Positions 1-64,000 of a stretch of DNA of 64,000 bases are shown here, piece by piece. Positions within the stretch are counted from its first letter, which is position 1; the number at the start of each line of letters is the position of its first letter. Under the pieces are notes generated by a model. That model did no database searches. It worked only from the letters and a program-made list of their open reading frames with translations, and was not told where the DNA came from. The position numbers and the translations under genes are program-made. The stretch is from positions 868,001-932,000 of the forward strand of contig JAYKXP010000006.1 in NCBI GenBank assembly GCA_037176845.1, given 5' to 3'. The DNA comes from Paramarasmius palmivorus. Its lineage: Eukaryota; Basidiomycota; Agaricomycetes; Agaricales; Marasmiaceae.

Positions 1-772
1 CGATAGGATCCAATGGGAACAGTCGGAAGAGGGCAAGAAGGTCACGGATACTTTGAAGGATGAAGAACATATACCGTGAGCTCGTCTCCGACCATGTCCC
101 CTGCGCGATACTGATACCTGAGATGCAGGCTGTACACTTCCATCGATCCCGCACCGCCAACATCAAAACTGCTCTATGGTGTTCCCAGACCCGAAGATGT
201 CTCCGAAGAAAGCATCGACAAACTAAAAGCAGAACTTCTTGACACCAAAAGACCTCTCTTTGAGAGGTACCGTGCAATGTTTGCTCTCCGAAATATCGGC
301 TCCCCTGCTGCTGTGGATGCGTTAGCGGCGGGTTTCGCTGATGACAGTGCATTGTTTAAGTAAGTTTCGGGATTTTATTCTCCTGTGTACTTGGCTGATC
401 TATTATCTACTAGACATGAAATTGCCTTCGTATTTGGGCAACTGCTTTCACCGCACTCTGTTCCTTCTCTTCTCAAGGTCTTGCAGGACGCAAAGGAATC
501 TGATATGGTTCGCCATGAAGCTGCCGAGGCCCTTGGTGGCATCGGTACTCCAGAGGTACTTCCTCACATTACTGAGTGGATGAACCGTGAGGATGCGCCT
601 CAGGTCGTCCGAGAGAGTTGTCAGGTCGCTGTTGATATGTGGGAGGTAAGTCATAGACACGCCGTTACGTTTGGAGACATCGATTAACTTACTCCTTCAG
701 CACGAAAACTCTGGAGATTTCCAGTATGCCAATGGACTCGAAGCTCCATCGGCCCCCATCGCCGTTGCATGA
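1..772 (+). CDS. lia1: Deoxyhypusine hydroxylase (3' part; gene enters from the left edge)
   Basis: This enzyme hydroxylates deoxyhypusine on eIF5A, the last step of hypusine formation, using a di-iron centre held by His-Glu pairs in HEAT-like repeats. The open frame begins at base 2, so the 5' half is missing. Exons read 1-75, 129-359 or so, 415-648 and about 702-772, with introns beginning GTGAGC, GTAAGT and GTAAGT. Visible features are YTSIDPAPP in the inter-domain linker, then HEIAFVFGQL and RHEAAEALGGI, the third and fourth His-Glu metal motifs. The end, CQVAVDMWEHENSGDFQY followed by a short tail, matches the family C-terminus. The first two HE motifs lie outside the window. The assignment is firm; only the left boundary is unknown. 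Confidence 0.95.
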
Positions 773-983
773 GCATTGTATTGATTCGCGTTGTATATAA
801 GTAGACCTTTCTTGTAGTATCCGTGTACTCTACTCACTTGTAAGTACATCCACTTTGACGGTAATCGCGAGCATCTTGGGATTGTTGCTTCATGTTACAT
901 GATTATACACATTTTGCGGTTTAATTTACATATCAGAGATTCGTGGGGCGCTATTAGCGTACATGTAATGTCATGAAAGATCA

Positions 984-2418
984 TCAGAGTGCTCTGGGCT
1001 TTTTCTTTGCAGCTGTCTTCTTTACAGGCTTCTTGGCAACAGGTTTCTTCACTGCAGGTTTCTTCACCGCAGGCTTCTTTGCTACGGGCTTCTTCGCTGC
1101 AGGCTTCTTAGCAGCAGGTTTCGTCGCCGTAGCTTTGGTCGCAGGCTTTTTAGCCGGTGCCTTTGCTGGGGCTTTTGCGGGTGCCTTCGCTGGAGCTTTG
1201 GTCGCAGTCTTTGCAGTCTTAATCGGGAAGAACACAATCAATACGATAGGTAGGTGACTACCGAGAGTCGACTTACAGGTGTGCATGCCTTTGCTTTAGC
1301 TGGTGCCTTCTTTCCAGTTACTTGCCTGACAACCAAGTTCATTGCTCGTCGCCAGAATGGTTCATTGTAATCTTCCGGCTCCTCAAACTCATCACGTTTG
1401 CATCGATTGATGGTCGCCTGAGTCTCATCGACAATCTGAATTCCTCCGCCCTGTTTGGGAACGGCGGCAGGTGATAGCCTAGCCGCCTGGCTATTCGACC
1501 TGAACGACAAGACTCAACATACGGTACCAGTACAGTTCATGACTGAGAACTTACTTCGAAATTATAGACGTCAACAGACGATTATAGTCAGCTGCGAAAT
1601 TCGAGAAGCCTTGTCCTGGTCCCATGATTGAGGACATCTTAGAGTTAATCGATGTTGCTACGCTCGAGGCCGTGGGTTTCAGCAGCGTGAGGTAGCTAGC
1701 GAGACCTTTCTAGGAGGAAGTCAGTCAAGGGTGTCACACTCAGGCGGAGAACATACCGCAGCCTTTTGGCTTGTACCCCCAGTACGGAAGTTTCCTGAAC
1801 CAAACATCACACCCTTCGCTAAAGTCGCTTTTAGTATCATGGGCTTCTCATGAATTGCGAACGACTTACCATTATTGACGGTGCCCTCCACGTTCACCAA
1901 ATTAGCACCGGTGTTGATGGTGTTGAAGAAATCCCTGAAATCTTGGCTGTTTGGTTGCGTGAACAGGGTACAAATTGCTGGGTTGCCCTTATTGATCTTG
2001 TCCGCGATGAATTGAAGCTCGACGATGTGATCTTGAAATAAAATCAGGAAGGGCCGTCGGCAAGCGACAACTTTGACTCACCGCACTGCGATTTGACACC
2101 CTGATTTGACTAGAGAGTATCACTTGAGATCAGAAGACTTCAAAATGAGGCTCCAGTACTTACCGAGACCTTCTTCATTGTCCCATCGGTGCCACTGGTC
2201 GGGTTAGCGAATTTGAACGTAGTCCCTGGACACTTGAGGCTCTTCAATCGGAGGCCCAACGCGTTGTTACAGATGCAAGGACCTGGTTTACCGTCCCCGC
2301 AAGTCCGTGCAGCTGCACGCTTGTGGAGATCAATCTCGAGCTCCACAGGAGCGGCAAATGAAAGAGGGAGCAGCACGGCTGCGGTAATGATAGCGATGAG
2401 GAAGCGGGAAGTGAGCAT
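984..2418 (-). CDS. Secreted protein with DHIVEL/NLV motif and histone-H1-like Lys/Ala/Pro tail
   Basis: Seven exons (2418-2164, 2109-2082, 2031-1870, 1827-1757, 1709-1555, 1499-1277, 1217-984) join in frame to 375 residues. Residues 1-22 form a signal peptide (hydrophobic ITAAVLLPLSFAA). K33-R34 is a likely Kex2 site. Cysteines lie at 40, 48, 50, 63, 94, 115, 257 and 296. CDHIVELQFI (94-103), then NLVNVEG (138-144) and NN (147-148) resemble the DH...N(L)...N spacing of His-Me-finger (HNH) nucleases; this is inference only. Residues about 287-375 are nearly all K, A, P, V and T in AKAPAK and AAKKP repeats, like a linker-histone tail, so nucleic-acid or polyanion binding is possible. The tail is spliced on through a clean GT-AG intron (1276-1218), so it does not look like a separate gene. 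Start ATG fits the signal peptide and a TATA box 104 nt upstream. Confidence 0.85.
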
Positions 2419-2521
2419 CCTGAAAGTCCCGACCGAGGGCGTACAAGAAGTGGAAAGAACGAAAAGCTGTAAAGAATATTGAAAGGGGCGCCGGGCGAAG
2501 TAACATGGTAGGTGGAGGCGT

Positions 2522-2530
2522 CCTTTTATA
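2522..2530 (-). promoter_or_regulatory. TATA box of the secreted H1-tail protein gene
   Basis: On the minus strand the sequence reads TATAAAAGG, a perfect TATA consensus, 104 nt upstream of the ATG at 2418. It suggests a regulated, strongly transcribed gene. Confidence 0.6.
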
Positions 2531-3276
2531 GATGCTCATGAGATCTAGGGTACGCGAAAGAGAGGATGAGTGGTCGAAACGCGCTACAGCCTCGTTGCCA
2601 TCAGACAACAGAGGCGGACGCCTGAAGATCATAATCAGAATCGAGTATTGAGAGATCATGAATTATCCGGTGAAATTAGCCAGGAGCGAAGCAAGCCCTG
2701 TGCCATTGTTGATGAATCATGATTCTAGTTCTGTGTAGGGGCAGATATTGGACTTGATGCAATAGTTAAGGGTGAAGAACTGTGCAAGACCCCGCCATGC
2801 CAGAAGTCATACGCTCCAAGTCGTGGTTCTTCGTTCCGAGTCAAGCTGCTGCTAAGGTCCACCATACCACATTTGTTGCGCCTGTGAATCTCCTCCTTAG
2901 CGATCAAACACGCATCAGAGATGCGGATCATTGCCATGGAGAGACTACATTTTGAAACGGGTGAATATGCTATTCAGCGAGGTGAAAGCGAAGCATACCG
3001 GGTCCAGGAGACGGAGTGAGGCTGGGTACAGATGCGAGATACAAGCCAATAGAATGGCTTTGTAGCAAAATGTCGTTTTCTCTCAGATGAAGACGAAGAT
3101 TGCGTCGAAACAAGGATGCTGTGTCGGTGTTGCTGGAGAAGGTCAAACCGCGGGAAAATGTTCCAGTTTTAGCGCTCAAGCTACTGAGAAGCGCCCGAGT
3201 AATAGTGTTGGCGAAATGAAAGATATGATTAAGGATTATACTACAAGTAATTTCAAGTTGGAGAGGCAGTAATATT
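2531..3276. other. Intergenic, no gene seen
   Basis: Only short ORFs without family resemblance or splice support. It contains the upstream region of the secreted-protein gene and the 3' flank of the 7-TM gene, both on the minus strand. Confidence 0.6.
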
Positions 3277-5264
3277 TCACATGGTAGTAGCCTCGCCACT
3301 TCTGTAAGATTCAAATGGAACCCGATCATCACGTTCTTGTTTGATTTCTAGAGCGGTCTTGGGGACCCCTTCCAAGCGACCCGTGTCGAAGCTCTTTTCT
3401 TCGTCCGGCATAGAATACATGCGGTTCCCTGTCTGAGGTCTCGACGGTGTCATTTCCATGTCACGTAATTCATGGGATTCGACGTGCACAAACACTTGGG
3501 ACCGAGTGTCTGAAGGAATTTCGTGCTAATAAACCCGGTTCGGTAGATCAGCTGAGGCATCACCACACAGGAGAAGACGCGACACACCATCTTGAACGAG
3601 CCTTTTTGGCTGTGCACATTGGTTGATGTTGAGAGATTGGTGCTAGGATTGGTGCCACTCATTCCAGACTGGCTTCTGCGGCGAGGGTTGAAACTCCAAA
3701 CTCCACGAGAATTCAAACTGCTCATGAGCGAGTTCGTATATAATTTGGATAGCGGAAAGTTGAATATCAAGTGTCTAGACAGTCGATGGTCAGATTCAGG
3801 CAACAAGGGCTCTTTTCAAAAGCTATCACGAACGTGCCAGTTGGCTTTGGGATGCGATGAGTTGTCAGGCAGGACGATTTGTGGTTTCAATACTCACATC
3901 GGTCAAAAAGAGTATGAGGTCAACGATAGCACAGATTGACGTTACAAGCCCGGTTTGAACGGTCACTGCAGGATTAGCCTCAGTGGATTCCAAGTGTAAA
4001 GCGTGAGTCACATACGTCGAATGACACGATCCACCAGATCATCTGAGGATTGAATTCCAGTCTTGTGTTTTCGCTACTCTCCATCAGTCAATATACTCTG
4101 TGCTTCTATCGGAAAATAAACGCACTCTGGTTGGCCGATCAATTGGTCGGCATAATGCGAAAACAGACGGCTAAGTAGATGACTTACAGGTGCAAGACCA
4201 GAATGGTGGTGATCAAGATGTCCCCGCAACATGCTTACATCGATTCTTTATTATCCACCGCAGCGGCTGAAAGCAAAACACACACCTCCAACCAACCACA
4301 TGATGACTACCCACTACCAATGCTTCGTGTGAGTATTCGAGTCTATACCACAACAGGTGGGTGGATACCTCGAAGTCCCTGAAATTCACGAACTGAGGAG
4401 TCCGACCAACTTCGAAAGCGGTGACCACGCCGCCGGCTGTTGTCATTCCTGTAAGTCTCTAACATACATTGAGCTAATGAAGTTGACGACATACCAAGAC
4501 CAGTCATCGAACACGAAACCACTAAGGCTACGAGCCAAAGGTTGCCAGTCAGGACCTTTATTCGCCATGCGAAAAATCCTTGCACAAGTATAGCAATGAT
4601 AGCCTGTGTGACAGGAAACTTTGTAAACTTTGATATCACCAATTAGGGAAAGATTACCGTCATAGCAGGATCTGAACTCAATATGGTCAGCTCAGCACTA
4701 TGAGGATAAGACTTTCTATACCTGTTGCGAAAACTGGTGGAATGTAAGGCTGAGCTGGTTTGACAGACTTCAGAATTGCTCACCCCAATTCGCATTGCCT
4801 AAGTACTCCACATCCGCTTGAATAATATTTTGTGAGTTCCCCATACGTAGTTTGGGTCGATCGATGTAGCTCACCAAAGTGAATTATGAGGGAATTGTAA
4901 AGATAGACGGCGTCAAACACTGTATTGACCGTATCGCAGAGAAAGAGAAGAACGACCTGTTGCCTGGTCAGCGAAAGGAAAGCCACTGGCATATAAAAAT
5001 ATACGAATAGCTTGATCCAAAGTCGGTCCCTTCAGATAAGATATGTTTGTAAGTAGTAACCTTTGCCCGAATCATCATCGACTCACTTCTTGTAGTTGTT
5101 GAAGTAGATGTACAGCTGTGTTATCATGATGCCATATAAGAGTACGTTGGCGAAGAAACCGATAAACATTGGTCCGTGCCTATTGGGTGAGGAAACATAG
5201 CATCAATCCCCTAAGGCGTCCAAGCCGAAAGAAACACTCACGCGACTTCTGCAGGTCTTTTCAT
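3277..5264 (-). CDS. Seven-transmembrane DUF6534-family protein
   Basis: This is a basidiomycete-specific integral membrane family with receptor-like topology and no established function. The frame opens MKRPAEVA|HGPMFIGFFANVLLYGIM (exon 1 5264-5242, then intron), followed by the family signature KDRLWIKLF, CDTVNTVFDAVYLYN, VFATDPAMT, AIIAILVQGFFAWRIKVLTGN and FEVGRTPQFVNF. A further helix reads TVQTGLVTSICAIVDLILF, and the conserved LIFNFPLSKLYTNSLMSSLNSR comes next. The cytoplasmic tail is Ser/Arg-rich and ends in an acidic/basic segment. About eight short introns interrupt it. The 3' end is uncertain: a splice near 3500 gives a stop at 3277, and read-through gives one at 3450. A relative of the DUF6533 branch lies at 22953-24654. 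Confidence 0.85.
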
Positions 5265-5334
5265 GCTGGCTGAGCGACGCGCCTACGGAACTGAGAAGTA
5301 AGGGAAGACTGGTCAACGTGAACCCGTGAGGCCA

Positions 5335-5342
5335 TATATATA
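5335..5342 (-). promoter_or_regulatory. TATA-like element of the DUF6534 gene
   Basis: The palindromic TATATATA lies about 70 nt upstream of the ATG at 5264 and reads the same on both strands. The position fits a core promoter for the minus-strand gene. Confidence 0.45.
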
Positions 5343-6229
5343 CGAAGAACACTATACGGCAGGGATCTTCTCCAAAAACGCCATTATTGGACCGTCCAAA
5401 AAGCGCAGATGATGCTCAGGAGTCAAATGGGTCTTTCGTCACTCTATTGAGCAACAATGTCATAAGCTTCTTTGTCAATTTGCACCGAAGCACTCGGACA
5501 TTATTCCGACATCCACGCCGAAAAGGTTTGAGGAAGGTAAGGGCTCCAAGTCCATTGAACCGATAAATGCCTCTGTCGACTGGAATCGAGAAAGATATGC
5601 TCTTTAGGACTTGGTATCTGCAAGGTTTAATAAGACTGTGTAACATGTCACTTCCTTGTCCAGCTGTCGATGGGAAGAACCGAAAATGCCCTTCTCTGTT
5701 GATAAGGCCGGACAAGATCTGTGATAGAAGAATTACAAACACATAGAAATGTTTGAGGGATTATTGATACTCTGTACTCAGTAGGAAGTCTTTGTGATTA
5801 ATGTGGAATTCAGCATAGAACGGACAGAAGAATATTAGACGTTACCATATGGTTGGCCCCAAGGTACTACTGTCAATGCAAGTAATGTTCAGAAAGCTCG
5901 TCCAACCCGTGGATCTGAACGAATACAGACTCCCATATCAGGATTGTGCTATTCCACCGATAGCCTCGAGGAACAGAAATGTATTCCTTTGGAGTGTTTC
6001 TCTTCGGTCAGAAGCGAACCTTCTATTTCAAAATTCTGAGCGACATAGCGTTACTTGTAAAGTACTAGCGTCACTTACGAGTTCGGCAGCGCAATCGCAG
6101 GCTTTGAGGATGATCAGAGCACATGAATTCCAAGAGAGCTATATTTGATTCAGATGATGGCGGAAAAAAAGAGAAATTGTGTCTGCAAGCAGGCGCCCGT
6201 CACTTGCACCATCACGCCCTCCGGCCAGG
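5343..6229. other. Intergenic between divergent genes
   Basis: Separates the minus-strand DUF6534 gene from the plus-strand G-patch gene. A 108-codon minus-strand ORF (5416-5742) has no recognisable family or splice context and I do not call it. Probably two promoter regions. Confidence 0.5.
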
Positions 6230-7312
6230 ATGCCTCTGGATGGCCATTCGTACCTCGTATCCCAAGGATGGTCTGGAAAAGGCACTGGCCTTAGACAGGG
6301 AGCTATCGCAAAGCCTATAGCAATCACCCAAAAGAAAACTCTAGCTGGCTTGGGCAAGGACCGAGATGAAGCATTCCCGTTCTGGGATCAGTGCGTTTCC
6401 AATTTTCTGTTCGTTTATCAAACCGAATCTAAATGACAAGTAGTTTATTCTCTGCAGCCTCCAAGACCATCCAAGTCAAGATATCCAGCAATGACTCTGA
6501 CGTTTCTGACTCTGTAAGTGTCTATTTTCCTGTCGATGGTTGGGCTCCATCTGACTCCGTTATAGGATACCCCAGCTGAAAATTCGGCACCTACTCTCAA
6601 GCGCACAACGACAGGAATTCTCTGTAATCGACGTCCAGTTGACGTGACACCTGCAACGACTTCTGGGACATCTACACCGGACATCGTTCTCCCTGATGCC
6701 CCGAAATTCTCTTTAGTCGCCCTAGCCAAACGAGAAGCTGCCAAACAAAACCTCTATTCTAGATTTTATCGTGGACCCATTATTGGACCAGATGATGAAC
6801 CTCCGAGAGAACAGAACCCACCTACAACACAACAGCCTAACGCACAATCTGTTAACATTTCTGACTCACCTGCCACGGAAGGGACTCCAAAAAAGAAAAA
6901 GAAGCGAAAGGCGGAGGAGTTGGAAAAGGAAGAGCGACGAGAGAGGAAACGAATGAAGAAGGAGGCAAAAGAGGCAAAAGAAAGGGAGAGGGAGAGGAAG
7001 AAACAGAAAAAGTTGAAGAAAGCCGAGAAAGCAGCACAGAAGTTGTTGGCTGAAGAGGAGATCGCTAATGGTACGACTGATGACGAGTCTGAAAGGCGAA
7101 GACGGAAGCGTGAGGCAAAGTTGAAGCGGCAAGCCAACGGGGTAGAAGAGGAAGAGGCAGAGACATCAAGCGAAAAGTCGGGCAAAATATCTGCGCCGAG
7201 CGACGATAGGAAATCGTCCAAGAAACGGAAGAAAAAAACGGAGGCCATAGAACTAGAGACAAGCGAGGTGCCTACTATCCCTAAGGCCAAAAAGAAGCGG
7301 AAAGACGATTAG
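6230..7312 (+). CDS. tma23: G-patch protein of the TMA23 type (nucleolar, ribosome biogenesis)
   Basis: The N-terminus, HSYLVSQGWSGKGTGLRQG with AKPIAITQKKTLAGLGKD, is a G-patch very close in layout to yeast Tma23, a nucleolar protein linked to small-subunit rRNA maturation. Exons 6230-6390, 6441-6513 and 6566-7312 give 326 residues. The first intron ends at GACAAG, which restores the family reading FWDHSLFSAASKTIQVKI; the later CAG acceptor does not keep frame. A short segment, ATTSGTSTPDIVLPD, precedes a long Lys/Glu/Arg-rich coiled stretch (about residues 165-326) containing several KKKKKRK-type nuclear or nucleolar signals, a common feature of such proteins. An upstream in-frame ATG at 6179 exists, but homologues begin just before the G-patch. 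Confidence 0.9.
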
Positions 7313-7499
7313 ACTACGGTAACTGAGTAGGGTACACTTTACTTTCCCCAGACACACGACCTCCCATATGATAGAATGAAGCGTGACGTTGGGTGAACAT
7401 AGTGGATATTATATTACATTCGTTCCAAACTCTAATACACATGTCTGCGGAGAGGTATGAACTCCCTCAGGGAAACGATCAGAGTAGGATCAATACTAT

Positions 7500-9220
7500 T
7501 CAAGCCCTAGCACTTCTCCAGGCACTCTGCATCGCAATACGCTTAGCCTAATACTGACATCAGTCACCCGATAACTCATGTATGAAGGAGAAGGCTTACC
7601 TGCTCAAGTGAGATGGAGCCCTCCCGGAGCTCAATCTTCTGTCGGCTATCCTCCTCATCATCATCTTCATCGTCATCGAACGAGGCTCTTGAAGGTCCGG
7701 TCCGCATGCCACCGAAAGCTGCTTTGCCCCCTGCCAGCGAGAACGGCGATGATGCTACAGCGGTACCAAACACACTGGCATTCTTTGGGGCACCAAAAGC
7801 GGCGAAGTCGGAGACTATTTTTCGTTGTGGTGAAGTAGATGGTGAGGGAGTTGACACAGCCTTGGCAGGTGGCGAGCGTGGGGGAGTGGCGGGAGAATAG
7901 GATGATGAATATGAATAGCTGCCTCGCGCCAACGCTGCCCGGGCTTGTAGGTATTTGTCTGTGAAACGGGTTCCTATGACCTATGCAGCAATTCAGTTTT
8001 ATATCGCACACGGGCATAAGAACCGACTGACCCTCTTCAGATGTGGTCTAGCTTCTGCCAAGGAAGGTGCTTCCATGAAAACCGCCACGTTATGTCGTGA
8101 TTCGTCGGAATCTTTGTAAATACTCTCGATCACCACCTTCTTCGTGCTTTCATTGCGTAGTAAGAGCTTCTCGTGAAGTTCCCGGGCAACATCATCCACA
8201 CTCTCATTATTTCCGAGAATGCGCTGGGCGACTGCTGCACCAACTTCGCGGACCAATCTCTCCATATCCAGGTTCTCAAGCACGCTTGCGACAATGGCAT
8301 GTGCAAGGAGATCGGCAGTGGTGAGGGGTAGCATAAGGCCGGACGTGATGTTCGTTATTGCCTTGTAGAAATCATTGGCGTACTGGAGGGGTCAGTAAGC
8401 ATTGAGGAGCTGACTCGTGCGATGAAACAGCGTACTTGGTATCCACTCAGAGCCGGTTCGCACGCGACGAAGAACTGTGATCAATGTCAGTAACAAAGCC
8501 TCGTGTAGAAGGGGGGTAGCCCAATTACCAAAGTGATACCGCGACTAGCCATGGCACGCGCTATGTGAATGGGGTCGCAGCCGTCCGGAGATCCGTCATC
8601 GAACCCTGCCATATCAGTCGGTGAACCCCAAGTAATGACCAAGCAAGAAGAGAATTTGAACGCACCATCCCCGTATTCTCCAATCCCATGTGGCGGTGCA
8701 TCTGCGATGAGCACAACCATCTTTGTTGCATACTCTCGCCATTCCATATTCAACGCCTCTGATAGCGCTGCTGTGACCGCTTCCGGACCATCTCCTCCCC
8801 CAGATGCATAAAGAGTAGAAAGATCTTTCTGTACCTTGCTAATGTCGGAAGAGAAACCGAAGTTCTTGACAATGTATGTGTGATCCTGAGGGGGATGGTC
8901 TCGGAATGCAACGAGGCCTACTCGGAGGTCTTCTGTCATTTGCAACTTGCCAGACTCAAAAATGTGCGCGCATATTTGCTCGATGTTTCTTGTCGCTGAA
9001 GATATGTAGCTGCCTTGACTGCCCGTACAGTCTTGGACGAAGACTAGGTCCCTGTGACGAGGATGAACTTGGCAACATCAATGAAGATTTGCAAGATAAC
9101 TCACAGCATTTTCCTTCCTGGATCCCCATCCATTTGCACTCCGTTACGTTGCGGTATTTGCTGAGGAACAGTTTGGGGTGCTGGGCCAGAGCCAGACTCA
9201 AAATCCATGTCTTCATCCAT
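7500..9220 (-). CDS. von Willebrand factor A domain protein
   Basis: The protein starts MDEDMDFESG with a short Gln/Pro-rich leader, then a vWA domain. This has DLVFVQDCTGSQGSY (a MIDAS-like DxTxS metal site near residue 46), an LRVGLVAFRDHPPQD strand, a GGGDGPEAVTAAL segment and KMVVLIADAPPHG. A helical middle region follows (DLLAHAIVASVLENLDMERLV and neighbours). The C-terminal half is Ser/Pro-rich, with an acidic run of D and E near the end. The last exon, after an intron at 7599-7548, gives a KRIAMQSAWRSARA end and stop at 7500; without it the frame stops at 7576. Such proteins are intracellular in fungi and their partners are unknown. The nearest known relatives in layout are the vWA parts of alpha-kinase-like proteins, but no kinase domain is seen. 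Confidence 0.85.
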
Positions 9221-9544
9221 GATATAGGGTGGAAGTCTCAAAGGAAGATTAGTTGAAGATGAAAGTACAGCGTTGAGCTTGAATTAATATGACGGAGGGT
9301 GGTAGGATCAGACTGGTGCGTAAATGTTTGGATATGATGATCGATGAACAGAAAAAACACGCAGCTGCAGCCTTTTTTACAGAGAGCAGCTTGCAGAACA
9401 CGAGTGAACAACGTTACTCATTTGCCGGATCCTGCACAATTCAAAAATCTTCACATGATCTGACCTCATCGTCTATGACTCATAGAACGTCTCTCTTGTA
9501 CAGCAATCCGAGTATTATAGGAAACTAGTGGTAGAATAGTGTGT
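9221..9544. other. Short intergenic gap
   Basis: Upstream of the vWA gene and downstream of Gem1, both on the minus strand. Nothing recognisable. Confidence 0.5.
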
Positions 9545-12239
<2,695 letters not shown>

Positions 12240-12476
12240 ATCCCAGTAAATACGATGAAAAGGAAAGGAGAGGGAGGAAAAGAGGGTATAGTGCCGACCT
12301 GGATATTGAAGAGCGAATTTGCGGGACGAAGCGCAAGCAACGATGCCGAAGCGTTTCCCGGTATGGCAATACTTTCCCACTGCAAGCCATTTTTTCCATT
12401 TGGGAATTTGCTCACTAACTTGTCTCCACACTTCATCTTCGTATACGTTTCTCTTACTGGTTCCTCTTCTGCTCTC

Positions 12477-14008
12477 ATGACTGTTCTCGACTTACCCGGA
12501 GATATCCTTGTCCTCATACTTCATCACTTGTCTTTCAAAGAATTATCTGCTCTCTGTCTAACATGCAAGACGTTCAACTCATTGGTACGAGACTCCTTAT
12601 TTTTGATCATGTCCTTAATAATGTAAAGTATACAGGTAAATAATATTGGCTGGACGAATTATCGTCGCTCCAATCCTCGTCCGTCCCACAGTCTATGCAA
12701 GTCCCGCCAATTATGGGCACCCCGGCTGCATGTCCGCTACGACACTTTGACGGCCTCTTCCTGGCAGGCACGTCGGTTTGTTGCTCGCCCCCTCTCGGCT
12801 CCTTGGCCAGTAAAACTGCAGCCTGCAATGACTATCAGCAACTCAAGGCTAGTCATCGCAGCCGGGACCGACGTCTACTCGTACAAGTTTGGCATTTCCA
12901 CCCGAGGCGATACACCGTCTGTCAAACTCGAAGGCCGTTGTAGTCTGGGTGATAGTCGCAATAGCAAACGCGACATTACCTCTGTAGTGTTCGTCGATGA
13001 CGGTGGACTTGACCGAACCGTCATCTGCGGTTTCCGGGATGGGACAATATCTAAAATTGTTCTCTCCGCGAAACCAAATACGGAAGCACTCGTTCCAAAG
13101 ATCTTCCAGTTCTCACAAGAGGACGACATTGTTGAGAGTCTTTCATCAGATCGTTCCTTTTTACTTTCCCTGTCAGCTTCGGGCCAAGTTAAATTGACAG
13201 ATATATCGACTTTCCATACGACATCTTCTCTGGACCTCGGCAAGAGAAGTTGGACCTCACACTTGTGTCTGGAGGCATCAACCCCTTATATTGCCTTGGG
13301 GACATCATCGACAACTCCCCTTTCCGTGCACACCGTCCGCGAAGACGAGATGTCTACTTCGCCTACCGCTGTTTTAGGGAGAACGCGAAAAGACCACCCG
13401 ATGTCCGCAGTATACGGGTTGTCTCGCGCTCCGCTATCAGCACCCTGGGGATCATCCCCTCAGATTATAGTTTCAGGCTGGTTTGACGGGCGTGTTCGTT
13501 GTTATGACCTGCGGTCGCCTTTACGAGAAGCTGGTCCAACTTGTTCAGAGGTCCCTACCGCATTACGCCCTGTCTTAAGCCTATCCGACCCCTGGTCAGA
13601 CGATCCTATTTATTCTGTTTCGTGTGGCGGGGGTACCTCAAGCCACATCGCCGCAGGGTCGGCTCGTCACAGCGTGGTCTCTTTCTGGGACGTTCGCTAT
13701 GCCACGCAATCTGGATGGAGTGTGTACGCTCCTGGAAATGATCGTTCCCCCGTTTACACCGTCATTTTGGAAAGCTCCCGTCTTTTCGGAGCGACAGAAA
13801 GTCGACCTTTCGTTTATGATTTCGTGAGTTTCTGTTTATTTCAATTTTACTCGGATTTTTCTTGGTTTTCTGATTCAATGGATAGGGTCCTGGGGTCACT
13901 GTAGATACGTACCCAAGAATTTCTACTGAAGGCCTTCGACAGAGGAAATCCAACCCGGCTAGCTTCTACGTAACCAAGTATAGCCATTTACCCTCAAACG
14001 ATCATTAG
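12477..14008 (+). CDS. F-box / WD-repeat-like protein
   Basis: Exons 12477-12584, 12636-13823 and 13886-14008 give 472 residues. The N-terminus, LDLPGDILVLILHHLSFKEL, is an F-box, followed by WTNYRRSNP and RQLWAPRLHVRYD, a linker usual in fungal F-box/WD proteins. The rest reads as beta-propeller blades with WD-like ends: GWFDGRVRCYDLRSP, HIAAGSARHSVVSFWDVRYA and VICGFRDGTISKIVL. It is likely a substrate-recognition subunit of an SCF ubiquitin ligase, binding Skp1 through the F-box; the substrate cannot be told. It converges on the RasGEF gene. Confidence 0.85.
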
Positions 14009-14479
14009 GTGGCAAGTCTGAGTGATTTGCATTCGAGTTTGCCATCAATTGGACCACATCCCATACAGTACACCATTATCACAGATTCACAATACTTGCC
14101 ACCCACGCCACGCGGACTCCTCCATCAGATCGCGCTTAGAGGCTGAAATCGACGGGAATATATAATGTAACGTTAGACGTAGCATCACCTTTCTACAAAA
14201 CATTTGACTTCCAACGACGAGTCCCTAATAACTATTACAAAGCTAGATAAAGACAATACAGCGAATGAAGATAAGTATATGATAAATGTAAAACGACAAT
14301 GCAATGAGTAACAAATATAAATGAGAAAGTGATATGGAGACAGATGCCAACAGAACGCGAACGAGTATAGTCCACAAAGCGATAAAGGAAGCAGGAAAAT
14401 GGGATCGAGTAGTACTAGATGCGTAGGAAATGAACAGCTAGCCCAAAGGATTAACGAAGTGGATGTGAGTATACTAGCA
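14009..14479. other. Gap between convergent genes
   Basis: Holds the 3' ends of the F-box/WD gene (plus) and the RasGEF gene (minus). It is AT-rich with no coding signal. Terminator or poly(A) elements are expected here but not distinct enough to call. Confidence 0.5.
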
Positions 14480-17400
14480 TTATGATGACAATGTTGATAA
14501 TGATGCTTGGGACAGCGAGCGAGTCCATGTGAACATTGGCCGTTCCGTAGAGGGTGTTGGTGCAGTGTCGGCAGGCTGTCTGGGTTCGACCAGCAAACTA
14601 GAATACACTCTATTAGATCAAGAACCAAAGTAGATATCTATAAACACAAACCTTCGACGATAGAGATCATGAAAATCACCCGTCTTCCGCGAGTCTTGGA
14701 AAACAAAATTAAGAAACTCTTGGACTTCGGGTATAGCTTTGAGGTTGTAGGGAACTTGGAATCGTTGCATATCTGTCCATTCACGTCTCAGAACCAAAGA
14801 TATTTGCAGCTGATAGCATTGAAGCTTACCCTGCACGATCCTCGCTAGCTTGTGGTACTTGTTGAAATTAAGGAGCTTTTTATCCGAGTTGTATGGCGAG
14901 TTCCGATGAGAAGGGTTCCCCTCTCTGCAGAATGTGACGTCGGTGAGGTATATACCTGTGTAACGTTAGCAAGAAGATTTTTGACAGATCAAGGGGCTTA
15001 CCTAGGAAAGGGACTGCCGGAGGTGCAGTATTCCGGAGTCTTGAACGGTATTCGCGATAGTTACGACTATGATCCGCCAGCCGTCGCATGACTTCGAGCT
15101 GTCCCTTACTCTTTTGCGGAAGACCCTGAGGAACGTCTGTCAGACAGAAAGCATCAAAACACTTGTAGAGCTTACCGTCCACGTGTTATTTAGACGGGCA
15201 ATCGTGGAAGAGTCCAAAGCAGCTAATATGGAGCGGAATGTGCTGAAGTTGTGCAACGAGGTACATTTCTACAAGAAAAACCTTTAAGCTCGACAAAAAA
15301 GGCGGGAAAGGAGGCAAACTCACGTCAGCGACCTTGATGAAGAACTTGACGAGTGTAGTCCGCTTCTTCGTGTCCCGTTCATTTAGAATGCTCTCGGCAA
15401 CCCAACCTGTAATGGCGGTACTCAAAGAAGAGACCGCTTTCACATTAATGGGCGGCTTTGCACCTTCCTGTCCAGACTCGAGTATTTCCTCTGGCGAGAC
15501 GGCGCAGTACAAGTTACATTCCATGATGGTCAATTGCCTGGCAAGTTCGAGCGCATCAAAATCTGTGATCGCGATAGATGAAAAATTCCTCGCTCTCAGT
15601 GCTGCCAGGAGCGTCTTGGTCATTGTTGGCCGAGGAACTTCTGCGTTCAATGTTATCGCCGTAGGGGGATTCAAGGACATACCAGGATCTCGAGCACGAT
15701 CCTTATTAGGACTGACAATGTTCTGGTTGGATTCAGAGTACATCCGAATGAGGTCAAGTATTCGTTCGGCAGGGCCTGGGAAAACGGTGTACAGCGCCTC
15801 CCGCGTGAAATTCTGTAACAAGGGTAATGCAGCGTTATCGGGTTGAGGTCTCCAGTACGTTTCAAGCCATTGCTTGATCGTATTTGACACCCGTAACCGG
15901 ACAGGAATACCTTTCCGATGTCTCCAGAGATGGTCCTGGTCGGGGGTCAAACCAGGTGGTGGCATAAGGTTATATCGCGCTATGAGTGCATTGGCAAGCT
16001 CCGTCGGACTGCAAAACAGTCGGAATGTCATAAAGAAGACGGCGGAAAAGGCAGGATCCACGATGCTTCCATAAGGCGTCAAATGCTCGACTAGAACATC
16101 GAGAGTCGCACCCACGATGAGACCATCGGTATTGTATGCAATATCCTCTGGCGAGTAATCCGGGCGGAACAGAAAACTTGCAGGATCGGCGACAAAGTCC
16201 GGCATGGGGGGCTCTGGGGGCACAGCTGGGAGATCTCCGTGAAGGATCTTCTCTTCCAATCCTGGTGTCGTTACTGGAAGGCCTCTCGTACTACCTTCCC
16301 ATGTGGTCGCACCATCCTCGTCGGTACGCATAAACGATGTCGGAGACGCTAAATCTGCTTCCACCGGAGCATGGGATATGACCAATGGAGGAGGCTTCAG
16401 ATCCTCCGGCGAAGTGACATCTGTATCTGCAGATCGTGACGATGATGATTTCGAGAGACTACTGCTTTCCGAACCTGAAGATGCCTCATTTATCTCGAGA
16501 TGTCGCCCACCACTCTGCGGCTGTATTGTCATGTCCTCCTCATCAGCAACATTGAATTGTGTGCGTAATGCGTCTGGGCTTGCCGCTGGATCGAGTTGCC
16601 GGTCAGGCGCACCATCCGGGTCACCAAGGGAAGGTATGTGTAGTATGAACGGTCGATCGCCCAATGACCGATTCAAACAAAGCTTGACTGAGCCCGAAAG
16701 CTCACCACCGGCCCTCAATGCAAGGGTTGCTGTCCGTAATAGCGCTTGCTTCTCTGCCTCTTCCGTGATAGATGGCGATAGAGGTAAAGTCAGCAGACGG
16801 ACCGCTTCTGCCAGCTCCGTAGTGACGCTATACAATGAATCCTTCGCAGTCTTGAGGGGCTCAAGCTTGTGATTGGGTACATCAGGATGCTGAAGGACAG
16901 CTTCAACAATCGCTAGCAGTTTACACGACATCTCCACGACCTCTCGAACAAGATCGTACATATGACCTGTACTTGAAGCATGGGATGACCGTGAATGCGT
17001 GTGCGCATGTCCAATGAATGCGGCGATAGTAGAGAGATAATGATCATGCGTATAGCGTAAGGCCTCTATCACCTGGTTGACCGTACAAGGACCACAAGGA
17101 AACGGTGGTCGAGTGGGCGCCGTCGTGGTGCCTAGGGAAGATAGCGAAGATGAAGAAGTCGTGCTGCTAACAGACATTTCTTGCTTATGCGAATGAACAC
17201 GATCCCATGGTTGGTCGACCTGAGAACGATTGGGCATTGGGGGTATCGGTGATTCTACCGAAAGCTTCTGGTGTTTTGCTCGATTCCGAAGGTCACCTAG
17301 ACTCTTTGCACGTGTACCGGGAGTTCCTGGTCTACGACGGATGGCGGCCTTAGTAGGCGTCCGACCATTGTCAATGACCGAGGATTTTGATTCCGTCTCG

Positions 17401-18561
17401 GATTGGCTCGCTGGGTTCCCCTCTTCCACCATTGTCTGGTCTCCTTTGTGTTTTCCTAAACCATCCCGTCTTTCTGGTAGCTCAATCCCACACTGAACTG
17501 CCACGGCGAGAAATCGCCGTATCAATGCAAAAACCTGCTGGGCCAATCGCAACATAGCATCTACCTCCAGTTCCAACATATCTTCATCAACATCATCTTC
17601 GGATGCTCGCTTGGTTTGTGATACTAGTGAAGCTAGTGTCGATAGTATAAGTTTTCGCTCGATAGCTAGTGAAGGATATCGCGAAAGAATCGGGGCTTCG
17701 CGATTGAGAGTGTCGGTTGCTGTAAGAATACTCCGGACACAGGAGATAATACACGCGGTCGAAGGTTGAAAATGTGTTATCCGGCTGGCTCGCGCTGCAC
17801 TTTGTAATAGTGATAGGCCGTGTAGAAGTGGGACCATTAAGGGCGGAACATAGGGTTCGATATCCGAGTTACCCGATGGTATTCGTGTACGTGAGGGATA
17901 GTTGGTTGAAGAAGCAGGCGCTGAAGCATTGGACGCATTTGAGCGTGAATAGGTATGTGTGCGTAGTCGCTAGTAACGACAGTCAGGAGGAATTCAGTTG
18001 ACGAGGATCTTGCATTTTGCTCACCAATTTGGTTGTCTCCTCCTCTTCCCCTGCTACTGGCAAATCCGCGTCCGCATTGACATAGTTACTGGGGAACCAG
18101 CCACGCCTTCCTTCTAGTTCACCATCCCACCAGCCACTTGGGTCACGATTGAGGACGTGGATGACCTGCCCAGTCCGGAAGGAGAGACAGGTAGAACCTT
18201 CGGGCTGTGTGTAATCATGCATAGCTAATACGTATTCCGCCATTGCGGGACGCTGTTGTACGTCCTGATCTTCTTCGTCTGCTGATAGCGGGCTCGTAGG
18301 ATTAGGTGAAGGCGAACGACGGGATGAGGGAAGGGCGAGAGAGGTAGTTGATGCGTTCGCGGAAGAGGAAGTCTGAGGAGAGACAATATCGAGCGACGAA
18401 GCTGAAGAAGCATTAGAAGTTGTACGTGAACGGATTATGCGATTTACTGCCAAAGAGTTGGCAGAAGATGTGAGGAATGTTCCTCTCTCAGTTGATTGGA
18501 ACCCGGAAGAAGGGCCGGCGACGGAGGATACTGAGGTGTCGATTTTTAGGTTCGAAGCCAT
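14480..18561 (-). CDS. cdc25: SH3-RasGEF protein, Cdc25 type Ras activator
   Basis: Seven exons (18561-18025, 17969-15324, 15268-15176, 15125-15002, 14955-14830, 14772-14652, 14597-14480) give 1254 residues. An SH3 domain lies at about 95-160 (YVLAMHDYTQPEG, WWDGELEGRRGWFPSNYV). A long Ser/Pro-rich middle region follows. RasGEF_N spans roughly 660-790 (DGLIVGATLDVLVEHLTPYG, FFMTFRLFCSPTELANAL). The catalytic RasGEF domain runs from about 885 to the end, with AITGWVAESIL, HSRNYREYRSRLRN, PAVPFLGIYLTDVTF and NFNKYHKLARI. It exchanges GDP for GTP on Ras at the plasma membrane, feeding cAMP/PKA or MAPK signalling. The acceptor CCTCAG at 15126 was chosen because the next CAG upstream breaks the HSRNY frame. 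An ATG six bases further out (18567) is also possible. Confidence 0.93.
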
Positions 18562-18739
18562 GTACATAGTCGTTATAGAAGACGAAGGAAAACAAAATCT
18601 AAACGGAGAACGAAATGACAACCTGATATTAGTGTGATGTACTATAATTTATTTTGACAATAAACATACCAGAAGCACCAATCCAAAAGGATAACCGTCT
18701 CCAAAAGTACCCGATGACCACAGAACCTCAAAATGAGGT

Positions 18740-19036
18740 TCAGAAAAAGGGAAGAATCGTTGCAAGATCGTGTATTCGAACTAGTTGTGGCCCACTGAAC
18801 TTGCTGGGCTCGGCGAGGGGGAAGTAGATGGTGGTCGGGATGTAAGAGATATCCAGACGTGGAAATACGAGAACTTGCTCTTTCCCTAGTTCTGAATATT
18901 GGCGGGTATACTGTGGGAGGTCGCGAAGAGGTATATGAGCAGCAGCACTCACGGCGGGAAGGCGCCAACTTGTGTTCCCTTCCGGAATTACAGACGTCGA
19001 GTTCAACTTGACACAACAATCCAAAACAAATTCCAT
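18740..19036 (-). CDS. Small hypothetical protein, possibly spliced
   Basis: A 98-codon frame starting MEFVLDCCVKLNS. It contains a consensus intron (GTGAGT...CCCACAG, 42 nt) that would shorten it to about 84 residues, joining WRLPA to YTRQYSELGKEQ. The segment VLVFPRLDISYIPTTIYFPL looks protein-like, but I recognise no family. It lies between the RasGEF promoter and an open stretch. A longer frame overlaps it (18642-19058). Whether it is a gene is uncertain. Confidence 0.35.
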   Translation of the reverse strand: MEFVLDCCVKLNSTSVIPEGNTSWRLPAVSAAAHIPLRDLPQYTRQYSELGKEQVLVFPRLDISYIPTTIYFPLAEPSKFSGPQLVRIHDLATILPFF

Positions 19037-20028
19037 TTACTTCCAAGTTTCCTGCCACAATCTGCCACTAGCCATTCCTAGTGTCACCTCCACAATCAGA
19101 ATCTCTTCGAGAATTTATAACACAATTTAATAACGCCCATAGCGTCTCTATTTCTGTGTTATACAGCCAAGCTAGCTACGACAGTGCACCCATGAAGTGC
19201 GTCAAAGATGCTACCCTGCTGACCCCTGTACAATCCAAAAGGAGTCCAGAAGGAGCCATACTTGTCGACAACGGGGGGTTCGGATTTTACGGATTGGGAG
19301 ATATGGTAACCGCCTCCACAAATATGATCAAGAATTGAAGTGCTGAATGAGTACCGTTGCGCAGGTTCCATTCGGCAAGCCCTCTGCATTGCTGTTTCCC
19401 CACACTATCTCTCCGTGCTTGTCTATCTAAATTCTAGTCATGTTGAATGCCATGTAGAGCATTGTAATGCTAGCGTCAAAGTCGTCTTGGAATTGATGTG
19501 TGGAGTGTCGCCTTCTGCAGAGCGGCTTCCCTTTCATAGAATATCTGATCGTTCAAGTTGCCGGTAAAATACATAGCAAGTGTCTTGGATGGCTCTGAAG
19601 TATAGACTCCAGTAGAGGAGATATTCGGGTGCGAATCCATTCCGCCTCCGGTAAGTATGTCTCGGTGGCCACATGCATGTCTCGCAAGCCTCAGTTGAAT
19701 GCCATGGCAATGCGTATGGGAGCGAAAGTAAGAACCCGATGCCCTCGTAGTTTCAGCCGTTCATTCCCAGAATGAGTAGAATTGCTGGGCGCGTGCAAAT
19801 GAGCCAGAAATGTGGTCCGAATGTCTCGGTAGCCACATCCTTGGACTTTCTTGATGCGATAGCAATTCGGCAAGAACAAGTAGACTTGGAGAACCAGACC
19901 TGGGAGCAGAAAGATGGATCAAGCCCAGCAGACTGAGGAACAGTCTTGACGCAGCGGCGCGGGAAAAGCCTTGAAAAATCAAACGCCGCCAAACTTTGTT
20001 TTGTAAAACTGTGCAGCTCACCGGCAAG
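19037..20028. other. Intergenic; two similar GTCTCGGTxGCCACAT segments
   Basis: No gene seen. The motif ATGTCTCGGTGGCCACATGC at about 19659 recurs with a few changes at about 19810. This region contains the promoter of the H15-domain gene. Confidence 0.4.
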
Positions 20029-22259
20029 ATGCAGGTGCAGCCTCAAGCTTACGGTCCTCCTTTACACCATTTACAACAAGCTCAGCAAGCTTTAGCATCT
20101 GGTTTGTTTTGTTATTTATTATACATTTATTCATCTTGTCATCATATATCTCTTCAGCTGCAGACTATGAACTCAAGAAAAGATATCTCGCTCTCTTACC
20201 ACCACAGCAGATCATTGAGATATGCTTGACATTCGACCTTCATGTTCCTCCTTATATCAAGAGCACGATATGGCCTGTCGACCTCGGGGCAGCTATCGGA
20301 GCCATGCAGAGTGCAGAACAGTCGACACCCCAGACGAATAACAATTCATCGCAAAATAACGCGAAAAAGAATGAGCTTCCGATAATGGATGCGCTTTTAG
20401 ACCCTTCTGCTGAGCAACAGACATCGCGGTCATCATCTCCTGAGTCTCGTCCACCAACCCAAGCAGGCCAACCTTCGCAGGACAAGGGCAAAGGACGACA
20501 GACCACGCAGGATGCATCTTCATCATCACCGATTTCTCATCACTCACCTTCACCCTCGACATCAACTTCTGCAGCAGGTACAAGTTCTGCACCACCACCA
20601 GCATCCTCACCAGTACCTGTTCCTTCAACATCAGCACCGTCACAACCCATACATCGACCTACTATACCAACAATACAATTCGCACCATACGCGTATCCCG
20701 GTCAACCACCGTATCCTCACGCGCCATACTACCCGCCTCCAACACAATGGGGTGCATATCCACATCTACGATATCCGCCATTTGCACCGTACCCTCATGG
20801 GCCTCACATACCAGGGTTTCCGCCATTGCCTCTGCCTCCACAACATCCCGCTACACCACCTGTTGCACCACCCGTTGCTGCAAGAACATCAGCACCTACA
20901 ACGCCAGCATCGACGGCTCAGCCGTCACAACCGGCAGCGCCTGCCCCGGCATCGACACAAGCAGCCTCTTCACCAGCAGCCCCTTCACCGGCTCCCGCCT
21001 CCACCTCCACGCCAGCACCAGCATCTCCATTAACACCTGTTGCCAAACCATCTACCCCTGCTCCCACACCTACACCCGCAGCAGCAGCTCCTGAACCAGC
21101 TGCCGCGCCAGCCTCAACGCCTACACCTACACCTGCCCCCGCCCCTGCACCGGCACCGGCACCTGCGCCAGTGCCTCCAGATCCGCCGACGAACATCTCG
21201 ATAGATGATCTTCCCAGTTACGAAGACATGATTGTCGAGGTCCTCGCTACCCTGGGTGAAGACTCTGAAGGCCTTGCACCCAAAGACCTCTGGACACAAA
21301 TAGCTTCACGCTATCCTGTCCAACCCAACTTCCGACCATCCGCCGCCCAAGCATTACAAAAAGCATTCAAAAAGCATCGCCTCCAGAAGAACGAAAAAAG
21401 TGGTCGATATAGACTTAATCCCGAATGGAAAGGCGGAAGTGTAAGAGATTTCATTATCCCGCCAGATCTAGTTTATTGATGCAATTCCGTCATTGCTGTT
21501 TACCAGACAACCAGACGGAATACGCGCCGGCCACAGTTTCAGGGTAGTTCTACACCTGCAGCTCCACTGGTGCAGGTGCAAGTACCACAGATAACTAGGC
21601 CGCCTCCGTTCACAAAGGCACCACTTATTAGAAACGGATCTGTGCCACCCGCGTCTTCAGGACAACCATCTCAAGGCTGGTTCTCTGGTGGCCAAGCGAG
21701 TACATCTATTACCGTTAGCGCCACCGTTCCGGAGCAAAGTACGAGTAATGCAGATGATGACGCTGGAGATCCATTCGAAGCGGCGCAACACATTCTGAAT
21801 CTCTTACGCATGGAGACCACTAGCCCTAGTGGTGATACTTCGGCTCCTGACCACGGGGCCGCGACTGAACACAATGCTGCCATACACAACGGTCCGACAC
21901 CCATTGGCAATGAAGGGGCGGGATTGGGTTACGACGAAAATGTCCGTGCCGAACTGCAGGCTCAACTTGCGCTGTTGGCCGTTCAGTTAGGCGAGATTAT
22001 GCAAGATCCTGCTCCTTCATTGAATGGTCCTGTAGTTAATGGACCTCCCCCGCCATCATCTTCACATAACCATGACGAACCAGCTCCGCAGATGGATGGT
22101 ATCATTCCGACAAATCCGTCGCAGCTCTCGCCCCCACCTCCATCTCATACTCAATCCGAACATCAACCCCAGCCACAACCCCAGCCGGAGGAAATACCCG
22201 AGTACCCAATGATGGACAACGATTCCGATGATGAAGACATGTATGAAGTAATTGTATAG
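20029..22259 (+). CDS. Linker-histone (H15) domain protein with long Pro/Ala/Ser-rich arms
   Basis: Exons 20029-20101, 20158-21440 and 21507-22259 give 702 residues. After a short N-terminus (QQAQQALAS|AADYELKKRYL, LLPPQQIIEICLTFDLHVPP) comes a Ser/Pro/Gln-rich stretch, then a very long Pro/Ala/Thr run with PAPAPA tracts (about 200-375). The winged-helix H15 domain is at about 377-447: SYEDMIVEVLATLGEDSEG, PKDLWTQIASRYPVQPNF, SAAQALQKAFKKHRLQKNEK and SGRYRLNPEW. The C-terminal part is low-complexity and ends in an acidic tail, DNDSDDEDMYEVIV. The H15 fold binds nucleosome linker DNA, so a nuclear chromatin role is likely. Unlike true H1 it is acidic at the end, lacks a Lys-rich tail and has a large N-terminal region, so it is not a canonical H1. 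Confidence 0.88.
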
Positions 22260-22952
22260 AGACGCTCGTTCGCGTATGGCTAGGTCTATGAATACTCGGA
22301 CGCGATTTTATCGGCCCCTTCACAATGAACTCGGTGGACGACAATCCGTCAGGTTAGAATATGTAGAGCGTCGGGTGCTGAGGTGCATGTATCTTACGTG
22401 GAGGTGCTGTCGGGCTGTCACGATTTAGAAGAGCAATATGCCCATGTGCAGAAGCATGCCCAAAGACATCCCGCTGCCATTGTGCGAGACCACATGTGGC
22501 ACAGATTTAGTTCGAGCAATCAGTGCTGTATATGTCAACAGTTAGATTCCCAGCTTGCGCTATCGAAGGCAGGTTTAATGAAAGTCGAGCTATACATATC
22601 TTCAGAATCGGAACTCTTGAGAAATACGGGCAACTCGAGTTGTGGTCTCGGGTTTAATAGATCTGTCACGGACCGCAGACGTTTTGTGATCGCCCCTGAG
22701 AATGAAATTGATCCTGACGTCGCTTACTTAGCGCTTGCCAAAAGACTGCCATGTTTTATTCCTCGCTTTTCTGGGAAATGCGACGTCTACTTTCCCTCGA
22801 TTGCCATCTTACCTTTTGACCGTGACTGGCCCTTGCTTCCTGTCCGCCAATAATGTGGTTCTTGTTTTAGGTCCACGACTTTTCCTGTTCAGTAACTCGT
22901 CCTTCATCTCGTTGCGTATTGGGCTGGATCCTTGACTCTTCAAGGCACCTCG
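22260..22952. other. Intergenic, no gene seen
   Basis: A 156-codon plus-strand ORF (22383-22853) has no recognisable family or intron context and I leave it uncalled. The 7-TM promoter must lie here. Confidence 0.45.
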
Positions 22953-24654
22953 ATGGAAGCCGCTCTGGACCTAATGTCCCTGGGGATACCCTTGGACGAC
23001 ATAATCAATATCGGTGGTACATCTATCAATCTGTGAGCACTTCTAGCATGGATATCCTACACGACGGAGTCAGCTCACGATACTGTTTCTACAGCGGTCG
23101 ATATTCTGCTACTTGTTGGTATTCCTATGGTGTGCGACGTCGTCAGGGAGTGCTGAATTGCAATTTGTAGCGATGTACGCGTTAGCCATCTACGACTGGC
23201 TCATCTCGTCTTACGACGAGTACGATTTGGTGCGCCCCGTGGTCCAACACATGTCTTTGGTCACCCTTCCTCATCAAAACGTTTTCAGATTTGGATGACT
23301 CCTCAATGGACGTCAATAAAATTCGCGTATATCATATGCCGATACTACACTCTTTTCGTTTACCCTGTCTATCTGTGGGCATGGCTAGGGAATCACACCA
23401 AAGATTTCTGTGAAACGATCGTTCATCCTCTCTATGGTTTCATTCCTATCTTCGTGAGTGAATCTTTGCTATCTATACATGGTACATGTGCCTAAGACTT
23501 CCAATTCTCCACAGCAATTGTCTTCGCAAGGTACCTATCTCACATCGGCATGCTATAATTTGGAGTCTGACCAATGCCGTTCTATTCTTGCAGCCGTCAT
23601 GGTTATCAGAACTTATGCGTTTACAGGACGAAGCACGACGGTTCTAGTGTTCTTGGTCGCTTGTCTGGTGGCGTTCGCGGCAGCGGATATATGGCTCTTT
23701 GGAACCCGGTTCGTTGGTAAGGATATTTACACACTTGTGGTGGTATCCATTGAATTTACGCCTGGGTACTATCAGTCCCGCCAGAACTGTACGCCATTTA
23801 CCCGAAAACGGGCTGTTTTGCGAACGATCGAACGGTGGAGACTGAAAACATTTGGGAATGGTCTCGTGCTGTTGATGCAGGTGTACGTATCGTTTCCTTT
23901 ATAATTTATTATGAGACGCGCGCCGACCATTGTCATATCTTCCCGTATCTAGGTCGTCATGGTAAGCATTATCCTACCCGTAACCCGAGACGCACGAATC
24001 TCATCATGATTTATCTTCAATGCCCCAGCTTGCCGCTTTTGTGATGGACCTGTTCATGATGATGATCATCGTCGTTGTACGTGGGGTGATATTATACGCG
24101 TTCGAAATAGAACTAAGTCTAGATTTTAGTATTGCATACGGACGCGTAGTACGCAAGGAGCATTGGGCAGGTTCTTTCTCATACAAGGTCAGTTGCTGGG
24201 TTGACCCTAGATTTCACCTGCGAGATGCTCACCTAACGGATACCGCAGGATCTGTGGTTTTCGTTTCCATGTCAATTCTAAACCTCTGGACGGCGATTAA
24301 TTACTTGAGGTGAGAAAGATCTTGTTGTATCTTTTGCACTTGATTGTAAAGATGCTTTCAGTACGTCGCGGCAATGGAATGGCACTGGCCTTCCCATCGC
24401 CCTGGTCTTGTCAAATGTTCTGGTCAGTATATCGCTTGACCGCTGGAAAACAACAGACATCTGAAACTCTTCTGCAATCGATTTTAGGCATGTCGATTGT
24501 AGGTGTCTATGTCCCTATTACCTCTCAAGACTCGCTAATCAAGCAAAATAGAATTCTGTCCCTCAGGAGACGAGTGATGCCGACTGAGAGCCATGAGCTA
24601 CGACTACAATCAAGACTTGTCAGGGAAGCGTTACAGACGGATGAAGAGGATTAA
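22953..24654 (+). CDS. Seven-transmembrane DUF6533-family protein
   Basis: Start MEAALDLMSLGIPLDDI is inferred. Introns follow after INL and before the conserved DUF6533 block YALAIYDWLISSYDEYDL|IWMTPQWTSIKFAYIICRYY. Further helices are VMVIRTYAFTGRSTTVLVF, LVACLVAFAAADIWLFG, AFVMDLFMMMIIVVVRGVI and a last one near SILNLWTAINYL. The end, RLQSRLVREALQTDEED, is a basic/acidic cytoplasmic tail as in relatives. The family is expanded in mushrooms and its ligand and partners are unknown. About nine introns are needed and those in the middle (23460-24300) are only roughly placed, so the exact protein is not certain although the family is. Confidence 0.75.
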
Positions 24655-24993
24655 ATCTGCAGCCACTTCGTTCAGGACTACTACCCTACGTGCATCTAAT
24701 TGGACCTATACCCGTACATGTATTTCTGTTGTATTTTTACCTAACCCGATGGACCTTGCGAAACTGACTATCGTCTCAGCGATGAAACTTGGCCAAAAGT
24801 CTCGAAGAGATCGATATGCTAACTGAGCCGGCCCAGCGAGTAGGAGCTCTCTTCCTGACTGCTTCGACTAGGATAATTCACGAGGCAGGCATGTATTGCA
24901 CGCAAAGATTGTGAAGATTGATATTACGTATTAAGACTTGACTTGCACCTGTACCATTCTCCATCTTCCTTGAGTCGCGCCCTGCGTCGTCAA
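24655..24993. other. Short intergenic gap
   Basis: Between tandem plus-strand genes. Nothing distinct seen. Confidence 0.45.
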
Positions 24994-25517
24994 ATGTCAT
25001 ATTCAACAGAAGCCACAAAAGAGCCTCAGCCAGACCCTTTAACGCAGGCACAACAACTGAGAGCTCTCTTGGAGGATCAAGTAGAAACGAGCAGAACGTG
25101 CTTAGAAAGAGTGAAAGACAAGGATGCCAAAAGAAAAGAGGATAACGACGAACGAAGGCTGAACATGAGGCGTTTAATGGAACAAGCCCAAAAGTTGTCA
25201 GAGACGCAGCGGTCTGTTTCTGAGGCGAACGAAGCTGAGCGAGAAACGAATGGTGAGGATCCGATTTTCTTGTTATCTGCGGTCTTAACGTTGCCATTCG
25301 CAGCCAAGGAAGAAGAGAACATTCTAAGAGTTGTACAGGAAAATCACGATCGTCAGCAAAGAGAAGTGGCAGTAATGATACAAGGTGAGTAAAGTTGTCG
25401 ACTGAGTCGTTGAATAGATCCAATGTATTGTGGGTAGAAAATCGACGACATGCAGAGGAGAAGCATGCAAATTTATTGCGAGGATTGAGGGATTCGGGTG
25501 GTTTGGAAGGACAATAA
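24994..25517 (+). CDS. Small coiled-coil protein
   Basis: Exons 24994-25252, 25304-25384 and 25438-25517 give 139 residues, all joined at consensus GT-AG sites. Nearly the whole protein is charged and helical (ALLEDQVETSRTCLERVKDK, NMRRLMEQAQKLSET, VVQENHDRQQREV), i.e. a coiled coil, with a short Gly-rich end. No catalytic motif or membrane segment is seen. The next gene, 200 bp downstream on the same strand, is also coiled-coil. I do not recognise the family. Confidence 0.65.
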
Positions 25518-25715
25518 GAGACTTCAGCTAGAGGACAATGGGATGGTGGTTAGAGTCTTTGGCGTAGTTGCTTTGTAATCAATAGCATTTCTCTTTCAGA
25601 CTGCCATCTCTTTGTCCCTTCTCGGTTTCCGCGCCGAATTCTCTATCCTGAAACTTCAAGATACTCGCCTTGAAGGATTACAGAATAAACCGAAGGTCAT
25701 TCTTATTATCTCCCA

Positions 25716-27075
25716 ATGGAGGACATATCTTCTCCGGCCCAAATCGCAGACTCAATAGGTGCAATCATTCACCGGGCGGTTTGTGTTGGTCGACATTTTC
25801 CAGCTTCAAGTACTCATATTACACACAGCTCACTGACATGGAGCAGAGGTGCAAGGCGGACGTGGCTCGAGCAGATGCGGACGCGTTACAGGCACGGAAC
25901 GAACGCGACCAAGCCCGATTAGACCGCGACAATGCGGTGAAGCTCCTTCACGAGGCGCAGTTGAAGACTCAGGAATGGAAACAGGAAGTGAGCGTGTTGA
26001 AGGCTGAGGTGAGGACTCTGGCTTATGGACTGGGTTCAAACGCCTGACCCATATATGTCACAGCTAAGACAATACGAGACCACTGTAAGTTACGGAGCCT
26101 CTTAGTTTTCTATGGCTAATGTAGAATAAGGTTGCCCACCAAACCGACGCCATCTCACTCTTGAAAAGAGAACTCGCCCAATGGAAAGACCAAGCGCGAA
26201 ATTGGCAGGAGCATTTTCTCAGGGTTGAGGAGGAGCGCTGTGTTTTGTCGTCGAAAGTCGAAGAGTATTCCCAACAAATACACGTACGCTCTCATTACCT
26301 TTCCCATAATTTATTCCAATGACGGTCATCCTCAGGCCCGTTCAACACTGAATATGGCCCCTCTAACACCAGTTTCCAAATACGCTGACAGCGACGAGGC
26401 CACCAAATCATCGTCCAGAAAATACGTCGAGTACACCCCCAGCCCAGAATTATCGGATGGAGTTGATCGCCAACCCCGAGCCGGGCCTTCGCGAAGGAAG
26501 ACACCCATTCCCAAGTCCACCCGTTCTGTCGCTGCAATCAAGCCCAATCCTCATTCAGAGTCTGTGGAAGTGGCATTGCAGGCTGCCCGCAAATCCCAAC
26601 CAAAAACACCAATGCACTTGCCCAAGAACGATGCACCCTCTGTTGTCCATACCAGATTGATTCGCCGGGTGCATGCTGTCGTTCCCGTCAAACAAGAATC
26701 AGACGACGAATCACCACCTCCGGTTGAGACGAGTACTCGAAGCCATCGTACATCTAAGCAGCGTTCATCAGCAGCCCACCAACTGTTCGATGATGATGAG
26801 GAGGTAGAGGAGGAAGCTATTCATCATACATTAGAGGAGCAGGAAGACTACGACGACGAAGACGACGAATTAATGATTAGCTCTCAGGTAAGCTTTCTAT
26901 TTATCAATCTTCTCTGGATACTGACCGCCTTCTCCAGAATCCTATTGATGGAGACTATCAACCCCCGAATGCCTCCAAACGAGCTTCCACTAGCCACCAC
27001 ACTCTACCCCCTCCCAGCAAAAGACGAAAGAGCAATGCCTCTACCACTAGATCAGCAGGGAGGAAGAAGGGCTGA
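25716..27075 (+). CDS. Coiled-coil protein with acidic, basic-ended C-terminus
   Basis: It starts MEDISSPAQIADSI; the first intron end is ambiguous. Exons then read a coiled coil (MEQRCKADVARADADALQAR, LLHEAQLKTQEWKQEV), continue past introns at about 26008-26059, 26081-26126 and 26283-26335 (LKRELAQWKDQARNWQEHF), and enter a Ser/Pro-rich region with PSRRKTPIPK. An acidic block (DDDEEVEEEA, DDEDDEL) follows. The last exon begins at about 26939 with NPIDGDYQPP and ends with the basic nuclear-signal-like PPPSKRRKSN and a GRKKG stop at 27073. A nuclear scaffold role is possible, but no family is recognised. Confidence 0.7.
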
Positions 27076-27250
27076 CAGGATTCAGCCTCGCTGTTATTGT
27101 TTTTATGTTAAGCTTTATCTTTATCCTTATTAAAGCCTCTGTACTTCTAGCTTTACGACTCGTAATGGTGCTCGTAGAAGTCGATACTTGTGGATGTTAT
27201 GACATGTTTTACAATCTGCACGATAAATAGGTGTAGGGCTGCGTATGTGT

Positions 27251-29003
27251 TTACATCATTTTTGTACCATATCCTGCACTGTGGCCGTTTGCTTTGCCAG
27301 ACTTCTTCAGTGCGCGCGTAGTCGCGAACAATATGCTATCCAACAGCGATGCAACAGTCAACACCCCTCCAACGATAGCGCAGGTCCTGGAATGAAAACG
27401 TCAGTAAGGTGAAAGCTATAGGCGGGAAATGAAGCTTACGATGTGATGAAATGGGCGAATGATTGTCTTGTGTCTGAATGAACGACCAGAATTGGCGAGA
27501 TTTCGAAGTTGAAGAACGCGCCTATGAGTAGAGATCAGTGAAAGGGGATCTAGTGCGAAACGCAAAACATACCGGGAACACCACTGACACCGTGTTGTAG
27601 AGCAATGCCTTGAACGGTGTCTCCACGGGCACCTTCAGAAAGGTCGCGCTCGAACTGAGTGACACTGTATTGATGGGTGTTGATCTGCAACTCAAAGGTT
27701 AACCATTTGTCTCGAAGCGAATACTTGAGATAAACGCACAATTTTCCCGTCAATCGTACGGAATTGCGTTGAGACGACTTTGAGGAAGTACTGGAACATG
27801 TATGCAGCTTTCGCAGTCTGCGGTACTGGTCAAAAACGATATAGGACAAGGGTAACGTGAAGCCAACTTACTCTACCCGTGGCGCCGTCTAGAGGGTTTT
27901 GGCCGATACCGAGACGTTTTCTCATGTCTCGACCAGCCTCTGCCTTGTATATATCATATTCGTCGTCACCTAAAATGCATGTCAATGCCGTATGATATCC
28001 CAGGAGTGTCGTGTCGTACCCTCGAACGCGAATTTGTGAATGGTGTGTGAGAAGTCGTGCCTGTTTCCATCATCCCGAAGATACGGCACGAGCTCATAGA
28101 CGTTACGTCCACTGGTCTGGAATGAACGTCCTGGGGACAAGTGGATGTTTCCAATAACTTTGTTGACGCGGATACGACCTGCGACATTGCAACCTTCGTT
28201 GGCTTGTTCGCGTAGCTTATCAGCCCATCCTTCTTGCTTGCACTGAATGTCATCGAAAATTTAGTAACTATGGACAAACGCGTTAAGCCAACACGAACCT
28301 GCTCGATGGCATCTGGATTCGTGAAACTCCATCCACGGTTCACATATGCCATTCGGACCTCCTCACAAGTGTTACAGCATCCACTTGCTGGCTCCAGTCC
28401 ACCATAACAAGAACCACAATAATTCTCCTCCTTGACTTCGTTCATCTTGTCCAAGTCGTTTCGAAGGTCGGCGCTATAAGAATTTGGGACGGCAGTCCCT
28501 CTGTTGTCTAGCCGTGTCTTCAAGATGTTGTGGGAGATATCCCTCTGTGTTTCACCACTGATGTCCATCACGTCGAGACTGAGTACTATGCGCAAGTTAG
28601 ACCGATGCAGTTGCCAATCGCGTGCGTCACTTACAATAACATGGCACTCTGGGGAAAGTGACATTTAAGTTCACCGTTAATTTCTCTCCTCTGCTCTTGT
28701 CGACCACTAATGATGTATCAATGTAGACTCTCCGGTAGTCTATGAACTCCATCATGGTGAAAGCCAGAATGATAGCCGCAGACAGTATGGTTACTTCGTT
28801 TCAAGGCTCAGCCATCCCGGAGGACTTTGAAGAAGGTGAAATCGACATACAAAATGCACCAGTACGAGTCTTGACTTTGACATCGTCTGTAGTCTATGAA
28901 ATGGAAGTACGTTAGAAAGCTAATACGCAACTGGCACGGAAATTCACTGTACCTTACCAAAGGCATCCACGCCTTTCAGATTTGCGAACAGCCCTTTAGC
29001 CAT
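27251..29003 (-). CDS. ERV46: ER-Golgi vesicle protein Erv46 / ERGIC3
   Basis: Erv46 is a membrane protein of COPII vesicles that cycles between ER and Golgi and acts with Erv41 in retrograde retrieval of ER proteins. The N-terminus MAKGLFANLKGVDAFG, then TTDDVKVKTRTGAF, is the ERGIC_N block, followed by TM1 (LTILSAAIILAFTMMEFIDY). The lumenal domain has the diagnostic cysteine cluster YCGSCYGGLEPASGCCNTCEEV plus CNVAGRIRVNKVIGNIH. Near the C-terminus are FNFEISPILV and TM2 (FITSTCAIVGGVLTVASLLD). The cytosolic tail ends GYGTKMM. Many short introns break it. Tandem with Vps45, 276 bp apart. Confidence 0.96.
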
Positions 29004-29279
29004 CCTGTATGAGAAAACCGACCAGAAAAATCCGCGACCAGCTGGAAACCAAACGAGCAGAGAAAGTGGAGAAAGAGGACTGTGCTGGAAACCGGAGAAG
29101 ATATAGGTGCCTCGTGACTGAGATATACGTGTCAGTGTGTCACCTCGACCACCGGCGGACGCGGTTCTCTGCTCGGTGAGAAAAGCCCAGTCGGTCTCGT
29201 TTTCCCGGAATTTCTCCTAGAAACCACCATCCAGTACAATTAATAGAGAGTAATCAGTACGATAGAGTATCTATATATC

Positions 29280-31751
29280 TCAGGGTATAGCTATGCGGTC
29301 CACTCCTTGCTTGACTTTCCCAATCAAATTCATCACTCCATCTCTTATTCCATCGGCTTGCACGCCGACGGCATCGCTACTCGTACGGTATACACCACTA
29401 CCTGAGCCGCCTAAGCTCACGTTAACACCGCCGAGGTTCAAGTTCAAAGTGGGAGCATTCGAAGCAGACTCCGGCGGGGGCTCATATACAGACGATGGGA
29501 ACTTCTCGGCCGCCGAATGAACCATCTCCAGGTATCTGCAAAGCAATTCAGCGTCAATCTTTCCGCTGGGACGCAAAGAAACGCACGATGAAGAGTTGTG
29601 TACACAAGTCCCACCCAACAAAATCCGAGCACCAGCTGTCGTAGGCGTTGAACTTCCTAGCCCTGAGGAATTTGGTGTCGACTGTTGATTGAGGAGTGCT
29701 ACGGTTCTAGCTTCTTCATATGTTGTTCCGCCAATCATGAAAATGATAATGTCTTGGGGTCTAGAGAAAGTTCAGACTCTGAACACGAGCATAGCAATGT
29801 TAGGCTTGCCTTTGTAAACTGGCATTTGGTCCTGGGTTCTCGATAAATGGGTAACTAGTCTCTTTAAGACGACCCTTCAGGACATTCTCGAGGGTCTGAG
29901 AGAGGTGCGGAGTATGCTGAGTGTAAACATTCTCGACCCCCTGAAGGTACGGAATGAGTGCCAGCTGAAAGTCCAATGAAAATACCTGCCTTCAACCCTT
30001 TCAATGCAGATCTACCTTTAGCAAGGAGAGATTCCGTCGAAAACAAGTCATCCTGCCGTTGGTCTGCCCCAGCAATATTTAAGAAGACATAGACCAACTA
30101 TAAGGACAGCTGTAAGCCTATTCAGGGTAAGTTGGCAAGTATAAACTCACCCTAGCTTCTTCAGGGGATATGCCATTTGAAAGTAGGAGATTAATTAACG
30201 AGGCAATGTTGGTGGCCTGCGTCTTTTGGTACCGCAAAGCGTAAAGTATGACTAGACGCAATTTGTGACTAGCAGTGACAGACGGATCCTTAATTAAAGC
30301 TTCAACTTCCTGAAGAGATATTAAAATATTGCATCAGCGTTTGTAGATTGGAAGCAATACCTTAAAGTCTGCACCAGAGCTCGTCGCTAAACCTTGCTCC
30401 ACCTCACCAACTTCGAGCAACTTATCCCTGCTCACAAGCCTACTAAGTTCTCCGACCAACGCGACATGTTTGCTCACATTTCCGCCGAGCTTTCGAAACT
30501 CCGGATATTCCTCGACAAACCGTTTCATATCCGCAATTGAATTAATTGCAGAGGGTGAATGGGCCATGGATCGAGACTGGTAAGACTGTACATAGTTCTT
30601 TAGGGAAGTACCAAGGTCGCCAAACGTTGCGAGATGATGAGCTTGGAAAAAGGGATCAGTCGATGTCGTGAGAGTGATTTCCTACAAAGCAACATAAGGT
30701 TTGATTCACTTTCATCGAAAGTATGGAAACTCGCCGACAGCTCTGGCCGTATATCTGGCACAAGGCTTAGGTTGACACGGCCATTTTGTATGCCCAAGAG
30801 TTCATGAACCATAGCTTGATATGTCCACTGTGTCAGAAGGGGAGTTACCGGGTCGTTTCTTCGGTCCAGGATGAGTAGTAAAGGGGGTATTTGGGTCAAC
30901 CTGAAGTCAAATAACGTGGACTCTGATTGCATTCGATGCTGATGAAACTTGTTGGAACGGCATGAAAAAAGAGGGCTGGACGACATACCTGTACTTCTGA
31001 GGCCAGTTTCTTTGCCATGGTGCTCATCTTCTCGTAACGGATCACGGGCTTCTTTTTCAAGCTGAGGAGGACAGCATTGATGCCTTGTACAGAACGTTCC
31101 AGTGCATCTGGATCCCATGTGTTCGTCGAGGAGCCAAATAAAGGTTTCGTAGAGGTTGGAGCGTGGTTCAAGGAGAATAGGCTGGGCAGCAGTGGCGCAT
31201 AGTCCGCAAAATATTCCTTCAAGATAAATTAGCAACAATACAAGGAACCCACTGCTCATGTACTCACCTGGACCTCTCGAACAACCTCGTATTCGTCTGC
31301 CTCCGCTAAACGTTCAATAGCACTCTTCGAGAGAATGTTGCTAAAGTCTGGAATAGACTGTGTATGAGATGCGTGTGAGGAGACAGCCACGAAGAGCCAA
31401 TGGATCCTCGACTAACAGAGATAATATTCGCCGTACTTGGGCTCCCTCAACTCCGTCTCCAGCGCCTCCAAGCTGGCATCATTTATGTGTAGAAAGCACA
31501 CACACTTCATGTGTGGCATGCGGTCGCGTTTTGCGTTGTCTATTCGGTCCGTGAGGTACACTTGATGTGAGAGAAGGGTTGTCTGAGTAGAAGCGAGAGA
31601 TACAATTGGTGTCTAGGAAGGGTTGTCAGTACAGACCACGAGAACATATTGACACTCATACCGTATGCGCATCGAGGAGAAGAACTTTCATTGAAGAAGG
31701 TTCGGCTACTAGCTTCGTGACGTATGTTTCGACGGCCTTTACAACGTCCAT
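29280..31751 (-). CDS. VPS45: Sec1/Munc18 protein Vps45
   Basis: Vps45 binds the syntaxin Tlg2 and promotes SNARE assembly for traffic to endosomes. The N-terminus [40 protein letters not shown] and [11 protein letters not shown] is the Vps45-specific SM signature. Later blocks are [65 protein letters not shown] and the C-terminal [20 protein letters not shown] with [15 protein letters not shown] glycine/serine-rich stretch ([18 protein letters not shown]) precedes the end. Several small introns. Divergent from the GSKIP gene, 307 bp between ATGs. Confidence 0.96.
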
Positions 31752-32058
31752 ATTGAAGACCGGACTCTCTAGAATCTTTCACTAGGAAGAGCAGGCGTAG
31801 ATAATGTACCGTCAGCCTTATTGCTGCGGGAGATGATGAAGGTGAAAAGGGAAAGAATGCTGGGAGTTGGACAGGGACTCGGCGCTCGGCAATTCTCGCG
31901 CTGTTCGTGTCTTCATGCATCCATGACGTCCACTTCATTAGTTCTCATTCCACTACTTTCTTCGAGCCACAGCAACGACAACTAGGCATCCAACCCGATC
32001 AAATTTCAATCTCTTATTGTGACCATTATAACGGTCTTTGCAAGTTTTGATCTTCGTT

Positions 32059-32431
32059 ATGGAGGAGTCGATGGGTTCCTTCTACACCACTGAACTTCAG
32101 AGGGCATTAACAGAGCAAGGAAGCACGATAGGAACCTTCACGATGCTGGAATTCACCACACTTGATGCGCAGGCATCTGTGACACTCTTAGAAGGAGAAG
32201 TCATCCGCATCATCTTGACAGAGAGAGGATATGCGATAGTCTGTTACCCATTCCTTCCACATCTATTCCTTACTGACATCAATGCAGATGCCAGCTCAGG
32301 AACTAGATTGGGATACCGCGCATATCTTTGAGACGCTGGAGGGTCTGTTACAAACTGCTAGCCCTCTCTATGGACACCAAAGGCAGAAGAAGTTGCTCGA
32401 TGCATTAGAGAAGTTGGCAAATGCTCAGTGA
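32059..32431 (+). CDS. Small GSKIP-domain protein
   Basis: Exons 32059-32238 and 32288-32431 give 107 residues. The pattern VTLLEGEVIRIILTERGYAI followed by FETLEGLLQTASPLYGHQR and KKLLDALEKLA fits the GSKIP/DUF727 fold: strands, then two helices with the SPLY motif before the last helix. In animals this domain binds GSK3-beta and protein kinase A; in the Clu protein it is part of a larger protein. Here it stands alone, like GSKIP itself. The fungal role is not known. The OGFr-domain gene lies 95 bp downstream, converging. Confidence 0.7.
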
Positions 32432-32525
32432 TGCGTATTTCTACCCGATGTACTCTGGGAGTTACAATCTATCCTCTACACTTGTATCTCATCATGTACA
32501 AACCGTAGTCGTTGTCAACCGACTA

Positions 32526-33409
32526 TCAGGGAAAGCTGCCATTCTGACGCCTTCCCTCGAGTGCTTGCTCGTAGGCTTCTCTAGTGAAAACATAACCATC
32601 CCCAGCTCGAACTTTGGCGATCTCAGTGCCAATCCATTCGCGTTCTGCGTCGTTCCGTATGCAGTTAGCCCACCACCTGTCCATGCTACTCCTAATACCA
32701 CTAGAGCTCAACTTCTGAAACTCGCTCTGCTCGTTCAGCACATGCAGCAAGAACCCTGCGTTTAGATGTTCGAGGCCGAGTTCCGACAAGCACTTTAGAA
32801 TACGAGATATCCTCAGATTATTGTGAGAGGAGTCTGAGGCATGGTTATCGGGACGTAGAATCAAAGAAATGCGACACGTACAGACAAGGTTTTTGTAGCG
32901 GGATTGATAGTCCTGTGATCTTTTCAATAGACCTGATTCTTCAGAAACCAGCTGCATGCCATAGAAGTCTAGCATTAACTCGTACGAGGCGAGGATTCGC
33001 TTGGTCACAGCTGGATCTGACTTCATTGACTCTAACTCGTGAGGTTGTAGGGGTTGAGACTGAAAATTCATGCCATGTTCACGTATAGGAAAGCTGACAC
33101 GAGAACGTGTTAAAGAAACAAGCGACTTGCGGCAAACTGATACTCACAGCCATTGGATGAACCCATGATTATACTCCAGCGTATTATAGTCACCCTGCCA
33201 TCTATGCGACCAGTGAGTCAGCGTCAGCCCATTCTCGGTTAACAGGAGAGGCATACATACTGTTCATGAATTTCCTCGACGAGAAGGTTGTCAGGTCGAC
33301 ATCGCAGTTGGTTTGTGTAGAATTTGAGGTTGGCAGAACGAGATTTATCGTTTCCGCCGCTGGGATATCGATCTAGGAATTCTTGGACATCTCGGGGAAC
33401 AGCAGGCAT
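32526..33409 (-). CDS. OGFr-domain protein
   Basis: Exons 33409-33261, 33201-33148, 33093-32882 and 32833-32526 give 240 residues. The conserved domain of the opioid growth factor receptor family is clear: LKFYTNQLRCRPDNLLVEEI, NTLEYNHGFIQWLFPIREHG, MNFQSQPLQPHELESM and RILASYELMLDFYGMQL. The name comes from vertebrates; the fungal protein lacks the vertebrate repeats and its function is unknown. The intron at 32881-32834 is 48 nt, so the unspliced frame stays open, which could mask it. The ATG at 33409 is the first one with family sequence after it. Confidence 0.88.
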
Positions 33410-36400
33410 ACTTCTAGATGTGTGGATGGCGGCCCTATGAGCTGTAAAGAGTCTGAACTGCAAAATGTTGACGAGAAGATGGGCGTAAAAACAAAGGAGA
33501 CGCGTCCAGCATGCCCTTGCCACGTGCCATTGGCGCTTACAACAACGCGATAATTGAAATCCAAATAGTGGCACAGGCTGAGTCGGAATATTGCTTGTTC
33601 GCACACGCAAACCCAAATCGTTTATTTAACAAAACATGTGCTCGGTAACAATATTGAGAACCTGCCTCTACTGGCTTAGCGTATTAATACGTGTTACAGG
33701 CGCCACTGTAGATGTGGGATCGCCCAAATCTCGCAAGTCATGGGGGCTTGTCAGACCGATTCGAACTGAGAACTCGAATCCTACTTGGTCACCTTAAGAA
33801 GATGTGGTGTCTCTTCATATCAGAAGAGAAGATCGTTATCTGTCGACAGAGGAAACGAGTCGAGATAGACCCACACCCATTGCCCAGATGGTTCTTGAAG
33901 GTTTGGAGACAGGTGAAAGCATTAGAACCCGTGTTGCTGCCGCTTTGCGGAACTTCTTCGGCGTCTGCTTAAAGCAGCAAAGGTGCCTTAGAGGAATTCT
34001 GAGGAACCCTGTTGAATAAGTATATCCATACAGATCGAACATCCAAGTATTTACCACAAACGGTTGGCTCGAAAGCGATGATTCTTTGGTGGTCAAAGCC
34101 ACAAAAAGCCCTCGCTGCCTATCCATTAACACCAGCTTCGCGAAGACCTCTTACTTACACAGTCGCTGAACCGGTGGCTGTCTCCGCGGCACATTTGAGA
34201 ACTCGCCCTGATCAAAGTTGATGCCCACGAAGGCTGATGGCGATCAAAGAGAAGACCTTGGTTCCCTCAGAGTCCTTATCAGCCCGAATTGAAGTGTCGC
34301 TAGAGTATTTTGGTCAAAAAACTACCATGTGAGCAAGCCACGATGCGAGATACACAAACAATATGTACACTTCGGAAGGTTGTTTGGACCAGTGAGAGTA
34401 CCATCGAAGCTGCTCCTTTTGATTAGAGCTCTCCGGTATATTCCCTATCCATCAAGCAGATACTGTCGGTATCCATAATAGTAAAGGACCCCCTTCAACT
34501 CCACAAATGGAATATACGCCACGTAAAACTGTTTTAGAACGTGCGTTGAAGTTCTATTTTGTGCCGTCTAGACTTTCTCCGACAAGCATCGGACGCAAGA
34601 GACCAACACACGGTCATTATGGAAGAACTTTGCGAGATCGGAGAGAAACCAGCAAATCGGCGAAGCGCAAACCTCGACTCATCACGAAACTTGCTGACGA
34701 ACCACCTCGGTCCTGACTGAATGCTACACGATACATAATATGGATAACACGCAGACGGCCGTGATAAAGATGATACCTGCAAAAGAACCAGTTGAGTACG
34801 GAATTACAGGTAAGCGGTATCATGGCAGACATCCGACTGTGTGAATGCTGACTGAATCACAACAACTTTCTGTCTGAGCTGGGACTCATCAGAATCCACA
34901 CTGAATGGGGAATGACGACCAATCGCAGCAGCGCTCACACCCTGAGAATGACTATTTAGCCAGCTATCACTCCCCGCAACATACATCTTACCTATCATTT
35001 GTCGCCTGTGAAATGGCCTCGTGTTGTGAACGACCCACTGGCTCTGGGCGGGATTATCGGAACAATCGGGTAGTGTTATGAAGTTCTGGCAGCACAAAGC
35101 TGTTCAATGGTAACGGCGAATTGAATAACGTACGGAATCTGCTGATGATCGTAGTTCTGGCAAATCCGACAACCCTTGAGGACGGCCTGTTGTCCCTGTG
35201 CAGGTGTACGTTTTGGCCAAGGTGACCTAAGGACCTTAGCTCGACGAACAACGTGGAGCATCATGATTAGCACTGTGATTAGCATGGCCAGCGTGGGATG
35301 GTCAAAGAATATCTCGTGGTCGTGGGCGAGGCTCACCAATAAACGTCCAAGTCCGAGCCCGATCCAACTGAACACTGGACAAGACTGGACATGAGTCGTC
35401 ATCAGATAATACGCAGGCACGTACTTACATATGAAGACCTTTGATGTGATTTCTTATCATGTTTTCACTGGCAGCATGGAAAGCATGGGATGCTCGCACC
35501 GTATGGCCCGCTCCGGTCAACTCTACCGTAGCTAAAGCCTACCCGGAAAAACCACGGTTGTCACTCGCACAACCTTTGAGCAACATCGCACTATATGCAT
35601 CGGAATGTTGTCAAAAGACGTTCTTCCTTCCGAGAACCTCGTAGAACTAAAGCGGACATTCGTGAGACTTCTGCCAAAGTGGGTCTGAGGAGCCAAAACG
35701 GCGTATATCGAATGTAACACAGAATTTTATGCGTAGCCAAAGTGTAGTTCTGTGATATGATGCTTTCGGAACGCTAAATCTCGACTGAGGGCAGTGAAAA
35801 TTGCTATCCTTGGTCAATCGAAGAATGAAATTGTGATACTCACGCACTCACTTGTACTTAGCGGCAAAAGTATGAACCTCCATACCCAATTCCTATAGAG
35901 GTCGTCAGTGTGTTAGCACGATGGGATGGAATGAGGAGGCCTACCATACCGGCAAGCTGCGATGGTAAATGTTAAATGCAAGCCGGATTCTGAGAATATT
36001 TTGAGTTGAAACCGCTGGAGCTCGCTGTTGTCAATGGAATTAGAACAGCTAAAAAGTGTATAACGTCGGAAAGGGGCGAAGCTGAGAAGGGCGCAATGTT
36101 GGTCATCGTTTGGTGGAAAACGTGAGTCAGACGAATAGGCGCGGGCTTGCTATTGGCCAAGCGTCAAGCGCTTAAGTGCTTGAAAATTTTAACAGCTTTC
36201 ATGATTCTGTACTTACCGTCGTCGTCCCCGGCTTTTTCACTACCAGTGCAACTATCTCAGAGCTCGATGACACCCTCTTCAATCAGGCGAACTTTGAGTA
36301 TCATTATTCACGGCCAGGACCAAGAACAGGCCCTTATTCCTACGAGCTGTTCGATATTGGGGTAGAGGAATCTATGGTTTGAGGGATTCAACTACGGTAT

Positions 36401-39400
36401 GTACCCGACGTGTAATTCTTAGCTTTGAGCGTTGAACGTTCAGCTCGGTGCCCAGCTCTCTTCAAAAGCTATGTATATATAAGAGGACGCCCGATATGAC
36501 ACTACAGAATGGTGTGAAAGGTATCTGATTGTCGACTTTACCAGACTCTTGACTGATTAAAGTTCACAGGTCTTACTTCCAGGACTTAGTCTATCTTAGA
36601 GTCACGACACTCAAAGATGGAGTTAGACGTAGACTCTCCCTCAGATCACTCCCTACGGCAAGCTTCATTCATGTCTGATGTGGTTCAGAGACGTCGGACC
36701 CACTGAGTCCTCCCATGATCCAACAGTATGAGTGGCTATGGCTGCATCCTTAGCACGGGTGATATTATTATAGCACCTTGGAATATAGAACCAGTGACAT
36801 ATCAACAAGTACGACCCAGACACTCGGTATTCCCAGCGTGCCAATTCACAATCCTCACAAGAGAAAGAGTGGAGTTCAAGGAATGGGCGTTTCCTCGTAC
36901 GAAAGCTCACCTGTTTAGGAACAGTGTCCTCGATGAAGTGCTGTACTGTGTAGCATACATAGCTCACAGGTTCGATTTATATCGTTCACGGCAATCCCCA
37001 CAGTAGTCCGACGTTAATAAGTCTTGTTCATCGACCGGAGGAGGTATGTTTTTGGATGATATCTATATTAATCCAACATGTGAGTGTCTTTCAATGATCA
37101 CTATCACTTTTGAAGTCGGATACCCTTCCGACAGCCTTGAGTAACATTCCTCGCCGTAAGTGGTTCCAAGGCGTATCACTATGTCAGTGAGTAGTCACGA
37201 TATCAGTGCTACTACATATTTGTCGTTAACTTCGGGCTTCCTGCGCTACTGGTAGAGCCGGAGTGTATTGTCGATGTTTAGTTTATATGCTGGATTTGCA
37301 GACACTTGATGCCAGTGCCTATTCCCCCACAGTGGGGCTGTCAATGAAAACCACGAGGACCAAGCCCGTAGTTTGGAGTAGGATTCTCGGAAGTTTTATT
37401 AAAAAAACGATGATTTTGCGATGGCCCAACGTTTCTACGTGGCGCACCCTTTTCCGACCAAAATATCCGGTCTGCTTCCGGGTGTTGGATTATGTTCACT
37501 GAGCAACGTTTCCCCGCGCCAATGTCCTTCCTCTCCAGAGATTCAGGTGGATTGTGGTGTCTATCCGAAGGAAATCAGCCTGAGGCACATCTGCATAGCT
37601 AGCAACTATTCCGAGTCCGTCCTCGTAAGAATAGGACTATATACTTAGAATGACATGTAAACAGCACAATGACGTCCCGATAACAGTGAAGTCATCATAT
37701 GCAGGATTCTCTGATCCGGAATGATTAATGATTTCTGTCGATGGCTCGAACATTCTTTGCGTTTCTGCTAACTCTTAAAATGCGAGCGAAGTGCAAAGAG
37801 TAAGGCGTAAAGGTTTACGAAATAGAGAACCGAAAACGTCAGCGCTGGAAATTAATGTCGCCAAATGGGCGTGCGGGGTAGTTTGCGGGGTAGGAACAGG
37901 TGGACTGGAAACTTCAAACAACGGGCCACAGATTGCTTTGATTCTCCCTTCCAAGATCTTGATCCGAAGAGTGTAGAGGCCCTGATTGTCAGGAGCATGA
38001 GGGATATTCGATACATCTCAGCATTTGGTGAGGCTGCATACCCAAAAATAATAGATCCAGCCCGCCGTATGAATGAGTAGTTGTGATTGGTACATCGCTG
38101 CATTATTGGTAGTTGTGATCTGGTCTTGCTCCGATAGATTGATGCCAGCGAGTGCAAGCCTTTACTGCAGATTTACGTTGACTTGACCTACAGGTAAACT
38201 GCCATTTGACCTATAGCTCACTCAAGACTCAGTGCCGAGGCGCCAAACCTTGGTGAACACTGGACCGGCGATAGAAAGGCATGCTTCACATTGAGATGGT
38301 CGGGGAAAGCGCGCTTTTACTGGAACACGAATAGATTTCTATTGGATCAAACCGCTTTATCTTTGTGCCCGTAACTGAGAACGTTCGAGTCCAATATATT
38401 ACTCACTGCCTAAGCTGCCATATGCTTCTGTCGAAACGTCCCCATGGAGGATCAGCGGGCTCTGATGAAACCGAGTGGAGGCCTGCACTCTGCGGGGAGA
38501 CCGTGATGGGTCGGCGGGTTCCGGTATTCGGCGCCTGATGCAAGAGGTTGCAGTCAACGTTATTAGCCCCGTAACCGTGAAAGCCTGCACAAATCATTTC
38601 GCGGGTTTCGTGTGGGGACAATGTACTTTCCCGGCCGGTGTCAAGACGGGCGCCTCGGAACCAACAGTCGCCATGAGAAAGAAGGTACTAAAGAAGGTAC
38701 TACAGTCATTAGTTGCAAGTGTGGCGAAAGTGACTCGACCGCGAGCTGCAATTTCAGAGTCTACAGAGTTCGGGTGGTCGTGGTGTAGATAGCGCTGATA
38801 AGCCCTGGGCATTGAGGAACTCAGTAAACCGCCAGCCAATGAGAATCGTTGATGGGAAAGCTAGTCCAGCCCAGGTAAAAGAAGTTCATGGTGCCAGACG
38901 TCTGGGAATACGACCAATCATCAATAACTACAAGGGCCAATCATCATCAAGAACCATAGAGCCCGCTTGACAGGACATTCGTGGTCGAGTGAACAAATCG
39001 ACGAATGAGAATCAACGAACATCGATCCCCTTCCCGAGACCGATTGTTCCCACACTTGCGTACAGACTTCCATCAACGACGGGAAGACCCCCCAGGTCAA
39101 CGAACCCGAGCAAACGAGTATCCGTACTGGGTTCCGCAACCAAGTGTTTATTCGTATGGCTAATCGAACTCCAAAGGTGCGCCCTCGCGTAGTGTTTGCC
39201 AGGAACAAGTTGCTTAGCTCGTCCCGACATATACGGAATGGAATGGGAGTAGAGGCGAATGTGTGCAGGGGCGAACATTGTACGGTGACTGGATATCGAG
39301 AAACGTTTTATGGGCCATGCAGCGCGTAACCTAGATTATGAACCTTAAGCTTGAACACCAACTCTATCATCAGTAAATGGTAGAGAACATGCAAGAGACA

Positions 39401-42400
39401 CGTAAAATGTGTCGGAGGTTATCATTTGTGAAGATAGGGGGGACCGACGACTGTAAGCGAAGACATAAGACAACTCACCGCGATCAACGGAAATTCGTCG
39501 TAGTTCAGGTAGCGGATATTCTGAGAAGCCCTTCTACGGTATAATGTAAGTTTCACGTCATCCGGAGACACAACGGAAACATACATAGGAATGTTCGGGG
39601 TCCACCTTATACCCTATGTGTTAACATGTATGAAAGTTAGAAACGCTAGGACCGCAAATGAAATGCTAGGGTGAGCTAGCCCCTGCTGTCCCTAACGTTC
39701 AAGCGAAGGTTACGGGGTAGAAAGGCTGTTCTTGATTGGCCTTCTATCGACTATCAGTATGAACACTGAGTATGTACTGATGGCGTTCGGATATGAACGT
39801 CGAAAAACCCTTGTCTAGAGGAACCCGAGTGTCAGAATCGTTATCTGATATATGCGAATGAACTCAACTACTTATTGTGTTCCATCCCCATCGTGCGTGT
39901 AAAGCATGCAATGATGTCCAATAGTGCTCCTTTTGCATGAGATAACCTGGTCGCTCTCCACGTCAATACCTGGAAATGAATCCAGCATAGCATTGCGAGT
40001 CAGCAATCGAAATGATTCACTTGGCTGGAACCGAGATGAAGATATGAATGCGTTCTCTTTCTATGCCACAGCATGGCTGGCGGAGAAAAGCGTACGGAAC
40101 TGATTCGAGAAGCCTTCAGTTGACCTCTACGCCAAAGCCATCCTATTCCCTCGGGATCGGATTCCGAAAACGAGCAGGGATGGAGCAAACGATTGAGGAT
40201 TAGCGCACGGAGCAGTCAAGCAAGTACTCTTGAGTGGAATTAAGGGCACTGGGGATATTAATGAAAGCAGGGTGTGGGCAAAGGTTGATTAGGTTGCCAA
40301 GCACGAATCTTCAGTATCAGGCGAGGTGACGAAGGAGTCGTGATCACGATCGGATGTCGGTATAGAAACTAGCGTCATGCCCTTTGAGACGCTCACTCTG
40401 GTTGTGGCATGTAAGTCGATATCTACATCGTACCACTAAATATTAGCTTACCTTATGCACCCTACATCCATTTCCCATGGATCTTCGACTATTCCATGAT
40501 CCAAACTCCAAACGCTAAAGCTTTGCTTCTTGTGAGTGTCGTGACCTCAAAGTCCGCGGAACGTGGCCAGAGGCCCTTTTCAAAGCTGGGGGTCTCTCGG
40601 CTCGTGCTCACGGCGAGGCATTCATCAGGATCGGTCCAAACGAAATAAACCCTAACGAAGTTGATCTGAGGGCTGATCCATTGTACAATGACTTATAGGA
40701 CTCGTCATTAGACGGAAAGAAGACCAACTTACCTCAATATGACATTAGGTGCTTGTGACGTGAACAGAAGAATAAGTTTCAGTCTATTGAAGTATGTGAG
40801 AACCTGACACCGGAAAATGGACGGACATATGAACCTTGGTGAAGAGACGGGAGTGCATCAAGAACACTGAGTGGTGAAGAGGAATTATCGGCCGATTGAA
40901 TATCCAGTGTGCTGGAAATCAAAGTCTCGAAGGGTCTGATCCAGCCACGGTCATGAATTTTGCTCAGACTAGGCAGGATCACCAAAAGAAATGACGTTCA
41001 ATGCGCGGATTGAATAGACGGGAATCATTTCAATGATATAATGTGGCATTAGCGCACAAGACTAGAATGTACCTTGAGAAAGGATCAGAAACGGCCAATT
41101 CTGAGGTAAGAACTTACCGATGTTCCGGATGAACTGGTGGTCAGAGTTTGTGATTCTGAAGAAAGCCTGCCGCCCGGACTGGTCGACTGGTACAGCTTTG
41201 AGCCTGGTAGCCGCATTGCAGCCATGGTAACGATAGTACCACTTGAGATTGCAGATGGTTGTTCGCCAGGAACAAAGCCAAAGCATAGGTGCGGGGCGCT
41301 GTGCTGTACATAGGCGTGACGGCTCCTGAAGTCAACCGTGAGGTAAGTTGACGGAAAGCGAACTGTGGGGAAGCGGGGTGAACATCAGCAAGTTACGATT
41401 TTCATTGACTAAGTGACCTCATTTACTAGTACAGGGGCGGTAGGTCGAAGAGCGACGCGGTAGAAGAAATGCCGGGGAATCGTTTGAAGCTTCGGGTCTC
41501 GACGTTTGGGACAATACAACTTGCGAAGGTTTGTAGTCAGCTGAATGGCTCTTTTGAGAGGATCTACTCATCAGTTGCCTTTTAGACGCGTCGACAGTTA
41601 AGAAGAACAGTCGGCGTACCTTTAGGGTGGCCACGACGCCATGCTCCGGTGAACTGATGATTCACGGCTTGGGGATCAGCTAGTACCCCAATGCGACCCC
41701 AATTTTCTGCACTATTCTTCTGTTCATTCAATGAGGAGCCTTCGATGAGGCACAAGCAGGGATCTAGGTCGCCATAATCTGAGAAAATTGCTGTCGTGTC
41801 ATCGAAGTGGAAGAAAAGTGTGTAAGCGCCCAACGTTGGGAATGGAATTCACTTGTGTCACGGTCCGACGCACCGACTCCCCAAGTTTACCTGCTTAGTT
41901 GCTTGCTTACGCTTCTTTTTCCCGTCCATCTCCTTCGCCTTGCGTTCGATGCAGAGCTTCCGACGTTTCTTCTAATGCAAGAACTCCTGCCGACAGGCAC
42001 ACTCAGAAAAATACATTTCCAGTGAACAACAATCCTTGAGAATCATTACTACATACCACCACCCCGAAACCCCCCGAAATTTGCAAAACGGGTTCTCAGT
42101 CTGTGAGGCCAATCAATCATTCAATGGTGCAACAATTTTCGAAAATTCCTTCCACGCCTGACAAGCTGTTAACTCTCGGAGTCGGAGCTCAGCAAGTCTC
42201 TACGAACCCCAGAAACAATCAGCTCATATCAGCTCATCCCGTACCCAGTTACTCCTCCTGGCCTGAGAGCGACGGTACCTATCCAAGAAATCAGCATGCA
42301 TATTCCAGTCTCGTTTTGAATCTCGACCCCTGGATTCACCCAGCAGCCGGAGGCGGGTTACATCGATTACAGGCAACATGATTGGGTGGTATCAGTCGGT

Positions 42401-43650
42401 ATTTCGTTCATTCATTGAATAAAATAGGCGAGGCCTAATGTTTCTTGACAAAAACAGGGTCCTACGTCGTCACTATGCGCTAAACGATCGCTATGAGAAT
42501 CGAGATATAGGCTGAAGGTGATATAGGGCCGAGCGAGGACCGAACCTGCGGAAAATCCTGATTCCTCCAATACGGCCTTCGGGATTCGGGCGGGATGATC
42601 TCATATCTGGACCCAAACCTCGTGGGCGAAGCGTCGGGAATCGGGCCAACAACGGGCAAGCGCGGTATTCGCTTGGTCTGTCAATTTGGCAGGTGATTTT
42701 CGATGAAATTTGCCATGTGTTCGAGGGCAGAGGGTATTTTGGTTCAGAGAACACCCGCGAATACGTATTCGGTGAGCACATCGCGTTACCTTTTACCATG
42801 AGGAAGTTCTAATATCACCATGTTTTAACCACCAAAACTCATGTTCAACGTCGTGGCAACGCCAATAACTATTGGTTCGCTAGAGCTCAGAAAAACCGAA
42901 GAAATGCGATGGCATCTTACAGCAGGATGCGGGATGGCTAGTCTGGTGACTCTGACGGCTGATGCACAATATTTCCCAATGGCTTGGACAAATCTCCCGC
43001 TGCATTCGACTCGTCGCCACAGAGGCGTTCGATCGCATGTTATACAAATAGTTCCCGCGCGCCGGCCGCTCCTAGTCTTACACTCGAACGAGGAAGTATT
43101 CGCGTCGCAGCTTCGCCTTCAACTACAACACTCTACGTACACTTCTAGCGCCACCCGATCCATCTGTCTGTCAAACGATTTTCAATCTCACTCATATACA
43201 GCTGTCTGTCGCGTCACCTGAACAAGAGCATCTCGTATGGGCGTTTGTCGTACATCCATCCATGTCAAGATAAAGCTCTGCGCCCACATGTATATCAAGA
43301 CCAATCGAGCCATCCATCACCCGGAACTTTGCGATAACAACCCACGGCCATCTCCCTTCATCCATCCATTCTGAGTATCTCTCGGGGACACCAATCATCA
43401 ATCAAAATTATCATCATCCGTCCTCTCAGCGCTCCGTGGTCATCGACCTCTCGACGTCGCAAGGGGGGAAAAACATGGAGATGGCCGACCCGCTCTTGTT
43501 CTAGTTCTAGTTTGAGGCTTTTTTTTCGCAAAGTGCCGTAGAGTGCCGTGCGCTCAAGACACTCCGTATATCCGTTGACACCGACGATCACAGCGGATGA
43601 AACCAGAAACCATTCATCGTTAGGTTGGCTCCTCTTCGGCGTTTCGGCCA
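33410..43650. other. Gene-poor region with exon-like relics
   Basis: Ten kilobases without a convincing gene. All frames hold only short ORFs, unlike the dense region to the left. A few pieces look protein-like: minus-strand 33.98-34.13 kb (ALTTKESSLSSQPFVVNTW), a hydrophobic helix at about 35.3 kb minus (LAMLITVLIMMLHVV) and a plus-strand exon-like ORF ending at 36382. None extends into a gene. A TATATATAAG at about 36475 has no gene after it. No terminal repeats, transposase, reverse transcriptase or RNA gene were recognised. Confidence 0.5.
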
Positions 43651-46600
43651 TGTTTTGTGTCTGCTGTTCTAGTAAATCAGGAATGCGACGATTTGTTGAC
43701 GCGTGTTCGTGACGTCGATGTCGATGTCGGATGATTTCCAGCCTGAGCTTCGGCTATGGTGATTTCTCAGTTCTGTGACTGTGATTTCAGAAGGTGAAAC
43801 GTGAAACAAAGTGGAGGAACAAAGAATTAAAGAATTGTTTAAAAAAAGGCTGTTTCCCCACATTTTCGGCCGGTGGTAATAGCAATATTACAATCATGAT
43901 ATTGCGCATGCGATGAAAGAGTCGAGTCGGAATATCATTACCCCACACCGCATTCCTTCCCCGCAGTTGCTCGCCGAGCTGAAATCGCTGTTAGTTGGTG
44001 TGGTGTGGTCGAGTCACTACAGCTCAACGCCCACAGCCAGGTGACAGCGCTGAATCATCTATTCATTTGAGAGTCGACCATGGACACCGGACTAGCTGTG
44101 CAACCAACAGGCGGGAGTCAGCAGGTACCCATAGGCCCGCCGTGCCCGGTGGAAACACAGCCCAAGGATATCGATTATCGCTGGCCAGAAGGCTTTGAGA
44201 TATGATATGACAGCTCTTTGTTGGTACGATTCTGGTTAGTTTCGTTTCTTTCATGATAGCCAAGACTAGTCTCGGAGATGAATGAATGTTAGCTGTAACT
44301 CGGGGAACGTTTTTCTTCTCTTTGTCTAGTCTGTCTCGCTCGTGTTTGTTTTTTCTTGTCGTGGCGCTAGGGGGTTGTTTCGTGTTTCGCATTTGAGTGG
44401 GATACTGAAAGACAAGAACTGGCGAATAAGAATAATACCAATGACGACGCCACTAATAACTGACCCTAGGAGGACCCTGATTTATTTAGCTCTAACTCTT
44501 GTTGAACTATAACGAGCATCCACAATATATAGAATGCTTGGGCCGAGGATCCCCTCCTTCGACCCTGATAAAAATATTTAGTCGAATAGTGGTACCGTCG
44601 CCTGACAGCGATTCAAGGTTCAAGCTGTTTCCTGCCGTTGTAGTACGTTGTTGTGTTAGCGTGTAACCTAATACACGCATACATGCACGGAACGTTCCAG
44701 ACAGAGCTAGCGTCTATCCCCACAAATCGACCCTGGGGCGTCACGCCGTCCGCTGTTTAGTGGATTCTGGAATGAGGCAACCCCGCATTCACGCTGTAAC
44801 GCAATGTGGTACACGCGTCTCATGCCGGAGAACTATGTATTGGCATGCATACATACTACAGTGCCTATCTTGTCTCCCTTTGGAGCACGGATCATCAGGT
44901 CGACCAAGTACCGGTGTTCAAAAACGTTCATCGTTCGATGAGAGATGTCGGTGGGGTCGGTGTTCGTACGGACTTGGATACGGCCGTCCTGGAAGTGGTG
45001 TGGTGGAGTGGAAGGAAGGGGAAAGAGAAGGAGAAGAGAGGGGTGATTGATTCCCGGACGAAAGGTAGAACGGGTAGGTAGCATTCATAATTAACCGTCA
45101 CCGAGAGGCTACAAGATACGAGATGCCCGCACTCGAGTCGAGCTGGCGTTCCAATCCAAGTATCTTGATTCCTGTTTCTTGATTCCTGTCCCCGTAGGAC
45201 ATCAATGTTGCGTTGCGTGTAGATATTTTATGTTATGTTTCATTGGCATGGATATATTCAACCGACAGTCATGATGGTTTGATGAAAACGAACAGAAACG
45301 CTTATGGCAGTACCATGCAAGAGACGATTTTGGGTCGAATGAACAAGTTTCCCCGCAATTGGCTGATGCTTGTCTTGAATTGTGATTGATGTTGCCGTTG
45401 CTTGTTTCAAGGCCCAATGAGAAAAAAAGGAAAAAGGAGGGGAAAAAGGGCAAGTTTTGGGATTTTCGCAGACTGTTGACTGATGATATCCTCGGAGAGG
45501 TGTCTGAGATGACATGGCATGTATAGGTCCCAGGAGAGTCCCAGGATATATGTAAGAGTGCGTATATGCGATGCCCGGAGTGTATTGCGTGTATTGCGTT
45601 GTGATTGGTTCTCACAGAAAAAAAATCCCAAGGACAGGAGCGTAGGAAGAAACCCGGGAAGAGATGGAGACTGGCGGACGGGCGTACATAGGAGCGGGCG
45701 AATGGGAATATCAGTCAGACGATAGGACTGTACTACGGAGTATTGAGTTTGCGGGCGGAGGTGGAGTATGTAACGGGATAACGGGGTATTAGAGTGGATG
45801 GCTATAGTAAGAACGAGCGCTCCGATGATAGAGTAGAGTGTCAGTAGCAGTTTGAAGCGCGAGATGGTGGAGAATCAGATAGACCGGATAACTTGATGTG
45901 GAGAAATAGATGGGCGCAGGCGCAGGCACAAGGCTATAATCAGGACTATAATGATAGAACAGATGGAAGACGTGTCCGATGTCGGTGGGGAAGAACGTGG
46001 GGAAGCTTTGACGGAGTGATTAGATCACCGGTGTACAAGGAAGATGAGAGATGAAAGAAGCAAGAGGATGACAGAAATAGAGAGAAATGAGATTGGTGGG
46101 GAGAACGTGGGATGCATGGAAACTGGTAACTAGTAAGCAGCTGTAAGCAGGCTCGGAAGCAGGTAGTAGTAAGTGAACAAGTAAGCGGCTGGTAAGCGGT
46201 CGCGTATAGGAGAGAGAGGCTTGGGTTATGACATGGACACGTTTATGAAGAGAATATGTAACTGCCTGTTCATTTCCTTTGATTGGCTGATGAGAGAAGG
46301 AGACAAGGGACGAGGGGTAGAAGAAAGGGCGTTGAAAAGGGCATCGAACGAGCGGGATACGGAAGCGTCAGTCAAAGAGCAGTCAAAGAGTAATCGAGGA
46401 GCAGTCAGGTAGCAGTCAAAGTGGAGCGGTAGTACTGGAGTATACTCGATTGAAAAGCGATTCCAGCGTAAGTATATGATGGGAAGCTGTACATACGCAC
46501 ATAGGCGATAAGTGCAGGGAAGAAGAGGAGTATCGAAAGGGGACCGGAGGACCCCCTCACCGGAAAGTAATTTCGGACGGCAACGGAGAGGAGAAAACTC

Positions 46601-46795
46601 GGGGGCTTGGGACATTGAGTAGAAGCAACTCCTTTTGGACAGACGGATCGACTACATAATCTCAACTTGCGATGCCCATAAGGCAATGATCAAAGAAAAA
46701 CGCCGCGGGCAAAATCCTAACAGGAAGCGTGAGAAAAGAAAAGGGTCCCTGGGTTGTTACCTGGCCCGAGATGCCGGGCGGGCCAACGGAATGGT
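43651..46795. other. Long upstream region of the Ecl1-like gene
   Basis: No gene seen. Stretches from 45 to 46.8 kb are purine-rich on the plus strand (runs of GA and poly-A). Short direct repeats lie at its right end. It is a likely extended promoter or 5' UTR region of the gene at 46858, or simply unoccupied DNA. Confidence 0.4.
46133..46421 (+). repeat. Two sets of short direct repeats upstream of the Ecl1-like gene
   Basis: GTAAGC followed by AG or GG occurs at 46133, 46143, 46181 and 46192. CAGTCAAAG occurs at 46369, 46380 and 46413, with a variant CAGTCAGG at 46402. All copies are in the same orientation, with irregular spacing of 10-38 nt. Confidence 0.6.
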
Positions 46796-46801
46796 TATAT
46801 A
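46796..46801 (+). promoter_or_regulatory. TATA-like element before the Ecl1-like gene
   Basis: TATATA lies about 57 nt upstream of the ATG at 46858, a suitable core promoter position. Confidence 0.4.
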
Positions 46802-46857
46802 CGGTTCACATGAATCCGGTAAACCCTTGATTTCTCTGCCCCCGCTCACTCAACGCC

Positions 46858-48287
46858 ATGACTCAATCTCAGAGTCCACAGAGCAGCAATTCCTCTTCAA
46901 TATCTAGCACCGAATATCATACTCAATGGTGCCCTGTATGCGATAGGCAAATCGCTCCAAAAAGAACCCAAGTACCCATCCCACCAGAACCAACAGTCAT
47001 CCCACCCTATGTTCACTCGCAGCGCAAGCGTCGCGGTTTCCTCGAGGGTACCACTTCTCAACTCAAACAAGCTCAGGCATTTGCCAAGCAGCAGCAACAG
47101 CAGCATCAACCTCAGCGTCTTCGCACCGTCATCGATCAAGGTCCTTGTCCTTTGTACTGTTCCGAGGAGTGCAGACTAGAGGACATCACCTCTCGTTCCT
47201 CGTGGCGCGGTGCAGATGATGATAAATATCCCACATATTCATTATATCCTTTCACCACCAACAACAGCTCGGGCAGTGATCCTGACGAGACCGATTCTAT
47301 ATCTACTTCGTCAACATCGGACAGCTTGCCTTCGCCGACAGAGGAACTACCCCCAAAGAAGTCGTCATCATACTCTTCCTTCCCTTTCAAGACATCATCT
47401 TCACCTGCCACATCTTCACCTTCTCTCATCACTGCACATGCTAGCTCATCATTAATGAGCAGCGGTGCTCTCGACAACGACTTTTTACCCCTTGTTCCTC
47501 CCAAACGCCCCTTTGTCACTGCTGAGCAACGCTCAAAGTCTTTCCAACATCCACCATCTCGTCCTTCAACTGCTTCGTCAGTTGCTACTCCCAGATATAG
47601 GAACGGTTCATGTGAAAGGTAAGCCAAATTGGTCGTCGAGTCAAGTTTATCTCGTTGACACTGTTTTTAGGTCAACACCTTGCTCATTACCCACAAACAC
47701 GGACGATCTCCTGTCCAAGTTTTCCCTATCATTCTCACGTCGTTCCGAGAGCAGAGTCAGCCTCTACTCGGGTACCTCGACACCCGACTATGGCGCTCAT
47801 GCCCCCTTATCCACATCCCCTAGCCGTCGTCCACTCGCTGCACACGGCTTACTCGTGCCTGACATTCTCACTTCGCGTCCTTCCACTTGCTCATCTCGTC
47901 CACCTACCGCACGTCGAAACAGTTCGACGTCGAGCATCTCGAATCGCAGCCGAACAGGGTCAATGGCCTCTGTCGGCTCTTCAAGACCAAGCATCCATTC
48001 GCCGTTAGGGCAATACGGAAGCGACTCTGAGCTTGAAGAGGAAGAGGAAGAATACGCACCAAGGAGCCCAGTCAGCGCCAGCGGATACTGCAGCCCCTTT
48101 GAGAAGCGACCAGCCTTGGAGAGTAAGTGTTCAACAATGTCAAGCATCTTTCATATGCTAATTGTCATTTGTAGCTCGTTCGTGGTCGAACGACAACTTC
48201 AAGACTGTCACTTTGAAATCTTCGAGAAGAAGTGCGCCTCCATCGAGGCCGGATGGGAAACGATTATTCCTCTTCCCCACCGATTAA
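46858..48287 (+). CDS. Ecl1-like zinc-binding protein (life-span regulatory factor family)
   Basis: Exons 46858-47618, 47671-48122 and 48175-48287 give 441 residues. The N-terminal part has WCPVCDRQI (about residues 22-30) and, some 70 residues later, PLYCSEECRLED. This is the split CxxC...CxxxC zinc site of the Ecl1 family, small fission-yeast proteins that extend chronological life span and respond to nutrient or zinc limitation. Between them is a Gln-rich helix (FAKQQQQQHQPQ). The rest is Ser/Pro/Thr-rich disordered sequence with a Glu run (SELEEEEEEY) and a basic end, SSRRSAPPSRPDGKR. Yeast Ecl1 proteins are about 80 residues, so this one is a long basidiomycete form. It stands alone in a gene-poor region. 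Confidence 0.8.
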
Positions 48288-49670
48288 AGCACTTGATCTC
48301 TAGAGCAATCAAGCTCTCATCATGTTTTCTCTTGGGACTTTCTCTTGCATCATCCGGAACATCATCGCCTGCATTGTCATTGTCTTATCATTATCCATCG
48401 CATCATATCCTCTGGTTTTCAACAACATCATCCAATTTCGTGTGCATAATTTCATTTGTTATCGGTTTTATCATCCACCATCACCATCGCATCACCACCA
48501 CGGCTCTCACCAAAAAGGATTCAGAGTCGGAGTGCCTGAATTACTACCCCTCACAACTGCATACCCCACCGAAACCCCGATATCTCTCCATCCACATTCT
48601 AATATAAACCCGGTTAATCGTGTATCATTATTATCATCATCGCATTCAACATACGCTATCCACGCTATCCTATCGTACCCTACGCTCACACACACCATCA
48701 CCTTTACATCGCTACCCTACACCCCTTCACACCACCACTGCCACCGTCACCGGTCTTCACATCACTACCTCACACCAAAGGGTCTTACGTTCGCCGATTA
48801 ACTGGGTTTTCGCATCATCTGCCGCATTCGGGTTTTCTGTGAATCGTTTTATTGGAGTTTCGGGTTTCGGACGCACGCAACTTAATGTTTATATGGACTT
48901 GGGTTTCCTACTCGTTGGTATCGATTACTGGGAGTGGGAGACGAGACGCAAAGTTTTTTTTACGAGACGACGAGAAGAATGAATGAATGAGGGAGTAGGA
49001 GTGGAGATGGGCCTCCTCAAAATGTGTATAATGTCAAGTCAAGTTTTTTTGTGATGTAGTTGTATGTGCAATACTTTACGTCTTTTTACGCTCTTATCTC
49101 GTGGTGGGATGTGTGGACTTTTTGGTTTTTCGAACTGCATAATGGTGATGGGACTGGTTATTTTGGTTTTGAACATGGACTTAGTTTATGGATGTAGTAA
49201 TAATTTTGTGTTTTTCAAAGTGTTTTCGAACTTGTGTATAGTTTGTAATACCAGTGTATATTTTCAATCAAGTTGAAGCAGTGTTTGGACTTGCATTCTT
49301 CGTTGACTTGACTGAGACCACGCTCAGGCTGCGCAGCACTGCAACTTGTCTCGTCCTGCCCATGATGCTCAGTGCTGTGCCTCCATCCGAATCGTTCCAT
49401 TCGTATTTGCATTTTTCAACCGTACCATTGTTATATTTGACTCATTCTGCTGCGGTTTAGGAGTTCCTTCACCGGCGCCGGCGTGGATCGCAAACACGAC
49501 AGCAACTCGAGTTCGATCATCTGAGAATCAGATGAACACCCAGGTTCATGATATCACTTTGAAGACTATCGAGGTCTCGAATACATATCGTATCGTATAC
49601 CGCGGACGCGGATTCTCACCTGACATGTAGGAGGGTGTACTGTACTTCATTTGTCTTGACAATGAGCGGA
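48288..49670. other. 3' flank of the Ecl1-like gene
   Basis: 48.3-48.8 kb is rich in CAT/CAC triplets (His-rich in one frame, hence long spurious ORFs). 49.0-49.3 kb is T-rich. Probably 3' UTR and spacer. No gene recognised. Confidence 0.45.
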
Positions 49671-50111
49671 TGAAGTCATTCCCGTTCTGGAGGAGGTAGT
49701 ATTAGCAAGCAAATGCATTGGCATGAAGTCATCCCAAAGTCATCCCGCCGCAGCTGATAGCACTTAATCTCCACATTATGCGGGATGTCGTGGTCGGGGA
49801 GGAGCAAATGATTGTCGGTGAAATCATCTCTGAATATAGTACGACGTTATCGCTCACACTCGGTGGTCATCTGTCATGATACCTGCAGCGGGAGGTTTCA
49901 ACGAGTTCAAGTTGTGAAGTCATTACACAGGCACGAGGGATTGTCGCTGGGTACATGAAGTCATCTTTTCAATTCCTGCTCGTTCGGGCTCTGACAATAC
50001 CATTCATTGGCATGTCTATTTTCTCTAGAACAATCATTGATGCTCAGTGCTCAACAGGACGACGACAGGAAACTTCGAGCAGGCTCCGGGTACCTCGGTA
50101 AATGAGGTCAT
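49671..50111 (+). repeat. Cluster of TGAAGTCAT elements
   Basis: Exact TGAAGTCAT at 49671, 49724, 49915 and 49956, with one-base variants TGAAATCAT at 49820 and TGAGGTCAT at 50103, plus a partial AAAGTCAT near 49736. All are on the same strand within 441 nt. The core TGAAGTCA differs by one base from the palindromic CRE site TGACGTCA bound by bZIP (ATF/CREB) factors. Confidence 0.7.
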
Positions 50112-53100
50112 TCTAGGTAATACCCCAGAAATTAGAATTGATATCCCTCGACCAAATATGTTATTTTCCCAAACTTACCGCCCGAGGCTCACGGCGCGTC
50201 ATCCAAGCCCGAAAGGTTGACTGCTTGTTCTTTACGCCAGTCCGCCAGTCGACCGTTGAAACGTGCCAGCAGCCAAAGCCAAAAAGTCAAAGGTAATCCT
50301 CCTCTTGGGACTCAACATTCCTCGCTAGTTGAACATCAAGTTACCCGACTCATCCCGCCACAAACCGGTTGTACCAGAGTCCGAAATTCCTAGCGCGGAA
50401 TTCCGTCAATCCCTTTCACCTCCGAGTTCCCCCAGGGTGCGGGATGAGTGGATTTTGTGAGGATTGGGAAGTTTGGAGACTTCTGACGAGTATATGCGTT
50501 GGAATATCTTGAAATAAACATAAAATATGAACTAAATATGACTTCATTTCGCTCCAGCTTGGCGCCACATTGAGCGCTTTTTGATAACCGACCAAGCGAA
50601 CATCGTAGCTCGTGGCCATCCATATAACCTCATATAACTCCCTGTTTCGCCTGTATATGACGCCGAGTTAGGAACGGTGTCGACTTGCTGAACAAGGATA
50701 GCGGGGAACGGGGAAACCATACTACGCGTTCGCTAACCATACAGTACACAGGGTCATCTTATCTGGAGACTTGTAGCACTTGCGCCAAACGGGATCAGTT
50801 CCCTTGATTGCTCAATGCGACGCGGTGCACGAATTGAATAAAGATAAACGTTGCGTTTGACGTTCAGCGTTCGGAAGGGATAGGATCCTCATGATTCTCA
50901 ACTTGTAATCCGCTTCAGTGATTGGCCGTTATGTACAAGACGTGCTTGATATAAACTAAAGGTTCGTAAAAAATCACGTTCATGTAGGTCCAACCATATG
51001 CCTCTGTGGGCAAGTTCAGGGATGGCGGTATTTTCAGGTATTTTTTAATACTATTGCGCATGCGGTGACCAAGCTGTAAGGTTTCGCTTGTCGCTCTTGT
51101 CGCTAGGAAGAATGCCACGCGGACGACGATCTGCTGTGTTTTTATTGGCTGGTGGAGTGTTTAGCGGAAGGTCTGAGGTAGTTACGCGTAGCGGCGTCGT
51201 TGAGTTACACTATATGCAGGGAAAACGGAGTTTTCAACCATAGTGCTTTATTTCGGCCGCTAAGAGTACGTAGGCGAGCAAGGGGAGGCTAGTGGCGGCA
51301 GGGAAGGTTCTTGCCCGTGCAAAAAATCCTTGGGGTATTCCCCGGTTTCAGTCTGATGCCAAAAAGGACGATACGCCGATGGACTTTCTAAAGATATCAA
51401 CCGCAGTGCAATTCTCCGTCCGAGTTGCAAATCCTGACCATTGGAGATATCAAGATAGGCCTGCTTGATCATGAAAGGATACACGGTCTCTATCAGTCCT
51501 GATCATGGCCAAGAGACAGTCTCCGGCTTGTGCAAAGAAGGGATGTTTTCGATGATCTGACAGGTTGTATACAAGTACGCGATGCTTCCCAAGCTTGGAT
51601 ATAACCTCCGAGAATAGCTGGACTCGGACTGGAGTTTCCAAGGAGTTTCTCTCCCAACCGACGTTAGCTTGGGCCAATTAGGGAGAGTAAATCCGTAGTA
51701 TACCGAGTTTTTATTCGGATTTCAAGACCCCAGCAGCTAAAGAGATCGTCGTCCAAGCCATCAACAGCTGATACCAGAGGAGCTTCCAGGAGAGAGTAGC
51801 TCGGAACCGATGTACGCAGAACACGTTCGGCTCTAAGCATTTCGAGTCTCTTCATTCAGGTTTTCCTACGAGTATCGCACCCCCGTGAGGAAGCGTAGAG
51901 TTTTTTTTTAAAAAAAAAGTTCGGACAATTAAACCGATCGGTCCAAGCAGCTGCACAAGTTGGAGTGTAAGTGCCGATAATGAAGATGATCTTCGGAGAG
52001 AACTCTTTGCACAAGTGAAGGGTTGTGTTCGCCACATAATTCCCCGAACAATGACCTTTACGACGGCCCGCTTGATGTCCTAACACGTCGCTCCATGGGT
52101 TATCTCGTCTTTTTTACGTTTTTCTGTAGCACCTGAAATGGTGTCCGCACGGCAATGTAGTCCAGGGCCGACTCGTCCTCGACATGACCCCAAAAGCAGC
52201 GGCAATGGTGAGTTTCGGAGGATATAGTCGCATGTATACCTCCGCCAGACCACAGCAGACCACCCGAGGCAAAAAGCCAATGCATATGGACCAACAAGGT
52301 CGCAGGTACCCGGCCAGGATTGATGCGCCGTATCTAGTTAGCTTGAGGTTCGGGGTAATTTCGGTGCGCATAGTACTGATGGCCCGCCCATCCCGCCTGT
52401 TCTGAGGGAGAGCGAAATGTATAGCAGCTGAGTAGGTGCTATGCAGTTGGTGTTGATTCAGATGGTAGCGACGGAGAAACTTCGCGTCTCACGTGTTGCG
52501 GCTAGTTTTTGGATACGCGTACATACACGAATGATCATTCAATCCCAGTCACTGGAGCCAGCAAAGATGAGCCAGGAAAGCGGGTCAACTGGGCTATCGT
52601 TGAGCCGATCTATAGTGAATGATTGGGGCAGTGACTGAGGACTGACGAAAGGGAGGATGAGGCACCATATGCCTGAAGAATCAAGTGCTAAAACAGGCCG
52701 AGGAAGTGCTTTTTTCGGGTCCTGATAAAAATCTAAACGAGTGGCATCAGCCGCATATCTATGAGAGTGGTGGACAACGTACAGGAATATCCATGTCAAT
52801 GACAATTCACCCGGATTGAACTTTGATCATAAAGAGAGGATGAGGCAGTAGAATGAAGGATCGGTCGCGAAGCGGTCATGATCGTGGTTTTGGTCGAGAC
52901 AGGGCGGGTCGCCATGTGCTTCCTCCGGTCAGGTACCTGTCTCACTTGTCCTCTCCGTCCATGCAACTCAACTAGACACCCTTCTCTATCTTCAAACTCC
53001 TAGGCCCAATAATAGACTGCTTACACGGCATGAATACAAGACAAATGGTCGACTTAGGAGGATGCACATCCTGGTTTGCGGCACCATGGTCATATCAATC

Positions 53101-56100
53101 AAGGGGGAAAGGGCAGATAGGAACGAGCTCAGATTACAGGTTAACGTTGAGGCTGGGATTGAATCCGAGGATTCTCTTTCGAGAGGTACGTGTTCGCAAT
53201 CTTTTTGGTCAGGTCGACTCAGTGCATGACAAGTCTCGAACGTAGGACTTCTGACATCCTGATCCTGAATGAAGCCCACTCTAGCTGCAATCACTTCCGA
53301 TTATCCAACATCAACGTATAACGGGCGGTCATGCATCTCGGTAGTTTGCAACCACCGCAGTTATATCTGCCTCGTAATCCACGAAAGTTCTGCCAATCAA
53401 CATGCAAGGGAATCAAGTTTTCCATAGAACTGGAATCTTTATGTTACTCTCCATGCATCTTGCTGCGGTCCCTGGCGCTCAATTCTCGATTTAGATGAAG
53501 CAAAATTGTTTCACCATCTCCAAGAATATAGTTCTAGAGCAGTCTATCAGGTCGTTCGTCATCAACCCCACTGGCTGCCGTTGAACCGCGTTCATAAGAC
53601 GGGATTCGTGTGGTTCTTGGCCCATGGGGCTCTATTATTGGGCATTTGGTGAGTCGACGAAACGTTCTCGATCCAAAATGCTCGTCCTTCAAACAAAGTT
53701 TGGCAAGGTGCATGCCTGCACTGAGCAGGCCACGACAGGCTCTATGGTACCAGGAGTGGGCAAAGCTGGACAGTAATCGGCATGTTACTGGTAAGTTAGC
53801 TAATCCTCGGATGTCAATTTCATGTCCAAAATTTCCCCGCAAATAGCTCGGACTCGTTGTATGCCGTGGCACTAGACTGGCACTCTAACTCGCTATTGGG
53901 CCACCCCTCTAGGTCGTGTGCGCATTTGTTCACCACAGATCATCGAACTCCCCCACACTTGATTGGATCCCACGACTCATGGCATGTGAAGGACTTCTCG
54001 GGCGTACTAGAGCGACCTCTGAAACGACGCATACCCCATGATGGAATAATTGAGGCCGGACAAATGACAGTTCTGTTGATCTTGGGTGTGACTCGCTACT
54101 ATTCAGTGTAATGTGCTTTTCTGCAATCATTACAGGTACTTACCCACTATCGGCAGAAGCAATGACAGTTTATCAGCCTAATAAAGCCCGATGCTAATTA
54201 TGCCTGATTTCAGCTGTATGTATGGGATATGTCCCATTAGTTTCACCAGTGGCGCGCAGCTCACGGCTCGTAAGATGTGGGACATGTTCCGGTTTAATGC
54301 GAACGGAAAAACATGAATAGGGAATGGAAACTTTCGTTACACGGTCCCTCACCTCTTTTTTCTGCATTCCCATTGAGACGCGAGCGGTACCGGTATACCC
54401 TTCTTCCGTCATTCCAGAGTGGGTGCTTGGTATGTTTCACGCCGTTCTTCCGACCCTCAGGTATAGACCCTTTGACAGATTCGTTACTTTCGCCTCCGAG
54501 AAGCTTGAGATGGCATGCTTCTTTCCTCGACCAGAGGCACTCGATAGCTATCCTCGCGATAGCAACCTAAAACATCATGTATCATGGCTGAAGCTTCTTG
54601 TCGTCATCCGGAGACCGTGGGCCACAGCTTACCACAACCCGTTTCCATAAATCTCCATGGTCTATCTGTGGACCCCACAAAGCTCTTCGATGTCATAGAA
54701 TCGACGTCTCCTCAACTGTTCCGCAAAAATCGAGACTTTCATTAGGGTGTTTTCGACTTCTCAGGTCCTAAGCTTCCCCACAGTTCTAAACTAGACCCTG
54801 GTCTGGGGTATCAACAATTAGGAAATGATGTGGCGTTTTCCGAATTCACAACCCCTCGGTCTCCGAGCTGGTATCATTGATAGCTTCCCGTCTTTCTCAC
54901 CTATACATACTTGGATGCCGGGACGAACGAAGGCGGAGGAAGCATATGGCGCTGGTAGGTGTCCAATTGAAGGATCATGCGCTCGCGCCATTCACTCCGC
55001 TATCATTCAGTTTTACTTTCGCACCTTTCCCGACAGCAGCCTCTTCGACGACACTCCACCTTCGCCACCGATATTGTCCGCCCCTACATCCGAGACTCCT
55101 CTGCACTCCGTTGACCAGGCACCTTCGGATCGAGCATGCTATCACGACAAGGGTAATCAGTATTCAAAACCACACTCGGAAACAGTTTCCGACCATACCT
55201 AAGGGAGAAAATCGGTCGACGTGCCAGGGTCAGAACATACTGCCTGTAGAAACGGCTTGGGAACGGCGGCGGTGGCAAGGTTTACTCGGTAAACGACCCC
55301 CTTCAGCTCGCCGCCGGGTACAGGAAGACCTCAGGAACTAGAAATTGCGCTACACAACCTTCTGGCTTTAGCGAGTCTCTCAAACTCCACCTCCGACTCC
55401 GAGGCACAAAATCAGGGACTCTCCCTCTAACACCTTTGCTCGGTCTACTGTACTACACTGCTTCAAACTATTCCTTCCGACTGTCCTACTGCTAAACATG
55501 CTAGTCGTAGAACTTCATCAGCACCGGGTTTCATTGAGAAGGCTGAAGGCATCCAAAGGGTTATCTATATGTGGAATAGGTTGAGTTACGGTTTGCGGAC
55601 CGCATCATTGACCAGAACCAGAGACGGGGACCTCAAAGCGAAGTGTCACTGATAGTCGTAAGTGTTCGCTGAATTGCTCTTCTGTTCTCAAGTGTAACAC
55701 GCATCTTTCTGCAGCTCAGGGACTCTTCGATTTGACCCATTTCCGAAAAATGATCGGATGACGAGCCGTTATCTGTCAATAAGTGAGGCCCGGAGGTCTT
55801 CATTGTGCGTGGCACTGAGGATTGACCTAGCGTTTCCACAGCTGTTCATTTTCCTGAGGTGACCCGACGACCTGTAGACACCTATTCAAGTGTGGTATAT
55901 GGTATCAGTCTCTTGCTGGTGTCCGAGTCAACCTAATCAAAAGCATTTTGGTGTTCGGCCAAGCACGCGGCTCGGAAATTGCTCTTGATACACTGAATAA
56001 ATGATACTAATGATTTGTTCAGGGAATCTTCTTTCCAGGGAAATCAAGAATCCCTATGTACGTTAAAATCGGGAGGAGTTGGCTGATAGTACAGTCGTTC

Positions 56101-57274
56101 CCTATCAAGTTAAATTGAAGGGTCGTTGAAGACTTTCGGTAAGCAGGATATGTTTGGTTAGTTCTCTACGGATTATTTTTGTTTGATGAGCAATGGATCA
56201 TTGAAGGTTGATTGGAAACTGATGCAACTGCTCTCCGACATTCCAAATGGAATGCTTTTGTTGAAAGTCACGTACAAGTCTTGTAGTACACACCGTTCTT
56301 GAAGATCCCTTTTCAGGCGCATGGCATGAAAGGGAATATTGTGCTGTTCTAGTTATCGACTGGCATAGTGACGACCAACGAGCGCTTATTCTCGGTTACA
56401 GTAGCGCTCAAACAGCAACGTGACCGTTCATGAATGCATGACGTTCAACTACCGACATCACTTAGCAACTTTGGCTCTCTGTCAACTGCATCTGCCATGG
56501 CACTCTTAGCCAAGTCGCCGACCTCACATTCTACACCGACGAAAAATACCTCTGATAATGGGCAGTATTATACTACGGACTCAGGATACTACACCCTTTC
56601 TCCAAGGACACCGTCGTATTGCATATGACAGCCTTCAGCACATCCAGCGAAGTTCTCGGCCAACAATTTCAGATGACGTTGAAGTAGGGCTTTGCACAAT
56701 CCTCAGTGACTTTATCCGAACTTTTTGCTATCTTCACACCTACGGCATTCAAGGTGCGCCATTCTGCTATTGGATGACAGACGAGCCGGCGGTTTACTTT
56801 TGTAGTAATTTCCAGGACGTTTGACCATGCACGCTTTTGCCTTTCAAAGGAAATGTTCCAAAATCCCACCTTCATCGCCGATTCATCACCCCGGCAGTGG
56901 TGTTCCACAATAGCCATCACCCAACACTTGAAATATCGGCCATGAACATCCTCCTTTAACCCTCGTTAGTCCTGCTTTCGCAAGTAGGCATCAACTCCAG
57001 TTTCTTGTCGCCCGGTAGCTGAAGGTTATTTTACGTGTTTGGAACATAGGACCAGGTCTTGTGAGCAGATCGGATTTGCTTTCTGTGGCATGGATGTCAA
57101 TGTTCAATGTTGATTCTCAGCAGCACCGACTATCTTCTGTGATTATGTGAAATATCAATATTTACCTGCTTGCAGATCGCCTCAATCGATAAGGTGCTAA
57201 ATAGTCGCCCTCCGTATTCACGATATGTACTGATCATCTTTATCAGATGTAGGAGCCTGCTGAATTAGACTGCT
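50112..57274. other. Gene-poor region
   Basis: Seven kilobases with only short ORFs and no recognised domain. ORFs at 54.8-55.3 kb are Pro/Ser/Arg-rich in two overlapping frames and look like composition effects. No transposon ends seen. Confidence 0.45.
51901..51918. repeat. T9A9 perfect palindrome
   Basis: Nine T followed by nine A, a perfect inverted repeat with no spacer, in the gene-poor region. This is rigid or nucleosome-disfavouring DNA, possibly a bidirectional poly(A)-type element. Confidence 0.7.
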
Positions 57275-57280
57275 TATATA
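57275..57280 (+). promoter_or_regulatory. TATA-like element of the FKBP gene
   Basis: TATATA in the context GCTTATATAGG, 49 nt upstream of the ATG at 57324. Confidence 0.5.
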
Positions 57281-57323
57281 GGAAGGCAGGCAGCGTCCGT
57301 AGACTCGTGTACATTCTCCCATC

Positions 57324-57916
57324 ATGGTTAGTCCTGCAACACCTCTCCAGTCTCATAGTTGATGGAATTGACAGAGTGTAACAATACAAATTGTTAGGCC
57401 GGGTGATGAAAGGACATTTCCACGGGCAGGTGGTACGTCTTCTACCTATGTTTAATTGAAACTACCTATTGATTACTGGATCGTCTTTAGACATAGTGAG
57501 CATACACTATGTTGGAACGTTGGAGGATGGTTCAAAGTTTGACTCCAGCTTTGACCGGTAAGAATCGCGCACTTCCGACGCATGGGCTTCTTTATCAACA
57601 GCACCAGTGGACGGCCGTTTCAGGTTGAACTTGGTTCAAATACTGTCATAAAAGGGTGGGAAGAAGGTGAGCCTTACCCTAAGCATCATAACGACACGCG
57701 CTCAAGATCTTTCAGGTGTTTTACGGCTGTCCAAAGGGGAGAAAGCTATCCTAACCATCCCACCGGATTTGGTGCGTTTCGGCAAACCTAATCTCAACCC
57801 ATTGCTCACATGCCATCAAGGCGTATGGTGACCGTGGTGTACCACCGCTCATTCCCCCGAATGCCACTCTCAATTTCGAGATGGAGCTTTTGGAGATTCA
57901 CAGACCAGTGTCGTAG
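57324..57916 (+). CDS. fpr1: FKBP12-type peptidyl-prolyl isomerase
   Basis: Six exons (57324-57326, 57375-57432, 57491-57557, 57608-57666, 57716-57771, 57821-57916) give 112 residues, the usual size for a single-domain cytosolic FKBP. It catalyses cis-trans isomerisation at proline and is the FK506/rapamycin receptor in fungi. Family residues are present: [41 protein letters not shown] with the pocket Trp (60), LTIPPDLAYG and [17 protein letters not shown]. The position of FKBP12 His87 is Val here. Exon 1 contains only the ATG. The reading of all joins is in frame and needs no correction. There is no signal peptide. Confidence 0.95.
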
Positions 57917-58555
57917 CTTGTCCTGTCGCACCTAACCACTATGTCGCCTCTCTTATGCCATTCCTTTTCTTGGGTCGTCGTCATTCCACCTGATACAATG
58001 GGCCTCGAATGGTTCTGGTACGCATGTCCTTGGCCAGATCATTGAATGATTATCGCTTCATCGCAAAGTATTCGGGTGCTTCCCCGGAGCTTCTGTTGCT
58101 GACCATCAATGGCTACCACCTAGTTTGTTTAGGCTCTTTCTGGTGAGCATTATCCGACGAATTATCCATTGGGCCCTACTTTTACCGTCAAAGACTTCCC
58201 AAGTCTGCTTCTTCGGTGCGAACCTCCATGGGTGTCATTCAGACGACCATCTGAAGGCAGCGTTGGGATCATTCTCATGAAGGTCACCAACCTTAGTTCT
58301 GAACATGATGTATCTAGCGGCGCATGAACTGGTGTTCAGTTTCCCATGTGAACTCATTGATGCAATGGACTTAGATTCTCAACTAACGCTATTCATGTGC
58401 AACGTTGACCAGAGGAAGAGGAGAAAAGTGTCTATTTGGTCAAGAAACCGCCACATCGGTATGTGACCTTTGTTATTCCTCTTTCAAGCCGTGACGCAGT
58501 TGAACGCGGTTAAAATAGCGCATGGATGCTGCAGGAGTCCTCATCCCACTCAGCC
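57917..58555. other. Intergenic, no gene seen
   Basis: Between tandem plus-strand genes. Short ORFs only. It includes the GH128 promoter, with no clear TATA. Confidence 0.45.
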
Positions 58556-59590
58556 ATGCTCTTCAAGACTCAGTTAGCTCTCTTCGTTAGCTTGCTAGCC
58601 ATCGAAATATGCGCGGCAAAGAATCCGAAACGTGGCCTCACCTTTTGCTCCAGCAACCCCCAGGATATCTTGAAGGCTAACCAAACCACAAGCGTGATTT
58701 CCTGGCAATATAATTGGGGAAACTCCCCACCAGATTATCTCGCTTCCTCTGGGATCCCTTACGTGCCCATGCAATGGGGAGCAGGCGGTATCACCAACTT
58801 TTCGACGGTGGTTAAGGCCCAGAAGGCGACGAGTATACTGGTGAGGACGCTGTCGCCAAGAAATGCACGTACTTACATTGCGTAGGCTTTTAATGAACCA
58901 GATCTCGCGGCCCAGTCCAACATGAGCCCAACAGATGCGTCTAAGCTGTGGCAAGAATATATCCAGCCGTTGAAGACATCTGGACTCCGCCTCGGTGCTC
59001 CTGCTGTCACGAATGCACCTACTGGGCGAGAGTGGCTCGCCCAGTTTTTGGGTAATTGCCCTGCTTGTCGACCTGACTTCATACCGCTACACTGGTAAAT
59101 AAGCGAGGTTTATCTACCTTCAATGAATGGTGCTGACCAAGACTTGTCTCGACAGGTATGGTGACAACATTGGGGCATTCTACGATTATATCTGGGCTAT
59201 CCATGGCGAATTTCCCGACTATCCCATCTGGATCACCGAATTTGCTACCACTTCCTCGGATGATGCTAGTGAGCTAGTCATCGTTCAGACATAATAAAAA
59301 AATGAATGCTAAATGCCTTCCAGCGGTGCTTGATTTCATGAAGCAGACAATCCAGTATCTTGATACATTGGACTTTGTCGAGCGGTACGCATGGTTCGGG
59401 TTCTTCGTACGTGTTCCGCTTCAATGTAGTGCTATATTCTTACCGTAGGATACAGCGCAAAGAGTCGGGCTCGCATTACAGTAAGAGATAATCCAGCAGA
59501 CCACGAACAGCACTGAAATTATCATTAACAGATCTTCTGGATGAACATGGCGAGGTAAACGACCTTGGACGCGTCTATCTGTACAGCTAA
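58556..59590 (+). CDS. Secreted GH128 endo-beta-1,3-glucanase (Asl1-like)
   Basis: Six exons (58556-58840, 58886-59094, 59156-59268, 59324-59406, 59456-59480, 59532-59590) give 257 residues. Residues 1-21 are a signal peptide (LALFVSLLAIEICAA). The TIM-barrel glycosyl-hydrolase domain shows RGLTFCSSNPQDIL, ISWQYNWGNSPPDYL, YVPMQWG, LAFNEPDLAAQSNMSPTDA, WLAQFLGNCPACRPDFIPLH, PIWITEFATTSSDD and YAWFGFF. The Glu in FNEPD and the Glu in ITEFA are the expected acid/base and nucleophile. GH128 was founded on GLU1 of the shiitake mushroom, linked to cell-wall lysis in fruiting bodies, so wall remodelling is likely. Exon 5 is only 25 nt; its acceptor (GGATACAG) was chosen because it restores the KESGSHYNLLD frame. 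Confidence 0.92.
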
Positions 59591-60506
59591 ATTATCCTTC
59601 TCGCCTCTGTCGTGTACTATTATAATTCTCCTAAACAAACTGACGATGCTTTGACGTGGCGATTGAATTTCGGGTGCCGACGGTAAAGGGCAGACTCAAT
59701 GGATGCTCTTCGAGAAGAGAACGTGAATCTGGGGTGTAATGCATCGAGCCTATCCCAGACGTGGCACAACCAGGTTGTTGGCACTCGGCATGAAGCTGGT
59801 GTACCGAAAATGTATGCATCTACGAGGTCGAGGATTTGTCTTCAGGCTTTTGTGTTTGGATAAATTTCTCTTCCTCAGGGGATAGTGTCATGAACGATGC
59901 CTTTTGTCGTGCTACCCAACGACGAACCTTGAATTAGACGTTAGCCCTGTCACTGAAAAGGAAGTTTGGTCGTACCGGCTGGAAAACATGGTCGTGATCT
60001 CCATAGTCCTGAATGAAGACGAAGTAGATACCAATGCCTACATTCCCAAGTCAGCTCGTGAGGCGTACATGGAATTCGATGCTGAAAACGATACCTGGAA
60101 TTAAGCAATACGAAACGAGCCTCGACAAACTATAAACCCATGGCGGACGAAAATCAGAGGGTGTTGGGTCCTCAAACTTGTTCTTTCCATCTGACGCTGA
60201 CGGTGGTAATGCCAGGCTCCTTCGAGTTGACTGCAACAAGGGTCTCTGACGTATAAGAGGACCAAAGCTTCTGAGCAACATGAGTTTACGAGGTCAAGCT
60301 TTCGCGCCGGTTTCTGTTCTCGCGAGGCAAAAAGTAAAAGGTCACACGCATTGCCTCTTCCTCTCATTCTGTGGTCACAAGTTGCTCAGCTGAACCAAAC
60401 GATGACATCTTCGAGTCCCCTGGGGCCCTATTAAAGTCTCAAGAAGCCCAAGAAGGAACCTATCCTGTTCTCCCCCAGATTCGCAGCGGAAAATACCTCT
60501 GCAATC
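59591..60506. other. Intergenic; one doubtful small ORF
   Basis: ORF 59904-60104 (66 codons, ending AREAYMEFDAENDTWN) looks protein-like but has no family and no start context. Otherwise nothing seen. Contains the aldolase promoter. Confidence 0.4.
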
Positions 60507-61838
60507 ATGGACACAGACGAAAACGGCGCAGTTCCCAACACTTTCAGTGCAGCCTCGAACTTGTTTTCGACCACGGATGACGCCCCAGAGATCAAATCAG
60601 CTGGATTAAATACCTTTATCGCTCCTCATCATTCGTCGTCCGTAGCAAACGAGTTGATCGAGACCGCCAAAACTCTAGTTTATCCTCGTGGCCGTGGAAT
60701 CTACGCTACAGATGAAAGCCCGGACGTTATTGAGGCCGCATTCGTTGCTTCCGGAAAAGACAAAGCAAAGGATGAAGCAGAAGCATTGAACAGCAGGAAA
60801 GACTGGAGAGAGGCGATTTATGAAGCTGTACCTTCTGGTGCGTTCAGACTATACACATCTGCGCTATACATCCTCACCGTCTTACAGAACACATTTCCGG
60901 AGTCATTCTATACGCCGAGACACTATTGGACTTCAAACTAGGGAACATACTCGCTAAGAAAGGTGTCATTGTTGGGGTCCGAGCCAATGGCGAACTTGCA
61001 CCCATGCCTGCATCTCCTTTCGAATTCATCGTTCAGGGCCTGGATGATTTGTTGCCCAAGTTACAAGCAGCTCGCGCAGCCGGCGCCAGATTCTCCAAGT
61101 GGCGAGTTCCCATTGCATGCACAAGTGTCGCCCTCGGTCTACCCTCTCAGACATCGCTCGATATTCAGGCAGAGACGCTTGCTCTCTATGCTTCAATCAG
61201 TCAACAAGCAGGTTTGGTACCCATTGTGGAACCCGATGTCGAGTTTTCAGCAGATGCTGATTTGGCAAGGAGTGTCGAAGTCCATCAAAAGGCCATTCGC
61301 CTGATTTATGATCGTTGCGCTAGCCATGGCGTGTTATTGGAAGGCGGGTTCTACGTTGTGTCCATACACGTCAATCTCATATTGATTCCTTGTTAGGTAC
61401 CCTCCTAAAGCCTTCGTACCCACAACCGGGATTGAAGCATCCATCCCGATCCAGCACATCCTCAAAGGATATCGCTCTTGCTACTGCATCGGTTATTGCC
61501 AACTCTGTACCTTCGGCGGTCGCTGGGGTTGTGTTCCTCTCCGGTAATTCATCTGGTATTCTACTTCCCGATACCGCGTTGCTTACCAGCATCATTTAGG
61601 CGGTCTTTCTACGCCAGTTGCACTTGATTATCTATCGGCATTGAACCAACTGGTCAACAACTCTCCTCCAACTTCTCCATTCACGAGACTTCCTCCATTG
61701 TCATACTCATATGGACGTGCTTTACAAGGAGAGGCCATTAGGAGCTGGGTTAATGGCGATAAGCAGGCAATGAAAGAAGCTCTTACTCGGGCTGCGTCGG
61801 GCTGTTGGCTTGCCGCTCAGGGTAAATTAGCGGAGTGA
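60507..61838 (+). CDS. Class I fructose-1,6-bisphosphate aldolase
   Basis: Exons 60507-60837, 60888-61343, 61397-61543 and 61600-61838 give 390 residues. The enzyme cleaves fructose 1,6-bisphosphate to DHAP and glyceraldehyde 3-phosphate through a Schiff base, without metal. Counterparts of the rabbit catalytic residues are D69 (ATDES, rabbit D33), K181 and R183 (FSKWR, K146), E225 (IVEPD, E187; the next acid is Asp instead of Glu189), K267 (LLEGTLLKP, Schiff-base K229), S311 (FLSGG, S271) and R351 (SYGRALQ, R303). Rabbit K107 is R142 here, and the C-terminal Tyr is missing (ends GKLAE). There is a 36-residue N-terminal extension without signal. Intron 2 (61344-61396) has a GC donor, required to read EGTLLKP. 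Fungal glycolysis normally uses a class II zinc aldolase, so this may be an accessory enzyme. Confidence 0.92.
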
Positions 61839-62634
61839 TCTGTAGGCGAAGATTGATAAAAAAGTGTACAGTATATGATCTATGATCATAGAATTTTTTA
61901 CGCCACCATTTAGAGACATCAAACTGGGTAACGAGAGCTCGGAGGACTGAAGATTCCTTTAGGATTCCGTGTTGATGGCAATATCACCAAAATCTTTCGA
62001 CTTGAGCTACCAATGTCCTCACAGTCTATCAAAGATACTTACATATAGAGGTGCCTGTGGCTGTTGAATCGAGAAGGGCCCATCGTTGCCTATCACTGTT
62101 CATCCATTTATCACCGTATGCGGGTTTTGTTGCCAGGCCCAAGTGCAGATCTTGACATTTGACGTCAAGTTCTAGTACTGCGCGTACCTTTTCGTCGACG
62201 GGTTTCAAACACCCCGTTTTTTTCAGCGCTCGCTGAATGCGATGTAATACCGCCAGGCCCAGCGAGCTCGGGAGAACCATCGTACATATGCGATCACACG
62301 TTCTCCGATCCTTGGTCAGACTTGCCTGTTCTTGGATTAGGACCTATTCGAGAAATTTACAGAGATTAAAGATCGAATCAGTGGATATTAGAAGCGGGTA
62401 CAATCGAAACCAGGCAGCCATATGGTCCCAAACTTCAATTTGGGAAAGTTCAAAGCATTGGGCGACAAACCGATCATATCCGCATGCATGCGAAAAGAGA
62501 GCATTGTTTGGCATATGCGATTGCGACGCGTGGGTCACTTAGAAGGTCGAGTGCAACGCGGTATTGACTGACCGGTAACGCACAATAGAATGTTTCTCGC
62601 AAGAGATACTGTGTATTCATTCTATGAGAATATC
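61839..62634. other. Gap between convergent genes; doubtful minus ORF
   Basis: A minus-strand ORF at 62029-62280 (LGLAVLHRIQRALKKTGC...) and one at 62344-62538 look partly protein-like but do not join into a model I can defend. No family recognised. Confidence 0.4.
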
Positions 62635-63516
62635 TCAAGGAGATAGCTTATCGATGTTCCATTGACCGGCAGACCCTTCTTCACGCAAATAACGAACACG
62701 GTCATGGAGACGCGAAGGTTTCCCGCACCAGAATTCGATTTCACTAGGTAGTCAGGGAGGATTCAGTACGATGTGACTAGAGTGAAAGAGGAAAGGATCA
62801 TACTTTGGAATAACTCTCCAACCTCCCCAGAAATCTGGTAGCGGAACTGAGCCTGTCTTGTCACCTTCGTGTACACCAAACTTTTCCTCTAATTTCTTCA
62901 GCCGCTCGTGCACTTCACCATCCTTCACTATAGTACTCTGCTTGCTTGCCCATGCCCCCAGCTGACTGCCCACTGGTCGCGTTTTGAAATACTCCTCACT
63001 CTCCTGACGGCTAACCTTCTCCACAGTCCCAACTACCCTGACTGATCTGTGAATCTCCCTCCAATAGAACACGAGAGCTGCATGGGGATTGGCCTCGAGT
63101 TCCTTGGACTTGCGGGAGGTGTAATTGGTGTAGAAAACGAAGCCACGAGAGTCGAGCTGCTTGAAGAGAACGATTCGAGCGGATGGTATTCCGTTTGGGG
63201 TGGCTGTCGATAGAGACATGGCTTCGGGTTCATGCACCCCTCCTTCTACCGCCTCTTTGAACCAAACATGGAACTGATCTAGTGGAGAAGGAAGAACATT
63301 TGTAGTGGAAAGATGGTCCGGAGTTTGGTATTGGTTATGAGGGAGAACCTGTATCTTGTCGGATGAAGGTTCGGATATAATCACGTCTGCCATGGTTGGT
63401 TTCTGACTGACGGCTATAGATATTCGTTCGGGTCTGAGTTGGCGAGGGTAGGTGGTGAAGGTTCTAGAAGCTCTGGCAGGAGAGACGCTGACTCGAACTC
63501 GGAACAGCGAAAGCAT
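62635..63516 (-). CDS. PDX3: Pyridoxamine-5'-phosphate oxidase
   Basis: Exons 63516-62804 and 62743-62635 give 273 residues. It oxidises pyridoxamine or pyridoxine 5'-phosphate to pyridoxal phosphate with FMN. Motifs: SARIVLFKQLDSRGFVFYT, NYTSRKSKELEANPHAAL, VFYWREIHRSVRVVGTVEKV, EEYFKTRPVGSQLGAWASKQ, DFWGGWRVIPN and the final exon IEFWCGKPSRLHDRVRYL...WNIDKLSP, all standard family blocks. The first 41 residues are Arg/Ser-rich without acids until Glu30 (MLSLFRVRVSVSPARASRTF), resembling a mitochondrial presequence. A second Met (residue 42, MADVIIS) would give a cytosolic form. Confidence 0.95.
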
Positions 63517-64000
63517 ATCGATTGTGAATGATGTAATGTCGCGATTCTTCCCTTTCTACCACCATGACTGCTAAATTGTCAAGAATTCAATGAATCTTTC
63601 AATGTATCTTCTTTGGCTCTTCTGGGAGACTGCGGGTATCATTTTCGGCTCAAAAGGACTGTTGAGCTAGAACCTCGTCAGAGGTTTTAGCGGCGCTTTC
63701 AAGGAATCCAGGTCATCAAAGTTGTTGCAAATCAACTTGCTACAAGGAGGAAACATCTTCAAATGATGGAGGGATGCTGAATCGAGAGTGCTGAGCCCCG
63801 GCTATCATTGCACTGGTACGCAAATTTCGGGAAGTGCAAGAGCTTGGGCACATAGCCGTATTCACCTGATGATGCTCGAGGTCTCGGTGAGCTGCGCTCT
63901 TCTGATCCTTGTTCATTAACCGACGCTTCCGATTTACCCAGCTGGCCAGCAGGTCAGCATTACAGGAAGCGAGGACGTACAAATATTATGCGTGCTCATC
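63517..64000. other. Right edge, unassigned
   Basis: Contains the PDX3 promoter and an 80-codon minus ORF (63740-63982) that may be the tail of a gene beyond the window. It has no recognisable domain. Confidence 0.35.

Follow-up and report, generated by a model that had tools for sequence, protein, structure and literature searches.

Background

Proteins with a DUF1524 domain (GmrSD_C, PF07510) have been recorded in the secretomes of the fungi Duddingtonia flagrans, Thielaviopsis punctulata and Trichoderma atroviride, and the D. flagrans report ties the DUF1524 motif to the His-Me-finger endonucleases, as far as the accessible portions of these reports go (PMC6453484, PMC10051545, PMC10269595). 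Nuc1 of Cochliobolus heterostrophus is described, in the excerpt available of its report, as a secreted DNase and virulence factor that is proposed to act on plant extracellular DNA, and the same excerpt presents extracellular DNA as a proposed plant defence material and as part of a defence matrix (PMC6401486). Consequently, fungal enzymes that could meet extracellular DNA are of interest.

In this article, we analyse a gene of the mushroom Paramarasmius palmivorus (Marasmiaceae, Marasmiineae). It is located in what we call the window, namely the whole 64,000-nucleotide stretch of DNA that was studied (contig JAYKXP010000006.1, positions 868,001 to 932,000). On the evidence of the alignments and of a predicted structure, its product is a divergent GmrSD_C-like His-Me-finger protein, probably secreted, that carries a histone-like polycationic tail. 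The family to which it belongs is unannotated and looks undescribed; no description of it was found in the open-licence literature, which was searched by titles and the beginnings of abstracts with some rather loose search terms.

Gene structure and predicted protein

The gene runs on the minus strand from 2418 to 984 and consists of seven exons separated by six introns of 47-59 nt, all with GT-AG junctions, which together encode a product of 372 amino acids. The spliced seven-exon gene proposed by the sequence-only reading is thereby confirmed as read from the DNA. The features are as follows (window coordinates, strand, description).

2522..2530, minus, TATA-like box TATAAAAGG, about 110 nt upstream of the start codon, read from the sequence alone
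2164..2418, minus, exon 1, residues 1-85: N-terminal Cys-rich part with a signal-like peptide and KR at 33-34
2082..2109, minus, exon 2, 28 nt: its last codon is Cys94, followed by base 1 of the Asp95 codon
1870..2031, minus, exon 3, residues 95-148: remainder of D95, H96-I-V-E-L-Q, helical insert, N134, N138-L-V, N147
1757..1818, minus, exon 4, to residue 169: opens with A149-K150-G151
1555..1709, minus, exon 5, residues 170-220: core, helical part
1277..1499, minus, exon 6, residues 221-295: end of the core, acidic linker, Cys254-K-R, predicted helix FWRRAMNLVVRQVTG, Cys293
1218..1276, minus, intron 6, 59 nt (GTAAGT..AAG): joins the tail; if it is retained, the protein ends at 307 amino acids
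984..1217, minus, exon 7, residues 296-372: tail rich in K/A/P, then the stop codon

The translation contains all the elements that had been read from the DNA. The N-terminus is hydrophobic and signal-like by hydropathy (best 12-residue Kyte-Doolittle mean 3.05, starting at residue 6), the KR site is found at residues 33-34, DHIVEL at 95-100, NLV at 138 and NN at 147-148. The eight cysteines comprise six in the core (40, 48, 50, 63, 94 and 115) and two later ones (254 and 293). An acidic linker separates the core from the tail, which starts at residue 286 and has 87 residues composed mostly of K, A and P, with a net charge of +29 and a pI of 11.4.

An open frame on the opposite strand over the tail (958-1257, plus) was rejected as a mirror image of the K/A-rich exon with no other support. 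Tail to tail with the nuclease-like gene lies a plus-strand neighbour (window 115-772, ending near 772) that encodes a HEAT-repeat protein (PF03130, PF13646), presumably a deoxyhypusine hydroxylase.

Distribution of the family

Searches of 5.8 billion proteins, one of which scored 7996 candidates, detected at least 33 homologous proteins. The 23 of the 33 that bear an organism name come from Moniliophthora, Marasmius, Paramarasmius, Mycena and Favolaschia (the last of which we take to belong to the Marasmiineae), that is, all from Marasmiineae mushrooms. Scans of prokaryote genomes and viral contigs for relatives found none. Three of the homologues, P0027, P0029 and P0030, are P. palmivorus proteins (VNI00_006487, VNI00_007307 and VNI00_017366), and the P. 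palmivorus genome contains nine more places that match the family: five lie on contig C61, and C23, C19, C170 and C309 have one each. The places on the small contigs C170 and C309 (L046 and L047) are nearly identical, which may mean that a single locus either was duplicated recently or is present as two haplotypes. Not one of the 33 homologues is labelled as a product of the window itself; the gene thus seems to be either absent from the public proteome or represented there by a strongly differing model.

In a tree built from 24 cores the deep branches are weakly supported (59/91 at the main split). Moniliophthora members fall on both sides of this split, which points to two or more subfamilies of old origin. 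Among the copies, L040 and L041 form the least saturated pair, with a dN/dS of 0.13 for the core and 0.20 for the tail; dS was usable in 6 of 15 core pairs, with ratios from 0.08 to 0.30, and was saturated in all five core comparisons of the window gene with other copies, so that no ratio is given for the window gene. One paralogue, L042 (contig C61, 270000-274000), keeps CDHIVEL and the tail while its N..AKG stretch is disturbed in our model, so that either the copy has decayed or its splicing was modelled wrongly.

Conserved residues of the motif

Conservation was assessed in a 43-row alignment in which three genes were entered twice, once as our own model and once as the public protein. Among the rows with a letter at the respective place, D95 is conserved in 31 of 36 and H96 in 31 of 39, and N134, N147 and K150 are each conserved in 41 of 42. 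The sole exception at both N147 and K150 is the disturbed L042, and the one at N134 is P0013, a shifted model. For the other residues of the motif, the sequence-only reading had pointed to N138 and N148. This assignment did not hold: position 138 is N in 33 of 42 rows (R in six, G in two and K in one) and position 148 is N in 28 of 42, so that the conserved asparagines are N134 and N147 instead.

Some of the variation at the D-H pair may reflect gene models, since an intron interrupts the motif at this point. Four Mycena models read CGDIVEL, CGNIVEL or CGIIVEL in place of the DH motif. Such odd residues would arise if the intra-motif intron had a GTGAGT, GTAAGT or GTATGT donor and were spliced at its second GT; we therefore suspect that the Mycena models without DH are gene-model errors. 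Our own model of L046 is likewise poor at DH, and the public model P0030 has it. The Mycena gene models P0004, P0005, P0007, P0015, P0019 and P0020 are wrong or different exactly at the D-H-codon intron, and P0020 (CDQ...) suggests an intron inside the His codon in some Mycena. A chance occurrence of the motif is ruled out by its conservation throughout the family together with the shuffled-profile controls described below.

Similarity to GmrSD_C

A structure was predicted with AlphaFold2 for the Moniliophthora homologue P0001 (23 sequences), which is 68% identical to the window protein outside the tail. The P0001 model has a strand S89-H93 that ends in D92-H93, a strand L135-E139 and a helix A140-F150 that contains N143 and K146; block-mean pLDDT is 88 to 97 over this strand-strand-helix region and low for the tail and the signal. 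The order expected of a His-Me finger, namely strand-strand-helix with a histidine ending the first strand and a metal-ligand position in the helix, is therefore present in the P0001 model, where order only was compared, and the family alignment contains the accompanying conserved D-H and helix N/H residues. Modelled alone, the strand-strand-helix region reaches a pLDDT of 54.

Profile-profile comparison gave the most direct link to a known family. Profile A3, compared with a profile of nine bacterial PF07510 domains, matched with a probability of 92.25 and a score of 46.75, against at most 19.29 in 200 column shuffles and 9.63 for the reversed profile, and A5 matched with a probability of 91.5 and a score of 41.4 (shuffles at most 17.25). 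In the A3 alignment the two DH pairs coincide, N134 falls on the N of FAND, and NL and N147..KG fall on the bacterial NL and N..KG. Two of the nine bacterial domains (L137 and L143) have Q for the N of NL and keep FAND, which parallels the variable N138 versus the constant N134 of the fungal family. PF07510 was a choice made by eye once a set of HNH loci had been searched for the motif, and consequently the single-comparison E-value of 5.7e-7 needs to be multiplied by however many families were effectively under consideration; counting all 24736 Pfam families would bring it to about 0.014. Thirteen PF07510 loci were read and nine entered the profile, those left out being L135 and L139 (GmrSD-type, EHI.P), L141 and L142. 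One bacterial protein of the PF07510 set exceeds the curated cut-offs of both PF07510 and HNH_4.

Direct searches detected no such link. PF07510 (cut-off 23 bits) had no match up to E 10 in either the whole protein or the 13 A3 core sequences; neither HNH_4 nor PF07510 had a match over its cut-off in the P. palmivorus genome (exon by exon for PF07510); and the core domain had no match in Pfam, NCBIfam or PHROGs, nor by sequence in the PDB. Foldseek searches of PDB and BFVD and VIA-align with the full P0001 model had no HNH enzyme standing out; a 'putative homing HNH endonuclease' at rank 35 in BFVD (E 5.7) is a meaningless match. In profile-profile comparison with PF01844 there was no match (probability 0.4 and 0.5), and no CxxC pair surrounds the motif. 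Since the core has no Pfam match and no PDB-sequence or Foldseek match, we regard the family as a divergent relative of GmrSD_C. The earlier suggestion of a His-Me finger thus finds backing in the predicted strand-strand-helix order and the GmrSD_C profile match, and not in the particular residues N138 and N148; of the fold and profile comparison that had been proposed as a check, the profile part gave a match, and the Foldseek part, run with the full P0001 model, brought out no HNH enzyme.

The octapeptide CDHIVELQ also occurs verbatim in small proteins from bacteria and viral contigs (L058, L075, L079 and L087), of which L058 is a bacterial HNH endonuclease (PF01844, 36.4 bits) and the other three look alike by eye.

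The C-terminal tail

Comparative evidence supports the conclusion, put forward in the earlier reading, that the K-rich tail belongs to the protein. In all six copies of the subfamily (the window gene and L039-L043), the last intron begins a short distance beyond the final Cys, with a GTRAGT donor at an identical phase-0 position, and leads to a K-rich last exon. The script used for this comparison ranked candidate junctions by K content, so that the same-junction count is support for the join, short of proof; the remaining four genomic places have another exon layout and stand outside the count. In addition, the homologues P0006, P0017 and P0018 have core and tail contiguous in proteins of 397-406 amino acids encoded on contigs of 1285 to 1426 bases, which have too little room for six 50-base introns and hence are, judging from these lengths, probably cDNA. 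On the basis of the shared junction in six copies and these three contiguous proteins, we reject an origin of the tail in a neighbouring gene. Of 37 alignment rows, 26 have a K plus R fraction of 0.20 or more over their last 80 residues; several of the 11 rows below this threshold are, by eye, short, shifted or truncated models (P0013, P0022 and P0031-P0033).

The histone-like composition of the tail would also fit a fungal chromatin protein whose signal peptide was wrongly called. The tail has a weak match to HC2 (E 0.0024, 18.5 bits versus a cut-off of 40), and P0017 was named 'histone H1/5' by its source, evidently from the tail. We find this reading highly improbable: full-length members have a hydrophobic N-terminus followed by a basic site, the core cysteines are conserved as in secreted proteins, and the Pfam search found no globular H1 domain.

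Alternatively, the strong charge of the tail and its high K/R content in most rows might serve a cationic coat or antimicrobial protein, in which a non-catalytic core would act as a scaffold, with the tail and helix as the parts that attach to extracellular DNA, acidic wall polymers or membranes. The earlier reading had likewise listed an antimicrobial, an effector-like or a coating protein as alternatives. The Mycena gene models without DH, if real, would point the same way. However, the residues of the HNH site are among the best conserved of the protein and the profile match is to nucleases, and we consider such a function unlikely.

The Cys254-Cys293 module

Between core and tail lies a module in which Cys254 is followed by a basic site, then by a helix containing W and FVVR-like residues, and finally by Cys293; neither this module nor the multigene family formed part of the sequence-only reading. 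The late cysteines were examined in 39 rows, of which 37 were counted after L042 and P0026, which lack the core motif by the pattern used, were dropped. Both late cysteines are present in 23 of the 37 rows and both are absent in nine, while three rows (P0014, P0021 and P0027) have a single one and the remaining two (P0013 and P0022) have a shifted or unrelated C-terminus. Because Cys254 and Cys293 tend to be present or absent together, a disulfide between them is suggested. Of the 23 rows with both cysteines, 20 have a dibasic site (KR or RR) after the first late Cys and three have TR there. A cut at this site would give two chains tied by the putative disulfide; the module could also be a simple hinge.

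If the cut occurs, the protein might be a two-chain effector: a Kex2-like protease would cleave after Lys255-Arg256, and the cationic chain, with an amphipathic helix and an NLS-like tail, would bring the disulfide-linked nuclease chain into other cells or nuclei. The joint presence and absence of the two cysteines and the mostly dibasic site are consistent with this proposal, as are the tail ends, which by eye consist of a basic KKKPR motif in the window protein and of nucleoplasmin-like basic clusters in several homologues. On the other hand, dibasic and TR sites are common, both the cut and the disulfide are things we infer, the linker and helix blocks of the P0001 model have a pLDDT of only 52 to 72, and the hydrophobic moment of the helix is moderate (0.40) and not among the highest of the protein. 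Mycena members, which are mostly regarded as saprotrophs, also carry the module. We assume that several of the organisms with family members are plant pathogens, which would favour an effector, and that M. palmivorus is an older name of P. palmivorus. An excerpt of one report places M. palmivorus among the agents of cacao thread blight in Ghana (PMC8581569). On balance, we judge the two-chain effector to be quite unlikely. Another formulation, which we advance as a long shot, is that the family comprises lineage-specific secreted nucleases cut by a protease into two chains: an HNH-like nuclease chain and, tied to it through Cys254-Cys293, a polycationic chain with helical and histone-like parts, whose task would be to anchor the nuclease to its target or carry it through.

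Proposed mechanism

The explanation we favour, and hold to be reasonably probable, is a secreted His-Me-finger (HNH) nuclease that depends on a metal ion, is a distant relative of GmrSD_C/DUF1524 and carries a polycationic tether; its secretion, catalysis, substrate, tail function and biological role are all assigned by analogy or prediction. Such a protein would enter the ER through its signal peptide and lose a short propeptide at KR33-34, and the core would fold with up to three disulfides formed by its six cysteines. H96 at the end of the strand would act as the general base that activates water, the metal ion would be bound by D95 and N147, and N134 and K150 would have a supporting part in the active site; these roles are taken from HNH enzymes in general, which we presume to be a fair guide. 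The tail, with 29 positive charges over 87 residues, may hold the enzyme on nucleic acid (DNA or RNA) or on acidic polymers of the wall or matrix. The substrate could be extracellular DNA or RNA near the hypha, whether the host's, that of competitors, or as a nutrient, and the family may accordingly serve in defence, competition or nutrition.

If this explanation is true, mushrooms that include cacao and palm pathogens possess a family of secreted nucleases that has so far gone unrecognised and that occupies about ten gene places in P. palmivorus, and it would provide an example of a disordered histone-like tail joined to a secreted enzyme. The analysis also suggests why the family may have been overlooked: Pfam does not recognise it, the tail invites the label 'histone H1/5', and gene models tend to break at the intron that interrupts the active-site motif.

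Comparison with known systems

The known systems that resemble the protein can be arranged by the part that they share with it. Nuc1 is a predicted TatD-type enzyme, according to the same excerpt of its report, and hence belongs to a different family. The C-terminal domain of histone H1 and chlamydial HC2 are similar to the tail in Lys/Ala/Pro composition only (18.5 bits, below the cut-off of 40); unlike them, the present tail sits on a probably secreted protein. The HNH family PF01844 shares the N..K pattern and, in L058, the verbatim CDHIVELQ, whereas the fungal protein has no CxxC zinc knuckle.

The closest similarity is to GmrSD_C/DUF1524, in particular to the secreted-type bacterial proteins L133, L136 and L137, with which the family shares the order D-H, F..N...NL and N..KG and the right-end spacing. 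Bacterial GmrSD_C-type proteins at L098 and L101 have, by eye, signal- or membrane-like N-terminal stretches, as in the fungal family. The fungal family differs from GmrSD_C in that it falls below Pfam detection, has a longer insert between DH and N134 and lacks the W.PP segment found after the motif in the bacterial domains, and it adds a C-terminal helical part and the K/A/P tail, all encoded in seven exons. The secreted fungal DUF1524 proteins, which can be compared with the present family by description only, are recognised by Pfam, and the accessible portions of their reports do not mention a cationic tail.
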